A DNA stretch of 64,000 nucleotides from Solirubrobacteraceae bacterium. Lineage in GTDB: Bacteria > Actinomycetota > Thermoleophilia > Solirubrobacterales > Solirubrobacteraceae. This document shows positions 1 through 64,000 of the stretch, one piece after another. The stretch spans positions 62,001 through 126,000 of the forward strand of contig JAPSGI010000006.1 in assembly GCA_031177685.1 (NCBI GenBank), in the 5' to 3' direction. The position numbers were made by a program, and so were the translations under genes. Numbering within the stretch: position 1 is the first letter of the stretch; each line of letters starts with the position of its first letter. The notes beneath the pieces are model-generated. The model searched no databases. It saw only the letters and a program-made list of their open reading frames with translations, and was not told where the DNA came from.

Positions 1-1
1 C

Positions 2-181
2 GGCCGCAGCGCGACGGTCCGCTCGCCGCTGGAGCCGCAGGGCCACGTGTACGTCGAAGGCGCGCTGTGGCGGGCGCGCGTCGTCGACGGCGCGCCGGCG
101 CCCGCGGTGGGCGAGCGCGTCGTCGTCGACGCGGTGGACGGACTGACCCTGCACGTACGACCCGAAAGGAAAGAGCCATGA
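2..181 (+). CDS. NfeD family protein, C-terminal fragment
   Basis: Only the last 59 codons are inside the window; the gene begins upstream. The visible part reads as the small OB-fold tail of NfeD proteins: a G-x-A-x-V start, the P-L-x-P-x-G-x-V-x-V-x-G-x-x-W strand pair, a G-x-x-V-x-V turn and a final G-L-T-L-x-V strand. NfeD proteins are membrane partners of SPFH (stomatin-like) proteins. The stop TGA (179-181) overlaps the ATG of the next gene, an SPFH protein, as ATGA, which fits a two-gene operon. Whether the missing N-terminal part has the ClpP-like protease domain of long NfeD forms cannot be seen. Confidence 0.8.
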
Positions 182-939
182 GCGTCGCCATCGCCGTCCT
201 GCTGGCCGCCGGTTTCGTGGGAGCGATCCTCCTCGCGTCGGCGATCCGGATCCTGCGCGAGTACGAGCGCGGGGTCGTGTTCCGCCTCGGTCGCCTGCTG
301 GGAAGCAAGGGGCCCGGCCTGATCCTCCTCATCCCCGTGATCGACAAGATGGTGCGCGTCGACCTGCGCACGGTCACGCTCAACATCCCTCCTCAGGAGG
401 TCATCACGCGCGACAACGTGCCCGCGCGGGTCAACGCGGTGGCGTACTTCCGCGTCGTGGACCCGGTGCGCTCGGTCGTTGACGTCGAGAACTTCCTGCA
501 GGCGACGTCGCAGATCTCCCAAACCACGCTGCGCTCGGTGCTCGGCAAGGCCGACCTCGACACGCTGCTGGCCGAGCGCGAGCGGCTCAACGAGGACCTC
601 CAGAAGATCATCGACGAGCAGACCGAGCCGTGGGGCGTGAAGGTCTCGATCGTGGAGATCAAGGACGTGGAGATCCCCACCGAGATGCAGCGTGCGATGG
701 CGCGCCAGGCGGAGGCGGAGCGCAGCCGCCGCGCCAAGATCATCAACGCGGAGGGCGAGTTCCAGGCCTCCGAGCGCATCTTCGACGCCGCCGAGGTGAT
801 CAGCCGCAACCCCGCCGGCATGCAGCTGCGCTACCTGCAGACGCTCGGCGACCTCGGCGCCGGACAGGGCAGCACGCTGGTCGTGCCCCTGCCGCTGGAC
901 CTGTTCCGCGCTACCCGGACCCCGCCCGCGGCGGAATGA
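178..939 (+). CDS. Slipin / SPFH (band 7) membrane protein
   Basis: The 253-residue protein has one N-terminal membrane segment (about residues 3-23) followed by a band 7 domain. Typical slipin features are the [13 protein letters not shown] start, the G-P-G-L-x-L-x-I-P turn and the T-R-D-N-V-P-A-R-V strand. A charged helix rich in Ala/Glu/Arg follows, then a short tail ending near the P-L-P-L-D-L motif. Slipins form oligomeric scaffolds in membranes and usually pair with NfeD. The ATG at 178 overlaps the NfeD stop and follows an AGGAAAG-like ribosome site, so it is preferred over upstream in-frame starts. It converges with, and overlaps by 29 bp, the next gene on the other strand. Confidence 0.93.
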
Positions 940-2068
940 TCCGCACCAGCCGGTCGTCGCCCTCCCGCGGCGAGCCGCGGCCGTCGCGGTTGGAGGTCAG
1001 CGCGTACAGCGCGCCGTCGGGCCCTTCCACCACGGTGCGCACGCGCCCGACGTCGACCTCCTCGACGCGCTCGTCGACGGCGGCCCGGTTGCCGCGCAGG
1101 CGCACGCGGCGCACCTGCTCGCCCACCAGCGCGCCGAACACGAAGTCGCCGGTCCACGCGCTGCCCGGCAGGGTGACGAAGGAACCGCCGGCGGGCGCGA
1201 TCGCCTCCTCGTAGACGATCGCGGGGCGGTCGAAGCGCCCGTGGTCGGAGCCGTAGACCTCCGGCCAGCCGTAGTTGCCGCCCTCGCGGACCACGTTGAC
1301 CTCGTCGAAGCCGCGCGGGCCGTCGCCGCCGGACGGGCCGTGCTCGGTGGCCACCAGCCGGCCCGTGCGCGGGTGCCAGTCGAACCCCTGCGAGTTGCGG
1401 TGTCCGCGCGAGAGGATCTGCGGCTCGCCCCCGCCGCCGCGCACGTCCTGCACCGCGACGCGCAGGAACTTGCCGCCGAGCGAGTCGGGGTCCTGCGCCA
1501 GCGCGCCGTTGCCCGTCTCGCCGGTGGAGACGTAGAGGTTCCCGTCGGGGCCGAAGCGGATGCGTCCGCCGTCGTGGTTGACGCCGGCGGGGATGTCCTG
1601 CACGACGACCTCCTCCTCGCGCAGGCGCGAACCGTCCAGGCGGTAGCGCGCCACCTCGTTGCCGCGCGCGGTGGTCCGGTACAGGTACAGGAACGAGTTG
1701 CGCTCGAACTGCGGGTCGACGGCCAGGCCCAGCAGCCCGCCCTCGCCGGTCGCCTCCACGGCCACCGTTCCCACCGTGCGCAGGTCGCCGTCGGGCAGCA
1801 GCATCCGCACGCGCCCGGCGCGCTCGGTGATCAGGGCGCGACCGTCTGGAAGGAACCCGATCTCCCAGGGCGTGTTCAGCCCCTCGGCCACGGTCTCGAC
1901 GCGCGGGGCGCCGCGGCTGCGCAGCAGGTCGGTCCGCTCGGTCGTGGCGGTGGCCGGCGCCGTGGCGGTCGTGACGGGGCGCGTCGCGGTCGTCTCGTCG
2001 CCGTCGCCGTCCCCGCCGCACCCGGCGAGGGCGAGGACCGCGAGGAGGGGGAGGGCGGCGCGCTTCAC
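911..2068 (-). CDS. PQQ-dependent sugar dehydrogenase-like lipoprotein
   Basis: The 385-residue protein has a lipoprotein signal peptide with the lipobox L-A-G-C at residues 14-17, so it should be anchored on the outer face of the membrane. The rest is a six-bladed beta-propeller of the soluble glucose/aldose sugar dehydrogenase family: [24 protein letters not shown] and Y-V-S-T-G-E are blade motifs, and the H-D-G-G region holds the family's catalytic His. Family members oxidise aldoses with pyrroloquinoline quinone; the true substrate is unknown here. Its ATG overlaps the stop of the upstream YjbQ gene by four bases (2065-2068), so the two are probably cotranscribed. Confidence 0.88.
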
Positions 2069-2526
2069 TCGCCGATCACCTTAATGACCAGGCGCTTGGG
2101 GCGGCGCCCGTCGAACTCCGTGTAGAAGACCGCCTGCCACGGCCCCAGGTCCAGGCGCCCGCCGGTGATCGGCAGCACGACCTGGTGGCGCACGAGGAGG
2201 TTCTTGAGGTGCGCGTCGCCGTTGTCCTCGCCGCCGCGGTGGTGGCGGTAGTCGCCGGGGTCGGGGAGCAGCTCGCGCGCCACGTCGTTGGCGGGCTCCT
2301 TCCAGGACGGCGGGGCCAGCTTGTCCAGCCACTCCAGGGCGTCGGCCTGGATCCCCGGCTCGTCGTCGTTGACCCACACGCCGGCGGTGATGTGCATCGC
2401 CGAGACGAGGACCATCCCCTCGCTCACCCCGGACTCGTCCACCGCCGCCTGCACGTCGTCGGTGATGCGCACGAACTCGCGGCGCTCGCGCGTCTGAAGG
2501 GTCTTGTGGACGGTGTGCGACTTCAC
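2065..2526 (-). CDS. YjbQ / UPF0047 family protein
   Basis: This 153-residue protein matches the YjbQ (secondary thiamine-phosphate synthase) family: [10 protein letters not shown] near residue 50, a [11 protein letters not shown] helix, an [12 protein letters not shown] metal-site loop and the closing G-R-L-D-L-G-P-W-Q ... E-F-D-G-R-R block. Some family members show weak thiamin phosphate synthase activity, but the real role is unsettled. The GTG at 2526 is chosen because a perfect AAGGAGG (2540-2534) lies seven bases upstream; an in-frame ATG further upstream lacks this. It faces away from the SDR gene that starts at 2569, leaving a 42-bp divergent control region. Confidence 0.9.
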
Positions 2527-2568
2527 GAGCGGGCCTCCTTCGTGGGTTTCGAGCATCATGCCCGTCCC

Positions 2569-3369
2569 ATGGACCTCGGACTGCTCGGCAGGGCCTGCGT
2601 CGTGACGGGGGCGAGCCGGGGGATCGGCCTGGCCACCGCGCGGCTGCTGTGCGCGGAGGGCGCCAGCGTGCTGCTCGTGGCCCGCGACTCCGGCACGCTG
2701 TCGCGGGCGGCCGCCGAGCTGACGGCGGAGGGGGGCCGTGCGATCGCGCTCGCCGTCGACCTGACCGGCGCCGATGCCGGGGAGCGGGTCGTAACGGCGG
2801 CGCAGGAGGCGTTCGGACCGCTGTACGCGCTGGTCAACTGCGCCGGGTTCACGCGCGCACGCGAACTCGACGAGCTGACCGACGACGACTGGCGCGCGCA
2901 CTGGGAGATCCACGTGATGGCCTCGCTGCACACCATGCAAGCCGCCGCGCCCGGGATGGCCGAGCGCGGCGAGGGCCGGATCGTGAACGTCACCTCGTCG
3001 TCCGCCCGGCGGCCGTCCGCGACGCTGGACGCCGCCTACTCGGTGACCAAGGCGGCGCAACTCTCCCTCTCGCGCGTGTTCGCCGATCGCTACGCCGCGC
3101 GCGGCGTGCTGGTGAACGCGGTCGCGCCGGGGCCGGTCGCCGGCTCGATGTGGCTGTCCGAAGGCGGGCTGGCCGACGAGATCGCGGGCCGGCGCGGCAT
3201 CTCGCGCGAGGAGGTCCTCGAGTCCACCGGTGCCCGCCAGCCGCGCGGGCGCATGGGCACCGAGGACGAGGTCGCCGCGGTGATCGCCTTCCTGTGCTCG
3301 GCGCGCGCGGCGAACGTCGCCGGCGCGGTGTGGGCGGTGGACGGCGGGTCCGTGCCCACCGTCTCCTGA
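2569..3369 (+). CDS. Short-chain dehydrogenase/reductase
   Basis: The 266-residue protein is a classical SDR: the dinucleotide motif T-G-A-S-R-G-I-G is at residues 13-20, an N-C-A-G-F strand follows, and the catalytic set is S-S-S then Y-S-V-T-K. The C-terminal A-x-N-V-A-G-A-V-W-x-V-D-G-G is typical of FabG-like enzymes. It probably reduces a ketone or oxidises an alcohol with NAD(P)H. It lies upstream of two MaoC-type dehydratase genes, so a role in acyl-chain metabolism is possible, though 164 bp with hairpins separate them. Start ATG at 2569 leaves the glycine-rich motif at the usual distance from the N-terminus. Confidence 0.9.
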
Positions 3370-3379
3370 ACGGACGGAA

Positions 3380-3423
3380 GGGGCCCGGCGAAGCCGGACC
3401 CCCTCGACCCTTTCGGCAAAGGG
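3380..3423 (+). terminator. Tandem hairpins after the SDR gene
   Basis: Two stem-loops follow the SDR stop. The first pairs 3380-3389 with 3393-3402 (one C-A mismatch, 3-nt loop). The second is a perfect six-pair stem, CCCTTT (3408-3413) with AAAGGG (3418-3423), and a CGGC loop. There is no U-run, so this is a candidate structure-only terminator or RNA stabiliser, not a proven one. Confidence 0.4.
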
Positions 3424-3516
3424 CGGGACGGGGGACTATGTGCCGATCCGGCCCTTGCCGCTCAGAGTTCGCATACCCGCCTGAACGCACACGCAACGTC
3501 CGGTTGCCGGTGGAAC

Positions 3517-3522
3517 TAGACT
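3517..3522 (+). promoter_or_regulatory. Possible -10 box of the HadA-like gene
   Basis: TAGACT lies 11 nt before the ATG at 3534. No clear -35 is seen. It fits the window-wide pattern of TANNNT boxes very close to start codons, but the spacing is longer than in the best cases. Confidence 0.35.
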
Positions 3523-3533
3523 GCGCCGCCGTC

Positions 3534-3974
3534 ATGCCCGTCAACGCCGAAGCGGTCGGGAAGTCCTACCCGCCGGTCGTCTACGCGGTGGGCCGCGAGA
3601 AGGTCCGCGAGTACGCGCATGCGGTCGGCGAGACCAATCCGCTGTACCACGACGTCGAGGCGGCGCGCGCCGCCGGCTACGCCGACGTGGTGGCTCCGCC
3701 GATGTTCGCGGTGGTCTACAGCGCTCCCGTCATGGGGCCGGCGATCCTCGACCCGGCCGTCGGGATCAACCTGGCCGCGATGGTCCACGGCGGCCAGGAG
3801 TTCGTGTGGGGCGAGCCGGTGGTGGCGGGCGACGAGATCTCGACCACCGCGACGGTGAAGGACGTCTCCGAGCGCGGCGGCATGGGCTTCTACGTCTTCG
3901 AGTCGGTGTCGCGCAACCAGGACGGCGAGACGGTTTGCACCGGCACCTGGACCAACATCGTGCGGGGGGTGTGA
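3534..3974 (+). CDS. MaoC-like dehydratase, HadA-type subunit
   Basis: The 146-residue hot-dog protein resembles the N-terminal FAS1-like/HadA group: V-G-E-T-N-P-L-Y-H-D near residue 35, then A-P-P-M-F-A-V-V, H-G-G-Q-E-F and a final T-x-T-N-I-V strand. The hydratase motif of catalytic MaoC domains (D-x-N-P-I-H) is degenerate here, as in mycobacterial HadA, so this chain probably binds substrate while its neighbour supplies catalysis. Its stop overlaps the start of the next gene (TGATG). The pair likely forms a heterodimeric (3R)-hydroxyacyl thioester dehydratase for fatty acid synthesis or breakdown; which one cannot be told from sequence alone. Confidence 0.85.
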   Translation: MPVNAEAVGKSYPPVVYAVGREKVREYAHAVGETNPLYHDVEAARAAGYADVVAPPMFAVVYSAPVMGPAILDPAVGINLAAMVHGGQEFVWGEPVVAGDEISTTATVKDVSERGGMGFYVFESVSRNQDGETVCTGTWTNIVRGV

Positions 3975-4360
3975 TGGAGCCCGGCGAGGCGATTCCCGAG
4001 CTGCGCGTGACACCGGACAAGTACGTGACCTACCGCTACGCCGGCGCGTCGGGGGACTTCAACCCGATCCACATCGACGAGGAGTTCGCGCGCGCCGTCG
4101 GGCTGCCGGGCCGGATCCTGCACGGGCTGTGGACGATGGCTCAGGTCGCCCGCGCCGCCGAGCAGGTCGCGGGCGACGACCCCACCGCGCTGCGCCGCCT
4201 CTCGGTCCAGTTCCGCGGAATGGGCGCGCTCGAGCAGGAGATCGCGGTCACCGGCACGGTGCGCGAGGCCGGGGACGGCACCGCCACGCTGGAGCTGGAG
4301 GCCGAGCAGGACGGCAAGCGGATCATCCGCAACGCCGAAGCGGACATAGCCGTCTCCTGA
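3974..4360 (+). CDS. MaoC-like dehydratase, HadB-type catalytic subunit
   Basis: The 128-residue hot-dog protein has the full hydratase motif: S-G-D-F-N-P-I-H-I-D followed by the F-A ... G-L-P-G-R-I-L-H-G-L-W helix, including the catalytic Asp and His of R-specific enoyl hydratases. It overlaps the HadA-like gene by one base, which argues for translational coupling and an equimolar heterodimer, as in HadAB of mycobacteria. The reaction would be interconversion of (3R)-hydroxyacyl and trans-2-enoyl thioesters. Length is normal for a single hot-dog domain. Confidence 0.88.
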   Translation: MEPGEAIPELRVTPDKYVTYRYAGASGDFNPIHIDEEFARAVGLPGRILHGLWTMAQVARAAEQVAGDDPTALRRLSVQFRGMGALEQEIAVTGTVREAGDGTATLELEAEQDGKRIIRNAEADIAVS

Positions 4361-4395
4361 GCGGTTCCGTCCGGGGGGCGCTCCACCCTGCGGGC

Positions 4396-4578
4396 GTGGT
4401 CCATGTCCTGCTCTCCTGCCACGACTCGCGCTGCACGTCGGTGTACGAGGCGTACGGCGCCCTGGAGGACGTGGCGGCGCTGGCCTGCGAGTGCGGGTGC
4501 GCGCTGCAGATCGTGCGCGACCTCGGCGACGCCCGGGACGCTCCGCGCCCGCTCGAGCTGATCCGGCTCGCCGCCTAG
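4396..4578 (+). CDS. Small cysteine-rich hypothetical protein
   Basis: A 60-residue frame from GTG at 4396 to TAG at 4578 fills the gap between the HadB-like gene and hrcA. It has five cysteines in two clusters: C-H-D-S-R-C near the start and C-E-C-G-C in the middle, a spacing that would suit a metal or disulfide site. Codon third positions are strongly G/C, as in real genes here. I recognise no family. The start is uncertain and no strong ribosome site is visible. Confidence 0.5.
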
Positions 4579-4595
4579 GCCCTCGTACGCCTTCG

Positions 4596-4601
4596 TACAA
4601 T
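4596..4601 (+). promoter_or_regulatory. -10 box of hrcA, leaderless layout
   Basis: TACAAT ends six bases before the GTG start of hrcA at 4608. A transcript starting about seven bases after the box would begin at the start codon. No CIRCE inverted repeat (the usual HrcA operator) is visible around it. Confidence 0.55.
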
Positions 4602-4607
4602 CGTCGC

Positions 4608-5618
4608 GTGCTGAGCGAACGCCAGGAGCTGATCCTCCGCAAGGTGGTGGAGGGCCACCGGGACCTCGGCGTCCCCGTCGCGTCCAAGGTGCTGGCGGAG
4701 GACCCGGAAATCGACTGGGGACCCTCCACGGTCCGCCACGAGCTGGCCGTGCTCGAGGAGCAGGGCCTGCTGGCCCATCCCCACACCTCGGCGGGCAGGG
4801 TGCCGACCGACGCGGGCTACCGCTACTTCGTGGACCGGCTGCTGCCCGCGGCGCCGCGCACGCGCCTCGCGCTGACGCTCGTGCGCCGCGAGGTGGACAC
4901 CGCCATGCGCGTGACCACCGAGACGCTCTCCCAGGTGACGAGCCTGCTCTCGATCGTGTCCGCGCCGTCGCTGCAGACCGCCACGGTCCGCCACGTCGAG
5001 GTGCTCGTCCTGCAGCCCCACGTCCTGATGGTCGTCGTGATCACGTCCACGGGCGGCGTGACGAAGCGGCTGTTCACCTTCGAGTCGCCGATCGACGCGG
5101 GCCTGTCCGATTGGGCGGCGGAGTACCTCAACGAGCGCCTCGTGGGCCTGGGACTGGGCGCGCGGATGCTCGGCCAGCGCCTGAGCGACCCGCAGCTGCC
5201 CGTGCGCGAGCGCACGTTCCTGGAGCGGCTGGCGCCCGCCTTCACCGAGCTCGACGAGGGCGCCCGCGACACCCTGTACGTGGAGGGCGCCGCCCGCCTG
5301 CTGCGCGAGGAGCGCTTCCAGGACCTCTCCGAGCTGCACGAGCTGATGGCGATGCTGGAGCGCCGCGTCTCCCTGCTCGGCGTCCTGCGCGCGGCGCTGG
5401 ACCAGCGCGACGTGTACGTGCGCATCGGCGCCGAGAACGAGCGGCCCGAGCTGCGCTCGCTCTCCGTGGTCGCCGCCGCGTACGGGCTGCCGCGCCGCAG
5501 CCTCGGCACGGTGTCGGTGATCGGCCCGACGCACATGGACTACGCCACCGCGATCCACTCCGTCCGCGACGCCGCGCTGCAGCTCTCGCGCTTCGTCGAG
5601 GACGTCTACGACGAATAG
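4608..5618 (+). CDS. hrcA: Heat-inducible transcription repressor HrcA
   Basis: The 336-residue protein starts with the HrcA winged helix ([15 protein letters not shown] ... [18 protein letters not shown] ... [10 protein letters not shown]-x-G-Y-R), followed by the GAF-like dimer domain and the C-terminal I-G-P-T-H-M-D-Y block. HrcA represses chaperone genes by binding CIRCE. It is three bases upstream of dnaJ, the common hrcA-dnaJ arrangement. GTG at 4608 is the start because it follows the -10 box at the leaderless distance and begins the conserved domain. Confidence 0.96.
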
Positions 5619-5620
5619 CC

Positions 5621-6757
5621 GTGCCGCGCGACTACTACGACGTCCTGGGCGTCTCCCGTGGCGCCGATGAGCAGGAGATCAAGAAGTCCTTCCGCCGCCT
5701 GGCGCGCGAGCTGCACCCCGACGTCAACGCGCACGACCCCGAGGCGGAGGAGAAGTTCAAGGAGGCGGCGGAGGCCTACGAGGTCCTGTCGGACCCCGAG
5801 CGCCGGCAGATCTACGACCGCTACGGCCACGACGGCCTGCGTTCGGGCGGTTTTGAGCCCAGCTTCGAGGGCTTCGGCTCGTTCGCGGACATCTTCGACG
5901 CGTTCTTCGGCGGCAGCGGCGGCGGGTTCGGCTTCGGTGGCGCGACGCGCTCGCGCGCGGTCCAGGGCGGCGACGTCGCCGTCACCGCCGAGGTGACGCT
6001 GGCCCAGGTGATCGCCGGCGCGTCGGTCGAGGTCTCCTACGACGCGGCGGGCGAGTGCCCGCGCTGCCACGGCAACCAGGCCGAGCCCGGGACGCCGATC
6101 GAGACCTGCCAGCGCTGCGGCGGCGCCGGCCAGCTGCGGGCCGTGTCGCGCACGCCGTTCGGCCAGGTGGTGCGCGCGACGGCGTGCGACGTGTGCCGCG
6201 GCGAGGGGAAGGTGGCGTCCACGCCCTGCCGCGAGTGCAACGGCCGCGGCCGCAAGGTCGTCCTGCGTCGGCTGTCGATCGACGTGCCGGCGGGGATCGA
6301 GGACGGCCAGCGCATCCGGCTGTCCGGGCGCGGGCACGCCGGCGAGGCGGGCGGGCCGCCCGGCGACCTCTACGTGCTCGTGCGGGTCAAGGAGGACGAG
6401 CGCTTCCTGCGCGACGGGACCGACCTGGTCACCGTGGTCGACGTGCCGGCGCCGGCCGCGGCCCTCGGAACGAAAGTCACCGTCCCGAAGCTGGACGGCG
6501 ACCCGGTCGAGGTCGCGCTGGAGCCGGGCACCCAGCCCGGCGACACGGTGCTGCTGCGCGGCAGCGGGCTGCCGTCGCTGCGCGGCGGCCGGCGCGGCGA
6601 CCTGCGCGTCGTGGTCAACGTGGTGATCCCCCGGCATCTGTCCGCGCGCCAGCGCGAGCTGCTGGAGGAGCTGCACGGCACGCTGAGCGAGGAGAACCTG
6701 CGCGCCGCCGCGGACGAGGGCGTGTTCGCCAAGCTCAAGCGCGCGCTGCGGGCGTGA
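5621..6757 (+). CDS. dnaJ: Chaperone protein DnaJ
   Basis: The 378-residue protein has a complete J domain (D-Y-Y-D-V-L-G-V-S from residue 4, H-P-D at 32-34), a Gly/Phe-rich linker, a zinc-finger block with four C-x-x-C-x-G-type repeats, and the two C-terminal substrate-binding barrels. The J domain stimulates the ATPase of DnaK. The first zinc repeat reads C-P-R-C-H-G-N-Q, losing the last Gly of the C-x-x-C-x-G-x-G consensus; the other three are normal. GTG at 5621 is three bases after the hrcA stop. No dnaK or grpE is in the window. Confidence 0.96.
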
Positions 6758-7566
6758 TCCGGCTCGCGGTGCGCGTCCGGCGCGCCGACGCCGAGGCGGT
6801 CCTGGCCGAGCTCCTGGAGCTCGCGCCCAACGGGGTGGAGGAGAGCGAGGACGGCGAGGTCGTCGAGTACGCGGTGTACGGCGCGCCCGGCGAGCTGCCG
6901 GAGCTGCCCGACGTCCGTGCCGCGGCGGGTCCGGCGCTGGTGGAGATCGCCACGCGCGAGATCCCCGACGACTGGTATGACGGCTGGAAGCGGTTCCACC
7001 GCCCGGTGGACGTGGGCGGGCGGCTGTGGGTGCGCCCGCCCTGGGAGGCGGCGCGCGCGGACCGCCTCGACGTGGCCATCGACCCGGGACAGGCGTTCGG
7101 GACCGGCGCGCACCACACCACACGGCTGTGCTTGGAGCTGCTCCTCGACCTTCCCGCGACCGGGCCGTTCGCCGACGTCGGCTGCGGCTCGGGCGTGCTG
7201 GGCATCGCCGCGGCCAAGCTCGGCTGGGCGCCGGTGGTCGGGCTCGACCACGAGGCGGCGGCGGTCGAGGCGGCGCGCGCGAACGCCGCGGCCAACGGGG
7301 TGCAGCTGGAGGTCCGCCGCTGGGACGCCCGGCGCGACCCACTCCCGGCGGCCGAGACGATCGCGGCCAACCTCCTGCGCCCGCTCCTGCGGGCGGTCGC
7401 CGAGCGGCTCGCGCCGCCGCTTCCGCGCCACCTCGTGGCCAGCGGGCTGCTGCGCGAGGAGGCCGGCGAGGTGGCGGCCGCCTTCGCAGCCCGCGGCCTG
7501 CGCGAACGGGCGCGCCGCGAGGCGGGGGAGTGGGCGGCGCTGCGACTCGAAGCGCCGCGATACTGA
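6754..7566 (+). CDS. prmA: Ribosomal protein L11 methyltransferase
   Basis: The 270-residue protein overlaps the dnaJ stop as GTGA. It has a short N-terminal substrate-recognition domain, a linker with [12 protein letters not shown], the [17 protein letters not shown] motif typical of PrmA, and a Rossmann SAM domain with [11 protein letters not shown]. PrmA trimethylates Lys and the N-terminus of ribosomal protein L11. The hrcA-dnaJ-prmA order is common in many bacteria and supports the call. Confidence 0.93.
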
Positions 7567-7571
7567 GGGGG

Positions 7572-7985
7572 ATGAGCCCCGATCCCGAGCTCGATCTCCT
7601 GCGCCACGCGATCGAGAGCTTCGACGAGCAGATGCACGCGGGCCGGGTGGGCGACTGGTTCCATCCCGAGTGGACGGAGATCGTGCCGCTGCGCGCCGAT
7701 CTGGAGGGCATCACCTTCGCCGGCCCCGACGCCCCGCGCGAGTTCGTGGCCGCGGCGCGCGAGAGCTGGGAGTCACTGCGCTTCGAGGTTCGCGAGATCC
7801 GCCGCGTCGGGTCGGTGGTGTTCGCGCGCGTCCACCTGCACGCCCGTTCCCGCGAGGCGGCGGTGGAGGTCGACCAGGACTTCGGCGTGGTGGCCAGCTT
7901 TCGCGACGGACGGATCTCCCGGATGCACAGCTATACGGATCCCGACGCCGCGCGGGTGGCTGCGGAGGCGGCTGAGGAGCGTTGA
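7572..7985 (+). CDS. NTF2-like / SnoaL-like protein
   Basis: The 137-residue protein has the alpha+beta cone pattern of NTF2-like proteins: an N-terminal helix with F-D-E-Q-M-H-A-G-R, W-F-H-P-E-W-T-E and a closing antiparallel sheet with R-I-S-R-M-H-S-Y-T-D. Family members range from isomerases to polyketide cyclases and carriers, so no substrate can be named. The ATG at 7572 follows a GAGGGG stretch and sits five bases after prmA. Its stop overlaps the TTG start of the next gene. Confidence 0.75.
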   Translation: MSPDPELDLLRHAIESFDEQMHAGRVGDWFHPEWTEIVPLRADLEGITFAGPDAPREFVAAARESWESLRFEVREIRRVGSVVFARVHLHARSREAAVEVDQDFGVVASFRDGRISRMHSYTDPDAARVAAEAAEER

Positions 7986-9445
7986 CGGTGCTCGACGCGG
8001 CCGTCGTCGGCGCGGGCCACAACGGCCTGGTCGCCGCCGCGTACCTGGCCCGCGCGGGCCTGTCCGTGGAGGTGTTCGAGCGCCGCGACGTGGTCGGCGG
8101 CGCGTGCGTCACCGAGGAGCTGTGGCCGGGCGTGCGGGCCTCGCCTGGCGCGTACACGCTCTCCCTGCTGCGCCGCGAGATCATGGCCGAGCTGGACCTG
8201 GCGTCACACGGCCTCGACGTCCACGTACACGAGCCCTACCTGTTCGCCCCCCTGCCCGACGGGCGTCGGGTCGTCACGTGGTCGGACCGCGCCCGCACGC
8301 ACGAGCAGCTGGCGCGCGAGTGGTCGCGCGCCGACGCCGGCGCGTACGCGGCCTGGGCGGACCGCTGGGAGGCCGCCGCCGCGCGGGCCCGGCCGCTGAT
8401 GCTCCAGCCGCCGGACCGCGAGCGCTGGCTGGCCGCGATCGGGCCGGAGATCCTCGACGGGTCGATCGCCGCCGAGCTGGCCGCGATCCCGTCGGAGCCC
8501 GTGCGGGTCCCCTTCGCGATCCAGGGCCTGATCGGCACGCTGGCGGCGCCCGACGACCCCGGCACCGCCTTCGTCGCCTTCTACCACGACCTCGGCGAGG
8601 CGGCCGGACCGCCCGGCGCCTGGGGCTACGCCCGTGGCGGCATGGGCGCGGTCACCGCCGCCCTGCGCGCCGCCGCCGAGCAGGCGGGCGCCGCCGTCCG
8701 CACGGAGACCCCGGTCGAGCGGATCCTCGTCGCCGACGGGGTGGCGCACGGCATCGTGCTCGCGGACGGCCGCGAGGTTCGCGCCCGCGCCGTCCTCTCC
8801 AACGCCGATCCGCTTCGGACGTGCGCGCTCGCCGGCCTCCCCGCGCCCGAGGGCTGGCGCCAGGAGGGGCCGACGGTGAAGGTCATGCTCCTGCTCGACG
8901 GGCTGCCCGACTTCCCCGCCTGGCCGGGACCCGAGCCGTGGGCCGGGACGATCGACGTCGGCTTCACGCTCGACGACCTCACCGTGGCCGCGGCGGACGC
9001 GCGCGCCGGCCGCCCCGCCGCGCGACCCTGGATCGAGGCCTCGTGCCAGACCGCGTCCGATCCTACGCTCGTCCCGGACGGCCGCCACGTCCTGTCGATG
9101 TTCTGCCAGTGCTTCCCCGCCGACGTGGACGCGGACGCCGCCGCGGACGCCGCGATCGCGCGCTTCGCCGAGGTCTGCCCGCAGCTGCCCGACCGCATCG
9201 TCGACCGCCTCGCGCTCGGCCCGCGCGAGCTCGAGGCGCGCTTCGGCATCACCGGCGGCCACATCTTCCACGGCGAGATGCTCCCCGGCCAGCTCCTCGA
9301 AGACCGCCCCGGCGCCCGCCGCTTCGGCGGCGTGGAGAGCCTCTACCTCGCCGGCTCGGGAGCCCACCCCGGCGGAGCCGTCACCGGCGCCCCCGGCTAC
9401 CTCGCCGCCCAGGCCGCGATCACCGACCTCCAGGGGACTTTGTGA
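7982..9445 (+). CDS. Phytoene-desaturase-like FAD oxidoreductase, PYROXD2 type
   Basis: The 487-residue protein has a GxGxxG dinucleotide motif (G-A-G-H-N-G) at residues 10-15 followed by the E-V-F-E-R-R-D-V-V-G-G-A acid-tipped strand. The C-terminal G-G-x-x-F-H-G-E-M-L-P-G-Q-L block and A-G-S-G-A-H-P-G-G-A-V-T-G-A-P-G-Y match NAD(P)/FAD-dependent oxidoreductases of the PYROXD2/carotenoid desaturase-like group. The substrate is unknown. TTG at 7982 overlaps the preceding stop (TTGA); GTG at 7988 is a possible alternative. Immediately downstream lies the left end of a transposable element. Confidence 0.87.
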   Translation: MTVLDAAVVGAGHNGLVAAAYLARAGLSVEVFERRDVVGGACVTEELWPGVRASPGAYTLSLLRREIMAELDLASHGLDVHVHEPYLFAPLPDGRRVVTWSDRARTHEQLAREWSRADAGAYAAWADRWEAAAARARPLMLQPPDRERWLAAIGPEILDGSIAAELAAIPSEPVRVPFAIQGLIGTLAAPDDPGTAFVAFYHDLGEAAGPPGAWGYARGGMGAVTAALRAAAEQAGAAVRTETPVERILVADGVAHGIVLADGREVRARAVLSNADPLRTCALAGLPAPEGWRQEGPTVKVMLLLDGLPDFPAWPGPEPWAGTIDVGFTLDDLTVAAADARAGRPAARPWIEASCQTASDPTLVPDGRHVLSMFCQCFPADVDADAAADAAIARFAEVCPQLPDRIVDRLALGPRELEARFGITGGHIFHGEMLPGQLLEDRPGARRFGGVESLYLAGSGAHPGGAVTGAPGYLAAQAAITDLQGTL

Positions 9446-9458
9446 CACGCTTGTGACA
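9440..9458 (+). repeat. TTGTGACA direct repeat
   Basis: The octamer TTGTGACA occurs at 9440-9447 and again at 9451-9458, one helical turn apart, overlapping the end of the oxidoreductase gene and stopping two bases before the transposon end. It could be an old regulator site or chance. Confidence 0.35.
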
Positions 9459-9460
9459 GT

Positions 9461-9490
9461 GGCCTCCGGCACTATCCCCTTGACGCAAGG
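9461..9490 (+). repeat. Left terminal inverted repeat
   Basis: This 30-bp end starts GGCCTCCGG and finishes GACGCAAGG. Its inverse copy is at 11776-11805; mismatches are at repeat positions 5, 9, 10, 19 and 25. It contains an inward TTGACG. Confidence 0.9.
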
Positions 9491-9496
9491 GGCCGC

Positions 9497-9502
9497 TACC
9501 AT
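9497..9502 (+). promoter_or_regulatory. -10-like box before the membrane passenger gene
   Basis: TACCAT lies eight bases before the ATG at 9511, in the leaderless layout. The TTGACG inside the left repeat (9480-9485) is only 11 bases upstream, too close to be a normal -35. Confidence 0.35.
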
Positions 9503-9510
9503 CGCCATGG

Positions 9511-10161
9511 ATGGGCCGTCTGTGGTCAGCCGTGCTCAGGCTCCTGGGAGGCGTCGGCCTCCTGCAATCCGCGATCTGGTCGCTCGGGCTAATGTCGGGC
9601 GCGTTCGCCGCCGGGTTCGCCAACTTCCCGCTTGGGTTTCGCATCGCCCTGGGGATAGGCGTCGCGGGTTTCGTGGTAAGTGCGGCCGGGTTGGCTGTGC
9701 GCCACGTTCCAGCGTTGCAGGGCCTAGGGCGGTCTACCGCCCCCGAGACACTCGGTTTCACAGGTGGGCCCCTGCCATTGGAGCGCGAGTTGCGGCAGGC
9801 CATCGGCGCGGTGCTCGGCGACTTGGAGCGGGTGCGGAGCCGCATGGAGCGCGGCTTAGAGGATCGCGCGTGGTGGCGGCCGTCAAATGCGCTGGGTGTC
9901 GTTATGTGGGACGAGTACGGCGACCGGATCAACGAACAGGGCCACCATGACGAGCACGCGCTCGCGAGGACCGCCGTTCGGCTGTGGGAGGAAGTCAATG
10001 ACGACGCCAAGAAGGCTTGGGAGACCTTCAATGTCCATTACCAGTTCGAACTGCCAACGGGGCTGACCCCAGGGATGGACGCAGACGCGATCCAGCGAGT
10101 CGAAAGGGCAGCACTCGCGTGCCACGCGGCCGAATCCGCGCTGGATCGGATTCAGCGATGA
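9511..10161 (+). CDS. Transposon passenger: two-helix membrane protein
   Basis: The 216-residue protein has two hydrophobic segments (about residues 8-35 and 42-63) and then a soluble, charged C-terminal domain of about 140 residues with an R-A-W-W-R-P-S-N-A-L-G-V-V-M-W-D-E-Y-G block and helical stretches. I do not recognise a family. It starts 21 bases inside the left repeat and runs up to a convergent XRE-type regulator gene five bases away. Its position inside the element and its softer codon bias mark it as cargo. Confidence 0.65.
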   Translation: MGRLWSAVLRLLGGVGLLQSAIWSLGLMSGAFAAGFANFPLGFRIALGIGVAGFVVSAAGLAVRHVPALQGLGRSTAPETLGFTGGPLPLERELRQAIGAVLGDLERVRSRMERGLEDRAWWRPSNALGVVMWDEYGDRINEQGHHDEHALARTAVRLWEEVNDDAKKAWETFNVHYQFELPTGLTPGMDADAIQRVERAALACHAAESALDRIQR

Positions 10162-10165
10162 CGGC

Positions 10166-10402
10166 TCAGCGGTCCAGCTTGTCCGCCTGCTTGACCAGCT
10201 CGACCATCGACACCCCGAGTCCGGAGGCGATGTTCTTGACGGTGGACCACGTTGGGTTTGACAGCCCGCGTTCCAGGCGCGAGAGCGTGCCGGTCGTGAT
10301 CCCGGCGGAGTGGGCTAGGTCCTCTTGGCTGATCGCCTTCTTGGCGCGCAGCCTGCGGATCGCCTCGCCTAGCGCCGGTTGGGCCTGTGAGGGAAGTCCC
10401 AT
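10166..10402 (-). CDS. Transposon passenger: XRE-family HTH regulator
   Basis: The 78-residue protein is almost only a Cro/C1-type helix-turn-helix: L-G-E-A-I-R-R-L-R-A-K-K-A-I-S-Q-E-D-L-A, then G-I-T-T-G-T-L-S-R-L-E-R-G, then P-T-W-S-T-V-K-N-I-A. It should bind DNA as a dimer. It points away from the promoter and small gene at 10446-10641, so it may control that divergent region and perhaps transposition. Helix-turn-helix passengers are known in some IS1595-family elements. Confidence 0.85.
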   Translation of the reverse strand: MGLPSQAQPALGEAIRRLRAKKAISQEDLAHSAGITTGTLSRLERGLSNPTWSTVKNIASGLGVSMVELVKQADKLDR

Positions 10403-10445
10403 GCAGACGGGACGCTGCCGGGTGCGAGCGATTCAGTCCAGGCTA

Positions 10446-10473
10446 TTGACGACTTGCGCTCAATCGCTAGGAT
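10446..10473 (+). promoter_or_regulatory. Sigma70-like promoter inside the transposon
   Basis: TTGACG (10446-10451) and TAGGAT (10468-10473) are 16 bases apart, a good housekeeping-type promoter. It reads toward the 44-residue gene at 10507 and lies in the divergent gap next to the XRE regulator, so it is a likely target for that repressor. Confidence 0.6.
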
Positions 10474-10506
10474 ACGTTCGGGGTGCGGGACGAGGAACTA
10501 ACGCGC

Positions 10507-10641
10507 ATGTGGGACCTACTCGAAGTGCTCGATCAGGAGCTGACCAGCACGTACCCCGACTGGCAGCGGGTCAGGGCGGCAGCGAAGGAGCTGTTGCGCG
10601 GCGTGCGCCGCGCGATGCGGAGACGCCGGCTGCGCCGCTAG
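10507..10641 (+). CDS. Transposon passenger: small basic peptide
   Basis: A 44-codon frame runs from ATG 10507 to TAG 10641. A GAGGA ribosome site (10492-10496) and a strong promoter lie upstream. The peptide has an acidic/amphipathic first half (M-W-D-L-L-E-V-L-D-Q-E-L) and a very basic tail with many Arg. Its stop overlaps the transposase stop on the other strand by three to four bases. No family is recognised. The strong upstream signals argue that it is expressed. Confidence 0.55.
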   Translation: MWDLLEVLDQELTSTYPDWQRVRAAAKELLRGVRRAMRRRRLRR

Positions 10642-11597
10642 GGGTGGCCGTGGCGCTCCATGCGCCGCTTGACCTGACGCATCTCACGTTCGCTGATCCC
10701 TCCCTTGGTGATCGGGACTCGCTCGATCAGCTTGCGGTACGGCAGGGCGTCGCCGTGGAGCATGACCAGGAGGGTGTCGCGGAACAGGTAGGGGTTCTCG
10801 CGCCGGTTGAAGCGGAACTCCATCTCGTCCAGGTAGGCGGGCAGGTGCTTGACGCTGATCTGGTGGTAGGTGCCGATCACGCCCCGCTTGAACAGGCTCC
10901 AAGCCGACTCCATCGAGTTCGTATGCACGTCGCCGCGAACCCACTCCTCCGCCGCGTGCTTGACCGTCTCGTGGCGCGTGTCGCTGTCAGCGATGCCCTC
11001 ATAGCCGCCCCACTCGTCGGTGTAGATCGCTTCGGTGTCCGGGGCGACCGTCTCCCCGATGAAGTTGTGCAGCGTTTCGCGGCCCCGGTTGGAGACGAGA
11101 CGAAGCCGAATCTGGCCCCCGCGCTCGATCGCGCCGACGACGCTGGATTTGTTCGCCTGATACCCGGCGCCCATGCCGGGGCGCTTGCCGCCGATCAGCG
11201 TTTCGTCCACTTCCACGATGCCCCGGAGCAGCGGCTGTTCGTCGTCGCCCATCGCGTCGCGGATGCGGTGCGCGAGATACCAGGCCGTCTTGTAGCTCAC
11301 GCGCAGCATGCGCTGAAGCTGCTTGGCGCTCATGCCCTTCTTGGACTCCCCGATCAGGTAGATCGCCAGGAACCACTTCCACAACGGCAGGTGCGAGTCG
11401 TGGAACAGCGTCCCGGCCGTCACCGAGAACTGGTAGCGGCATGAGTCGCAATCGAACTGGTTGCGCTTCACGATGCGCGAGATGGTGGTGCCCTCGCAAC
11501 GCGGGCACACCACGCCATCGGGCCAGCGCAGGGCTTCCAGGTAGGCGCGGCACTTGTCCTCGGAGCCGAAGCGCTCGATCAACTCCGGCAGGTTCAT
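10638..11597 (-). CDS. IS1595-family transposase
   Basis: The 319-residue protein has an N-terminal zinc ribbon (C-P-R-C-E-G ... C-D-S-C-R), the H-L-P-L-W-K-W-F-L-A-I-Y-L helix, and the ISXO2-like DDE catalytic domain: V-D-E-T-L-I-G-G-K, the second Asp in Y-T-D-E-W-G-G-Y, and N-S-M-E-S-A-W-S-L-F-K-R-G ... Y-H-Q-I-S-V-K-H-L. The frame is intact, so the element may still be active. ATG 11597 is preferred because it starts at the usual distance from the zinc ribbon; the frame is open back to GTG 11642. A near-consensus promoter in the right terminal repeat reads into it. Confidence 0.95.
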   Translation of the reverse strand: MNLPELIERFGSEDKCRAYLEALRWPDGVVCPRCEGTTISRIVKRNQFDCDSCRYQFSVTAGTLFHDSHLPLWKWFLAIYLIGESKKGMSAKQLQRMLRVSYKTAWYLAHRIRDAMGDDEQPLLRGIVEVDETLIGGKRPGMGAGYQANKSSVVGAIERGGQIRLRLVSNRGRETLHNFIGETVAPDTEAIYTDEWGGYEGIADSDTRHETVKHAAEEWVRGDVHTNSMESAWSLFKRGVIGTYHQISVKHLPAYLDEMEFRFNRRENPYLFRDTLLVMLHGDALPYRKLIERVPITKGGISEREMRQVKRRMERHGHP

Positions 11598-11615
11598 CTC
11601 GGAGGTCACAGGCAC

Positions 11616-11771
11616 ATGCCTAGACGCAAGAAGCCCCCACACGAACTCACCACGGACGAGGCGCTACGCAAGTTGTTCCCCAAAGAAGTCCGCGAATCAG
11701 CAAAGAAAGAAGCGCGAAAGGCCAGCAAGGAAGGGGAAAAGAAGGACACTAAGAAGGATTCTAGGGAGTGA
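11616..11771 (+). CDS. Transposon passenger: small Lys-rich protein
   Basis: A 51-codon frame runs from ATG 11616 to TGA 11771, just before the right terminal repeat. GGAGG (11601-11605) is ten bases upstream. The peptide opens M-P-R-R-K-K-P-P-H-E-L-T-T-D-E-A-L, then L-F-P-K-E-V, and ends in a Lys/Glu-rich tail. It is divergent from the transposase with only 18 bases between the starts. From memory, similar short 'R-K-K-P-P-x-E-L-T-T-x-E-A' peptides accompany IS1595-type transposases, but I cannot check this here. Role unknown; DNA or RNA binding is a guess from charge. Confidence 0.7.
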   Translation: MPRRKKPPHELTTDEALRKLFPKEVRESAKKEARKASKEGEKKDTKKDSRE

Positions 11772-11786
11772 TCTACCTTGTGTCAA
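11758..11786 (-). promoter_or_regulatory. Transposase promoter in the right terminal repeat
   Basis: Reading leftward, TTGACA (11786-11781) lies inside the right repeat and TAGAAT (11763-11758) just inside the element, with a 17-base spacer. This is the best sigma70 match in the window and it drives the transposase. Transposase binding at the repeat could therefore repress its own gene. Confidence 0.75.
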
Positions 11787-11805
11787 AGGGATAGTATCGG
11801 TGGCC
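11776..11805 (-). repeat. Right terminal inverted repeat
   Basis: The inverse copy of 9461-9490, matching at 25 of 30 bases. Read inward it begins GGCCACCG and ends GACACAAGG. Confidence 0.9.
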
Positions 11806-11823
11806 TCATGGCCCGGCGGGGCC

Positions 11824-11829
11824 TAGGCT
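11824..11829 (+). promoter_or_regulatory. -10-like box of ndh, leaderless layout
   Basis: TAGGCT lies six bases before the ATG at 11836, just outside the transposon. No -35 is recognisable, and any native upstream element would have been separated by the insertion. Confidence 0.45.
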
Positions 11830-11835
11830 GCCGGC

Positions 11836-13188
11836 ATGGCATGGCGCATCGTCATCGCGGGCGGGGGGTTCGGCGGTCTGTACGCCGCGCGGGAGCTGGA
11901 GCGGCTGCTGCCGGCGCAGTCGGCGCGGATCACGCTGGTCAACGACGTCAACTTCATGCTCTACACGCCGCTGCTGCCGGGCGCGGCGGCGGGGACGCTG
12001 GAGCCGCGGCACGTCGTCGTGCCGCTGCGCGAGGAGCTGGACCGCACGGACCTGCGGCTGGGGTGCGTGACCGGCGCGCGGCCCGAGCAGCGCTGCCTGA
12101 TGGTCAAGACGCTGGAGGGACACTCGGAGGCGATCGAGTACGACCACCTGGTCGTGGCGCTCGGCTCGGTGTCGCGCACGCTCCCGATTCCCGGGCTGGC
12201 CCAGCACGCGATCGGCTTCAAGACGCTGTCGGAGGCGATCGCGCTGCGCAACCGGGTCGTGCTGTCGCTGGAGATGGCGGAGACGCTAGACGACCCCGAG
12301 GCGCGCGCCGCCTACCTGAGCTTCGTCTTCGTCGGCGGCGGCTACTCCGGCGTGGAGGGGCTGGCCGAGCTGCAGGACTTCGCCGCCGACGTGATCGAGC
12401 AGTACCCGCGCTGCCGGCTGCAGGGCATGCGGTGGATGCTCGTGGAGGCCGCCGAGCGGCCGATGATGGAGGTCCCGCCGAGCCTCTCGGACTTCACGAT
12501 GCGCGAGCTGCGCCGGCGCGGGATCGAGCTCCGCGTGGGCCACACGCTCGAGCAGGTGACCGATCGCAGCGCCACGCTGTCCACCGGCGAGGTGGTCCCC
12601 ACCCGCACCGTCGTGTGGACCGCCGGGGTCAAGCCGCATCCCATCGTCGGACGGCTCGGCCTTCCGCTGACCGAGAAGGGACGCATCCGGGTCGACGAGT
12701 TCATGCAGGTGGCGGGCTACGACCACGTCTGGGCGATCGGCGACGCGGCGGCGGTCCCCGACCCGGCGCGCCCGGGCCAGCCCTGCCCGCCCACCGCCCA
12801 GCACGCGCTGCGCCAGGGGCGCACCGTCGCGCGCAACGTGGCGGCCGCGATCGGCGGCGGCCGCAAGCGCCCCTTCCGCTACCGCACGCTCGGCGTGTTC
12901 GTCGACCTGGGCCGCCACCAGGCGGTGGCGCAGACGCTCTTCGTGCGCTGGAGCGGATTCCCCGCCTGGTTCCTCGCCCGCACGTACCACATGCTCGCCA
13001 TGCCGGGCGTGAAGCGGCGGCTGCGGTTGATCGTGGACTGGACGGTGGACCTGCTGTTCGCGCGCGATGCCTCGGAGCTGGGCCAGCTCGGGCATCCCCC
13101 GTCGCTGGAGCAGGAATCGCCCCATGCGCTGATCGAGCAGAGCGCGGGCGGGACCCCCGGAACGGAGCCGGCTCGCACCGGGGCCTGA
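11836..13188 (+). CDS. ndh: Type II NADH dehydrogenase (NDH-2)
   Basis: The 450-residue flavoprotein has two dinucleotide folds: G-G-G-F-G-G at residues 9-14 for FAD and F-V-G-G-G-Y-S-G-V-E-G near residue 160 for NAD(P)H. The T-x-x-V-x-W-T-A-G-V motif and the A-I-G-D-A-A-A-V FAD-site motif follow, and a C-terminal amphipathic region would dock it on the membrane. NDH-2 passes electrons from NADH to quinone without pumping protons. It now starts 31 bases right of the transposon. Confidence 0.9.
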   Translation: MAWRIVIAGGGFGGLYAARELERLLPAQSARITLVNDVNFMLYTPLLPGAAAGTLEPRHVVVPLREELDRTDLRLGCVTGARPEQRCLMVKTLEGHSEAIEYDHLVVALGSVSRTLPIPGLAQHAIGFKTLSEAIALRNRVVLSLEMAETLDDPEARAAYLSFVFVGGGYSGVEGLAELQDFAADVIEQYPRCRLQGMRWMLVEAAERPMMEVPPSLSDFTMRELRRRGIELRVGHTLEQVTDRSATLSTGEVVPTRTVVWTAGVKPHPIVGRLGLPLTEKGRIRVDEFMQVAGYDHVWAIGDAAAVPDPARPGQPCPPTAQHALRQGRTVARNVAAAIGGGRKRPFRYRTLGVFVDLGRHQAVAQTLFVRWSGFPAWFLARTYHMLAMPGVKRRLRLIVDWTVDLLFARDASELGQLGHPPSLEQESPHALIEQSAGGTPGTEPARTGA

Positions 13189-13200
13189 CCGGCGGGCGCG

Positions 13201-13206
13201 TATCCT
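13201..13206 (+). promoter_or_regulatory. -10 box of yqeY, leaderless layout
   Basis: TATCCT ends six bases before the GTG at 13213. No -35 hexamer is evident. Confidence 0.5.
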
Positions 13207-13212
13207 GGGTAC

Positions 13213-13647
13213 GTGACCGATATCGCCGAGCGGGTGAAGGCGGACATGACCACGGCCATGAAGGCGGGCGAGCGCGACCTCACGGGCGCGCTGCGCCTCG
13301 TGCTGTCCGAGCTGCAGAAGGCGGCGAAGGAAGGCGACGCGGACGAGGTCGCCGTCCTGCGCCGCGAGCGCAAGCGCCGCCTGGAGGCGGCCGAACAGTA
13401 CCGCGAGAACGATCGCGCCGAACTGGCGGCGGGCGAGGAGCAGGAGGCCGAAATCATCGCGTCCTATCTCCCGGCCGAGCTGGACGACGACGAGCTGGAG
13501 GCGATCGTTCGCGAGGCGGTCGCGCAGACGGGCGCGTCGGAGGCCAAGGACATGGGACGCGTCATGTCCGTGGCGATGCCCAAGGTGGGCGGACGCGCCG
13601 ACGGCAAGCGCGTCTCCGCCAAGGTGAGGGAGGCGCTGGGAGCGTAG
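13213..13647 (+). CDS. GatB/YqeY domain protein
   Basis: The 144-residue protein matches YqeY: a helical start with [23 protein letters not shown], then [15 protein letters not shown] and the closing [19 protein letters not shown] block. It shares the tRNA-binding fold of GatB's tail, but its own role is unclear. The GTG start is set by the -10 box six bases upstream. Its stop shares one base with the phoH start, so it heads the phoH-ybeY-era operon. Confidence 0.9.
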
Positions 13648-14633
13648 TGCGCCGGCAGATCGAGCTCGACAACGAGGTCGCGGCCGGGCTGGCCGGCTCC
13701 CACGACTCGATCCTGCGCGCGCTGGAGGGCCATCTGGACTGCGACGTCTTCCTGCGCGGGAACGTCGTCACGCTGGACGGCGAGTCCGAGGCGGTGGAGA
13801 CGGGCGCCACCGTGGTGCGCGAGCTGTCCGACCTGATCGCCGAGGGACACGAGATCGCGCCGGGAACGATCGAGGCGGTCACCGGTGCGCTGGACCAGCA
13901 CGAGTCGCCGGCGCGCATCCTCGAGGACGTGGTCTGGCGCCACCGCAACCTGCGCGTCGCGCCCAAGACCGTCAACCAGAAGCGCTACGTCGACTCGATC
14001 CGCGCCAACACGGTGACCTTCGGGATCGGGCCCGCCGGGACCGGCAAGACCTTCCTCGCCGTGGCGATGGCCGTCGCCGCCCTCTCCCGGCGCGAGGTCA
14101 ACCGGATCATCCTCACGCGCCCCGCGGTGGAGGCGGGCGAGCGCCTCGGCTTCCTGCCCGGCGACCTGATGGCCAAGGTCGACCCCTACCTGCGACCGCT
14201 CTTCGACGCCCTGCACGACATGATGGACCCCGAGCGCGTCTCCACCCACCTGGAGCGCGGCGTCATCGAGATCGCGCCCCTCGCCTTCATGCGCGGCCGC
14301 ACGCTCAACGACTCGTTCGTGATCCTCGACGAGGCGCAGAACACGAGCCCCGAGCAGATGAAGATGTTCCTGACGCGCCTCGGGTTCGGCTCCAAGGTCG
14401 TGGTGACCGGGGACGTGACGCAGATCGACCTGCCGCGCGACCAGAGCTCCGGCCTCGTCCAGGTGGGCGAGATCCTCGACCCGCTGGAGGACATCGCCTT
14501 CGTGCGCTTCGGCGGCGAGGATGTCGTGCGCCACAAGCTCGTGCAGCGCATCGTCGAGGCCTACGGCGAGCACGCCGAACGCCAGGCGCCCGAGCTGCAC
14601 ACCACGCGCGCGCCGGACCGCCGGCGGGCGTGA
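13647..14633 (+). CDS. PhoH family ATPase
   Basis: The 328-residue protein has the PhoH core: [11 protein letters not shown] Walker [26 protein letters not shown] and the [10 protein letters not shown] Walker B, then [12 protein letters not shown]. An N-terminal segment of about 120 residues with the usual D-N-E-V-A-A-G-L start precedes it. PhoH proteins are RNA-associated ATPases; the phoH-ybeY-era order is widespread and links it to ribosome maturation. GTG 13647 overlaps the yqeY stop by one base. Confidence 0.93.
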
Positions 14634-15028
14634 CGCTCGAGGTCGAGGTCTCGGGCCTCGAGCGGGCCCGCGACGGCCTCGCCGCGGAGGACGTCGAGCA
14701 GCTGTGCGCGCTGGCGCTCGCCTCGGCGGGGATCGAGGAGGGCCACCTGGCGGTGGCGCTGGTGGACCGCGAGGAGATCCGCGCGCTCAACCGCGAGCAC
14801 CGCGGACGCGACGCCGCCACCGACGTCCTCTCCTTCCCGGTGGACGGCGCCGGTCCCGCCGCCGGGCCGCGCGAGCTCGGGGACATCGTGATCTGCCCGC
14901 CCGAGACCGCCGACCTGCGCGAGGCGGTCGTCCACGGCGCGCTCCATCTCGCCGGGATGGACCACGAGACCGACGACGGCGAGATGCTGTCGCTGCAGCG
15001 CGAGATCCTGCGCTGGCTGCAGCCGTGA
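14630..15028 (+). CDS. ybeY: Endoribonuclease YbeY
   Basis: The 132-residue protein carries the zinc motif H-G-x-L-H-L-x-G-x-D-H ([11 protein letters not shown]), and the L-N-R-E-H-R-G-x-D-x-x-T-D-V-L-S-F-P signature. YbeY processes rRNA ends and helps ribosome quality control. It overlaps phoH as GTGA at its start and era as GTGA at its end, so the three are translationally coupled. Confidence 0.96.
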
Positions 15029-15909
15029 CGCGCAGCGGCTTCGTCGCGCTGGCGGGTCGGCCCAACGCCGGCAAGTCGACGCTGGTCAACGCGATCGTGG
15101 GGGAGAAGGTCGCGATCGTGTCCGACCGCCCGCAGACCACCCGCCGCGCGATCCGCGGGGTGGCGAGCGGCGAGGGCTGGCAGCTCGTGCTGGTCGACCT
15201 GCCCGGCGTCCAGCGCCCGCGCGACGCGCTGACCGAGCGCATGGCCAACCGCGTCCGGCGCGAGCTGGGGGAGGCCGACGCCGCGCTGGTCGTGCTCAAC
15301 GGGGACGAGGGCGTCGGCGGGCCGGGCGATCGCTTCATCGCGCGCGCGCTGGCGAACTCGCCCGCGCCCGTCGTGCTGGCCGTCAACAAGATGGACCGCC
15401 TCGACCGCGCCCGGTCGGCGGCGGCGCTGGCCAGCGCGGCCGAGCTGGTGCCCGACGCCGAGGTCTTCCCCGTCTCCGCGCGCACGGGGGAGGGAGTGGG
15501 GGAGCTGGTGCGCCATCTGGCGACGCTGCTGCCGGAGGGCCCCTTCTGGTTCGCGCCCGGGGAGTCGTCCGACCAGCCCGAGCACGTCGTCGTGGCCGAG
15601 CTGATCCGCGAGCAGATCCTGCGCCGCGCCCACCAGGAGGTCCCGCACGCGGTCGAGGTCCAGATCGACGAGATCGACCGCACCCGCGACGACCTCATCC
15701 GCGTCAAGGCCCTCGCCTGGGTGGAGACCGAGTCCCAGAAGGCGATCCTGATCGGGTCCGGAGGGCGGATGGTCAAGGCGGTCGGAACCGCGGCGCGCCG
15801 CGAGCTGGAGCGCCGCCTCGGCGCGCGCGTCCACCTCGACCTCAGCGTCCGCGTCCGCCGCCGCTGGCGCGCCGACGACGCCCTGCTCGACCGCCTGGGC
15901 ATCGACTGA
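15025..15909 (+). CDS. era: GTPase Era
   Basis: The 294-residue protein has G1 at residues 11-19 (G-R-P-N-A-G-K-S-T), the Q-T-T-R switch I, D-L-P-G switch II, N-K-M-D G4 and V-S-A-R G5, followed by a C-terminal KH domain with the K[12 protein letters not shown] loop. Era binds 16S rRNA near its 3' end during small-subunit assembly. The second base of the D-T-P-G consensus is replaced (D-L-P-G), a common variant. It is the last gene before a strong hairpin. Confidence 0.96.
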
Positions 15910-15916
15910 AGCCTTT

Positions 15917-15934
15917 TGGGGGCTATAGCCCCCA
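15917..15934. terminator. Perfect palindrome between era and the ArsA-like gene
   Basis: An 18-base perfect palindrome (TGGGGGC then TATA then GCCCCCA) lies between two convergent genes, so it could act on both strands. A TTTT run precedes it on the + strand and no U-run follows it on either strand, so it is not a textbook intrinsic terminator. Confidence 0.55.
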
Positions 15935-15954
15935 GAACGCTCCAGTCGTCGGGG

Positions 15955-16878
15955 TCAGGCGAGCTTGCGCTCCAGCTCGGCCGCCATCGCGTCGAGGTCC
16001 TCGCGGTCGAGCTCGGGCGCGAAGACGAAGGGCAGCGTGACGACCGGCGCGGTGGCGCGCCGGCGCAGGCGCGCCAGCTGCGACTGCTGCCCCCGCGCGC
16101 GGTGACCCTCGGTGCGGGCGGCGGCGAGCGCGTGGCGCGCCGGCGCGGAGCTGCCCGCGGCGGCGCCGACGACCTCCAGCTCGGGCTTGGCGAAGCGGCG
16201 GGGATGCAAGCCGTTGACCACGATCGCGTCGAGCTCCTGGCCCACCGCGTCCGGCAGCGCCCGCTCGAGCTCCAGCGTCTCGTTGACCGGCATCTCCTCC
16301 GGCAGCGCCACCGCGAGGTAGGCGGTGCGCTCCGGGTCGCCCAGCAGCTCGGACACGCGGTCGGCCTGCTTGCGGATCGGCCCGACCCGCGCCAGGCCGG
16401 CGAAGGTGCCCGGCGTGCGCAGAAGCCCGAGCCCGTGTCCCGAGGCGGGCGCGTCCACGATGACCGTGTCGTAGGTCTGCGCGCCCTTGGACCAGCGGTC
16501 GGGCAGCGTCAGCTCCCACACCTTCACGATCGTCGCCATCTCGCGCGCGCCCGGCGCCGCGGCGGCGAAGTAGCGGAAGGCGTCGTTGTCGAACAGCACG
16601 CGGCTGAGCATGCGCGAGCCCAGCTGGGACGCCAGCCAGTCGCGCAAAGCAGCCCACGGGTCGATCGAGATCGCCCACAGGTCCTCGGTCAGCTCGGCCT
16701 CCTCGTCGCCCACGCCCGCGCGGCGGAACACGCGCGAGAGCCGGTCCTGCTCGGCCACCTCGCACAGGATCGTGCGGCGCCCGCGCGCGGCGCAGGCCAG
16801 GCCGAGCGCGGCCGAGACGGTGGAGCGGCCGACGCCCCCCTTTCCCGTGACGTAGATCAGGCGCCGGTCGAGGATCAC
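15955..16878 (-). CDS. ArsA/GET3-like ATPase
   Basis: The 307-residue protein has the deviant Walker A G-K-G-G-V-G-R-S-T at residues 12-20 and D-A-P-A-S-G-H-G as the second P-loop-NTPase motif, matching the anion-transporting ATPase family. Actinobacterial versions normally come as two adjacent genes (the Rv3679/Rv3680 type); only one is present here. Cargo or partner is unknown. The central segment contains the L-A-V-A-L-P-E-E-M-P-V-N-E-T block seen in that group. GTG 16878 is the assigned start, only three bases after a TAGGAT box, so the true start might be slightly downstream. Confidence 0.85.
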   Translation of the reverse strand: MILDRRLIYVTGKGGVGRSTVSAALGLACAARGRRTILCEVAEQDRLSRVFRRAGVGDEEAELTEDLWAISIDPWAALRDWLASQLGSRMLSRVLFDNDAFRYFAAAAPGAREMATIVKVWELTLPDRWSKGAQTYDTVIVDAPASGHGLGLLRTPGTFAGLARVGPIRKQADRVSELLGDPERTAYLAVALPEEMPVNETLELERALPDAVGQELDAIVVNGLHPRRFAKPELEVVGAAAGSSAPARHALAAARTEGHRARGQQSQLARLRRRATAPVVTLPFVFAPELDREDLDAMAAELERKLA

Positions 16879-16881
16879 GGC

Positions 16882-16905
16882 ATCCTAGGTACCCAGACCT
16901 AGAAT
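16882..16905. promoter_or_regulatory. Divergent promoter with inverted repeat, ArsA-like gene / hisIE
   Basis: CTAGGT (16885-16890) and ACCTAG (16897-16902) form a 6-6-6 inverted repeat. The left arm overlaps TAGGAT (16887-16882, minus strand) and the right arm overlaps TAGAAT (16900-16905, plus strand), nine bases before the hisIE ATG. One dimeric protein could cover both -10 boxes. Confidence 0.5.
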
Positions 16906-16914
16906 CCCCGGACG

Positions 16915-17517
16915 ATGGACGATCGCGACATCGCTTACGACGAGCGCGGCCTGGTGCCCTGCATCGTGCAGGACTGGCGCACGGGGGAGGTCCTCACCCT
17001 GGCCTACATGAACGCGCAGGCGCTGCAGCGCACGCGCGCGACGGGCGAGATGCACTTCTGGAGCCGCTCGCGCGACGAGCTGTGGCACAAGGGCGAGACG
17101 AGCGGGAACACCCAGGCGCTGCGGGCGATGCGCTACGACTGCGACGCCGACGCGCTGCTCGCGCTGGTCGAGCCCGACGGACCGGCGTGTCACACCGGCG
17201 AGCGCACCTGCTTCTACCGCGGCGAGCTGGGGCCGGCGCCCTTCGAGGCCCTGCCGTCGCTGGAGCGCACGATCGCCGCGCGGCACCGCGACCGGCCCGC
17301 CGGCTCCTACACGACCGAGCTGTTCGACGAGCCCTTCCGCATCGGCGAGAAGGTCGAGGAGGAGGCGCTGGAGGTCGTGCACGCGCACCGCGAGGAGACC
17401 GCGGAGCGCCTCGCCGAGGAATCGGCCGACCTGATCTACCACCTGCTCGTCCTGCTGCGCGACTACGGCGTCGAGGTGCGCGAGGTCGAGGAGGTGCTCA
17501 ATGCCCGTCGCCGCTGA
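16915..17517 (+). CDS. hisIE: Bifunctional PR-AMP cyclohydrolase / PR-ATP pyrophosphatase
   Basis: The 200-residue protein is a two-domain histidine enzyme. The N-terminal HisI domain has L-A-Y-M-N, the W-S-R-S-R loop, K-G-E-T-S-G-N and the zinc cysteines in D-C-D-A-D, C-H and C-F-Y-R. The C-terminal HisE domain (from about residue 112) has the S-Y-T-T-E-L-F helix, K-V-E-E-E-A-L-E-V and E-S-A-D-L-I-Y-H-L-L. Together they do steps two and three of histidine synthesis. Most histidine genes are elsewhere. It overlaps trpE by 17 bases. Confidence 0.95.
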   Translation: MDDRDIAYDERGLVPCIVQDWRTGEVLTLAYMNAQALQRTRATGEMHFWSRSRDELWHKGETSGNTQALRAMRYDCDADALLALVEPDGPACHTGERTCFYRGELGPAPFEALPSLERTIAARHRDRPAGSYTTELFDEPFRIGEKVEEEALEVVHAHREETAERLAEESADLIYHLLVLLRDYGVEVREVEEVLNARRR

Positions 17518-18961
17518 CCTGCCCGCCGCCGCGCCCGGCCTGGACGAGGTGCGCGCGCTCGCGCGGGCGCACAACCTCATCCCGCTGCGCCACACGTTCA
17601 TCGACGACTGCGAGACGCCGGTCTCCGCGTTCCTCAAGCTGCGCGAGGACGGGCCGGCGTTCCTGCTGGAGTCGGCCGAGCAGGGCCAGCGCGTGGGCCG
17701 CTACTCGTTCATCGGCTTTCGGCCCCGCAAGACCGTCACCTGGTCGGCCGGGGATCCCGGCGACCCGTACGCGCTGGCCGAGGCCGAGGTCGCGCGCCAC
17801 CGCCAGGCGCCGCTGCCCGACCTGCCGCCGTTCTCCGGCGGCGCCGTGGGCTTCTTCGGCTACGACCTCGTGCGCACGGTGGAGCCCCTGGGCGCCCCCA
17901 ACCCCGACCCGATCGGCGTGCCGGACATGGCGCTCATGCTCACGGACGCGCTGGTGGTCTTCGACCACCTCAAGCACGAGGTCTCGATCCTGGCCAACGT
18001 GTACGCCGAGGACGACGTCGAGCGCTCCTACGACGCCGCGCGCGAGACGATCGCCGAGGTGCGCCGGCGCCTGAGCGGCCCGGTCCCCCGCGCACCCCGG
18101 CCGGGCCCGCGCGCGATGCCGCGCTTCGAGTCCAACATGTCGCGCGAGACGTTCGAGGGGATCGTCGGCCGCATCGTCGAGTACATCCGCGCCGGCGACG
18201 CCTACCAGGTCGTGCCGTCCCAGCGCTGGAGCGCCGAGGTCCCGGTCGAGGCGTTCTCGATCTACCGCGGACTGCGCGCGGTGAACCCCAGCCCCTACAT
18301 GTACTTCCTGGACTTCGGCGACTTCCAGGTCGCCGGGGCCAGCCCCGAGCCTCTGCTGACCGTCTCCGGCCGGCGCGCCTCCACGCGGCCGATCGCCGGC
18401 ACCCGCCCCCGGGGGGTGGACGCCGAGGACGACGCCCGCATCGCGCGCGAGCTGCTGGAGGACGACAAGGAGCGCGCCGAGCACGTGATGCTGGTCGACC
18501 TCGGGCGCAACGACCTGGGGCGCGTGTGCGAGTACGGCACCGTGGAGGTCGAGACGTTCATGGCCGTGGAGACCTACTCCCACGTGATGCACATCGTCTC
18601 CTCGGTGGCCGGCGACCTGCGGCCGGAGGTGAGCGCCGTGGACGCGCTGCGCTCCGTGCTGCCCGCCGGCACGCTGTCGGGCGCGCCCAAGGTGCGCGCC
18701 ATGCAGATCATCGACGAGGTCGAGCCGGTCAAGCGCGGGGGCTACGGCGGCGCCATCGGCTACCTCGCCTACACCGGGGACCTGGACACCTGCATCCACA
18801 TCCGCACGGTCGTGGTCAAGGACGGTGTGGCCCACGTCCAGGCGGGCGGCGGCACCGTGGCCGACGCCAAGCCGGCCTACGAGTACGAGGAGTCGGTGGC
18901 CAAGGCGCGCGGCGTGATGCGGGCCATCGAGCTGGCCGTGGCGCAGGAGGACTGGGCATGA
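17501..18961 (+). CDS. trpE: Anthranilate synthase component I
   Basis: The 486-residue protein has the regulatory N-terminal part with L-L-E-S-A and R-Y-S-F-I-G, which hold the tryptophan feedback site, and the chorismate-binding core with A-G-D-A-Y-Q-V-V-P-S-Q-R, P-S-P-Y-M-Y-F-L-D, T-R-P-I-A-G-T-R-P-R-G, H-x-M-L-V-D-L-G-R-N-D-L-G-R and A-G-T-L-S-G-A-P-K-V. It makes anthranilate from chorismate with ammonia from TrpG. ATG 17501 lies inside the end of hisIE; the stop overlaps trpG as ATGA. No Trp-rich leader peptide is visible upstream. Confidence 0.97.
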   Translation: MPVAADLPAAAPGLDEVRALARAHNLIPLRHTFIDDCETPVSAFLKLREDGPAFLLESAEQGQRVGRYSFIGFRPRKTVTWSAGDPGDPYALAEAEVARHRQAPLPDLPPFSGGAVGFFGYDLVRTVEPLGAPNPDPIGVPDMALMLTDALVVFDHLKHEVSILANVYAEDDVERSYDAARETIAEVRRRLSGPVPRAPRPGPRAMPRFESNMSRETFEGIVGRIVEYIRAGDAYQVVPSQRWSAEVPVEAFSIYRGLRAVNPSPYMYFLDFGDFQVAGASPEPLLTVSGRRASTRPIAGTRPRGVDAEDDARIARELLEDDKERAEHVMLVDLGRNDLGRVCEYGTVEVETFMAVETYSHVMHIVSSVAGDLRPEVSAVDALRSVLPAGTLSGAPKVRAMQIIDEVEPVKRGGYGGAIGYLAYTGDLDTCIHIRTVVVKDGVAHVQAGGGTVADAKPAYEYEESVAKARGVMRAIELAVAQEDWA

Positions 18962-19518
18962 CGCGCGTCCTGATCGTCGACAACTACGACTCCTTCACCT
19001 ACAACCTCTATCAGTACCTGGGCGAGCTGGGGGCCGAGCTGGAGGTCGTGCGCAACGACCGCGCCACGGTGGACGAGCTGCTGGAGCGCGGGCCCGACCG
19101 CGTGGTCGTCTCGCCGGGCCCATGCACCCCGGACCAGGCGGGGATCTCGGTGGAGGCGATGCGCCGCTTCCCGGAGGCGGGAGTCTCGACGCTGGGCGTG
19201 TGCCTGGGCCACCAGGCAATGGGCCAGGCCTTCGGAGGCCGCGTGGTGCGCCACGAGCCCGTGCACGGCAAGAGCGCGCAGGTGCGGCACGACGGGCGCA
19301 CGATCTTCGCCGGCCTGGACACGCCGCTGACCGTGGGCCGCTACCACTCGCTGGTGGTCGACCCCGACCTGCCGGAAGCGCTGGAGGTCTCCTCCACGGG
19401 CGGCGGGGTCGTCATGGGGCTGCGCCACCGCGAGCTGCCGGTCGAGGGCGTGCAGTTCCATCCCGAGTCCGTCCTCACGCCGGACGGCAAGCGACTGCTG
19501 GCGAACTTCCTTGCCTGA
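18958..19518 (+). CDS. trpG: Anthranilate synthase component II (glutamine amidotransferase)
   Basis: The 186-residue class I glutaminase begins V-L-I-V-D-N-Y-D-S-F-T-Y-N-L and has the nucleophile Cys in G-V-C-L-G-H-Q (near residue 81), S-P-G-P-C-T-P as the oxyanion region, and the H-P-E-S His/Glu pair near the end. It feeds ammonia to TrpE and may also serve PabB if one exists elsewhere. It overlaps trpE by four bases and trpD by eight. Confidence 0.96.
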   Translation: MTRVLIVDNYDSFTYNLYQYLGELGAELEVVRNDRATVDELLERGPDRVVVSPGPCTPDQAGISVEAMRRFPEAGVSTLGVCLGHQAMGQAFGGRVVRHEPVHGKSAQVRHDGRTIFAGLDTPLTVGRYHSLVVDPDLPEALEVSSTGGGVVMGLRHRELPVEGVQFHPESVLTPDGKRLLANFLA

Positions 19519-20559
19519 CGACGTGCTCACGCGGGCCATCGAGGCGGTGGCGGGCGGTCGCGACCTGTCGGTCGACGAGGCGGCCGAGGTGCTGGAGGCG
19601 ATCATGTCCGGCGACGCCTCCGAGGCCCAGATCGCCGGCTTCCTCGTCGGCCTGCGCGCCAAGGGCGAGACGGTGGACGAGGTGGCCGGCTTCGCGCGCA
19701 CGATGCGCGGGCTGGCCGCCCGTGTGGAGACCGGCCGCGACGACCTGCTGGACACCGCGGGCACGGGCGGCGGGCGGACCACGTTCAACGTCTCCACGAC
19801 GGCGGCGCTGATCGCCGCCGGCGCCGGCTGCGCGGTGGCCAAGCACGGCAACCGCTCGGCCACGAGCCTGTCGGGCTCCGCGGACGTGCTGGAGGCGCTC
19901 GGGGCGCGCATAGACCTGGAGCCCGACGCCGTCGCCACGTGCATCCGCGACGTCGGGTTCGGCTTCATGTTCGCGCCCGCCCACCATCAGGCGATGCGCT
20001 TCGTGGTGCCCGTGCGCAAGGCCCTGGCCGTGCGCACCGTGTTCAACTTCCTCGGGCCCCTCACCAATCCGGCGGGCGCCACGCGTCAGCTGATCGGCGT
20101 CTCTGACCCGGCGTTCGTCCACGTGCTCGCGGGCGCCCTCGGGCAGCTGGGCGTCGAGAGGGCGCTGGTAGTGTGCGGCGAAGACGGACTGGACGAGATG
20201 AGCACCGCTGGACGCACGCACGTCGTCGAGGTCACCGGCGGAGGAGACGGCGACGCGACCATCGAGCGCTACGCCGTCGAACCCGGCGACGTCGGGCTTC
20301 CCACGTCGCCGCTCGCCGCGGTGGCCGGCGGCACGCCGGAGGAGAACGCCGCCACCACGCGTTCCGTGCTGGCCGGCGAGCCGGGCCCGGCGCGCGATTT
20401 GGCCGTGCTCAACGCCGGCGCGGCGATCTACGCGGCCCGGCGCGCGGACACGCTGGAGGAGGGCGTGCGCGCCGCCGAGGCCGCGGTCGACGACGGCCGC
20501 GCGCAGCGCGCGCTGGAGGCCTACGTGGCCCGCACCCGCGAGGGAGCGGCGAGTCCCTC

Positions 20560-20563
<4 letters not shown>
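19511..20563 (+). CDS. trpD: Anthranilate phosphoribosyltransferase
   Basis: The 350-residue protein has the TrpD signatures D-T-A-G-T-G-G-G (PRPP loop), F-N-V-S-T-T-A-A, K-H-G-N-R-S, S-G-S-A-D-V-L-E-A-L-G and F-N-F-L-G-P-L-T-N-P. It joins anthranilate to PRPP. TTG 19511 is taken as the start; GTG 19523 is an alternative that would shorten it by four residues. Its stop overlaps the trpC start as GTGA. Confidence 0.96.
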
Positions 20564-21351
<788 letters not shown>

Positions 21352-21386
21352 CTTCGGTTCACCGCCTCCCTTCACGCTCCATCGCC

Positions 21387-22574
21387 ATGAACCCCGCCTC
21401 GCTGCGCTCGTCGCTCCTCGCCGCCGTGGTCGGCGGCGCTCTCGTCGCCGCCGCCATCCTGCTCCTGGACCTCGGCGACGACTCCGGGAAGACCACCACC
21501 GTCATCCAGCAGTCGCCGCTGTCCGCCGCCCGCGACGCGGCGCAGGAGGGCGCCCCGCGCGGGCTGACCGCGCGCGAGATCTACAAGCGCGACGCGCCCG
21601 GCGTCGTCAACGTGCGCGCCCAGGTGGTCCAGCAGGTCGAGTCCCCGTTCGACCTCGGCCCGCAGCCCGACCGCGGGACCTCCACCGGCTCGGGCTTCGT
21701 GCTGGACAAGCGCGGCTTCATCCTCACCAACGCGCACGTCATCGAGGGCGCCTCCCGCGTGACCGTCCAGTTCGAGGACGACAAGGTGACGGAGGCCAAG
21801 GTCGTGGGCAAGGACACCTCCACCGACCTGGCGGTGCTCAAGGTCGACCCCGAGAACCTGGACCTCAAGCCGCTCGCCCTGGGCGACTCCAAGGACGTGC
21901 AGGTGGGCGATCCGACGATCGCGATCGGCAACCCGTTCGGCCTGGACCGCACGCTCACCACCGGCGTCGTGTCGGCGCTCCAGCGCCGGATCACCGCCCC
22001 CAACGGCTTCCAGATCGAGAACGTCATCCAGACGGACGCGGCGATCAACCCCGGCAACTCCGGCGGTCCGCTGCTCGACGCCGCGGGCCGGGTGATCGGC
22101 ATCAACTCCCAGATCGCCACGGGCGGCGCGGGCAACGGGAACGTCGGCATCGCCTTCGCCGTGCCGATCAACACCGCCAAGCAGGTGATCCCGCAGCTGC
22201 GCGACGCGGGCAAGGTCGAGCGCGCCTACCTGGGCATCACCGGCGCGACGATCGACGCCTCGCTGGCGCGCCTGAACCTGGCCGCTGAGAGCGGCGTGCT
22301 CGTCCAGACGGTGCAGGCAGGCAGCCCGGCCGACAAGGCGGGCATCCGCGGCGGCGACGCCCGCGCCAACCTCGACGGCTCGGACATCGCGCTGGGCGGC
22401 GACGTGATCACCAAGATCGACGGCAAGCCCGTGAAGTCGATGGACGACGTGGTGGCCGTGATCAACCGCAAGAAGCCCGGCGACCAGGTGTCGCTGGAGC
22501 TGCTGCGCGACGGGCGGTCGAAGACGGTCACGGTGAAGCTCGCCCAGAGGCCAAGCGAGGCGCCTAACCAGTAG
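21387..22574 (+). CDS. HtrA/DegP-like serine protease with PDZ domain
   Basis: The 395-residue protein has one N-terminal membrane anchor (about residues 10-27), a trypsin-like domain with the catalytic triad His in T-N-A-H-V, Asp in S-T-D-L-A-V-L-K and Ser in N-P-G-N-S-G-G-P-L, and one C-terminal PDZ domain. It should act outside the membrane in protein quality control. It sits between trpC and trpF, 35 and 30 bases from its neighbours, so it splits the trp genes into two blocks; trpF has its own promoter signal. Confidence 0.95.
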   Translation: MNPASLRSSLLAAVVGGALVAAAILLLDLGDDSGKTTTVIQQSPLSAARDAAQEGAPRGLTAREIYKRDAPGVVNVRAQVVQQVESPFDLGPQPDRGTSTGSGFVLDKRGFILTNAHVIEGASRVTVQFEDDKVTEAKVVGKDTSTDLAVLKVDPENLDLKPLALGDSKDVQVGDPTIAIGNPFGLDRTLTTGVVSALQRRITAPNGFQIENVIQTDAAINPGNSGGPLLDAAGRVIGINSQIATGGAGNGNVGIAFAVPINTAKQVIPQLRDAGKVERAYLGITGATIDASLARLNLAAESGVLVQTVQAGSPADKAGIRGGDARANLDGSDIALGGDVITKIDGKPVKSMDDVVAVINRKKPGDQVSLELLRDGRSKTVTVKLAQRPSEAPNQ

Positions 22575-22592
22575 GTCGCGTCTCGGGGTCCC

Positions 22593-22598
22593 TACGAT
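22593..22598 (+). promoter_or_regulatory. -10 box of trpF, leaderless layout
   Basis: TACGAT ends six bases before the GTG of trpF at 22605. This would let trpFBA be expressed apart from htrA. Confidence 0.5.
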
Positions 22599-22604
22599 GG
22601 CCTC

Positions 22605-23243
22605 GTGACCAAGGTCAAGATCTGCGGGACCACCAACCTCGACGACGCCCGGCTGGCGGCCGACCTCGGCGCCTGGGCGGTCGGGCTCGTGTTCGCGCCC
22701 GAATCGTCGCGGCAGGTGGCCGTGGACGTCGCCGCCGAGATCGCGGCGGAGCTGCGCCGGCGGACCGAGCTGGCAGGCGTCTTCGTCAACGCGCCGCTGG
22801 ACGAGGTCGCCGCGGTGGCCGACGGCGTCGGGCTCACGATGCTGCAGCTGCACGGGGACGAGGGCCCCGCCTACTGCGCCGAGGCCGCGCGGCGCACCGG
22901 CTGCAAGGTCGCCAAGGTCGCGCGGGTGCGCTCGCGCGCCGACGTGGCGGGCCTCGAGCCCTTCCACACCGACTTCCACCTCCTCGACGCCGGGGCCGGC
23001 GACCGGCGGGGCGGAACCGGCCAGACCTGGGACTGGCGCCTGGTGGCCCAGCACCGCGCGCCGCAGCCGCTGATCGTGGCCGGGGGGCTGACGCCGGAGA
23101 ACGTCGCCGAGGCGATCCGCCACACGCGGCCCTTCGCGGTCGACGTGGTCAGCGGCGTGGAGGCGCAGCCCGGCATTAAGGATCCGGCGAAGCTGGAGGC
23201 GTTCTTCGCCGCGGTCGCCGGGGCGCGGGAGCCGGTCGCGTGA
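22605..23243 (+). CDS. trpF: Phosphoribosylanthranilate isomerase
   Basis: The 212-residue TIM barrel opens with K-V-K-I-C-G-T-T, has [33 protein letters not shown] and V-D-V-V-S-G-V-E as expected for TrpF. It makes the Amadori rearrangement before TrpC. The GTG 22605 is supported by the box six bases upstream. A separate TrpF argues against a PriA-only solution for this step. It overlaps trpB as GTGA. Confidence 0.95.
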
Positions 23244-24400
23244 TCGACGAGCGCTTCGGCCCCTACGGCGGGCGCTACGTGCCCGAGACGCTCATGCCGG
23301 CGCTGGCCGAGCTGGCCGCCGCGTGGGAGGCCGTCCGCGACGACGCCGATTACCGCATGGAGCTCGCCGAGCTGCTGCGCGACTACGCCGGCCGCCCGAC
23401 GCCGCTGTACCTGGCGCGGCGGCTGTCGGAGGCGGCCGGGCGCCCGGTGTGGCTCAAGCGCGAGGACCTGCTGCACACCGGCGCGCACAAGCTCAACAAC
23501 GCGCTGGGCCAGTGCCTGCTCGCCCGGCGGATGGGCAAGCGGCGGATCATCGCCGAGACCGGTGCGGGCCAGCACGGCGTCGCCACCGCCACGGCGTGCG
23601 CGCTGCTGGACCTGGAGTGCGTCGTCTACATGGGCGAGGAGGACATGCGCCGGCAGCGGCCCAACGTCGAGCGCATGGGGCTGCTGGGCGCCACCGTGGC
23701 GCCGGTCGCCGCGGGCACGCGGACGCTGAAGGAGGCGACCTCGGAGGCGATCCGCGACTGGACCACGAACGTCGCCACCACGCACTACGTGATCGGCTCC
23801 ACGGTCGGCCCCGCGCCCTACCCGGCGCTGGTGCGCGACCTGCAGCGGGTGATCGGCGACGAGGCGCGCGCGCAGCTGCTGGAGCGCACGGGCCGCCTGC
23901 CCGACCGGGTGATCGCCTGCGTGGGCGGCGGCTCCAACGCCATTGGCACCTTCACCGCGTTCACGGGCGACGCCGGCGTGGAGCTGATCGGCGTGGAGGC
24001 CGCGGGCGAGGGGCTGGACAGCGGCCGCCACGGCGCTCCGCTCACCGCCGGCGGGCGGCCCGGCGTGCTGCACGGCTCGCTGTCGGCCGTACTGCAGGAC
24101 GCCGACGGCCAGATCGCCGAGGCGCACTCGATCTCCGCGGGCCTGGACTACCCGGGCTCCGGCCCCGAGCACGCGCACCTGCGCGACACCGGGCGCGCGC
24201 GCTACGAGGCCGTGTCGGACGCCGACGCGCTCGCCGCCTTCGCGCACACGGCGCGCCTGGAGGGGATCATCCCGGCGCTGGAGTCCAGCCACGCGATCGC
24301 CTGGACGCTGGCCAACCCGGGTGGCGAGCTGGACCTGGTGTGCCTGTCCGGGCGCGGGGACAAGGACCTCGCCGAGGCGCTGGAGCGGCTGGGTGACTGA
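23240..24400 (+). CDS. trpB: Tryptophan synthase beta chain
   Basis: The 386-residue PLP enzyme begins [13 protein letters not shown] and has the PLP Lys at residue 84 in [17 protein letters not shown]-x-x-G-P-x-P-Y-P, [10 protein letters not shown] for phosphate binding and S-G-R-G-D-K-D near the end. It condenses indole with serine. The start and end both overlap neighbours, so trpF, trpB and trpA are coupled. Confidence 0.97.
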
Positions 24401-25193
24401 GGTGGCGGCGCCGGCGGGCGCCGAGCGGATCTCGTCCGCCTTCGCGGACCGGGCCGGGCGGGCGGCGCTGATGCCCTACATGATGGGCGGGTTCCCCGAC
24501 CTGCCCACCTCGGCGCGGATCGCCGCCGCCTACGCCGACGGCGGCGCCGACCTGGTCGAGCTGGGGATCCCGTTCTCCGATCCGCTGGCCGACGGCCCGG
24601 TGATCGCGGCCGCGGGCACGCAGGCGCTACGCGCCGGCGCCACGGTGGACGGCGTCCTGGGCGTCTGCGAGGAGCTGGCGCCGCGCGTCCCGGTCGTGGT
24701 CATGTGCTACGCCAACCTGGTCCTCGCCCCGGGTCCGGACGCCTTCGCGGCGGCCCTGACGGCCGCGGGCGCCAGCGGGCTGATCGTCCCCGACCTGCCG
24801 CTGGAGGAGGCGTCCGGGGTGCTGGAGGCCTGCGACGCGCACGGCGTGGCGCTGGTTTTGCTCGTGGCGCCGACCACGCCGGAGGAGCGCCTGGCGCGCA
24901 TCGGCGCCCAGGCCCGCGGCTTCCTCTACACGGTCGCGGTCACCGGGACGACCGGCGAGCGCGACGCGCTGGACGTCGGGGGTGTCGTGGCGCGCGCCCG
25001 CGCGCACGCGGGCGTACCCGTCGCCGTCGGCTTCGGCATCGGGACGCCCGAGCAGGCCGCCGCGGCCGCCGCGGCCGGGGCGGACGGCGTGATCGTCGGC
25101 AGCCGGCTGGTCCGTGCGGCTGCCGAGGCCGCCGACCCGGCCGGCGCCGTGCGCGACGCGGTCGCCGGTTTTGCCGCCGCGCTCAGCCGATAG
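24393..25193 (+). CDS. trpA: Tryptophan synthase alpha chain
   Basis: The 266-residue TIM barrel has P-Y-M-M-G-G-F-P-D, the catalytic Glu in [17 protein letters not shown], the catalytic Asp in [22 protein letters not shown] and V-G-F-G-I-G-T-P. It releases indole from indole-glycerol phosphate for TrpB. GTG 24393 lies eight bases inside trpB. Its TAG stop is also the first half of a -10 box for the next small gene. Confidence 0.97.
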
Positions 25194-25196
25194 GAT
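25191..25196 (+). promoter_or_regulatory. -10 box that begins with the trpA stop codon
   Basis: TAGGAT ends six bases before the ATG at 25203. Its first three bases are the stop codon of trpA. Confidence 0.5.
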
Positions 25197-25202
25197 CGCC
25201 GC

Positions 25203-25367
25203 ATGGCCATCACGGTCGCCACCGCCGCCGCGCTCGTCATCTGGGTCGTCATGTGGTCCGTCGGGATCAAGGCGCTGGACGCCAGCATGCTCGCCCTGGC
25301 GATCGTCCTCCTCGTCGCCACCGGGCGGATCGTCATGCGCTACCTGCCGGGTCGCGACCGGGCCTGA
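25203..25367 (+). CDS. Small two-helix membrane protein
   Basis: A 54-residue protein from ATG 25203 to TGA 25367 has two hydrophobic helices (about residues 5-20 and 27-44) and a basic C-terminus ending R-Y-L-P-G-R-D-R-A. It lies between trpA and the phosphofructokinase gene. I recognise no family. The leaderless-type box six bases upstream and the good third-position G/C bias support it as a real gene. Confidence 0.65.
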   Translation: MAITVATAAALVIWVVMWSVGIKALDASMLALAIVLLVATGRIVMRYLPGRDRA

Positions 25368-25377
25368 CAGCCGGCGC

Positions 25378-26409
25378 ATGGCCCGTGTCGGCATCCTCAC
25401 CGGCGGGGGCGACTGCCCCGGCCTCAACGCGGTCATCCGCGCCGTCGTGCGCAAGGGGATCCGCGAGCACGGCCACTCGCTGCTGGGCTTCCGCCACGGC
25501 TGGGCCGGGGCGATGGGCGGCGAGACCGTCGAGCTGACGCTGGAGAACACGCGCGGGATCCTGCCCCGTGGCGGCACCATCCTGGGCACGTCGCGGACGA
25601 ATCCCTACAAGGACGACGGCGGCGTCGAGCGCGTCAAGGCGACCCTGGCCGCGGAGGGCGTGGACGCCCTGATCGCCGTGGGCGGCGAGGACACGCTGGG
25701 CGTCGCGCAGCGCCTGCACGACGACGGCGTCCCGGTGGTGGGAGTGCCCAAGACGATCGACAACGACCTCAACGGCACCGACTTCACCTTCGGCTTCCAG
25801 ACCGCAGTGCAGATCGCCACCGACGCGATCGACCGCCTGCACACCACGGCGGAGTCCCACAACCGCGTGATGGTGGTGGAGGTCATGGGCCGCCACGCCG
25901 GCTGGATCGCCTGCTACAGCGGGATGGCGGGCGGCGCGGACGCCATCCTGGTGCCCGAGCGCGCCTTCGACGTGGACGAGGTGTGCGAGCGCATCCGGCG
26001 CCGCCACCGCGCGGGGCGGACGTTCTCGATCATCGTGGTGTCCGAGGGCGCCGTGCCGCGCGACGGCTCCGAGCCGCGCGGCGACCGGCAGACCGACGCC
26101 TTCGGCCACGTTCGCCTGGGCGGCATCGCGGTCGAGCTGGAGGGGCAGATCGAGGAGCGCACGGGCTACGAGAGCCGCATGACGATCCTCGGCCACGTCC
26201 AGCGCGGCGGCACCCCGACGGCGTACGACCGCGTGCTGGCCACACGCTTCGGCGTGGCCGCCATCGACGCCGCGAGCGACGGCGCCTTCGGGCAGATGGT
26301 GGCCCTGCACGGCACCGACATCGCGCGCGTCGGGCTGGAGGACGCGCTGCGCGAGCCCAAGGTGCTCGATCCCGAGCTCTACGAGACGGCGGAGGTCTTC
26401 TTCGGATGA
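25378..26409 (+). CDS. 6-phosphofructokinase, predicted pyrophosphate type
   Basis: The 343-residue protein is a group III phosphofructokinase: G-G-G-D-C-P-G-L-N near the start, P-K-T-I-D-N-D at 124-130, M-G-R-H-A-G-W-I and G-x-x-Q-R-G-G-x-P. The key site reads G-G-E-D-T at residues 102-106; Asp 105 in place of the Gly of ATP enzymes, together with Lys 125, is the pattern of the Amycolatopsis-type pyrophosphate-dependent enzyme, while streptomycete ATP enzymes read G-G-E-G-T. It would then work reversibly with pyrophosphate. It overlaps the next gene as ATGA. Confidence 0.93.
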   Translation: MARVGILTGGGDCPGLNAVIRAVVRKGIREHGHSLLGFRHGWAGAMGGETVELTLENTRGILPRGGTILGTSRTNPYKDDGGVERVKATLAAEGVDALIAVGGEDTLGVAQRLHDDGVPVVGVPKTIDNDLNGTDFTFGFQTAVQIATDAIDRLHTTAESHNRVMVVEVMGRHAGWIACYSGMAGGADAILVPERAFDVDEVCERIRRRHRAGRTFSIIVVSEGAVPRDGSEPRGDRQTDAFGHVRLGGIAVELEGQIEERTGYESRMTILGHVQRGGTPTAYDRVLATRFGVAAIDAASDGAFGQMVALHGTDIARVGLEDALREPKVLDPELYETAEVFFG

Positions 26410-27632
26410 GGTGGGCGCGACTGGCCGCCGGCGCGCTGGTCGCGGCCGCGGTCCTCGGCGGGTGCGCGGACGGCGGCGGCACGGGCGGCGACAGCGTCTC
26501 GGGCGACGTCCTGCGCATCTACTCGAGCCAGCCGCTGCGCGGGGCCCTGGCCGAGCAGGCCCGGGCGATCGTACGCGGCGAGCAGCTGGCGCTGTCCGAG
26601 GCAGGTGGGCGGGCGGGGAAGTGGCGCATCGAGTACCGCGCGCTGGACGACTCCGACCCGGTGACCGGGACGTGGGAGCCCGGCCAGGTGTCCGCCAACG
26701 CGCGCACGGCCGCGCAGGACGACAAGACGATCGCCTACCTGGGCGAGATGGGCACCGGCGCGTCGGCCGTGTCGATCCCCATCCTCAACGAGACGGGGAT
26801 CCTCGAGGTCAGCCCGACCGACTCGGTCACCGGCTTCACGCGCGCCGCCGGCGCCAACCCCGGGGAGCCCGACAAGTACTACCCCACGCGCGACGAGAAC
26901 TTCGCCCGCGTCGTGCCGCCCGACAGCGTCCAGGCGGCGGCGCTGCTGCAGCTCATGCAGGACACGCGCGTGCGCCGCGTGTACGTCGTGCACGACCAGA
27001 AGCTCTACGGGCAGGGCGTGGCGCGCGCGATCAGCCGCGGGGCGCGCGCCAAGGGCGTGGAGGTCGTCAAGGTCCAGGGCGTCGACCCCGAGGACGCCGA
27101 GCCCGCGAAGGTCGCGAGCGACGTGGCGGCCGCGGGCGCCGACGCCTTCCTGTACGCGGGGGAGCCGGTGCGCGAGGTGCCCGCGCTGTACGGCGCCGTG
27201 GCGCACGCGGCCCCGCGCATGCGGCTGTTCGGGACCTACACCCAGGCCAACGACGCCTTCGCGCGGGCCCTGGCGCCGCGGGCAACCGTGCTGGCCACGG
27301 CCCCGTGGCTGAGCCTGGGCTCCTATCCGCGCTCGGCCCGGCGGGTCGCCGCGCTCTACCGCCGCCGCTACGGAGCTCCGATGCCGGCGCCGGCGCTGTA
27401 CGGCTACGAGGCCATGGACGCCGTGCTGGACGCCATCCGCCGCGCGGGCGACGACGGGAACGACCGGGGCGCCGTGATCGACGAGCTGCTGGACACGCGC
27501 AACCGCGCTTCGGTCCTCGGGCGCTGGTCGTTCGACCGCAACGGCGACGTCACGACGAAGGTCTACGGGGCCTGGCGGGTGCGCGACGGGCGGGTCGCCT
27601 TCAGCCGCGTGCTGGACCCTTTGGGAGCGTAA
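26406..27632 (+). CDS. Branched-chain amino acid ABC substrate-binding lipoprotein (first of two)
   Basis: The 408-residue protein has a lipoprotein signal (L-G-G-C near residue 20) and a periplasmic-binding fold of the LivK type: L-R-I-Y-S-S-Q-P-L-R-G at the start of the mature domain, G-E-Q-L-A-L-S-E and a final G-Y-E-A-M-D-A-V-L-D-A-I. It overlaps the phosphofructokinase gene (ATGA). The next gene encodes a clear paralogue, so this pair arose by tandem duplication. Ligand is unknown. Confidence 0.88.
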   Translation: MRWARLAAGALVAAAVLGGCADGGGTGGDSVSGDVLRIYSSQPLRGALAEQARAIVRGEQLALSEAGGRAGKWRIEYRALDDSDPVTGTWEPGQVSANARTAAQDDKTIAYLGEMGTGASAVSIPILNETGILEVSPTDSVTGFTRAAGANPGEPDKYYPTRDENFARVVPPDSVQAAALLQLMQDTRVRRVYVVHDQKLYGQGVARAISRGARAKGVEVVKVQGVDPEDAEPAKVASDVAAAGADAFLYAGEPVREVPALYGAVAHAAPRMRLFGTYTQANDAFARALAPRATVLATAPWLSLGSYPRSARRVAALYRRRYGAPMPAPALYGYEAMDAVLDAIRRAGDDGNDRGAVIDELLDTRNRASVLGRWSFDRNGDVTTKVYGAWRVRDGRVAFSRVLDPLGA

Positions 27633-27659
27633 GTTGCGCTTTTAGCGAGCACTATGGCT

Positions 27660-27665
27660 TAGGAT
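27660..27665 (+). promoter_or_regulatory. -10-like box before the second LivK gene
   Basis: TAGGAT lies 33 bases before the TTG at 27699. A TTGCGC is 20 bases upstream, slightly too far for a good -35. This gene has a leader and a strong ribosome site, unlike the leaderless set. Confidence 0.4.
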
Positions 27666-27698
27666 CAGGACCCGTTCCGAACCGAGGGGGGAACCTCA

Positions 27699-28976
27699 TT
27701 GAGAGCACGATTTCTGGCAGTAGCCGGGGCTTGCGCCGTGCTGGGAGTCGGCTTCACCGCGTGCGGTGATGACGACGACGGCGACGGCGGCGGCGGCAAC
27801 AAGGTCTCCGGCAGCACGCTGACCATCTACTCGAGCCTCCCGCTCCAGGGCACGTCGCGCGGGCAGTCCGAAGCCGTGATCAACGGCGAGCGCCTGGCGC
27901 TCGAGGAGCTGGCGCCGGGCGGAAAGCTCGGCAAGTACCGGATCAAGTACGTCTCGCTCGACGACTCCACCGCCCAGAACCCGGGCACCGCGGACGAGGG
28001 CCAGACGGCCCAGAACGCCCGCAGGGCGTCGTCGGACAAGACGACGATCTTCTACCTCGGGGAGTTCAACTCCGGCGGCACGAAGGTCTCCCTGCCCATC
28101 CTCAACAAGGGCGGGATCCCGCAGATCAGCCCGGCGAACACCTACGTAGGACTGACCACGGACGACCCGGGCTCCGAGCCGGGCGAGCCGCAGAAGTACT
28201 ACCCGACGGGCAAGCGCACGTACGCGCGCGTCGTCCCGCGCGACACCATCCAGGGCGCCGCCCTGGTGGCGACGATGCAGGAGGACGGCTGCAAGGGACT
28301 GACCCTGTGGAACGACGGCTCCACCTACGGCGCCGGCCTGGCTCGCAACATCGAGCTGTCGGCTCAGCAGGCCAACCTGCCGGTGGAGGGCAAGGAGCGC
28401 ACCGACAAGAACGCGGCGAACTACCGCTCGCTGGCTTCCGGGATCAACACCGACTGCTTCGCGTGGGCCGGTGTGACCGGGGAGAACGGCGTGCAGGTGT
28501 TCAAGGACGCCGCGGCGGCTTGCCAGGACTGCAAGCTGTACGGTCCCGACGGCGTGGCCGAGGAGGCCTTCTCCAACCCCGCGGAGGGCGGCGTGCCCGC
28601 CGACGTGGGGGCGCGGACGAAGGTGACCGTGGCGACGCTGGGCGTGAAGGACCTGCCCGCGGCGAAGCCGGTGGTGGAGAAGTTCCGCCAGAAGTTCGGC
28701 ACGCGAGCCATCGACCCGTACGCCATCTACGGCTACGAGACGATGGCGCTGGCGCTCGACGTCCTCAAGCGGGCCGGCGACAACGCCAACGACCGCGAGG
28801 TGGTGATCGAGGAGCTGTTCAACACGAAGGACCGTGACAGCGTCCTCGGGACCTACTCGATCGACGAGAACGGAGACACCACGCTCACCGACTACGGGCT
28901 GTACGTCATCGAAGACGGCCAGCCGACGTACTCGAAGAAGATCGTGGCCGACCCGAAGCTCATTCCGAAGGGGTAG
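27699..28976 (+). CDS. Branched-chain amino acid ABC substrate-binding lipoprotein (second of two)
   Basis: The 425-residue lipoprotein has its lipobox (F-T-A-C) near residue 21, then an Asp/Gly-rich linker and the LivK-type domain (L-T-I-Y-S-S-L-P-L-Q-G, N-G-E-R-L-A-L-E-E, G-Y-E-T-M-A-L-A). TTG 27699 is chosen for the strong GAGGGGGG ribosome site just upstream. A TAGGAT box (27660-27665) lies in the 66-bp gap, so it can be transcribed alone. It is followed by a large perfect hairpin and then the permease genes, suggesting more binding protein than permease. Confidence 0.9.
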   Translation: MRARFLAVAGACAVLGVGFTACGDDDDGDGGGGNKVSGSTLTIYSSLPLQGTSRGQSEAVINGERLALEELAPGGKLGKYRIKYVSLDDSTAQNPGTADEGQTAQNARRASSDKTTIFYLGEFNSGGTKVSLPILNKGGIPQISPANTYVGLTTDDPGSEPGEPQKYYPTGKRTYARVVPRDTIQGAALVATMQEDGCKGLTLWNDGSTYGAGLARNIELSAQQANLPVEGKERTDKNAANYRSLASGINTDCFAWAGVTGENGVQVFKDAAAACQDCKLYGPDGVAEEAFSNPAEGGVPADVGARTKVTVATLGVKDLPAAKPVVEKFRQKFGTRAIDPYAIYGYETMALALDVLKRAGDNANDREVVIEELFNTKDRDSVLGTYSIDENGDTTLTDYGLYVIEDGQPTYSKKIVADPKLIPKG

Positions 28977-28996
28977 GAACCCGAGTCAACGGAACA

Positions 28997-29022
28997 CGGG
29001 GGCGGCCCGCGGGCCGCCCCCG
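28997..29022 (+). terminator. Perfect 26-bp palindrome between livK and livH
   Basis: Bases 28997-29022 form a perfect inverted repeat with all G/C pairs and no U-run after it. It lies between the binding protein and permease genes, where a stem-loop often protects the upstream mRNA or lowers read-through. Confidence 0.6.
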
Positions 29023-29039
29023 CTTCCACCGCCAGCGAC

Positions 29040-30104
29040 ATGGAAGCCGCGTCAATCGCCGCCAAGCCAGTCTCGCGCCGTCCGGGCGAAGTCGTGCGCG
29101 ATCTGCTGTCGCGGTTCGGGCTGATTGCCTTCCTGCTGGCGATGCCGGTCTACATCGCAGTCAAGGACCTGAGCAGCGGCGAGGGCATCACACCGCTGCT
29201 CAACCTGCTGGTGCTGGGCATCTCCAACGGCGCCATCTGGGCGCTGATCGCCGTGGGCTACACCCTGGTCTACGGAATCATCGAGCTGATCAACTTCGCC
29301 CACGGCGACAACTTCATGCTGGGCACGTTCACGGCCTTCGCGCTGTTCGGAACGCTCGGCCTGACCGTCGCCACGGGGCCGCTCGGCCTGGTCGCCGGGC
29401 TGCTCGTGTGCATGCTGGCCGCGATGGCGGTGTGCTCCACCACCAACGTGATGATCGAGCGCGTGGCCTACCGGCCGCTGCGCAACGCGCCGCGCCTGGC
29501 GCCGCTGATCACCGCGGTCGGTTTCTCCTTCATCCTCCAGAACGTGGGCATCCTGTGGTTCGGGAGCTCGCAGTTCTCGATCCCCAACCTGATCGAGTCC
29601 CAGCACGTCCTGATCGACGTGGGCGGCGTGAAGGTGCGCAACGGCGACGTCCTCGCCGTCGCGGTCACCGTGCCGCTGGTGCTGCTGCTCACTCAGTTCA
29701 TCGGCCGCAGCCGCATCGGCAAGGCGATGCGGGCCACCGCGCAGGATCCGGAGGCCGCGCGGCTGATGGGCATCAACGTCGACACGACGATCTCCTTCAC
29801 GTTCCTGCTGGGCGGCCTGGCGGCCGGCGCTGCGGCGGTCATCTACGCGCTGTACCAGACGACGCTGTGGTACTTCGCCGGCTTCCAGGCCGGTCTGATC
29901 GCCTTCACCGCCGCCGTCATGGGCGGGATCGGCAACCTGCAGGGGGCGGTCCTGGGCGGCCTGATCATCGGCGTCATCCAGAACATCTCCGACGACCGCA
30001 TCGCCGCGAAGTGGACGCCGGCGGTCGTCTTCGCCTACCTGATCGTGATCATGGTGTTCCGCCCGCAGGGGCTGCTCGGCGAGGAGACGCGGGAGGCGGG
30101 ATGA
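29040..30104 (+). CDS. livH: Branched-chain amino acid ABC permease LivH
   Basis: The 354-residue membrane protein has about eight hydrophobic helices and the LivH signatures G-Y-T-L-V-Y-G-I-I-E-L-I-N-F-A-H-G and, late in the chain, T-A-x-V-M-G-G-I-G-N-L-Q-G-A. An extra 40-residue hydrophilic N-terminus precedes the first helix. It forms the pore with LivM. The stop overlaps livM as ATGA. Confidence 0.93.
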   Translation: MEAASIAAKPVSRRPGEVVRDLLSRFGLIAFLLAMPVYIAVKDLSSGEGITPLLNLLVLGISNGAIWALIAVGYTLVYGIIELINFAHGDNFMLGTFTAFALFGTLGLTVATGPLGLVAGLLVCMLAAMAVCSTTNVMIERVAYRPLRNAPRLAPLITAVGFSFILQNVGILWFGSSQFSIPNLIESQHVLIDVGGVKVRNGDVLAVAVTVPLVLLLTQFIGRSRIGKAMRATAQDPEAARLMGINVDTTISFTFLLGGLAAGAAAVIYALYQTTLWYFAGFQAGLIAFTAAVMGGIGNLQGAVLGGLIIGVIQNISDDRIAAKWTPAVVFAYLIVIMVFRPQGLLGEETREAG

Positions 30105-31264
30105 GGGCGCGCTTCGACGAGTTTCGCCGCTGGAAGCACTCCAACCTCGTGCTGGCCATCGTGCTGCTCGGCCTGGCCGTGCTGCTGCCGTATTTCTTCG
30201 ATCCGCGCGCGTCGTTCATGAACAACGCGGTGCTGGCGCTGGCCTACATCGTGATGGCCCTGGGCCTGAACATCGTGGTGGGCTTCGCCGGGCTGCTCGA
30301 CCTGGGGTACGTGGCGTTCTACGCCTTCGGCGCGTACTCGATGGGGTGGTTCGCCTCGGACTTCTTCAACCGGGTCAACGGCGAGGAGGGGATCCACCTC
30401 GGCGCCGGCCAGTTCGCCAGCACGCTGCCCGGCATCCACCTCAACTTCCTCATGATCCTCGTGATCGCGGTGATCATCTGCGCGATCGCGGGTGTGCTGA
30501 TCGGGCTGCCCACGCTGCGCCTGCGCGGCGACTACATCGCGATCGTCACGCTGGCCTTCGGCGAGATCATCCGCGTGTTCGCGTTCTTCGGCGACGACAT
30601 CACGTTCGCCTCCGGCTACACGCTCACCAACGGCCGCGACTCGATCTCCCCGGTGGACCAGATCGACCTGCCCTTGTTCAAGGAGTTCGACTCGGCCTTC
30701 AGCCTGCGACCGTACTACTGGTTCGCGCTGGCCATGGTGGCGTTCGTGCTGTTCGTGAACTTCCGCCTGCGCGACTCGCGCCTGGGGCGCGCGTGGATCG
30801 CGATCCGCGAGGACGAGATCGCCGCCGCCTCGATGGGGGTGCCGCTGGTCAAGACGAAGCTGCTGGCCTACGCGACGGGCGGCGCGCTGGGCGGGATGTC
30901 CGGCGCCTTCCTGGGCTCGTACTACAACGCGGTGAACGCGAACCAGTTCCAGTTCGGGTTCTCGATCTTCATCCTGGCGATGATCATCCTGGGCGGCCTG
31001 GGCTCGATCTGGGGGGTGGTGCTCGGGGCGATCCTCATCTCCTACATCAACACGTACTTCATCCCCGACGTCTTCAACAGCCTGCCCAGCACGTTCGGCC
31101 TGGACTTCGACCTGACCCAGCTGTCCTTCGGGATCTTCGGCTTCTTGATCGTGCTGGTGATGGTGCTGCGGCCCGAGGGCCTGCTGCCCGAACGAAGGCG
31201 AAGGCTCGAGCTCGTCGAGCACATCGGCACGGGCGACGAGCAGCTCTACGAGGTGCGCGCGTGA
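30101..31264 (+). CDS. livM: Branched-chain amino acid ABC permease LivM
   Basis: The 387-residue membrane protein has the LivM core: A-L-G-L-N-I-V-V-G-F-A-G-L-L-D-L-G-Y-V-A-F-Y-A, L-R-G-D-Y-I-A-I-V-T-L-A-F-G-E-I and the E-x-x-A-x-x-x-G ATPase-coupling loop (R-E-D-E-I-A-A-A-S-M-G). About ten helices are expected. A hydrophilic insert of about 40 residues after the second block is longer than usual. It overlaps livH and livG by four bases each. Confidence 0.93.
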   Translation: MRARFDEFRRWKHSNLVLAIVLLGLAVLLPYFFDPRASFMNNAVLALAYIVMALGLNIVVGFAGLLDLGYVAFYAFGAYSMGWFASDFFNRVNGEEGIHLGAGQFASTLPGIHLNFLMILVIAVIICAIAGVLIGLPTLRLRGDYIAIVTLAFGEIIRVFAFFGDDITFASGYTLTNGRDSISPVDQIDLPLFKEFDSAFSLRPYYWFALAMVAFVLFVNFRLRDSRLGRAWIAIREDEIAAASMGVPLVKTKLLAYATGGALGGMSGAFLGSYYNAVNANQFQFGFSIFILAMIILGGLGSIWGVVLGAILISYINTYFIPDVFNSLPSTFGLDFDLTQLSFGIFGFLIVLVMVLRPEGLLPERRRRLELVEHIGTGDEQLYEVRA

Positions 31265-32064
31265 ACGACGACGGCGCCGACCTCATCCTGGAGTCGACGG
31301 ACGTCTCCAAGGTGTTCGGCGGCCTGGTCGCGGTGAGCGAGGTGGACTTCGCGATCCCGCGCCGCGGCATCGTCTCGATCATCGGGCCCAACGGCGCCGG
31401 CAAGACGACCTTCTTCAACATGCTGACCGGGCTCTACAAGCCTACGACGGGCCGGATCTCCTTCGACGGGCGCGACATCACGGGCGCGCGGCCCGACCGC
31501 ATCCTGGCGCGGGGCATGGCGCGGACGTTCCAGAACATCCGGCTGTTCGCGACGATGAGCGCGCTGGAGAACGTGATGGTGGGCCAGCACGCCCGCATGA
31601 AGGCCGGCCTGATGGGCTCGATCTTCCGGCCGCCGTGGGTTATGAAGGAGGAGCGGACCGTCGCCGAGAAGGGGCGCGAGCTGCTCGAGTACGTCGGCCT
31701 GCGCCGCGAGCTGCACGACGAGCTGGCGGTCAACCTCTCCTACGGCGACCAGCGCCGCGTGGAGATCGCGCGAGCGCTGTCGTCGGGCCCCTCGCTGCTG
31801 CTGCTCGACGAGCCGACGGCGGGGATGAACCCGCAGGAGTCCGCCCGCCTCGTCGACTTCATGCGCACGCTGCGCGACGAGCGCGGGCTCACGATCCTGC
31901 TCATCGAGCACGACATGCGCGTGGTGATGGACGTCTCCGAGCGCATCACGGTGCTCGACCACGGCAACAAGATCGCCGAGGGCGTGCCCGCGGAGGTCCG
32001 CAAGGACCCGAAGGTGGTCGAGGCCTACCTCGGCACGCAGGCGACCGCGAAGGGCGAGGTCTGA
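31261..32064 (+). CDS. livG: Branched-chain amino acid ABC ATPase LivG
   Basis: The 267-residue ATPase has Walker A G-P-N-G-A-G-K-T-T, a Q-loop in R-T-F-Q-N, the signature variant L-S-Y-G-D-Q-R-R (usual L-S-G-G-Q-Q) and Walker B L-L-L-L-D-E-P-T-A-G-M-N-P. The L-S-Y-G signature and the A-G-M-N-P ending are typical of LivG. Starts at GTG 31261, overlapping livM as GTGA, and ends in a TGATG overlap with livF. Confidence 0.95.
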   Translation: MNDDGADLILESTDVSKVFGGLVAVSEVDFAIPRRGIVSIIGPNGAGKTTFFNMLTGLYKPTTGRISFDGRDITGARPDRILARGMARTFQNIRLFATMSALENVMVGQHARMKAGLMGSIFRPPWVMKEERTVAEKGRELLEYVGLRRELHDELAVNLSYGDQRRVEIARALSSGPSLLLLDEPTAGMNPQESARLVDFMRTLRDERGLTILLIEHDMRVVMDVSERITVLDHGNKIAEGVPAEVRKDPKVVEAYLGTQATAKGEV

Positions 32065-32768
32065 TGGCGCTGCTCGAGGTCGACGACATCCACACCTACT
32101 ACGGGAACATCGAGGCGCTCAAGGGCGTGTCGCTGACCGTGGAGGAGGGCGAGATCGTCACGCTGATCGGGTCCAACGGCGCGGGGAAGTCCACCACCCT
32201 GCGCTCGATTTCCGGCCTCACGCCGCCGCGCGAGGGCTCGATCCGCTTCGACGGCGACGACATCGCCGGCGTGGCGCCCCAGGACATCGTGCGCAAGGGG
32301 ATCTCCCAGGCGCCCGAGGGCCGGCACGTCTTCCCGCGACTGACGGTGCGCGAGAACCTCGACATGGGCGCCTACCTGCGCCGCGACGACCACTCCGAGG
32401 ACATGGAGCGCGTGTACGACCTGTTCCCGCGCCTGAAGGAGCGCGAGCGCCAGAAGGCGGGGACGATGTCCGGCGGCGAGCAGCAGATGCTGGCGATCGG
32501 GCGCGCGCTGATGGCGCAGCCGAAGCTGCTGCTGCTCGACGAGCCCTCGATGGGGATCGCGCCGATCCTCGTGGACCGCATCTACGAGACGATCAAGCAG
32601 ATCAACCAGCAGGGCACGACGATCCTGCTCGTGGAGCAGAGCGCGCACCACGCGCTCGACGCCAGCCAGCGCGGCTACGTGCTGGCCACCGGCCAGGTGG
32701 CGCTGGCCGACGACTCCGACGCCCTGCGGCAAAACGAGGACGTGCGAAAGGCCTACCTCGGCGCATGA
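32064..32768 (+). CDS. livF: Branched-chain amino acid ABC ATPase LivF
   Basis: The 234-residue ATPase has Walker A G-S-N-G-A-G-K-S-T-T, the E-G-R-H-V-F-P-R-L-T-V-x-E-N-L block, signature M-S-G-G-E-Q-Q-M and Walker B L-L-L-L-D-E-P-S-M-G-I-A-P, the last being typical of LivF. It pairs with LivG to power import. Its stop overlaps a small membrane protein gene (ATGA), which may be part of the operon. Confidence 0.95.
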   Translation: MALLEVDDIHTYYGNIEALKGVSLTVEEGEIVTLIGSNGAGKSTTLRSISGLTPPREGSIRFDGDDIAGVAPQDIVRKGISQAPEGRHVFPRLTVRENLDMGAYLRRDDHSEDMERVYDLFPRLKERERQKAGTMSGGEQQMLAIGRALMAQPKLLLLDEPSMGIAPILVDRIYETIKQINQQGTTILLVEQSAHHALDASQRGYVLATGQVALADDSDALRQNEDVRKAYLGA

Positions 32769-33004
32769 CCCTGTACGCCCTCATCGGCGCCAAGGCGCTC
32801 TACCTGCTGTGGGCCTGGCTGCTGTCGGCGATCGTCTCCTCGTGGCTGTCCAACCGCAAGGGCTACGGCGAGAAGCTCGGCCTGGCCACCGGCCTGCTCC
32901 TCACCTTCGTCGGCGTGATCGTCTGGCTCCTGTGGCCGGCCCGCGCCGACTCCGCCTGGAAGGCCGAGGGCCCGATCCCCCGCCGCGGCGGGCGCCGGGT
33001 CTAG
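32765..33004 (+). CDS. Small membrane protein at the end of the liv operon
   Basis: The 79-residue protein has two predicted helices (about residues 5-26 and 38-57), a basic loop with S-N-R-K-G-Y-G-E-K between them and a basic tail. It overlaps livF by four bases, so it is translated with the transporter. I recognise no defined function; an accessory subunit of the transporter is possible but only from position. It converges with the next gene by four bases. Confidence 0.75.
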   Translation: MTLYALIGAKALYLLWAWLLSAIVSSWLSNRKGYGEKLGLATGLLLTFVGVIVWLLWPARADSAWKAEGPIPRRGGRRV

Positions 33005-33957
33005 TCCCTCAGCGCCGCCTGCAGGGCCGCGTCGAGGTCGGGGTGGGCGAAGGTGTAGCCGAGCTGGGTTGCGCGGGTGGGGATCGCGCGCTGGCTGGCG
33101 GTGACGACGCGGGCCATGTCGCCGTAGAGCGCGCGCAGGGCGAGGGCCGGGACGGGGGCGATGGCGGGGCGATGCAGGGCGCGGCCGAGGGCGCGGCTGA
33201 AGTCGCGGTTGCGTGCCGGGTGGGGGGCGGTGGCGTTGATCGGGCCCTCCCAGCCGTCGCCGTCCAGCGCGGCGAGGTAGATGCCGGCGACGTCGTCGGC
33301 GTGGACCCAGGGGATCCACTGCCGCCCGCCGGCGACCGGGCCGCCGACGCCGGCGCGGAAGAACGGCAGCATTCGGGCCAGCGCGCCGCCGCTGCGGTCC
33401 AGCACGACGCCGGTGCGCACGAGCGCCACGCGGACGCCCAGCTCCGACGCCTTGCGGGCCTGCGACTCCCACTGGCGGACCACCGTCGCAAGGAAGTCGC
33501 CGCCCGGCGGCTGGTCCTCGTCGAGCAGGTCGTCGCCGCGGTCGCCGTACCAGCCCACGGCCGAGGCGCAGACGAGCACGCCGGGCCGTGGATCGGCCGC
33601 GCGCAGCCCCGCCACGAGGTTGCGCGTCCCCGCCTCGCGGCTGGTCCGGATGCGCCGGCGCGCCTCGTCGTTCCAGCGCTGGGCCACGGGCTCGCCGGCC
33701 AGGTGCACGACCGCGTCGCGCCCGGCGAACGCCTCGGCCGGAGCCGGCGCGTCGGCGGGCGACCACCCCACGGTCTCGAAGCGCCCGGCCCGCGCCGGGC
33801 CGCCGCCGTGCTCCAGCGCGCGCTCCAGATAGGCGACGTCCATCCGGGCCACGGCGGGGTCGCGCGACAGGACGGTGACCTCGTCTCCGCGTTCGAGCAG
33901 CCGCGTGACCAGGCGCCGCCCGATCAGCCCCGTCGCGCCGGTGACCGTGACCCTCAT
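33001..33957 (-). CDS. TIGR01777-family epimerase (SDR39U1-like)
   Basis: The 318-residue protein is an atypical SDR: T-G-A-T-G-L-I-G at residues 6-13, R-D-A-V-V-H-L-A-G-E-P-V, W-x-x-x-x-x-x-x-I-x-x-S-R, an S-A-V-G-W-Y-G-D-R-G block and a C-terminal H-P-x-L-D-A-A-L. These match the TIGR01777 family, whose physiological role is unknown. It is followed by 27 bases, then the malic enzyme gene on the same strand upstream in transcription. Confidence 0.9.
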   Translation of the reverse strand: MRVTVTGATGLIGRRLVTRLLERGDEVTVLSRDPAVARMDVAYLERALEHGGGPARAGRFETVGWSPADAPAPAEAFAGRDAVVHLAGEPVAQRWNDEARRRIRTSREAGTRNLVAGLRAADPRPGVLVCASAVGWYGDRGDDLLDEDQPPGGDFLATVVRQWESQARKASELGVRVALVRTGVVLDRSGGALARMLPFFRAGVGGPVAGGRQWIPWVHADDVAGIYLAALDGDGWEGPINATAPHPARNRDFSRALGRALHRPAIAPVPALALRALYGDMARVVTASQRAIPTRATQLGYTFAHPDLDAALQAALRD

Positions 33958-33984
33958 CGCTCGTGCCGTGCGGATCGCCCGCCG

Positions 33985-35475
33985 TCAGCCGGCGGGCGTG
34001 CCGATCTGGTGGGTCTCGGTGTCGGCGAAGCCGACCTCGTCGCCGGCCTGGGCGACGTCCTGCGCGCGCGCCGTCTCCGCCACGGCCGCCGCGACGGCGG
34101 GAGCCACGTCGCGGTTGAAGACCGAGGGGACGATGTAGTCCTCGGCCAGCTCGGACTCGGGGATCACCTCGGCGATCGCCCGCGCCGCGGCGGCCTTCAT
34201 CTCCTCGGTGATGCTGGGCGCCCGCACGTCCAGTGCGCCCCGGAAGATCCCGGGGAAGGCCAGGACGTTGTTGATCTGGTTCGGGTAGTCGGAGCGGCCC
34301 GTGGCCATGATGCGCACGTAGGGAGCGGCCTCCTCGGGCGAGACCTCCGGCGTGGGGTTGGCCATCGCGAACACCATCGGATCGTCGTTCATGCGCGCCA
34401 GCGCCTCCGCCGGCACGACGCGGGCGCCCGACACGCCGATCAGCAGGTCCGCCCCCTCCAGCAGGTCCGCCGGAGCGCCGTCGCGGCGCTGCGGGTTGGT
34501 GATCTCCGCGTACCAGCGCTTGATCGGGTTGATCGAGCCGTCCAGGTAGTCCGGGCGGTCGACGTGCAGGGCGCCGCGCGAGTCGACGCCGACGACGTCG
34601 GTCACGCCCGCGGACATGAGGATGCGCGTCACCGCCACGCCCGCCGCGCCCAGCCCGAAGACGACGACGCGCAGCGAGGCCAGCTCGCGTCCCGTCACCT
34701 TGCAGGCGTTCAGCAGCGCCGCCAGCACCACGATCGCGGTCCCGTGCTGGTCGTCGTGGAACACCGGCACGTCCAGCGAGACCTTCAGGCGCTCTTCGAT
34801 CTCGAAGCAGCGCGGCGCCGAGACGTCCTCCAGGTTGATCCCGCCGAAGGCCGGCGCGATCACCTCGACGGCACGGACGATCTCGTCGGGGTCCTGCGTG
34901 TCCAGGCAGACCGGGAAGGCGTCCACCCCGGCGAACTCCTTGAACAGCATCGCCTTGCCCTCCATGACGGGCATCGCGGCGTGGGGGCCGATGTCGCCCA
35001 GGCCGAGCACGGCGGTCCCGTCGGAGACCACCGCCACGGTGTTGCGCTTGATCGTGTACTGGAAGGCCTTGGCGCGGTCCTCGGCGATCGCCGCGCATAC
35101 CCGCGCCACGCCGGGGGTGTAGGCCATCGAGAGGTCGTCCCGCGTACGGAGCGGATGCTTGTTGCGCTGCTCGATCTTGCCCCCGACGTGCAGCAGGAAG
35201 GTGCGGTCGGTCGTGTCGACCACGTGCACGCCATCGCACGCCTCGATGGAGGCGACGATCGCGTCCCAGTGGTCCTGGTCGCCCGCCGCGACCGTGATGT
35301 CGCGCAGCGTGTGAGCCTCGTCGACCGAGATCAGGTCGACCGCCCCGATCGTGCCGCCCGCCTCGCCGATGGCGCTCGCGACCCGGCCCAGCATGCCGGG
35401 CTTGTGCTCGATCTGCACGCGGATCGTGAGGCTGTACTGGGCGCTGGGGGTCTGCTGCACTGGTCCGTTCCGCAT
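33985..35475 (-). CDS. NAD(P)-dependent malic enzyme with ACT domain
   Basis: The 496-residue protein has an N-terminal ACT-type domain (about residues 12-85, with H-K-P-G-M-L-G and the G-A-V-D-L-I-S strand) fused to a short-form malic enzyme: Y-T-P-G-V-A-R-V, K-R-N-T-V-A-V-V-S-D-G-T-A-V-L-G-L-G-D-I-G, F-H-D-D-Q-H-G-T-A, the NAD site G-L-G-A-A-G-V-A and A-N-P-T-P-E-V. It decarboxylates malate to pyruvate; the ACT domain suggests allosteric control by a small metabolite. ATG 35475 lies only three bases after a TATGAT box, so the start may lie slightly downstream (GTG 35460). Confidence 0.9.
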   Translation of the reverse strand: MRNGPVQQTPSAQYSLTIRVQIEHKPGMLGRVASAIGEAGGTIGAVDLISVDEAHTLRDITVAAGDQDHWDAIVASIEACDGVHVVDTTDRTFLLHVGGKIEQRNKHPLRTRDDLSMAYTPGVARVCAAIAEDRAKAFQYTIKRNTVAVVSDGTAVLGLGDIGPHAAMPVMEGKAMLFKEFAGVDAFPVCLDTQDPDEIVRAVEVIAPAFGGINLEDVSAPRCFEIEERLKVSLDVPVFHDDQHGTAIVVLAALLNACKVTGRELASLRVVVFGLGAAGVAVTRILMSAGVTDVVGVDSRGALHVDRPDYLDGSINPIKRWYAEITNPQRRDGAPADLLEGADLLIGVSGARVVPAEALARMNDDPMVFAMANPTPEVSPEEAAPYVRIMATGRSDYPNQINNVLAFPGIFRGALDVRAPSITEEMKAAAARAIAEVIPESELAEDYIVPSVFNRDVAPAVAAAVAETARAQDVAQAGDEVGFADTETHQIGTPAG

Positions 35476-35478
35476 CCC

Positions 35479-35488
35479 ATCATAGAGT
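35479..35488. promoter_or_regulatory. Overlapping divergent -10 boxes, malic enzyme / polA
   Basis: On the minus strand TATGAT (35484-35479) faces the malic enzyme gene; on the plus strand TAGAGT (35483-35488) ends seven bases before the GTG of polA at 35496. The two boxes share two bases, so the two promoters should compete. Confidence 0.5.
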
Positions 35489-35495
35489 TCGACAC

Positions 35496-38081
35496 GTGGC
35501 CCCCGAACGCGACGAGCTCTTCCTGATCGACGGGAATTCCCTCGCCTACCGGGCATTCTTCGCGCTCCCGGAGGAGATCGCGACGTCGGACGGCTTCCAC
35601 ACCAACGCGATCTTCGGCTTCGCCTCGATGCTCGTGAAGATCCTCACGGACATGGGCCCCAAGGCGACCGTCGTGGTGTGGGACGCGGGCTACACCGGCC
35701 GCAAGGAGATCTACGAGGAGTACAAGGCGCAGCGCACCACGCGCCCCGATCTGCTCAAGGAGCAGTGGCCGCACCTGGCCCCGCTCGTGGAGGCGTTCGG
35801 GTATCGCAACGTGTCCGTGGAGGGGTACGAGGCCGACGACGTGATCGCCTCGATCGTGGAGAAGGCCAAGGCGCAGGACGTCCCGGTGATGGTCGTCACC
35901 GGCGACCGCGACGCCTACCAGCTGGTGGACGACTCGCGCGTGAAGATCATGACCACGTCGCGCGGGATCACGGACACCCGCGTGTACGACCGCGACGGCG
36001 TGGTCGAGCGCTACGGGATCGAGCCGCACCTGATCCCCGACTTCATCGGGCTCAAGGGCGACACCTCCGACAACATCCCGGGCGTCCCGGGGATCGGCGA
36101 CAAGACGGCCGCGCAGCTGCTGCAGCAGTTCGGCTCGCTGGAGGGCGTGCTGGAGAACGTGGAGCAGATCTCCGGCGCCAAGCGCAAGCAGAACCTGATC
36201 GAGCACGCCGAGGATGCGCGCATCTCCAAGCGGCTGGCCACGATGGTGCGCGACATCGAGGTGCCGGTCGACCCCGCGGCCGAGCTCTCGCGCGAGCCCG
36301 ACCGCTCGCGGCTGCGCGAGGTCTTCCGGCGCTTCGAGCTGCGCGACCCGCTGCGCCGCCTGGAGGAGGCGCTGGACATGGCGGAGGCGGCGCCGCTGCC
36401 CGCACCCGGCGGCGACCTGACGATCCGCGCGCCGGTGCGCCAGGCGCCGGTGGGCCAGGTCGGCGCGCTGCGCGGTCCGGGCCCGGTCGCGCTGGCGGTG
36501 CGCCCGCCCGAGCAGCCCGAGGGCGCGCTGTTCGCCGAGGGCGCCTGGCGCTACGGCGCCTTCGCGGGCGGCGAGCAGGCGCTGGCCGGGGAGGTGCCCG
36601 GCCCCGAGGAGCTGGTCGCCGCGGCGGGCGACCGGCCGGTGGCGGCGCACGACGCCAAGTCGCTGCGCGCCGTCCCGCCCAACCTGGCGCACGACACGAT
36701 GGTGGCGGCGTACCTGATCGACCCCGCCGCGCGCGCCTATCCGTTCGACGAGCTGTGCTCGGACCGCGGCGTGGAGTGCGAGGTGGACGACCCGGCGGCG
36801 CGCGACGCGGTCCTCGTCCATTGGCTGGCGCAGTGGCAGCGCGAGGTGCTGCGCGAGCGCGAGGCGGAATGGCTGTTCGACGAGATCGAGCTCCCGCTGG
36901 TGCACGTCCTGCGCGAGATGGAGATCGCGGGCGTACGCCTGGACACCGAGCGCCTGGCGGAGATCTCGCAGCGCGTGCGGGCCGCCGCGCTGGAGCTCGA
37001 GCGCGCGATTCACGCGCTGGCCGGCGAGGAGTTCACGATCGGCTCGCCCCAGCAGCTCTCCGAGGTGCTGTTCGGGAAGCTGGGGTTGTCGCGCAAGCGC
37101 CGCGGCAAGACCGGCTACTCGACCGACGCGCGGGTCCTGCAGGCCATCCGCGACGAGCACGAGATCATCCCCAAGATCGAGCGCTGGCGCGAGCTGACCA
37201 AGCTCGAGTCGACGTACCTGGAGGCGCTGCCCGCCCTGATCGCCGACGACGGGCGCCTGCACACGACGTTCAACCAGGCCGCGACGACGACGGGGCGCCT
37301 GTCGTCCACGGACCCCAACCTGCAGAACATCCCGATCCGCACGGAGCTGGGCCGCGAGATCCGCGCCTGCTTCGTGGCCGAGCCCGGCAACGTGCTGGTC
37401 TCGGCCGACTACTCGCAGGTGGAGCTGCGCGTGCTGGCCCACATCGCGCAGGAGCCCGCGCTGCGCGAGATCTTCGAGCGCGGCGAGGACGTGCACACCG
37501 CGACCGCGGGCGAGGTGCTGGGGCTGGCGCCCGACGAGGTCGACGCGGGCGCGCGCTCCAAGGCCAAGATGATCAACTACGGCATCGTCTACGGGCTGTC
37601 GGGCTTCGGGCTGGCCGACCGCCTGCAGATCCCGCGCGAGGAGGCCGACGCGTTCATCGAGACCTACCTGGACCGCTTCCCGGCGGTGCGGCGGTTCATC
37701 GAGGCGACGATCGCCTTCGCCACCGAGGAGGGCTACGTGCGCACGCTGTTCGGCCGGCGCCGGCGCATCCCCGAGCTGCGGGCGCGCAACCGCCAGACGA
37801 AGCTGCTGGGCGAGCGCCTGGCGGTGAACACGATCATCCAGGGGACCGCGGCGGACGTCATCAAGGTCGCGATGGTGCGCGCGCACCGGGCGCTGGCCGA
37901 GGCCGGCCTGACCACCCGCCTGGTGCTGCAGATCCACGACGAGCTGCTGTTCGAGGGCCCGGCCGGCGAGGCGCAGGACGCGATGCTGGTAGTGCGCGCT
38001 GCCATGGAGGGCGCGGCCGAGCTCGACCCGCCGCTGGCGGTGGACATCGGCGCCGGGCCGAACTGGATGGAGGCGAAGTAG
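35496..38081 (+). CDS. polA: DNA polymerase I
   Basis: The 861-residue protein has an N-terminal 5' nuclease domain (about residues 1-290; I-D-G-N-S-L-A-Y-R, Y-K-A-Q-R, V-T-G-D-R-D, G-L-K-G-D-T-S-D-N-I-P-G-V-P-G-I-G), a middle proofreading domain and a C-terminal polymerase domain with motif A D-Y-S-Q-V-E-L-R, motif B K-x-x-N-Y-G-I-V-Y-G and motif C Q-I-H-D-E-L. The middle domain lacks the D-x-E and other metal residues, so 3'-5' proofreading is probably lost. It works in gap filling and excision repair. GTG 35496 follows the -10 box by seven bases. Confidence 0.97.
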   Translation: MAPERDELFLIDGNSLAYRAFFALPEEIATSDGFHTNAIFGFASMLVKILTDMGPKATVVVWDAGYTGRKEIYEEYKAQRTTRPDLLKEQWPHLAPLVEAFGYRNVSVEGYEADDVIASIVEKAKAQDVPVMVVTGDRDAYQLVDDSRVKIMTTSRGITDTRVYDRDGVVERYGIEPHLIPDFIGLKGDTSDNIPGVPGIGDKTAAQLLQQFGSLEGVLENVEQISGAKRKQNLIEHAEDARISKRLATMVRDIEVPVDPAAELSREPDRSRLREVFRRFELRDPLRRLEEALDMAEAAPLPAPGGDLTIRAPVRQAPVGQVGALRGPGPVALAVRPPEQPEGALFAEGAWRYGAFAGGEQALAGEVPGPEELVAAAGDRPVAAHDAKSLRAVPPNLAHDTMVAAYLIDPAARAYPFDELCSDRGVECEVDDPAARDAVLVHWLAQWQREVLREREAEWLFDEIELPLVHVLREMEIAGVRLDTERLAEISQRVRAAALELERAIHALAGEEFTIGSPQQLSEVLFGKLGLSRKRRGKTGYSTDARVLQAIRDEHEIIPKIERWRELTKLESTYLEALPALIADDGRLHTTFNQAATTTGRLSSTDPNLQNIPIRTELGREIRACFVAEPGNVLVSADYSQVELRVLAHIAQEPALREIFERGEDVHTATAGEVLGLAPDEVDAGARSKAKMINYGIVYGLSGFGLADRLQIPREEADAFIETYLDRFPAVRRFIEATIAFATEEGYVRTLFGRRRRIPELRARNRQTKLLGERLAVNTIIQGTAADVIKVAMVRAHRALAEAGLTTRLVLQIHDELLFEGPAGEAQDAMLVVRAAMEGAAELDPPLAVDIGAGPNWMEAK

Positions 38082-38525
38082 GTGGATCGCGGCGGGGCCG
38101 TGCTGCTGACCGCCGCCGTGGGCGGGCTCATCGCGCTGCAGGCGCCGATCAACTCGATGCTGGGCAAGTCCGTCGGGACGTGGCAGGCCGCGGCGGTCTC
38201 CTTCGGGATCGGCACGGTCCTGCTGGCGACGATCGTCACGCTCGCCGGCGGCGGCTGGGGCGACCTGGACGGCCTGCGCGGCGCGCCGTGGTACTACCTG
38301 GTCGGCGGCCTGCTCGGCGCGGCGTACGTCACCACGGTGCTGGTCACCGTGCGCTCGCTGGGGGCCGGCGGGGTGACCGCCGCGACGATCTCCGGGCAGC
38401 TCACGATGTCGCTGGTGGTCGACCAGCTCGGGTGGCTGGGGGTAGAGCGCGAGCCGATCACGGCGCCCCGGATCCTCGGCGTGGTCATGCTGGCCGCCGG
38501 CACCTATCTGGTCGTGCGCGACTGA
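38082..38525 (+). CDS. DMT/YdcZ-like (DUF606) membrane protein
   Basis: The 147-residue protein has about five hydrophobic helices, with A-L-Q-A-P-I-N-S-M-L-G near the start and the G-G-V-T-A-A-T-I-S-G-Q-L block that is typical of the YdcZ family. It abuts polA with no gap. Family members are thought to be small transporters or half-size permeases; substrate unknown. GTG at 38082 is the only sensible start. Confidence 0.8.
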   Translation: MDRGGAVLLTAAVGGLIALQAPINSMLGKSVGTWQAAAVSFGIGTVLLATIVTLAGGGWGDLDGLRGAPWYYLVGGLLGAAYVTTVLVTVRSLGAGGVTAATISGQLTMSLVVDQLGWLGVEREPITAPRILGVVMLAAGTYLVVRD

Positions 38526-38527
38526 GT

Positions 38528-38533
38528 TACAAT
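38528..38533 (+). promoter_or_regulatory. -10 box before the 91-residue membrane protein
   Basis: TACAAT lies 30 bases before the ATG at 38564, which has its own AGGAGG. This gene is therefore of the leadered type. Confidence 0.45.
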
Positions 38534-38563
38534 CGCCACGAAGTCTTTCGCAGGAGGTCCTCC

Positions 38564-38839
38564 ATGGCCACGCTCCACATGCCGCATCCTCCCGAGCGGC
38601 TCACCGTGCTGGCCGCCTTCATCACGCAGGCGTTCTGGGTTCTGAGCGCCGGCATCGTGCTCATGTACGGGTTCTTCGTCCTCCTTGGGGCGATCGCCCC
38701 CGGCGACGTGGGCGCGGTGTCCGCGGCCGTCGTGGCGCTGCTGGTGCTGGCGGCGGCCCGCTCCTGGGCCGCGGCGCATCGCGCGAGCCGCGAGCGCGAC
38801 CCGCGCCTGGTGCGGGCGCGGGAGCGGCGCGGGTTCTGA
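38564..38839 (+). CDS. Small two-helix membrane protein
   Basis: The 91-residue protein starts at ATG 38564, six bases after a perfect AGGAGG (38552-38557). It has a hydrophilic first dozen residues, two hydrophobic helices (about residues 18-40 and 47-65), and a basic tail with many Arg. Unlike most genes here it has a strong ribosome site. No family recognised. Confidence 0.75.
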   Translation: MATLHMPHPPERLTVLAAFITQAFWVLSAGIVLMYGFFVLLGAIAPGDVGAVSAAVVALLVLAAARSWAAAHRASRERDPRLVRARERRGF

Positions 38840-38849
38840 GGCAAACCCT

Positions 38850-38877
38850 GGGGTGGGCGCCCTGGTGCGCCCGCCCC
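38850..38877 (+). terminator. Stem-loop after the 91-residue membrane protein
   Basis: Bases 38850-38859 pair with 38868-38877 (nine G/C pairs and one G-U) around an 8-base loop. No U-run follows, so it may be a G/C-only terminator. Confidence 0.5.
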
Positions 38878-38899
38878 GGGCGGCCGCCATGCTGTGGGC

Positions 38900-39721
38900 A
38901 TGACGGTCCGCTCTCTCCTGGCGCTCGCCGCTGCTGCGCTCGCCGTGGCCGGATGCGGCGGGGGCGACGGCGGCGGCGCCGAGCGCCGGCCCGCGCCCGA
39001 GCCCAAGGCGCCGCTGGCGCAGACCGTCGCGCAGTGGGAGCGCGCCGTGGCGAGCGGCGAGTGCCGCGCCTACGCGCCGCTCGCGCTGACCTTCACCCGG
39101 CCCGAGCAGGCCACCCCGGGCGCCCCGCCCGTGGCCGACGAGTGCCGCTTCTATGCCGAGCAGCTGCCGCGCTGGACGGGGATCGACCTGCGCCGGACGA
39201 GGCAGTTCGGCACCGCGGCGCTTGCGGAGGGCCCCGGGCCCCGGCGCGGCCCCTACACCAACCACACGGCGATCTTCGTGCTGGACTGGGACGGGCGCTA
39301 CCGCTTCTGGGGAACGAACGCGTCCGACCCGCAGATCGGGACCCAGCCCAAGTCCGGCGTGGACTTCCAGGCCACGGCGGACGCCTTCGTGAAGGCGGTG
39401 CGCGACCGCGACTGCGCGGCGTTCCTGCGCGTGGCCATGCCGGGCGGCGACTTCTTCCGCGGCACCCGCAACACGCGCGAGGCGTGCGACACCGTCTTTC
39501 GCGGCCGCAACCTGGCGCCGCAGCTGCGGGCCGATCCGGGTGCGGAGCCCGAGCCGCTCGGCGAGACGCTGGACCTCGGGTTCTTCGGCGTCGCGACCAA
39601 GCGCAACTACTACACGCTGATCGTCGGCACGCGGCCGACGGACGTGCCGGCCGCGCAGTTCCGCGGCAAGCCGGCCGCGCTCGTCCTCAACTACTTCCCC
39701 AACTACCGCCCGGTGGGCTAG
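38900..39721 (+). CDS. Secreted lipoprotein of unknown function
   Basis: The 273-residue protein has a lipoprotein signal (A-V-A-G-C near residues 15-19) followed by a Gly-rich linker and a domain with paired cysteines (S-G-E-C-R-A, D-E-C-R-F, R-D-C-A-A-F, E-A-C-D-T) that look like disulfides. Two similar half-modules appear to repeat: each has a short helix near an acidic D-C/E-C. I recognise no family. ATG 38900 is preferred over GTG 38894. It is convergent with and overlaps the next gene by four bases. Confidence 0.75.
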   Translation: MTVRSLLALAAAALAVAGCGGGDGGGAERRPAPEPKAPLAQTVAQWERAVASGECRAYAPLALTFTRPEQATPGAPPVADECRFYAEQLPRWTGIDLRRTRQFGTAALAEGPGPRRGPYTNHTAIFVLDWDGRYRFWGTNASDPQIGTQPKSGVDFQATADAFVKAVRDRDCAAFLRVAMPGGDFFRGTRNTREACDTVFRGRNLAPQLRADPGAEPEPLGETLDLGFFGVATKRNYYTLIVGTRPTDVPAAQFRGKPAALVLNYFPNYRPVG

Positions 39722-40851
39722 GCCGCCACGGCGACGCGGCGGTCGGCGGCCGGCGCCGGGCCGGCGAACTCAGGCGGGGCGATGCGCAGGTAATGGCCGA
39801 AGAACCAGTCGGTGACGCCCTGGCGGCCGAAGCCCTGCAGCACGCGCACCAGCGCGCGCGGCGGGATGCGCGGGACGAGGTCCTGCACGCGCTTCATCGC
39901 CTCGAACTTCCACCGGTGCTCCGCGCTGAACGCGTGGTAGCGGCGCAGCGCCTCCTCGCGCGTCCGGCGCCCCTCCACGACGGCGCGCAGCTCGCGCCCG
40001 CAGGCGATGCCGAAGTACAGCGCGGTGCGGATCCCCTCGGCGGTGACCGGGATGCAGTGGCCGGCGCTGTCGCCGGCGAAGAACACGCCGCCCTCCGTGG
40101 CGGGCCGGATGCGGTGGGGGATCCAGTTGCCCTGGTAGCGCACGGGGGGCACGCCGAGGTCCTGCGCCAGCTGGACGGTCTCCGCCTTCACCGGCGGCCG
40201 GGGATCGAAGGAGCCGACGCCCACGCGCAGCTCGCCGTCGGCCGGGAAGCTCCAGGCGTAGCCCGCGCGCACGTAGCGGCGGTCGATCCACAGCTCCATG
40301 TCCTCGCCGCGCCCGTGCGGGTGGACCTCCAGCCCTCGCGACAGGAAGGCCTCGGGCGGCTGCACGTTGTCGCCGAGCCCCAGGATGCGCCGCCAGCCCA
40401 GCGCATCCACGATCAGCGGTGCGCGCAGGTCGCCGCGGTCGGTGCGCACGCCGCCGGGGATGCGGCCCTCGACCTTCGCGGTCTCGAACTCCGCGTGCCC
40501 CGCGCTCTGGGCGCGCAGCAGCGCGCACAGCGTGCGGTAGTCGAAGGTGGAGAAGGTCCAGGGCAGCTTCCAGCGCACGCTGCCGTGCGGCGTGTGCAGG
40601 ACCAGGTCGCCGAACGTCTGCTGCAGCGACTCCTCCAGTCCCATGGCGCGCAGCCAGGTGGTCGGGATGCCGCAGGCCGAGGTCTGGCGCTCCCCGACCT
40701 CGTAGCGGTCGAGGATCAGCGTGCGCGCGCCGGAGCCCGCCAGCTCGCGCGCCACGGCGAGGCCCGCGAAGCTGGCGCCGCAGATCAGGACGTCGTAGTC
40801 GCCGGAGAGCGGGGTGCGGTCGGTTCCCCGCTTGGTCTCGCGTCGCGGCAT
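39718..40851 (-). CDS. Geranylgeranyl-reductase-like FAD oxidoreductase
   Basis: The 377-residue flavoprotein starts with D-V-L-I-C-G-A-S-F-A-G-L (FAD fold), has C-G-I-P-T-T-W-L near residue 60, and G-G-V-F-F-A-G-D-S-A-G-H-C-I-P-V-T-A-E-G-I as the second FAD motif. This set matches the geranylgeranyl reductase/halogenase-like group; possible substrates are isoprenoid chains of lipids or quinones. A TATGAT box lies eight bases before its ATG. Confidence 0.85.
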   Translation of the reverse strand: MPRRETKRGTDRTPLSGDYDVLICGASFAGLAVARELAGSGARTLILDRYEVGERQTSACGIPTTWLRAMGLEESLQQTFGDLVLHTPHGSVRWKLPWTFSTFDYRTLCALLRAQSAGHAEFETAKVEGRIPGGVRTDRGDLRAPLIVDALGWRRILGLGDNVQPPEAFLSRGLEVHPHGRGEDMELWIDRRYVRAGYAWSFPADGELRVGVGSFDPRPPVKAETVQLAQDLGVPPVRYQGNWIPHRIRPATEGGVFFAGDSAGHCIPVTAEGIRTALYFGIACGRELRAVVEGRRTREEALRRYHAFSAEHRWKFEAMKRVQDLVPRIPPRALVRVLQGFGRQGVTDWFFGHYLRIAPPEFAGPAPAADRRVAVAA

Positions 40852-40859
40852 GGCGGCGG

Positions 40860-40865
40860 ATCATA
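40860..40865 (-). promoter_or_regulatory. -10 box of the flavoprotein gene, leaderless layout
   Basis: TATGAT (40865-40860) is eight bases before the ATG at 40851. The intervening sequence, CCGCCGCC, is the same as before the DUF47 gene at 57974. Confidence 0.5.
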
Positions 40866-40880
40866 GGACGGTTCCTTCGC

Positions 40881-40886
40881 TAACCT
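40881..40886 (+). promoter_or_regulatory. -10 box of rpsA, leaderless layout
   Basis: TAACCT ends nine bases before the ATG at 40896. It diverges from the flavoprotein promoter only 15 bases away. Confidence 0.5.
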
Positions 40887-40895
40887 CCTCCCCTC

Positions 40896-42344
40896 ATGGC
40901 CGAAGTCACAACCGCCCCACCGCCCGACGCGAAGGTCGTCGACGGCTCCGACGGCCTCCTCCTGGAGATCGACGGGCAGATCGTCCCCAACTACGACGCG
41001 ACGCTGTCGCCCTTCTCCGAGGGCGACGTCGTGAGCGGCAAGGTGGTGCGGATCGACAACGACGAGGTGCTCGTCGACATCGGCTACAAGTCCGAGGGCG
41101 TCATCCCCTCCAACGAGCTGTCGATCCGCAAGTCGGTCGACCCCTCCGACGAGGTGGAGCTCGGCGAGGAGGTCGACGCGCTCGTCCTCACCAAGGAGGA
41201 CCAGGACGGCCGCCTGATCCTCTCCAAGAAGCGCGCCCGCTTCGAGAAGGCGTGGCGGCGCATCGAGGCGGCGGCCGAGTCCGGCGAGCCCGTCACGGGC
41301 AGCGTGATCGAGGTCGTCAAGGGCGGTCTGATCATCGACCTCGGCGTGCGCGGCTTCCTGCCGGCGTCGCTGGTCGACATCCGCCGCGTCCCGCACCTCG
41401 ACGAGTACCTGGGCACCGACATCGAGTGCAAGGTCATCGAGCTCAACCGCTCGCGCAACAACGTCGTGCTCTCGCGCCGCGCGGTGCTGGAGGAGGAGCG
41501 CAAGGAGGTCCGCCAGCAGATCCTCGACCGCCTCCAGCCGGGGATGGTCGTGGAGGGCCAGATCTCCAACATCGTGGACTTCGGGGCGTTCGTGGACCTC
41601 GACGGGATCGACGGCCTCATCCACATCTCCGAGCTGTCGTGGTCGCACGTCAACCACCCGAGCGAGATCCTCAACATCGGCGACACCGTGTCGGTGAAGG
41701 TCCTCGACATAGACCGCGATCGCCAGCGCATCTCATTGGGCCTCAAGCAGACGCAGGAGGACCCGTGGCAGCGTGTCGTGGACACCTACAACGTCAACGA
41801 CGAGCTCGAGGGCAAGGTCACCAAGGTCGTCACCTTCGGCGCCTTCGTGGAGATCCTCGACGGCGTCGAGGGCCTCGTGCACATCTCCGAGCTGGCCACC
41901 CACCACGTCGAGAACCCGCGCGAGATCATCGAGCCGGGCGACGTGGTCCGCGTCAAGGTCCTGGAGATCGACGACGAGCGCCGCCGCCTGTCGCTCTCGA
42001 CCAAGCGCGTCGAGGGGCAGATCCTTCCGGTCGGCGGCCGTGCCCCGCTGGCGCCGCAGCCCCCGCCCGAGGGCGAGGCGGGCGACGGCGAAGGGACGCT
42101 CGGGTCGATGCCCGACCTGGGGCTGTCCGAGGAGGTCTTCGCCGAGGAGGCACCGCCCGCGGAAGCGGCCGCCGCCGAGCCCGCGCCCGCGCCCGAGGCG
42201 GAGCCCGAGGCCGAGCAGCCTTCGCCCGAGCCCGAGCCCGAGCCCACGCCCGAGGCGGAGCCCGAGCCCGCGGCGGAGGCCGGGGAGCCGCCCGTCGCCG
42301 ACGGCAACGGCGCCCCGGAACGGGCCGAGGAGCGCGCGGGCTGA
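40896..42344 (+). CDS. rpsA: 30S ribosomal protein S1
   Basis: The 482-residue protein has four S1 RNA-binding domains between about residues 40 and 375, with G-x-V-V-x-I-D-x-x-x-V-x-V-D-I-G and F-G-A-F-V-D-L motifs; the third and fourth are the strongest (G-L-I-H-I-S-E-L, G-L-V-H-I-S-E-L). It ends in an unusual tail of about 80 residues made of Glu, Pro and Ala. S1 brings structured or poorly led mRNAs to the ribosome. Its stop overlaps a CTG that probably starts coaE. Confidence 0.96.
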   Translation: MAEVTTAPPPDAKVVDGSDGLLLEIDGQIVPNYDATLSPFSEGDVVSGKVVRIDNDEVLVDIGYKSEGVIPSNELSIRKSVDPSDEVELGEEVDALVLTKEDQDGRLILSKKRARFEKAWRRIEAAAESGEPVTGSVIEVVKGGLIIDLGVRGFLPASLVDIRRVPHLDEYLGTDIECKVIELNRSRNNVVLSRRAVLEEERKEVRQQILDRLQPGMVVEGQISNIVDFGAFVDLDGIDGLIHISELSWSHVNHPSEILNIGDTVSVKVLDIDRDRQRISLGLKQTQEDPWQRVVDTYNVNDELEGKVTKVVTFGAFVEILDGVEGLVHISELATHHVENPREIIEPGDVVRVKVLEIDDERRRLSLSTKRVEGQILPVGGRAPLAPQPPPEGEAGDGEGTLGSMPDLGLSEEVFAEEAPPAEAAAAEPAPAPEAEPEAEQPSPEPEPEPTPEAEPEPAAEAGEPPVADGNGAPERAEERAG

Positions 42345-42928
42345 CCGCCTTCATCGGGCTGACCGGCGGGATCGGCGCCGGTAAGTCCGAGGCGCTCGCC
42401 GCGCTCGAGCGGCTGGGCGCGGCCACGCTGTCCACGGACGCGGTGGTGCACGAGCTGTACGGGCGCGACGAGGTCCGCGACGCCGTGGTGGGCCGCTGGG
42501 GGCCCGAGACCGCGCCCGGCGGTGTCGTGGACCGCGCCGAGGTTGCGCGCCGCGCCTTCGCGTCGCCGGAGGACCGGGCGTGGCTGGAGGGCCTGATCTG
42601 GCCCCGCGTGGGCGCCCGGATCGCCGCCTGGCGCGAGCAGGTGCTCGCCCGCGTGCCGGCGCCGCGCGCGGCGGTCATCGAGATCCCGCTGCTCTTCGAA
42701 TCGGGGATGGACGCGGCCTTCGACGCTACGATCGCGGTGATCGCGGACGAGTCCGTGCGCGCGCGCCGCGCGGGCGCACGGGGGCACGCCGCGGTCCCGG
42801 AGCGGTCCGCGCGCCAGCTCACTCAGGAGGAGAAGGCGCGGCGCGCGACTTACGCGGTGGTGAACGATGGCTCGATCGAACAGCTGCAGAGCAGGTTGTC
42901 CGCGATCCTGGACGGGCTGAGCCCGTGA
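42341..42928 (+). CDS. coaE: Dephospho-CoA kinase, CTG start
   Basis: The 195-residue P-loop kinase begins L-T-A-F-I-G-L-T-G-G-I-G-A-G-K-S; the Walker A motif is at residues 9-16, followed by the D-A-V-V-H-E-L-Y acid motif and the E-I-P-L-L-F-E-S-G stretch. It makes CoA from dephospho-CoA. No ATG, GTG or TTG lies between the rpsA coding region in this frame and the P-loop; the CTG at 42341 overlaps the rpsA stop as CTGA, exactly like the ATGA/GTGA junctions elsewhere, and is the best start. It overlaps the next gene as GTGA. Confidence 0.9.
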   Translation: MTAFIGLTGGIGAGKSEALAALERLGAATLSTDAVVHELYGRDEVRDAVVGRWGPETAPGGVVDRAEVARRAFASPEDRAWLEGLIWPRVGARIAAWREQVLARVPAPRAAVIEIPLLFESGMDAAFDATIAVIADESVRARRAGARGHAAVPERSARQLTQEEKARRATYAVVNDGSIEQLQSRLSAILDGLSP

Positions 42929-43500
42929 GGATCCGGCCCTTCCTGCTGGTCGTGTTCGCGGCGGTGGCCGCCGGCGCCGTCGTGGTGGTGGCGCCCATGG
43001 TCGACCGCGCCGTCACGGAGGTCACGCTCCCCCTGCGCCACGAGGACATCATCCGCCAGCAGGCGAGCGACAAGGACCTCGACCCGGCGCTCGTGGCGGC
43101 CGTGATCTACGCCGAGTCGAAGTTCCGCGACCGCACCTCGGCGACGGGCGCCAAGGGGCTGATGCAGATCCAGCCGGCAACCGCGCGCTTCATCGCGCGG
43201 CGCACGGGCGGGACGCGCTTCGACGTCGAGGACCTCGGCTCGCCGCAGATCAACATCCAGTACGGCACCTGGTACCTGCGCTACCTGCTGCGCCAGCACG
43301 AGGGCAACGTCGTGCTGGCGGTCGCCTCCTACAACGCCGGCGAGACCAACGTCGCGCGCTGGGTGGAGCGCTCCCGCCACACCGGGCGGGAGTTCAAGAT
43401 CGACGACATCCCGTTCCCGGAGACGCGCGCCTACGTCCGCCGCGTCCTGAAGGCCGAGGGCGACTACCGGCGCGAGTACGAGTCCGAGCTCGGGCTCTAG
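42925..43500 (+). CDS. Membrane-anchored lytic transglycosylase (SLT domain)
   Basis: The 191-residue protein has an N-terminal membrane anchor (about residues 5-24) and a compact SLT domain: catalytic Glu at residue 64 in I-Y-A-E-S-K-F, G-L-M-Q-I-Q-P-A-T-A, and A-S-Y-N-A-G-E-x-N-V-x-R-W. It would cleave peptidoglycan at the outer face of the membrane. GTG 42925 overlaps the coaE stop. Confidence 0.93.
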   Translation: MRIRPFLLVVFAAVAAGAVVVVAPMVDRAVTEVTLPLRHEDIIRQQASDKDLDPALVAAVIYAESKFRDRTSATGAKGLMQIQPATARFIARRTGGTRFDVEDLGSPQINIQYGTWYLRYLLRQHEGNVVLAVASYNAGETNVARWVERSRHTGREFKIDDIPFPETRAYVRRVLKAEGDYRREYESELGL

Positions 43501-44453
43501 CGCGAGGGCGCGTATGGCGCGGCGACCCGCCGGCCCACGAAGCAGTCCGGGCCCAGGCGCACCGCCTTGACGTGGCCGTGGTGGGCCAGGGCGTTGCGCG
43601 AGATCAGCACCACGCGCGTGGGGCCGACCTCCGAGCTCTGGAGCACGACGTCGTAGAGCCGAAATCCGAGCAGCCGCAGGACGGGACTGATCAGCACGAA
43701 CTTCGTCGAGACCACGAACGTCACGAAGACGAACAGGAGATAGAGCGTGACCGCGGGGCCGATCCAGCCGCCGCTGGTGTGAGCGAACCACACGATGCAG
43801 ATCGGGAAGACGTACGTGAAGGCGTAGTCGACGCCGAATCCGGTGGGGTCTCCGGGGTTGCGGACGCGCCACGACGTCGTCGATCTGCCGCGGGCGATGA
43901 GCGCCATCAGCGCCACGAGCTCGACCGCGACGACGCAGAAGCCAAAGGCCACGCCCGCCGCGAGGGCCGAGGTTCCCGCCCCGGCCGGGTCCGCGGCCAG
44001 GGGCGCGAGGAGGTCGCCCTGCGCGCCGATGGCGACGGCGCCCGCGGCGAGGACGGTGCCCGCGGCGACCGCGCCTCGTGGCCGTCCGCGGGGCACGAAG
44101 GCGGCGGTCACCGGAAAGGCGGCCACGGTGGCCAGCGCGACCAGCCACAGCGCCACGGGCAAGAGATCGGCCGTCGTCCAGCCCGCGGGCCACGTGGCGG
44201 CGAGGAACAGCACGGCCAGCGGTGCGTAGGCGACCACGAACAGCCCGGTCCGGCGCGCGAGCCTTCCGGCGACGTTCACGGGGGCGCGCTTGACGGGGTC
44301 CCGCTCGATCGGCTCGAACCGCACCCCGGCGCCGGGCGGCGGGACGGTCGCGCGCGAGTGCGGCCCGCGAATGTCGAGTAGTTCGCGCAGGCGCTCGCTC
44401 TGATCGACGATCAGAGGGTTCTTCCGGTAGCGCCGCTTCGGAGGTGAGAACAC
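43497..44453 (-). CDS. Multi-pass membrane protein of unknown function
   Basis: The 318-residue protein has a hydrophilic N-terminus of about 65 residues rich in Arg/Pro, then about six hydrophobic helices between residues 70 and 260, and a soluble C-terminus ending in [11 protein letters not shown]. The loop with [11 protein letters not shown] and a V-S-T-K-F-V-L-I motif is not one I recognise. GTG 44453 is used because the region before it lacks other starts; a GGGGAGA is about 12 bases upstream. It diverges from the methyltransferase gene. Confidence 0.65.
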
Positions 44454-44480
44454 GCCCGTTCCATTTCTCCCCCCAACCCA

Positions 44481-45110
44481 ATGAACGTTTCGCGAACATG
44501 CGATGTGACGGTGAAGATGCCCGCCCAGTCCGAAGACGCCGAGAAGTACGCCCGCGGGGGCGTCGAGGGTTGGCTGCTGCGGCGGTTCCGGCGCGGGCTG
44601 CTGAAGGCCGTCGCGGACGCGCGTCCCGCCACGGTCCTCGACGCCGGCTGCGGGGAGGGGTTCGTGACCGAATGGCTGCGCGGCGCCCTGCCGCGCGCGC
44701 GGATCGCCGGCGTGGACGCGAGCGAGGCGGCGCTCGCGCGGGCGGCGCGGCGGGTGCCGGACGCCGACCTGCGCCCGGGCGACGTGCGGGCCCTGCCCTA
44801 TCCGGACGGCGCCTTCGACCTCGTGGTGTGCACGGAGGTGCTCGAACACGTCGAGGACCCCGAGACGGCGCTGCGCGAGCTGCTGCGCGTGTCGCGCGGC
44901 CGGGTGCTGGTGACGGTCCCGCACGAGCCCTTCTTTCGCCTGGGGAACCTGGCACGGGGGCGGCACCTGCGCCGCCTGGGCTCGACGCCGGGGCACCGGT
45001 GGACGTGGTCTCGGCGCGGCCTCCTGCGCTTGGCGGCCGATCCACGCGCGGTCGAACGGTGGATCAGCCTCTTTCCATGGCAGGCCATGATCGCCCGCGC
45101 GCACCGCTAA
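44481..45110 (+). CDS. Class I SAM-dependent methyltransferase
   Basis: The 209-residue protein has the Methyltransf_11-type core: V-L-D-A-G-C-G-E-G near residue 52, a D-A-S-E strand, [17 protein letters not shown] and E-V-L-E-H-V-E-D-P. The substrate is unknown. ATG 44481 is used; ATG 44517 is an alternative. Its TAA stop is also the first three bases of the uvrB -10 box. Confidence 0.85.
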
Positions 45111-45113
45111 CCT
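45108..45113 (+). promoter_or_regulatory. -10 box of uvrB that begins with a stop codon
   Basis: TAACCT lies eight bases before the ATG at 45122. Its TAA is the stop of the methyltransferase gene. No LexA-type inverted repeat is obvious next to it. Confidence 0.5.
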
Positions 45114-45121
45114 CGAACGTC

Positions 45122-47134
<2,013 letters not shown>

Positions 47135-47186
47135 TCGCACGGCGGTCCTCCGGGCGGGTACGCTGCGCCCAACCAAACACATTCAC

Positions 47187-47192
47187 GGGAGG
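47187..47192 (+). promoter_or_regulatory. Strong ribosome site deciding a TTG start
   Basis: GGGAGG lies eight bases before the TTG at 47201, which therefore starts the DivIVA-like gene. Confidence 0.7.
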
Positions 47193-47200
47193 ACACGGAT

Positions 47201-47938
<738 letters not shown>

Positions 47939-47960
47939 GTCGAACATCCGTTCGCCCTCC

Positions 47961-47966
47961 TACAAT
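47961..47966 (+). promoter_or_regulatory. -10 box of uvrA
   Basis: TACAAT overlaps an in-frame ATG at 47965, which therefore cannot be the start. The next ATG, at 47980, is 13 bases after the box. Confidence 0.5.
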
Positions 47967-47979
47967 GGCGGGCGGACTT

Positions 47980-50856
<2,877 letters not shown>

Positions 50857-50955
50857 CCGCGCCCGCCGCGCGATGGTGACTTCACCGCGATATAGGCGGC
50901 TAAGTCCACTCAGCGCGGGCTTCAGGGCGCGGGCGGCGCTGCCGATACGGGCTTT

Positions 50956-51036
50956 GTGCTGACCGTCACGATCATGTTCGCCCTGCTGGTCGCCGTGTGG
51001 GGCGGGATCCTGCCGCTGCGGCGGCGCGCCGACTGA
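50956..51036 (+). CDS. Possible tiny membrane protein (26 residues)
   Basis: A 26-codon frame (GTG 50956 to TGA 51036) encodes one hydrophobic helix with V-W-G-G-I-L followed by a basic end with L-R-R-R. The pattern resembles the small MetS-type subunit of sodium-coupled transporters, but no transporter gene is near. Codon third positions are mostly G/C. It is only a candidate; the rest of the roughly 200-bp gap shows no clear gene. Confidence 0.3.
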   Translation: MLTVTIMFALLVAVWGGILPLRRRAD

Positions 51037-51059
51037 CGCGCCGCCGCCGCGGTCTCGGT

Positions 51060-51710
51060 TCAGCCCACGCGCAGAGTGCGCGTGCGGCTGGTGCCGGTCA
51101 GGTGGTCGCCGTGCCCGAGCAGGCGCGCGCGGTAGGTGCCGGTGCGGCGAATCGTCAGCACCGTCCGGTAGCGAGAGCGGTCGCCGGTCGCGGCGAGCAG
51201 CCCCACGCGCCGGACCACGCGCCAGAACCCGGCCGCGGTGCGGCGCTGGATCAGCACGGTGCGCCCGTTGTGCGCCGGCGCCACGAAACCGGAGAACCGG
51301 ACGCGCTGGCCGCGCCGCGGCGTCGTGTCGCTCACGTTGAACGAGACGCGCGAGCGCACGCGTACGCCCGTGAAGGCCTGCTCCCCGCCCGAAGTCACGC
51401 GGTAGTTGCGGTTGGTCGCCGGCGTCTGACGGAACGAGTAGTTGCCGTTGGCGTCGGTGGTCGCCGTCGCCACGTTGGCGAAGCCGCCGCCGTAGGGCTG
51501 GGGGTCCTCGGCCAGCGTCACGGTGCGGCCCGAGCTGTTGGGCCCGGTCAGGCGCCCGGAGATCGTGGCCACCGTCCCGAAGGTGAGGGTGAACGGGTTG
51601 GTGTCGGCGGTGATTCGTCCCGGCTCGCGGTGCCCGGGCCGGTGCGTGGCCAGGGCCGGCACGCTCATGACGGCCAGGGCCAGGACTGCGATCGGCAATG
51701 CTCGCTTCAT
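51060..51710 (-). CDS. Secreted protein with immunoglobulin-like repeats
   Basis: The 216-residue protein has a cleavable signal peptide (about residues 1-22, V-P-A-L-A-T). Two or three beta-sandwich units follow: one has the T-D-A-N-G-N-Y-S-F carboxypeptidase-regulatory-like pattern, another has R-G-Q-R-V-R-F-S-G-F-V. These resemble Ig-like or bacterial surface repeats. It likely sits outside the cell. It is downstream of the methyltransferase, overlapping by four bases, but with its own GGGAG ribosome site. Confidence 0.75.
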   Translation of the reverse strand: MKRALPIAVLALAVMSVPALATHRPGHREPGRITADTNPFTLTFGTVATISGRLTGPNSSGRTVTLAEDPQPYGGGFANVATATTDANGNYSFRQTPATNRNYRVTSGGEQAFTGVRVRSRVSFNVSDTTPRRGQRVRFSGFVAPAHNGRTVLIQRRTAAGFWRVVRRVGLLAATGDRSRYRTVLTIRRTGTYRARLLGHGDHLTGTSRTRTLRVG

Positions 51711-52444
51711 TGGATGGTTCTCCCTTCCGGCCCTCGGGCCATGGGTTGTAATGCGCGAGTGCGTTCGAAGTTGGCGCGCTCGTCGCGCGCCGCCAGCGCG
51801 CGGAGCGTCCCGCGCAGGACCAGGACCTCCTCCTCGCGGGCGCCGGGCTCGAGCAGGCCGCGCGTCTCCAGCGCCGCGGCGCGGGCCCGCATCAGCGGTC
51901 CGAGCGGACCGCGGTCGCGCGCCACGACGCTCGCGGCCAGCCCCGCCGCGCGCATGCGCTCCAGCGTGGCGTCCTCGCCGCAGATCGTGGAGTGGACGAC
52001 GAGCAGCGACCCGCCGGGGGCGAGCGCGCGCGGGGCCTGCGCGAGCACGCGGTCCAGCAGGGCGCGCCCGTCGGGACCGGCGTCCCAGGCCCGCGCGAGA
52101 CCGCGGCGGGGCACGCCGCCGTCCAGCGCGGGGACGTAGGGCGGGTTGGAGACGATCAGGTCGAAGCGCTCCCCCGCCACCGGGCCGAGCAGGTCGCCGC
52201 GCCGGACGTCCACGCGCGCGCCGTTGAGCCGCGCGTTCAGGCGCGCCGCGAGGACCGCGCGGCGCGAGACGTCGATCGCCACGACCCCCGCGGCGCCGTG
52301 CCGCGCGAGGTCGATCGCGACGGCGCCCGAGCCGGTGCACAGGTCGAGCACCCGGGCGCCCGGCGCCAGCGAGCGCGCGCAGCGGGCGAGCAGCCACGTG
52401 TCGCTTATGGGCCGGAAGACGCCGGGAGGGACGAGCAGCCGCAT
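51707..52444 (-). CDS. PrmC/HemK2-type glutamine methyltransferase-like protein
   Basis: The 245-residue protein has a SAM fold with D-L-C-T-G-S-G-A-V-A-I, a D-V-S-R-R-A-V strand and the N-P-P-Y motif (V-S-N-P-P-Y-V-P) that defines N5-glutamine methyltransferases. It lacks the N-terminal helical domain of PrmC and is close to the HemK2/MTQ2 group, so its target (release factor or other) is uncertain. Its stop overlaps the following signal-peptide gene as ATGA. Confidence 0.8.
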   Translation of the reverse strand: MRLLVPPGVFRPISDTWLLARCARSLAPGARVLDLCTGSGAVAIDLARHGAAGVVAIDVSRRAVLAARLNARLNGARVDVRRGDLLGPVAGERFDLIVSNPPYVPALDGGVPRRGLARAWDAGPDGRALLDRVLAQAPRALAPGGSLLVVHSTICGEDATLERMRAAGLAASVVARDRGPLGPLMRARAAALETRGLLEPGAREEEVLVLRGTLRALAARDERANFERTRALQPMARGPEGRTIQ

Positions 52445-52454
52445 GGCGGCGATC

Positions 52455-52460
52455 TATCCT
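52455..52460 (+). promoter_or_regulatory. -10 box of the YbdK-like ligase, leaderless layout
   Basis: TATCCT ends eight bases before the TTG at 52469, which supports this TTG as the start rather than the internal ATG at 52594. Confidence 0.45.
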
Positions 52461-52468
52461 GCCCGCCC

Positions 52469-53656
52469 TTGCGCCAAACCGACCCACCCGACGGCGACCC
52501 CTCCCCCGCGAGGCCCGCCCTCGCTGCGGGCGCCCCCGGCCCGGAGCCGCTCACGGGCGCTGCGCTGCGGGCGCGCTACGACGAGCCCGCGCCCATGACG
52601 GTCGGGGTGGAGGAGGAGCTGATGCTGCTCGACCCCGCGACGCTCGACCTGGCGCCGGTGGCCCGCGAGGCGCTGGCGGCGGTGGGCGAAGACCCGCGCT
52701 TCAAGCTCGAGCTGCCGGCCTCCCAGCTGGAGATCGTCACGCGGGCCGCCGCGCACGCCGGGGAGGCGGCCGTGCAGCTGGCTGCGGCACGGCGCACGCT
52801 GGCGGAGGCGATCGCGGACGTGGCCCGACCCGCCGGCACCGGCCTGCACCCCTTCGCCGCCGCGGCGGGCCAGCTCAACCGCGGCGAGCGCTACGACCGC
52901 ACCGTGCGGCTGTACGGGCCGGCGGCGGTGCGCCAGCTGCTGTGCGCCCTGCAGGTCCACGTGGCCGTGCGGGGCGCAGACCGCGCGCTGGCCATCCACG
53001 ACGCGCTGCGCGCCTACCTGCCCGAGCTGGCCGCGCTGGCGGCCAACTCGCCCTTCCACGAGGGCCGCGACACCGGGATGGCGTGGGCGCGCTCCAAGGT
53101 CTCCGAGCTGCTCCCGCGCCAGGGTGTCCCGCCCGCCCTGGGCAGCTGGGACGCGTTCGCCGGCGAGCTGCGCTGGGGCGCCGCCACCGAGAGCCTGGCG
53201 GATCACCGGTCGTGGTGGTGGGAGGTGCGGCCCAATCCGACCTTCGGGACGCTGGAGGTGCGCGTCCCCGACGCCCAGATCACCGTGCGCGACGCCGCGG
53301 CCGTAGTCGCGACCGTCCACGCTCTCGTCGCCTGGCTGGCCGCCCGCCACGACGCCGGCGACCTGCCGGCGCCCGCGCCGACGTGGCGCATCGAGGAGAA
53401 CCGCTGGTCGGCCGCGCACCATGGCGCCCGCGGCGAGCTGGTCGACCTGGAGACCGGCGCCCGGCTTCCCGCCGAGCGGCGGCTGCACGAGCTGCTCGAC
53501 ACGCTGGAACCGGTGGCCGCCGAGCAGGGAGCGGCGGCCCAGCTGGCCGCCGCGCGCGACCTCGTCGAACGCAGCGGCGCCGACCGCCAGCGCGCCGCCG
53601 GCGATCCCCGCACCGCGGCGGCCTTTCTCGCGGACACCTTCCTGACCGGGGTCTGA
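52469..53656 (+). CDS. Glutamate-cysteine ligase-like (YbdK type) carboxylate-amine ligase
   Basis: The 395-residue protein has T-V-G-V-E-E-E-L-M-L-L-D near residue 43, then the K-L-E-L-P-A-S-Q-L-E-I-V-T strand, A-A-N-S-P-F and the E-V-R-V-P-D-A-Q motif, all typical of the GCS2/YbdK family. Such enzymes join glutamate to an amino group; no specific substrate can be named. The N-terminal 41 residues are Pro/Ala-rich and probably disordered; they depend on the TTG 52469 start. Confidence 0.85.
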   Translation: MRQTDPPDGDPSPARPALAAGAPGPEPLTGAALRARYDEPAPMTVGVEEELMLLDPATLDLAPVAREALAAVGEDPRFKLELPASQLEIVTRAAAHAGEAAVQLAAARRTLAEAIADVARPAGTGLHPFAAAAGQLNRGERYDRTVRLYGPAAVRQLLCALQVHVAVRGADRALAIHDALRAYLPELAALAANSPFHEGRDTGMAWARSKVSELLPRQGVPPALGSWDAFAGELRWGAATESLADHRSWWWEVRPNPTFGTLEVRVPDAQITVRDAAAVVATVHALVAWLAARHDAGDLPAPAPTWRIEENRWSAAHHGARGELVDLETGARLPAERRLHELLDTLEPVAAEQGAAAQLAAARDLVERSGADRQRAAGDPRTAAAFLADTFLTGV

Positions 53657-53709
53657 CGGCGCGCTCGCTACGGTTTCGAACCGGCTCGTCGCGGGGTAGA
53701 CGCGAGGCG

Positions 53710-54756
53710 GTGCTCCACGCCGCTCCCGATACCGCCCAGCTGCGCGAGCCGGTGGGGACGCCGGCGCCCCGAGGGGAGCTCAGCGCCGTCCTGCTCGGCG
53801 CCCTGTCCGGGCCGCCGTTCGCGCTGCCCGCCGACCTCGAGATCCCGGGCGGCGACCCGCTGTCCGACGACGACCTCCACCTCGCGCTCTACCTCGCCTA
53901 CGAGCTGCACTACCGCGGCGTCCCGGGCGCGGACGAGCGCTGGGAGTGGGACCCGTCGCTGCTGGCGCTGCGCGCCCGGCTGGAGGAGCGCTTCGAGCGG
54001 GCGCTGGTCGAGGCGGTGCCCTGCGACGACCCGCCGGTCGCGCCCGACGAGATCGACCTGGCGCTGCGCGGCGTCGCGGAGGCCGACCGCGGCCGTTCGC
54101 TGTCCGCGTACGTCGAGCGCGAGGCGACCGTCGAGCAGGTGCGCGAGTTCGCCGTCCACCGCTCCGCCTACCAGCTCAAGGAGGCCGACCCGCATTCCTG
54201 GGCGCTGCCCCGCCTGAGCGGGCCGCCCAAGGCCGCGCTGGTGGAGATCCAGGCCGACGAGTACGGCGGCGGGCGCACCGAGCGCATCCACGCCGAGCTG
54301 TTCGCCCGCACGCTGGACGCCCTCGACCTCGACTCGCGCTACGGCGCCTACCTCGACCGCGTCCCCGGCGTCACGCTCGCCACGGTCAACCTCATGTCGC
54401 TGTTCGGCCTGCACCGGCGCCTGCGCGGCGCCATCGTCGGCCACCTGGCGCTGTTCGAGATGAGCTCCTCCGTTCCCAACGGCCGCTACGCCCGCGGCCT
54501 GCGCCGCCTGGGCTTCGGCGAGGACGCGACCGCGTTCTTCGACGAGCACGTGGTGGCCGACGCGGTGCACGAGCAGGTCGCCGCGGTCGACCTGGCCGGC
54601 GGCCTGGTCCGCCAGGAGCCGGCGCTGGCCGGCGACGTGCTGTGGGGCGCCCGCGTCCTGGCCGAGCTGGAGCGCCGCTGGGGCGATCGCGTCCTCGATG
54701 CGTGGGAGGCGGGCGCCACGTCGCTGCGCAGGCCGCTCGCGAACGCCGGTGCCTGA
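53710..54756 (+). CDS. Heme-oxygenase-like iron redox enzyme
   Basis: The 348-residue protein is mostly helical and has the E-F-A-V-H-R-S-A-Y-Q-L-K-E-A-D-P-H-S-W-A block and E-I-Q-A-D-E-Y-G-G-G-R ... H-A-E-L-F, whose Glu/His/Asp residues fit the iron site of heme-oxygenase-like diiron enzymes. The F-E-M-S-S-S-V-P-N-G block follows. The next gene, overlapping by eight bases, encodes a CDGSH protein, a pairing I recall from other actinobacteria. The substrate is unknown. Confidence 0.8.
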   Translation: MLHAAPDTAQLREPVGTPAPRGELSAVLLGALSGPPFALPADLEIPGGDPLSDDDLHLALYLAYELHYRGVPGADERWEWDPSLLALRARLEERFERALVEAVPCDDPPVAPDEIDLALRGVAEADRGRSLSAYVEREATVEQVREFAVHRSAYQLKEADPHSWALPRLSGPPKAALVEIQADEYGGGRTERIHAELFARTLDALDLDSRYGAYLDRVPGVTLATVNLMSLFGLHRRLRGAIVGHLALFEMSSSVPNGRYARGLRRLGFGEDATAFFDEHVVADAVHEQVAAVDLAGGLVRQEPALAGDVLWGARVLAELERRWGDRVLDAWEAGATSLRRPLANAGA

Positions 54757-54973
54757 GCACGCACCCGTCACGATCACGCCGTACCGCGACGGACCGCTGC
54801 TCGTCCGCGGCCCGGTGCAGCTCGAGGACATGCACGGCAACCCCATTCCCGTGGGCCGCGAGACCGTCGCGCTGTGCCGCTGCGGGAAGTCGCGCATCCG
54901 CCCGTTCTGCGACGGGACGCACAAGGTCGTGCGCTTCCGCGCCCCCACCGGAGCCGAGGACGGGCGCGGGTAG
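54749..54973 (+). CDS. CDGSH-type iron-sulfur protein
   Basis: The 74-residue protein has the complete cluster motif C-R-C-G-K-S-R-I-R-P-F-C-D-G-T-H (three Cys and one His for a 2Fe-2S centre). GTG 54749 overlaps the diiron gene, so the two are probably cotranslated and this protein may pass electrons to it. Its TAG stop is also the start of the next promoter box. Confidence 0.9.
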   Translation: MPEHAPVTITPYRDGPLLVRGPVQLEDMHGNPIPVGRETVALCRCGKSRIRPFCDGTHKVVRFRAPTGAEDGRG

Positions 54974-54976
54974 ACT
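54971..54976 (+). promoter_or_regulatory. -10 box that begins with the CDGSH stop codon
   Basis: TAGACT ends nine bases before the ATG at 54986; its first three bases are the CDGSH gene's stop. Confidence 0.45.
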
Positions 54977-54985
54977 CCGGCGCCG

Positions 54986-55423
54986 ATGGCCGCCGGAACG
55001 GTCGAGCAGATTCACGTGCGGGCCACGGAGGGCGGGCCGGTCGCGCACCTGGCGCAGATCGAGGCGGCGGCCGGCCTGGGCCTGCGCGGCGAGTACCACT
55101 TCGGGCGCAACCGCGACGAGGTCACGCTGATCGAGGCCGAGCGCGTCGAGCGCCTCGCCGCCGAGCACGGCGTCGAGCTGGAGCCGGCGGCCACGTGGCG
55201 CAACGTGACCACTCGCGGGCTGGACCTGGGCGAGCTGATCGGCCGGCGCTTTCGCATCGGAGACGCCGTCTGCGAGGGCCTCGAGCGCTGCGAGCCGTGC
55301 GCCAAGCTGGCGCGGCGCACGGACCGGCGCGTCCTGCGCGGACTGCTGCACTCGGGGCTCAGCGCCCGGATCGTGCAGGACGGGACCATCCGCGTCGGCG
55401 ACGCGCTCGAGGCGCTGCCCTGA
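54986..55423 (+). CDS. MOSC-domain protein
   Basis: The 145-residue protein has the MOSC beta-barrel: an early G-L-x-G-D/E-region (G-L-G-L-R-G-E-Y-H-F), the V-T-L-I-E-A-E-R strand, R-N-V-T-T-R-G-L-D-L-G, and the conserved Cys in E-P-C-A-K-L. MOSC proteins transfer sulfur to or from molybdenum cofactor or other acceptors. Its stop overlaps the CTG that likely starts the next gene. Confidence 0.85.
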   Translation: MAAGTVEQIHVRATEGGPVAHLAQIEAAAGLGLRGEYHFGRNRDEVTLIEAERVERLAAEHGVELEPAATWRNVTTRGLDLGELIGRRFRIGDAVCEGLERCEPCAKLARRTDRRVLRGLLHSGLSARIVQDGTIRVGDALEALP

Positions 55424-55998
55424 GCGACCTGCGCCTGCACGTCCAGAAGTGGCGCTGGTACGAGCAAAACCGGCTGCCCTGGAACCGCGTCGCGCTGCAC
55501 CGCGAGCTGGCCCGCCGCCGCGCCTTCGCGCGCTCGCCGGTGCACGGCAACCTGCTGGAGGCGCTGCGCGAGGGCCGGCTGGAGATCGGCGCCCACACGC
55601 TGCTGGAGCCCCACGTGTGGATCACCGCCCCGGGCGACGCCCGCATCCGGATCGGCGAGGGCTGCTTCCTCAACCTCGCCACGATGGTGGCCAGCGTCGA
55701 GCTGGTGGAGATCGGCGACCACTGCATGCTCGCCAACGGCTGCTTCGTCACCGACGGCGACCACCGCTTCGACGACCCGGCGCGGCCCGTCCCGTGGCAG
55801 GGCTTCACGACCAAGGGACCGACGCGCATCGGGGACAACACGTGGCTGGGCGCCCACGTGGTGGTGACCAGCGGCGTCACGATCGGCGAGCGCTGCGTGA
55901 TCGGCGCCAACAGCGTCGTGACCAAGGACGTCGAGCCGTACACGGTCGCGGCCGGGGTCCCGGCGCGACCGCTGCGGCGGATCTCCTACGACGAGTGA
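55420..55998 (+). CDS. Hexapeptide-repeat acyltransferase, CTG start
   Basis: The 192-residue protein has a short helical start (about 40 residues), then a left-handed beta helix with hexapeptide repeats and the H-R-F-D-D-P substrate-loop, ending G-V-P-A-R-P-L as in maltose/virginiamycin-type acetyltransferases. The frame has no ATG, GTG or TTG before residue 41; CTG 55420 overlaps the MOSC stop as CTGA. A GTG near 55540 would remove the helical part. The acceptor is unknown. Confidence 0.8.
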   Translation: MSDLRLHVQKWRWYEQNRLPWNRVALHRELARRRAFARSPVHGNLLEALREGRLEIGAHTLLEPHVWITAPGDARIRIGEGCFLNLATMVASVELVEIGDHCMLANGCFVTDGDHRFDDPARPVPWQGFTTKGPTRIGDNTWLGAHVVVTSGVTIGERCVIGANSVVTKDVEPYTVAAGVPARPLRRISYDE

Positions 55999-56002
55999 GC
56001 CG

Positions 56003-56239
56003 TCACTTGTCGGTCATGATCAGCAGGGCCATCACCACGCCGCCGGCGAACGCCGCCAGCGCGAGCCCGGCCACCACCGCGAAGAAGGCCGCGCCGACGA
56101 CCTTGCCCTCGCGGCGCAGGTCGGCGAAGCGCGTGCTCCCGTAGATCACCAGGCCGAAGATCGCGGTCACGCCGATGCCGCCGAGCAGCGCGGCGGCGAT
56201 CAGCTCGGCCAGGACCTTCGTGTCGACGATCGTCGCCAT
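56003..56239 (-). CDS. Small two-helix membrane protein downstream of pit
   Basis: The 78-residue protein has two hydrophobic helices (about residues 10-34 and 47-72) with a basic loop T-R-F-A-D-L-R-R-E-G-K between. Its ATG overlaps the phosphate-transporter stop as TGATG, so it is expressed with it. Function not recognised; a possible accessory subunit. Confidence 0.75.
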   Translation of the reverse strand: MATIVDTKVLAELIAAALLGGIGVTAIFGLVIYGSTRFADLRREGKVVGAAFFAVVAGLALAAFAGGVVMALLIMTDK

Positions 56240-57342
56240 CACGCCTCCGCCGTGAGCGTGCGTCCCTGCGAGATGCGGCGTCCGAACGCCGCCGCCAGCA
56301 GCGCCAGCAGCGAGATCGAAACGATCAGCGGCCCCAGGGCGCCCGTTCCGAAGACGCGCGTGATCCCGAAGGTCAGCGCGCCCACCGACGCGGACCCGGG
56401 AACGGTGAGGACCCACGCGCCGACGATGTTGCCGGCCACGCCCCAGCGCACGGCGGACAGGCGCTTGCCGGCCCCGGCGCCCATCACGCCGCCGGCGGCC
56501 ACGTGCGTCGTGGACAGGGGATAGCCGAAGTGCGAGGCGGCGAGGATCACCGACGCGCCGGCGCCCTGCGCCACGAAGCCCTGTGCCGGGTCCATCTTGA
56601 TGATGCGCGACCCCATCGTGCGGATGATCCGCCAGCCGCCGACGTAGGTGCCCAGCGCGATCGCGGTCGCCGCCGACACGATCACCCACGTCGGCGGGTC
56701 CGGGTTGGACGCCGACAGGTCCCCGTGGGCCACCAGCGCGAGCGCGATGATCCCCATCGTCTTCTGCGCGTCGTTGGTCCCGTGGGAGAGCGAGAACAGG
56801 CTGGCCGACACGATCTGGCCGAGGCGGTAGCCGCGGCTGACGGGCCCGGGGCGCAGGCGGCCGACGATCCGGTAGGCCAGGACGATGGCGACCGCGGCCA
56901 CGACCAAGGCCAGCACGGGGGCGATCAGCGCGGGGATGAGGACCTTCTCCAGCAGTCCGTCGCCCTTGACCGCCTGCGCGCCCTCGGCGGCGAAGGCGGC
57001 GCCCACCACGCCGCCGATCAGGGCGTGCGAGGACGAGGACGGCAGCCCGAAGTACCACGTGGCCAGGTTCCACGCGATCGCCCCCACCAGGCCGGCGAAC
57101 ACGATCGTGGTGCTCACGAGGTTGGCCTCCACGATTCCGCTGGCCACGGTGGCCGCCACCTCCAGCGAGATGAAGGCGCCCGCGAAGTTCAGCAGCGCCG
57201 CCAGCGTGACCGCCGCGCGCGGCGACAGCGCCCGCGTCGAGATCGACGTCGCGACCGCGTTGGCCGTGTCGTGAAAGCCGTTGGTGAAGTCGAACGCCAG
57301 CGCCGTGGCGACGACGATCACCAGGATGACGTCGCTCTCCAT
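56239..57342 (-). CDS. PiT-family inorganic phosphate transporter
   Basis: The 367-residue membrane protein has the two PiT signature repeats: F-D-F-T-N-G-F-H-D-T-A-N-A-V-A-T near the start and S-H-G-T-N-D-A-Q-K-T-M-G in the second half, plus S-S-S-S-H-A-L-I-G and P-L-S-T-T-H-V. It should move phosphate with protons or metal ions. It follows the DUF47 gene by five bases. Confidence 0.95.
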   Translation of the reverse strand: MESDVILVIVVATALAFDFTNGFHDTANAVATSISTRALSPRAAVTLAALLNFAGAFISLEVAATVASGIVEANLVSTTIVFAGLVGAIAWNLATWYFGLPSSSSHALIGGVVGAAFAAEGAQAVKGDGLLEKVLIPALIAPVLALVVAAVAIVLAYRIVGRLRPGPVSRGYRLGQIVSASLFSLSHGTNDAQKTMGIIALALVAHGDLSASNPDPPTWVIVSAATAIALGTYVGGWRIIRTMGSRIIKMDPAQGFVAQGAGASVILAASHFGYPLSTTHVAAGGVMGAGAGKRLSAVRWGVAGNIVGAWVLTVPGSASVGALTFGITRVFGTGALGPLIVSISLLALLAAAFGRRISQGRTLTAEA

Positions 57343-57347
57343 CCGGG

Positions 57348-57974
57348 CTAGGCGTTCTTGATCACGATGCCTTCGAGGATGTTGGCGACGTGCTCGGTGG
57401 CGTCGATCGCCGCCTCGAGGCGCTCGTAGATGTCCTTCCAGCGGATCACGACCATCGGGTCGATCCCGTTGTCGAACAGGGCCGCCAGGGCCTCGCGCAC
57501 CACGCGGTCCCCGTCGTTCTCCAGCCGGTTGATCTCCACGGTGTAGTGCGAGATGTCCTTGAAGACTCGCAGCCGCGGCATCGCCTCCGCGATCTGACGG
57601 GACGACTGCAGCAGGATGTGTGCGAGACGCTGGGCCTGCTCCATCGGCGCCTCGATCCGGTAGAGGCCCATGAAGTCGGCGACCTCCTCGGTGAAGTCGA
57701 CGACGTCGTCCAGCGCCGAGGCCATGGCGAGGATGTCCTCGCGGTCGATCGGCGTCACGAACGTCTGGTTGAGGCGCTTGATGATGTCGTGCGTGATCCG
57801 GTCGCCCTCCTGCTCGCAGATCAGGATGTCCCGGGCCAGCTCCCGGCGCTCGGGATAGGTGCCGAGCATCTGGTCGAGCATGTCCGCCGCGCGGACGATG
57901 TTGGAGGCCGCCTCCTCGAAGAGGTCGAAGAACTCGCGATCCTTGGGGACGAAGACCTGCGACAGGCGCGCCAT
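57348..57974 (-). CDS. DUF47 / PhoU-like Pit accessory protein
   Basis: The 208-residue all-helical protein has the DUF47 pattern (F-F-D-L-F-E-E-A-A-S-N, E-Q-E-G-D-R-I-T-H-D-I, P-I-D-R-E-D-I-L-A-M-A-S-A-L-D-D-V-V-D, and N-D-G-D-R-V-V-R). Such proteins bind metal clusters and act with PiT transporters. Its ATG is eight bases after a TACCAT box, and it is first in the dufs-pit-small protein operon. Confidence 0.93.
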   Translation of the reverse strand: MARLSQVFVPKDREFFDLFEEAASNIVRAADMLDQMLGTYPERRELARDILICEQEGDRITHDIIKRLNQTFVTPIDREDILAMASALDDVVDFTEEVADFMGLYRIEAPMEQAQRLAHILLQSSRQIAEAMPRLRVFKDISHYTVEINRLENDGDRVVREALAALFDNGIDPMVVIRWKDIYERLEAAIDATEHVANILEGIVIKNA

Positions 57975-57982
57975 GGCGGCGG

Positions 57983-57988
57983 ATGGTA
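57983..57988 (-). promoter_or_regulatory. -10 box of the DUF47 gene, leaderless layout
   Basis: TACCAT (57988-57983) is eight bases before the ATG at 57974, with CCGCCGCC between, as at 40851. Confidence 0.5.
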
Positions 57989-58001
57989 GTGATCCGGGTG
58001 G

Positions 58002-59726
58002 ATGAACCTCTGGGTGATCGGATGGTCCGCCGCGGGGGCTGCGCAACCGGGCCGGGCGCACGACGCGGCGAGCGATCTGCTGGCCGCGCTTCGGTTCCTG
58101 CCCGGCGCCGCGGTGTCGGAATGGCGCGCGCCGTCGGGCACGCTGGCGGCGGCGTGGGCGGCGCATTCGGGGGTGGCGTATGCGCAGGCGGCGGGCGACC
58201 GGCTGTCCCTGTGGTCGGGCCGGCCGGTGCGCTGGGTGGACGGTCGGACCGAGGGTGGCCTGCCCCCGGGGCCTGAGCCGGAAGGGCTCGACGGGCGCTT
58301 TGCCGCGGTCGCCTACGACGACGGCGAGCGCGCGCTGACCGTGGTGGCGGACGGGCTGGGCGCCTACCCGCTCTACCGCACCGACGCGCACGGTGCGACC
58401 TGGATCTCCAACCGCGCGGAGCCGCTGCGCGCGCTGGCCGGCTCGCGCGCGGTCGACCTCGACGCGCTGGCGGGCCTGCTCGGCGGCGGCTGGCCGCTGG
58501 GCGGGCAGCCGGCGTGGCGCGCGGTGCGCCGCCTGGCACCAGGGGTGCTGAGGCTGACCCCGCGCGGCGAGGAGCGCCGCGACCTGCTGCCCGCCGAGCG
58601 CACGGCCGCCATGTGCGGCGCCGGCTGGGACGCCGCCGAGGCGGCCGGGCTGCTGGTGGAGTCCGTGCGCGCGCTGGCCGACTGGCCGGGGCGCGCGAGC
58701 CTCGTGCCGGTGACCGGCGGGCGCGACTCGCGGCTCGTGCTCGCCGCGGCGCTACGGGCGGGGATCGACTTCCGCGCGGCCACCGGCGGCGCGCCGGACT
58801 CCCCGGACGTCCTCGCGGCGCGCGCGCTGTGCGCCGCGGCGGGCGTCGAGCACTCCCTGCTGCCGGCGGACCCGGCGGGCGACCCGTGGTCGACCCCGGA
58901 AGAGGCGGCGCGCGTGCTCGGACTCAGCACGGCGGGGACGGCGTCGCTCGCGGATGCGGCGGGGTTTCCGCTGCGCGGCGGGGAGTCGCTGGGCGACCTG
59001 TGGCACTCGGGCCAGGGCGGCGAGATCGCGCGCCGCTACTACCGCGCCGCGTCGGCGCGCGATCGCGACGGGGCCGTGGAGGCGCTGGAGCGCGTGTTCT
59101 GCGGCCGCCGGCCGGGCCGCGCCGAGCCGCTGTCGCAGGCCGGCCGCGTGAGGGTGAGCGCCGGGATCGCGGCGTGGGTCGACCGCCGCCTGGCGGCGGG
59201 CGCGCGGGTGCAGGACCTCCCCGACCTCTTCTACCTCGACGAGCGCATGGGCGCGTGGGCCGGCCCGACGCACGCCGCCGTGGAGTGGGTCCGCGACACG
59301 ACCTCGCCGCTGTGGAGCGCGCGGCTGCTGCCGCATCTGCTCGGGGGCGGCGTGGCCGAGCGCGAGCGCGAGGCCTTCCACGCCGCGGTCCTGCGCGAGC
59401 TGGCGCCCGAGCTGGTCGACGTCCCGTACGCGGGCGCCGCGAGGCGCGGGCTCGCGCACAAGCTCCGCCGCGCCGCCCAGGAGGCGCGGCGCCTCGTCGC
59501 GCGCTCCCGCGGCGGCGAGGATCCCTTCGAGCGGGTCCTCGCGGCCACCCGCGCCGCCGCCGCCGCGCATCCCGAGCACCCGGCCTGGCACGTCCTCGAT
59601 CGCGACCGCACGCGCGCGCTGCTCGACCGTCCGGCCGCCGCGCTGGACGAGATGAGCCGCGCCTACGCCTGGCGCGTCGCCACGGTGCTGCTGGACCCCG
59701 GCCTGGCCGAGGGCACGGAGGGCTAG
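58002..59726 (+). CDS. Asparagine-synthetase-like protein, non-glutaminase
   Basis: The 574-residue protein has the two-domain plan of class B asparagine synthetases. The N-terminal amidotransferase-like domain lacks the nucleophilic Cys at position 2 (it starts M-N-L-W), so it cannot use glutamine in the normal way. The ATP-pyrophosphatase motif reads T-G-G-R-D-S at 238-243 instead of the usual S-G-G-x-D-S. The protein may join an amine to an acid, or act in sugar or peptide modification as some relatives do. It diverges from the DUF47 gene and converges with panB. Confidence 0.75.
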   Translation: MNLWVIGWSAAGAAQPGRAHDAASDLLAALRFLPGAAVSEWRAPSGTLAAAWAAHSGVAYAQAAGDRLSLWSGRPVRWVDGRTEGGLPPGPEPEGLDGRFAAVAYDDGERALTVVADGLGAYPLYRTDAHGATWISNRAEPLRALAGSRAVDLDALAGLLGGGWPLGGQPAWRAVRRLAPGVLRLTPRGEERRDLLPAERTAAMCGAGWDAAEAAGLLVESVRALADWPGRASLVPVTGGRDSRLVLAAALRAGIDFRAATGGAPDSPDVLAARALCAAAGVEHSLLPADPAGDPWSTPEEAARVLGLSTAGTASLADAAGFPLRGGESLGDLWHSGQGGEIARRYYRAASARDRDGAVEALERVFCGRRPGRAEPLSQAGRVRVSAGIAAWVDRRLAAGARVQDLPDLFYLDERMGAWAGPTHAAVEWVRDTTSPLWSARLLPHLLGGGVAEREREAFHAAVLRELAPELVDVPYAGAARRGLAHKLRRAAQEARRLVARSRGGEDPFERVLAATRAAAAAHPEHPAWHVLDRDRTRALLDRPAAALDEMSRAYAWRVATVLLDPGLAEGTEG

Positions 59727-60631
59727 AAGCCCTCCAGCCCCTCCCAGCTCGACAGCGCCGTCTCCGCTCCGAAGGCGGCGCGGAAGTCGTCGAGCTCCTC
59801 GGGGTCGATCGAGTACGTGTGCTCGGCGGCGGGGAAGCGGCGGGCGCGCACGTCCTCCGCGTAGGCCTTCACGCCGGCGACCATCTCGACTTTGACGTTG
59901 GCGAAGCGCTTGGCGAAGCGCGGGCTCAGGCCTTCGTGGATGCCCAGCAGGTCGTGGAAGACCAGCACCTGCCCGTCGGTGGCCGCCCCGGCGCCGATCC
60001 CGATCACGGGGATCTCGATGCGCGGCATCAGCTCCTCGGCCACGGCGGCGGGGATCGCCTCGAACACCAGCGAGAAGCAGCCGGCGTCCTGTAGGGCGAG
60101 GGCGTCGCGGGCCACGTCGAGCGCCCGGTTGGCCGTGCGGCCCTGCGCCTTGTAGCCGCCCAGCGCGGTGGCGGTCTGGGGTGTCAGGCCGACGTGACCC
60201 ATGACCGGGATGCCGGCGGCGGCGATGGCCTTCGCCCGGTGCACCGACGAGCCGCCGCGCTCGAGCTTGACCGCGTCGCAGCCGGCCTCCTTGACGAAGC
60301 GCTGGGCGGCGGAGATCGCCTGCTCGTCGGAGGCCTCGTAGGAGCCGAAGGGCAGGTCGCCGATGAGGAACGGCGTCTTCAGGCCCCGGCGCACGGCGGC
60401 GGCCAGCATCACCATCTCGTCCATCGACACCGGGACGGTGGAGTCGTAGCCCAGCACGGTCATCGCGGCGGAGTCGCCGACCAGGACCATGTCGACCTCG
60501 GCGGCCTCGGCGACCTGGGCGCTGGGGAAGTCGTACGCCGTGACCATCACCAGCGGCTCCCCGAGGCGCTTCTTCTCCGCGATGCGCGGGAGGGTCATCG
60601 GAAGGCGGTCGGTGGTCGGGTGCAGGCTCAT
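59723..60631 (-). CDS. panB: 3-methyl-2-oxobutanoate hydroxymethyltransferase
   Basis: The 302-residue TIM-barrel enzyme has V-T-A-Y-D-F-P-S, the metal-site Asp in [23 protein letters not shown] and P-V-I-G-I-G-A-G. It adds a hydroxymethyl group to make ketopantoate, the first pantothenate step. It overlaps panD upstream as ATGA. A slightly longer N-terminus than usual is present. Confidence 0.96.
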
Positions 60632-61008
60632 GCCAGCAGCTCCTCGGGTCGGTGGTCGACGGCGACGATCTCGTTGTCGCGGGTCACGTGCACGACGCGC
60701 GGCGCGTGGTCGTCGAGCTCGGCCTCGTCGTAGCCGGCGTAGGAGATCACGATGATCGTGTCTCCCTGGTGGACGAGCCGGGCGGCCGCGCCGTTGACCT
60801 GAATCTGCCGCGAGCCGCGCTCGCCGGCGATCGTGTACGTCTCGAAGCGGGCGCCGTTGTCGACGTCCACGACGTGGACCTGCTCGTGCGGACGGATGTC
60901 CGCCGCCTCCAGCAGGTCGGGGTCCACGGTGATCGACCCGACGTAGTGCAGGTCGCAGCCGGTCACCGTCGCCCGGTGGATCTTGGACTTGAGCATCACG
61001 CGTTGCAC
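60628..61008 (-). CDS. panD: Aspartate 1-decarboxylase
   Basis: The 126-residue proenzyme has the self-cleavage site Gly24-Ser25 (H-Y-V-G-S-I-T-V), M-L-K-S-K-I-H-R at the start and the G-x-x-I-x-V-N-G-A-A-A-R block. Cleavage makes the pyruvoyl group that decarboxylates aspartate to beta-alanine. It overlaps panC by 13 bases at its own start and panB by four at its end. Confidence 0.97.
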
Positions 61009-61874
61009 GGGATCTCCTGCTCGGTGTCGGTGCGCGCGCGGTCGCCCGCGCGCACGCTGGTGTTGTCGATGAGCCGCACGCCTCCCACCCTCGCCGCCAC
61101 GGCGACGAGGACCTCTCCCTCTTCCAGGGTCTGCACCGGCGCGAACGTCTCCGGGTCGACCGCCTCCAGGTAGTCGAGCTCCACGCCGGCCAGCTCGGCC
61201 CGCCCGGCGGCGAGCGCCGCTTCGAGGCCCTCGCCCGCGGCCTCCTCGACGGCCCGCAGCGCGCGCGAGAGCGCGCGGGCGCGCTCGCGGTCGGCGGGCG
61301 AGAGCAGCCCGTTGCGGCTGGACATCGCCAGGCCGTCGGGCTCGCGGACGGTCGGGCGGACGTCGATCTCCACCGGCATGTCGAGATCGCGCACCAGGCG
61401 GCGGATCGCCGCGGCCTGCTGCGCGTCCTTGCGCCCGAAGAACGCGACGTCCGGCGCGGCCATGCCGAAGAGCTTCGCCACCACGGTCGTCACGCCGTCG
61501 AAGTGGCCGGGGCGGTACTCGCCCTCCAGGCGGTCGGTCACGCCCGCGACGTGGACGGTCGTGGCGAACCCCTCGGGATAGACCTCCGCGACCGGCGGCG
61601 CGAACAGCACGTCGACCCCCTCGGTCTCGGCGAGCGCCGCGTCGCGGGTCTCGTCGCGGGGATAGGCGGCGAGGTCCCCGCGGTCGTCGAACTGGGCCGG
61701 GTTGACGAACAGCGAGACCACCACGGTGTCGCAGCGCTCCCGGGCCGCGCGGATCAGCGAGAGGTGGCCCTCGTGGAAGGCGCCCATGGTCGGGACGAGG
61801 CCGATCGTCCGGCCGGCCCGGCGGTCGGGCGCCAGCGCGGCGCGCAGGTCGGCCACGGTGCGGACGGTCCTCAT
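60996..61874 (-). CDS. panC: Pantoate-beta-alanine ligase
   Basis: The 292-residue enzyme has [13 protein letters not shown] (the H-x-G-H of this nucleotidyltransferase fold), [28 protein letters not shown] and M-S-S-R-N. It joins pantoate and beta-alanine. It overlaps the DUF2520 gene by four bases upstream. Confidence 0.97.
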
Positions 61875-62608
61875 GCGGGCACCTTCGCCAGCGCGCGCGT
61901 CGCCACGACGAGCTCGTCGAAGAGGTCGAGCAGCTCGGGCGTGCGCTCCGCGAGCGCCGCCCGCTGGCGCGCGACCGTGGCCTCGTCGCCGCGCGCGACC
62001 GGGCCGGTCAGGGCGCGCTCGGGCCCGAGGTCGGCCCAGTTCTCCACCGTGGCCCGGACGAGCGGGACGAGCAGGTCGCGATCGGCGCCGGCCGTGGCGG
62101 CGAGGCGCTCCGCGGCCGCCTCCAGCGTGACGAGGAAGTTGGACGCCAGCGAGGCGGCGGCATGGTAGGCGGCGCGGTCCTCGGGGGCGATGCGGACCGG
62201 CCGCAGTCCGACCGCCTCGGCCAGCCGCGTGGCGGCGGCGACCGCGCGCTCCGAGGTGCCGTCGACCGCGGCGCCCGCGCCGGCGAAGCGCGCGCCCGCG
62301 TGCGTGACCGTCATCAGGGGGTGCAGCGAGAAGCCCTCGTGCTTCCCCAGCACGTCGAGGTCGAGCGCCCCCGAGCAGTGACCGACGAGCGGGCCGGGCG
62401 CCAGCGCCGCGGCGGCCGCGGCGATCTCGCCGTCCGGGACGCACAGAAGCACGAGGTCCGCACCGGCGCCGTCCGCGCCGCGTCCCAGCGGCCCGGTGAC
62501 CGGGTGGCCCGCGGCCCGCAGCGCGTCCGCCAGGGCGGTGCCCAGGCGGCCGGCGCCCACGATGGCGCAGGAGGCTTCGGTGTCGATCAGTTGCGTATCT
62601 CGGTCCAC
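61871..62608 (-). CDS. DUF2520 Rossmann protein linked to pantothenate genes
   Basis: The 245-residue protein has G-A-G-R-L-G at residues 18-23 and a C-terminal domain with S-L-H-P-L-M-T-V and the [12 protein letters not shown] block, matching the Rv3603c-type DUF2520 family. In mycobacteria this gene is next to panC and panD in the same order. A reductase role, for example toward ketopantoate, is plausible because no panE is in the window, but unproven. It starts at GTG 62608. Confidence 0.88.
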
Positions 62609-62669
62609 GCTCGTAGGGAAAGTCGCGGCCGTTGCGAGGTACCGAATGATACCCGTCGCCTTCCCCGAC

Positions 62670-62675
62670 TACGCT
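62670..62675 (+). promoter_or_regulatory. -10 box of the uracil-DNA glycosylase, leaderless layout
   Basis: TACGCT ends six bases before the ATG at 62682, one of the clearest cases of this layout. Confidence 0.55.
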
Positions 62676-62681
62676 GATCTC

Positions 62682-63380
62682 ATGCCCACCGCGGAGGAGC
62701 GGCGCGAGGCCCTCAAGCGCATATACCTGGAGGAGGCGCGCGACTGCGTCCGCTGCCCTCTGCACCAGACCAGGACGAACGTGGTCTTCGGCGCCGGGGA
62801 CGCGGACGCCGACCTGATGTTCGTCGGCGAGGCCCCCGGGCGCACCGAGGACGAGCTCGGCCTCCCCTTCGTGGGCCAGGCGGGAAAGCTGCTCGACAAG
62901 CTGCTGGGCGAGATCGGCCTGGAGCGGGGGGACGTCTTCATCGCGAACACCCTCAAGTGCCGCCCTCCGGGCAACCGCGACCCCCAGCCGAGCGAGATCG
63001 AGGCGTGCCGGGACTTCCTGGAGCGCCAGGTCGAGCTCATCCAGCCGAAGGTGATCGCCACGCTGGGCAACTTCTCCACCAAGCTGCTGCGCGGCGACCC
63101 GACCGGGATCACGCGGCTGCACGGACAGGCGGAGGAGCGGACGATCGGGGCGCGGACGGTGCGCCTCTATCCGCTCTACCACCCGGCCGCGGCGCTCTAC
63201 ACGCCGTCGATGGTGGAGGTGCTGCGCGCCGACTTCGCGCGCCTGCCGGCGCTGCTGACCGAGCCGGCGCCCGTCCAGCCCGAGGCGCTCGAGGTGCCGG
63301 AGCCCGAGCCGGAGCCGGAAGCGGAGGCGGAGGCGGAGGTGGACGCCGGCGATCCCGTCGAGCAGATGGGGCTCTTCTAG
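62682..63380 (+). CDS. Type 4 uracil-DNA glycosylase
   Basis: The 232-residue protein has the iron-sulfur type of uracil-DNA glycosylase: C-x-x-C near residue 17, G-E-A-P-G-R-T-E-D-E-L-G-L-P-F-V-G active-site loop, N-T-L-K-C-R-P-P-G-N-R-D-P and H-P-A-A-A-L-Y. The four cysteines (C-V-R-C, C-R-P-P and E-A-C) would bind a 4Fe-4S cluster. It ends in a tail of about 35 residues made of E-P and E-A repeats, then D-P-V-E-Q-M-G-L-F. An upstream ATG at 62646 is rejected because it precedes the box. Confidence 0.95.
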   Translation: MPTAEERREALKRIYLEEARDCVRCPLHQTRTNVVFGAGDADADLMFVGEAPGRTEDELGLPFVGQAGKLLDKLLGEIGLERGDVFIANTLKCRPPGNRDPQPSEIEACRDFLERQVELIQPKVIATLGNFSTKLLRGDPTGITRLHGQAEERTIGARTVRLYPLYHPAAALYTPSMVEVLRADFARLPALLTEPAPVQPEALEVPEPEPEPEAEAEAEVDAGDPVEQMGLF

Positions 63381-64000
63381 GGCTTCTCCGCCCAAAAGCA
63401 GAACTGTCCGCACAGCAGCAGCTTGATCGCGTTGACCTGGCGCGCGTCGAGACGCGCGGCGCGGCCGAACAGGTTCGTGAAGCGGTTCAGCGGGGACTCG
63501 TAGTGCCACCAGCGGTCGAAGAGGCGCGGCATCCCCATGCCGCGCTGCGTCACGAGCGTGAGCCCGTCGATGCAGGGCCGCAGCTCGCGGACCCGTAGGC
63601 CGGCGTCCTCCAGAAGCAGGGTGAGCCCGTATGGCGTGTAGTTCCACACGCTCAGGGAGTGGAAGGGCTCCAGCTGCGAGGTCGAGCCGGCCAGCCAGCC
63701 GCCGGGGCGCAGCACGCGGGCGGCGTCGCGCAGCAGCGGCTCGGGCGCGCGGACGTGCTCGAGCACCTGCTTGCAGAAGACGAGGTCCTGCGAGGCGTCC
63801 GGCGCGGGGATCGACGTGCCGTCGAAGGTGCGGAACTCGGCGTCCGTGCGGGTGCGTTCGGCGACCTCGGGCGAGCGCTCTAGGTCGACGCCGAGCCACT
63901 CGACCTGCGGGTCGTGGCGGCGGAAGAGGTCGACCGAGCCGCCCGTTCCGCACCCCAGGTCCAGGACGCGTGCGCCGCGGCGCCCGTCAGCGTAGAAGCG
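63377..64000 (-). CDS. Class I SAM-dependent methyltransferase, 3' part
   Basis: The gene runs off the right edge; 207 codons are visible. The fragment has V-L-D-L-G-C-G-T-G-G (motif I), a D-L-E-R-S-P strand, F-C-K-Q-V-L-E-H-V (motif III) and G-G-W-L-A-G-S-T-S-Q, followed by a C-terminal part with N-Y-T-P-Y-G-L. Its stop overlaps the glycosylase stop. The start codon and any N-terminal domain are outside the window, so the substrate cannot be guessed. Confidence 0.85.
   Translation of the reverse strand, partial: RFYADGRRGARVLDLGCGTGGSVDLFRRHDPQVEWLGVDLERSPEVAERTRTDAEFRTFDGTSIPAPDASQDLVFCKQVLEHVRAPEPLLRDAARVLRPGGWLAGSTSQLEPFHSLSVWNYTPYGLTLLLEDAGLRVRELRPCIDGLTLVTQRGMGMPRLFDRWWHYESPLNRFTNLFGRAARLDARQVNAIKLLLCGQFCFWAEKP

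Follow-up and report, generated by a model that had tools for sequence, protein, structure and literature searches.

The element and its insertion site

The window, a stretch of 64,000 nt from a Solirubrobacteraceae bacterium (GCA_031177685.1, contig JAPSGI010000006.1, positions 62,001-126,000 of the forward strand; GTDB lineage Bacteria; Actinomycetota; Thermoleophilia; Solirubrobacterales; Solirubrobacteraceae), contained a 2,333-bp element at 9467-11799 flanked by perfect 8-bp target duplications. Its features are collected in Table 1; all coordinates are window positions.

Table 1. Features of the element and its flanks in window coordinates
Feature	Position	Strand	Remarks
PYROXD2-like FAD oxidoreductase (host flank)	7982-9445	+	
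Left target-site duplication GTGGCCTC	9459-9466	.	Exact repeat of 11800-11807, outside the inverted repeats
Terminal inverted repeat, cargo side, CGGCACTATCCCCTTGACGCAAGG	9467-9490	+	20/24 against the other end; top matrix match in the window
Candidate -10 hexamer TACCAT	9497-9502	+	Next to the inner edge of the cargo-side repeat; the cargo start codon follows after 8 nt
Cargo gene, 216-aa protein	9511-10161	+	Two hydrophobic N-terminal helices and a helical domain; family-less
78-aa XRE/Cro-type regulator	10166-10402	-	HTH_3, E 6.6e-14; convergent with the membrane-protein gene
Sigma-70-like pattern before the short basic ORF	10446-10473	+	TTGACG-N16-TAGGAT, 9/12, consensus match only
Short basic ORF	10483-10641	+	52 aa from GTG 10483, 44 aa from ATG 10507; coding status uncertain
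IS1595-family transposase	10638-11597	-	Start ATG 11597; open frame reaches back to GTG 11642; DDE_Tnp_IS1595 and Zn_ribbon_IS1595
51-aa Lys-rich companion peptide	11616-11771	+	Divergent from the transposase; homologues in at least 33 loci
Predicted transposase promoter	11758-11786	-	-35 TTGACA 11786-11781, 17-bp spacer, -10 TAGAAT 11763-11758; 11/12 match
Terminal inverted repeat, transposase side, CGATACTATCCCTTTGACACAAGG	11776-11799	-	20/24 against 9467-9490; second in matrix rank
Right target-site duplication GTGGCCTC	11800-11807	.	Exact repeat of 9459-9466
Type-II NADH dehydrogenase, ndh (host flank)	11836-13188	+	Pyr_redox_2, 7.5e-48

When both strands of the 64-kb window were scanned with a weight matrix built only from the ends of other elements, 9467(+) scored 24.1 and 11799(-) scored 16.5, and the third-ranked position reached 10.4. 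Because a matrix derived from other elements placed both ends first and second, the inverted repeats were judged to be above chance. The preliminary description had given ends of 30 bp agreeing at 25 of 30 positions; the count was right (compared by eye between 9461-9490 and the reverse-complemented 11776-11805), but six of the 30 columns belonged to the target duplication, leaving a true repeat of 24 bp. An empty site, which had been proposed as a check, was found in a relative, L055, where the PYROXD2-like gene was directly followed by ndh across an uninterrupted junction. The window copy was surrounded by housekeeping genes and not by a defence island. An Rfam scan of the element region returned no match.

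The whole element, used as a DNA query, occurred once in its own genome, and with a single transposase and a single copy it did not have the makeup of a composite transposon. It is a small bacterial transposon, probably still mobile; set against activity, the genome holds only this copy.

Transposase, companion peptide and predicted promoters

The transposase ORF was complete, as previously claimed, with a DDE domain (PF12762, ISXO2-like/IS1595; E 4.6e-37) and an N-terminal zinc ribbon (PF12760; E 1.7e-15), both above cut-off. Residues D131, D194, N227 and E230 were invariant across the clade transposase alignment. The catalytic pattern given for ISApl4 reads E-x-DE ... YTD ... H-x-N-x-x-E ... 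K (PMC12561309), and the window transposase carried it as VEVDE, IYTD and HTNSMESAWSLFK. With these domains, the catalytic pattern, the 8-bp duplication and the terminal inverted repeats, the element falls within the IS1595 family, and a membrane-protein gene and an XRE gene within a single pair of ends place it among the transporter IS (tIS). The passenger-bearing IS1595-type element of the preliminary description was thus confirmed, since genes unrelated to transposition lie between verified ends.

The Lys-rich peptide was present and conserved, but its status as a passenger did not hold; in the clade it is a constant companion of the transposase, with homologues that are basic peptides of 40-60 residues. 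The 51-aa ORF was counted as a gene because of this conservation. Pooled pN/pS in its own frame was 0.24, indicating purifying selection, and the AF2 model comprised two helices (pLDDT 79). A six-frame comparison ruled out the open frame on the opposite strand as a true gene; this mirror frame ranked second (0.33) and contained stops.

The -35 box of the predicted transposase promoter sits within the terminal repeat. A strong -10 match at a spacing of 15-19 was found in 35 of 37 elements, compared with 18% of shuffles. Just inside the cargo-side repeat, a TAnnnT motif, a candidate -10 hexamer, occurred in 30 of 37 elements against 6.5 expected. A -35 box supplied at fixed spacing by the cargo-side repeat was ruled out, spacings of 11-12 and of 16 both being found; owing to this inconsistency only the -10 motif is supported on that side. 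From the sequence patterns we infer that these promoters would work.

Related elements and their cargo

Transposase searches collected about 45 related loci from Actinomycetota, Chloroflexota, Myxococcota and viral contigs. Both ends could be placed in 37 loci, 22 of them with target duplications. The fork of the transposase tree that holds every companion-peptide locus had a support of 96/96; clade copies usually occurred once per genome, and many lay on contigs of the viral collection. Common to the relatives was a constant module of left end, basic companion peptide and transposase. The stretch that runs from the stop codon of the transposase to the far repeat contained a cargo gene, and nearly every element had a different one. 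Closely related pairs matched at 72-85% DNA identity up to the transposase stop codon or slightly short of it, and then again only in the final 22-38 bp. For L038 and L039, 85% identity extended over 1,076 bp and broke off within 29 bp of the transposase stop, to reappear only in the last 28 bp; the corresponding values were 80% over 1,141 bp and then 38 bp for L141 and L143, and 77% over 1,127 bp and then 26 bp for L139 and L141. The element, its ends and duplication, the companion peptide, the module boundary and the cargo architecture described below are established at the level of sequence. That each relative fills the shared slot with a membrane-protein gene of its own suggests exchangeable cargo.

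Typical cargo combined an N-terminal two-helix membrane hairpin with a probably cytosolic domain, and most of these proteins were orphans. With helices called from hydropathy alone, at least one N-terminal hydrophobic helix was present in 31 of 37 cargo ORFs and in 22 of 139 mechanically called flanking ORFs; the loci are related, and the Fisher test on these counts does not deal with independent events. That count used an automatic cargo pick, which chose the wrong ORF in L075, L082 and L138; after correction by hand the two-helix hairpin was found in 30 of 37 cargo ORFs, with doubtful picks in L122, L140 and L143. Lys+Arg density was 0.135 in the tail, 0.067 in the loop and 0.142 after the second helix, pointing by charge to an N-in/C-in arrangement. 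Cargo reading frames usually began 30-50 bp in from the end of the element, and a -10-like hexamer often preceded the start codon. Cargo proteins were 115-439 aa long and differed in the kind of domain they carried; their ORFs often overlapped the 3' end of the transposase gene in antisense by 4-91 bp. Non-membrane cargo occurred in some elements (L113; L125/L130), and related cargo was found in well-separated transposase branches (L041, L081 and L145).

Neither the window membrane protein nor any of 20 cargo proteins from relatives reached the cut-off of a Pfam family, and the cargo families of L145 and L141 had no match in plasmids. As an independent check, a cargo-only profile was searched against 400 Chloroflexota genomes and gave two matches. 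One had been part of the training set; the second, L154, lay inside a further element that has both ends, perfect duplications and the companion peptide. The L113 cargo, which lacks the hairpin, matched the candidate defence family PDC-S42 (1.1e-73) and probably also NF053583, a phage structural protein model (7.5e-67; one unnamed member).

In the window copy, the membrane protein, the XRE-type regulator and the short basic ORF reported earlier were all present. The membrane protein had no match in Pfam, PADLOC (including its defence families), PHROGs, NCBIfam or PDB, in keeping with the earlier remark that its family could not be named. Relatives were absent from 249 genomes of the class, plasmids, viral contigs and PDB, and a weak similarity was seen to the cargo of element L116. 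Its AF2 model, built from three sequences, was too poor for a fold search (pLDDT 50). No recognised toxin was found beside the XRE gene (Pfam, PADLOC, PHROGs, NCBIfam), and a search of the cargo slots in other clade elements turned up no homologue of the XRE gene. The short basic ORF (44/52 aa) had no homologue and no independent support as a gene; its stop (TAG) and that of the transposase overlap in the palindrome CTAG. Relatives with the same kind of ends exist, but other cargo fills their slots, and the combination of membrane protein, XRE gene and 44-aa ORF was absent from every other element found. The idea of one fixed passenger set is accordingly not supported. The refuting outcome named in the preliminary description, a lack of further copies sharing both ends and passengers, thus came true by half. 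That the gene set does not recur reflects exchangeable cargo and not a false element.

Proposed explanation and alternatives

Very probably, these transporter-type IS form one IS1595-family clade with a constant transposase module and an exchangeable cargo slot. The constant part is about 1.1 kb, comprising the transposase-side end, the short basic companion peptide and the transposase, which would act on the two 24-bp repeats to move the whole unit and leave an 8-bp duplication. The variable part is the slot from the transposase stop to the other repeat, usually with one gene read towards the transposase. In the window copy it holds the 216-aa membrane protein and the XRE regulator, perhaps together with the 44/52-aa ORF; the regulator may act as a repressor of some of the cargo. 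During the history of the clade the slot would have been refilled repeatedly, mostly with proteins joining an N-terminal two-helix hairpin to unrelated cytosolic domains.

An ordinary transporter IS that captured neighbouring genes at random, its shared membrane architecture having no special meaning, seems unlikely. Elements of the IS1595 and IS66 families are known to carry passengers of several sorts (PMC3129680, PMC5704250, PMC12888890), a few clade elements have non-membrane cargo (L113, L125, L130), and cargo ORFs run into the transposase antisense as a truncated captured gene would. However, random capture predicts host genes of known families, and none of 20 cargo proteins from relatives had one above cut-off; the same two-helix N-terminus recurred in 30 of 37, and the sole new match of the cargo-only search fell in another such element. 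It is very improbable that the cargo is one orthologous gene whose similarity was lost through fast evolution, and not an exchanged cassette. Position, orientation and the mostly two-helix architecture are the same throughout, but pairs at 80-85% DNA identity in the constant part had no DNA similarity in the cargo, related cargo sat on well-separated transposase branches, and cargo lengths and domain kinds differed. XRE regulators are common antitoxins, the XRE gene adjoins the membrane-protein gene, and one clade copy per genome is usual, all of which would agree with cargo that serves the transposon through sister-copy exclusion, transposition control or host addiction (membrane toxin with XRE antitoxin). 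We consider this role rather improbable: the other clade slots yielded no XRE homologue, no toxin family was matched, and low copy number may merely reflect low activity or MAG assembly.

As to the function of exchangeable cargo, a tentative reading is that the proteins are anti-phage effectors or exclusion proteins, in which the cytosolic domain would sense infection, the hairpin would damage or block the membrane, and the window XRE regulator would keep expression low. The N-in/C-in hairpin with its cytosolic domain, rapid exchange, orphan status, the match of L113 to PDC-S42 and the many copies on viral-collection contigs are consistent with it, as is the defence cargo of Tn7-like transposons (PMC8649781). 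Against it, L113 was the only scanned cargo protein with a strong defence-model match, it is hairpin-less and probably also matches the phage structural model, and the window copy lies outside any defence island. In wider terms, the cargo could possibly consist of membrane-anchored effectors deployed against phages or against other mobile elements, a role that would account for its rapid exchange and orphan status. With similar reserve, we suggest that this widespread IS1595 clade might be a one-gene cassette platform, integron-like but working by transposition, whose conserved module, fixed slot and built-in start would circulate a large and otherwise unseen pool of two-helix membrane effectors, probably conflict proteins, among distant phyla.

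Tn7-like transposons are larger and have more machinery, whereas the window clade has one transposase and usually one cargo gene. The two have a variable cargo region within a transposon in common (PMC8649781). Passengers are known in the IS1595 family, in what are called 'transporter IS' (PMC3129680 and PMC8101967, citing Siguier, Gagnevin and Chandler 2009); in these accounts, compared at family level, the DDE domain, N-terminal zinc ribbon, 8-bp duplications and passengers between repeats are shared, and the window clade differs in its conserved basic companion peptide and its single slot, in which two-helix membrane proteins, mostly orphans, have replaced one another. tISCpe8, which carries lincomycin resistance, and MTnSag1 are described as integrative and mobilizable; they too have an IS1595-family transposase, repeats of about 25 bp, an 8-bp duplication and passengers (PMC5704250), whereas no resistance or mobilization gene was seen in the window element. 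In tIS66 elements such as ISPa75-fosZ, the passenger likewise lies downstream of the transposase, and the left part of ISPa75-fosZ is shared at 90-93% with other elements; it belongs, however, to another IS family, carries an enzyme, and a recurrent membrane architecture is not reported there (PMC12888890). The exchangeable orphan membrane cargo and the conserved companion peptide look new relative to known IS1595 passengers. If the cargo pool is real, the elements would be a direct route to many unknown membrane proteins, because the ends and transposase mark the slot and every further element would supply one orphan gene whose start and end are defined. They would also offer a compact system for studying the role of the companion peptide and cargo exchange between transposase stop and terminal repeat.

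Limits and gene content of the window element

A complete IS1595-family transposon was present between the PYROXD2-like and ndh genes, as the preliminary description had proposed for 9461-11805; its limits were refined to an interval of 2,333 bp (table below). An 8-bp target duplication, GTGGCCTC, was found as a perfect copy on both sides. The terminal inverted repeats were 24 bp long with 20 matches; the earlier count of 25 matches in 30 bp was arithmetically correct, but six of those positions belonged to the target duplication and not to the repeat. GC content was 0.65 in the element versus 0.75 in the flanks. When both strands of the 64 kb were scored with a matrix built from the ends of other elements, window ends excluded, the two ends ranked 1 and 2. 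The genome held one copy. The empty site that had been suggested as a check was found in L055, a relative from the same family, where a PYROXD2-like gene (77% identical to that of the window) was followed by ndh within approximately 70 bp in an uninterrupted junction. Together with the perfect duplication, this natural empty site shows that the element inserted as a single unit.

Coordinates of the window element and of features in related loci
Locus	Feature	Position	Strand	Remark
Window	Element	9467-11799		
Window	Target duplication	9459-9466 and 11800-11807		Perfect copy both sides
Window	Transposase	10638-11597	minus	IS1595 DDE and zinc-ribbon domains
Window	51-aa Lys-rich peptide	11616-11771		Divergent from transposase
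Window	Palindrome at transposase stop	10638-10641		CTAG
L154	Split transposase	4298-4971		Two frames
L036	Locus with small ORFs behind transposase	788-4276		Contig shared with L077
L113	Cargo	4899-5807		Clade element, viral contig
L125	Cargo	2426-3412		
L130	Cargo	5307-6317		
L017	Cargo	2715-3578		287 aa
L023	Cargo	2555-3355		266 aa
L129	XRE protein and 142-aa ORF	5544-6498		More distant relative

The catalytic positions conserved among relatives were also present in the window transposase. Three ORFs lay across the transposase from the Lys-rich (companion) peptide: a basic one of 52/44 aa, one for an XRE regulator of 78 aa, and one for a protein of 216 aa that has two N-terminal hydrophobic helices and zero matches in Pfam, PADLOC, PHROGs, NCBIfam and PDB. 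Among clade elements the XRE protein was peculiar to the window copy; most simply, it would repress part of the cargo, i.e., the genes between the transposase stop and the far terminal repeat. The stops of the transposase and the opposing ORF shared a palindrome (CTAG or TTAA) in the window and several relatives; in other elements the cargo ORF extended up to 91 bp into the transposase antisense.

The clade and its companion peptide

Transposase searches gathered approximately 45 close loci from MAGs of Thermoleophilia, Rubrobacteraceae, Chloroflexota and Myxococcota and from viral-collection contigs, the latter possibly bacterial; because the loci share ancestry, counts over them do not represent independent events. 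In 22 elements, window copy included, the two ends were identified together with an 8-bp duplication (1.66-3.06 kb; end consensus CGGGATTATATACTTGACACAGGG). The ends of fifteen further elements were located with the matrix or by hand, some without an exact duplication. In a tree of 80 transposases, a 45-row fork (support 96/96) held every row with a companion peptide. Among more distant IS1595 relatives, some elements were bare (989-1,095 bp) and some bore cargo. Behind the IS1595 transposase of L036 were three small hydrophobic ORFs and, by eye, an IS5-like transposase ORF, which may mark a nested insertion; the two ends of L036 had no duplication in common.

A simple pattern placed homologues of the companion peptide at the same position in 33 of 48 loci, and inspection by eye in more; their core was E-L/M-T-T/S-D/E-E-x-x-x-x-L/V-F-P-K-x-V. 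Its dN/dS was 0.03-0.41 in fourteen close pairs. When eight pairs were pooled, its frame had a pN/pS of 0.24 with zero stops, the mirror frame 0.33 with six stops, and the remaining four frames 1.27-2.20 with more stops. The AF2 model predicted two helices (residues 13-20 and 23-47; pLDDT 79). Conservation, frame comparison and predicted helices indicate that the peptide is a genuine gene of the transposon core; it may serve as a DNA- or transposase-binding accessory.

The transposase-side end carried TTGACA within the repeat and, in most elements, TAnnnT 17 bp on (TTGACA-N17-TAGAAT in the window, an 11/12 match); the best -10 score at spacings of 15-19 was high in 35 of 37 elements versus 18% of shuffles. 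On the cargo side, 30 of 37 elements (6.5 expected) had a TAnnnT hexamer at a distance of 28-41 bp from the end of the element, and in 23 of the 30 a start codon lay 3-10 nt past it. This placement just before start codons suggests, from motifs, that cargo transcripts may be leaderless.

Variable cargo behind a constant module

In close pairs, DNA similarity began at the transposase-side end, covered the transposase and broke off at its stop codon or slightly ahead of it: the break lay within a few bases of the stop in L141/L143, L077/L078 and L078/L079, and 29 bp (L038/L039) or about 30 bp (L139/L141) before it. In L035/L114 and L035/L045 similarity ended about 80 bp ahead of the stop in L035, an element whose cargo ORF and transposase overlap there by 91 bp. 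Cargo DNA was dissimilar, the sole exception being 63 bp between L040 and L142, and similarity resumed only in the last 22-38 bp of pairs with both far ends present. Related cargo was rare (L041/L081/L145, L120/L141, L125/L130; weakly, window/L116), and the L041/L081/L145 group fell in separate transposase branches. A cargo-only search with this group in 400 Chloroflexota genomes returned two matches: one training member and L154. The L154 element was bounded by intact clade ends with a perfect TGGGACGA duplication and retained the companion peptide and an intact cargo ORF, yet its transposase was broken, being split into two frames. As one independent case, L154 supports but does not prove confinement of this cargo family to clade elements.

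IS1595 elements bearing passengers have been named transporter IS (PMC3129680), and resistance genes have been reported in such elements (PMC5704250). In IS66, different cargo lies behind a shared left part (PMC12888890), comparable to the difference seen here. No published description of the companion peptide or the recurrent membrane cargo was found; ISfinder and the 2009 family paper lay outside that search, so both are provisionally new within the known passenger-bearing IS1595 elements.

Architecture and possible role of the cargo

Hydropathy called one or more hydrophobic helices within residues 1-100 in 31 of 37 mechanically called, automatically chosen cargo ORFs versus 22 of 139 flanking ORFs. 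Two adjacent hydrophobic stretches were found in 30 of 37 at a lenient threshold (1.2), with three picks hand-corrected and with the L125 cargo, probably not a membrane protein, among them. Lys+Arg density was 0.135 in the tail, 0.067 in the loop and 0.142 after helix 2, which points to a predicted N-in/C-in topology with a cytosolic variable domain. No Pfam family scored above cut-off in 20 cargo proteins of relatives.

The two-helix, cytosol-facing design, the unrelated domains and the fast exchange fit conflict proteins acting in phage defence or exclusion, a reading we favor only tentatively. The cargo could also serve the transposon itself, or could have been captured at random.

A match to the defence candidate PDC-S42 (1.1e-73) was obtained for the L113 cargo. 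Two further models, phrog_3243 and the LAPAL 'putative phage structural protein' model (NF053583), each matched one member of the cargo set, probably the L113 protein. The L125 and L130 cargo were homologous (about 50% identical) and looked Ntn-hydrolase-like (proteasome-like) by eye; a Pfam search with L125 gave no match. In their further relatives L150 and L151, no clade transposase was adjacent within the stretch examined. L017 and L023, which belong to a different IS1595 subgroup within the same class, had cargo alike by eye with a common 'NARSALDH' stretch, and small 45-46-aa ORFs adjoined the transposase in L020 and L023. In L129, an XRE protein adjoined a 142-aa ORF, by eye resembling a toxin-antitoxin pair.
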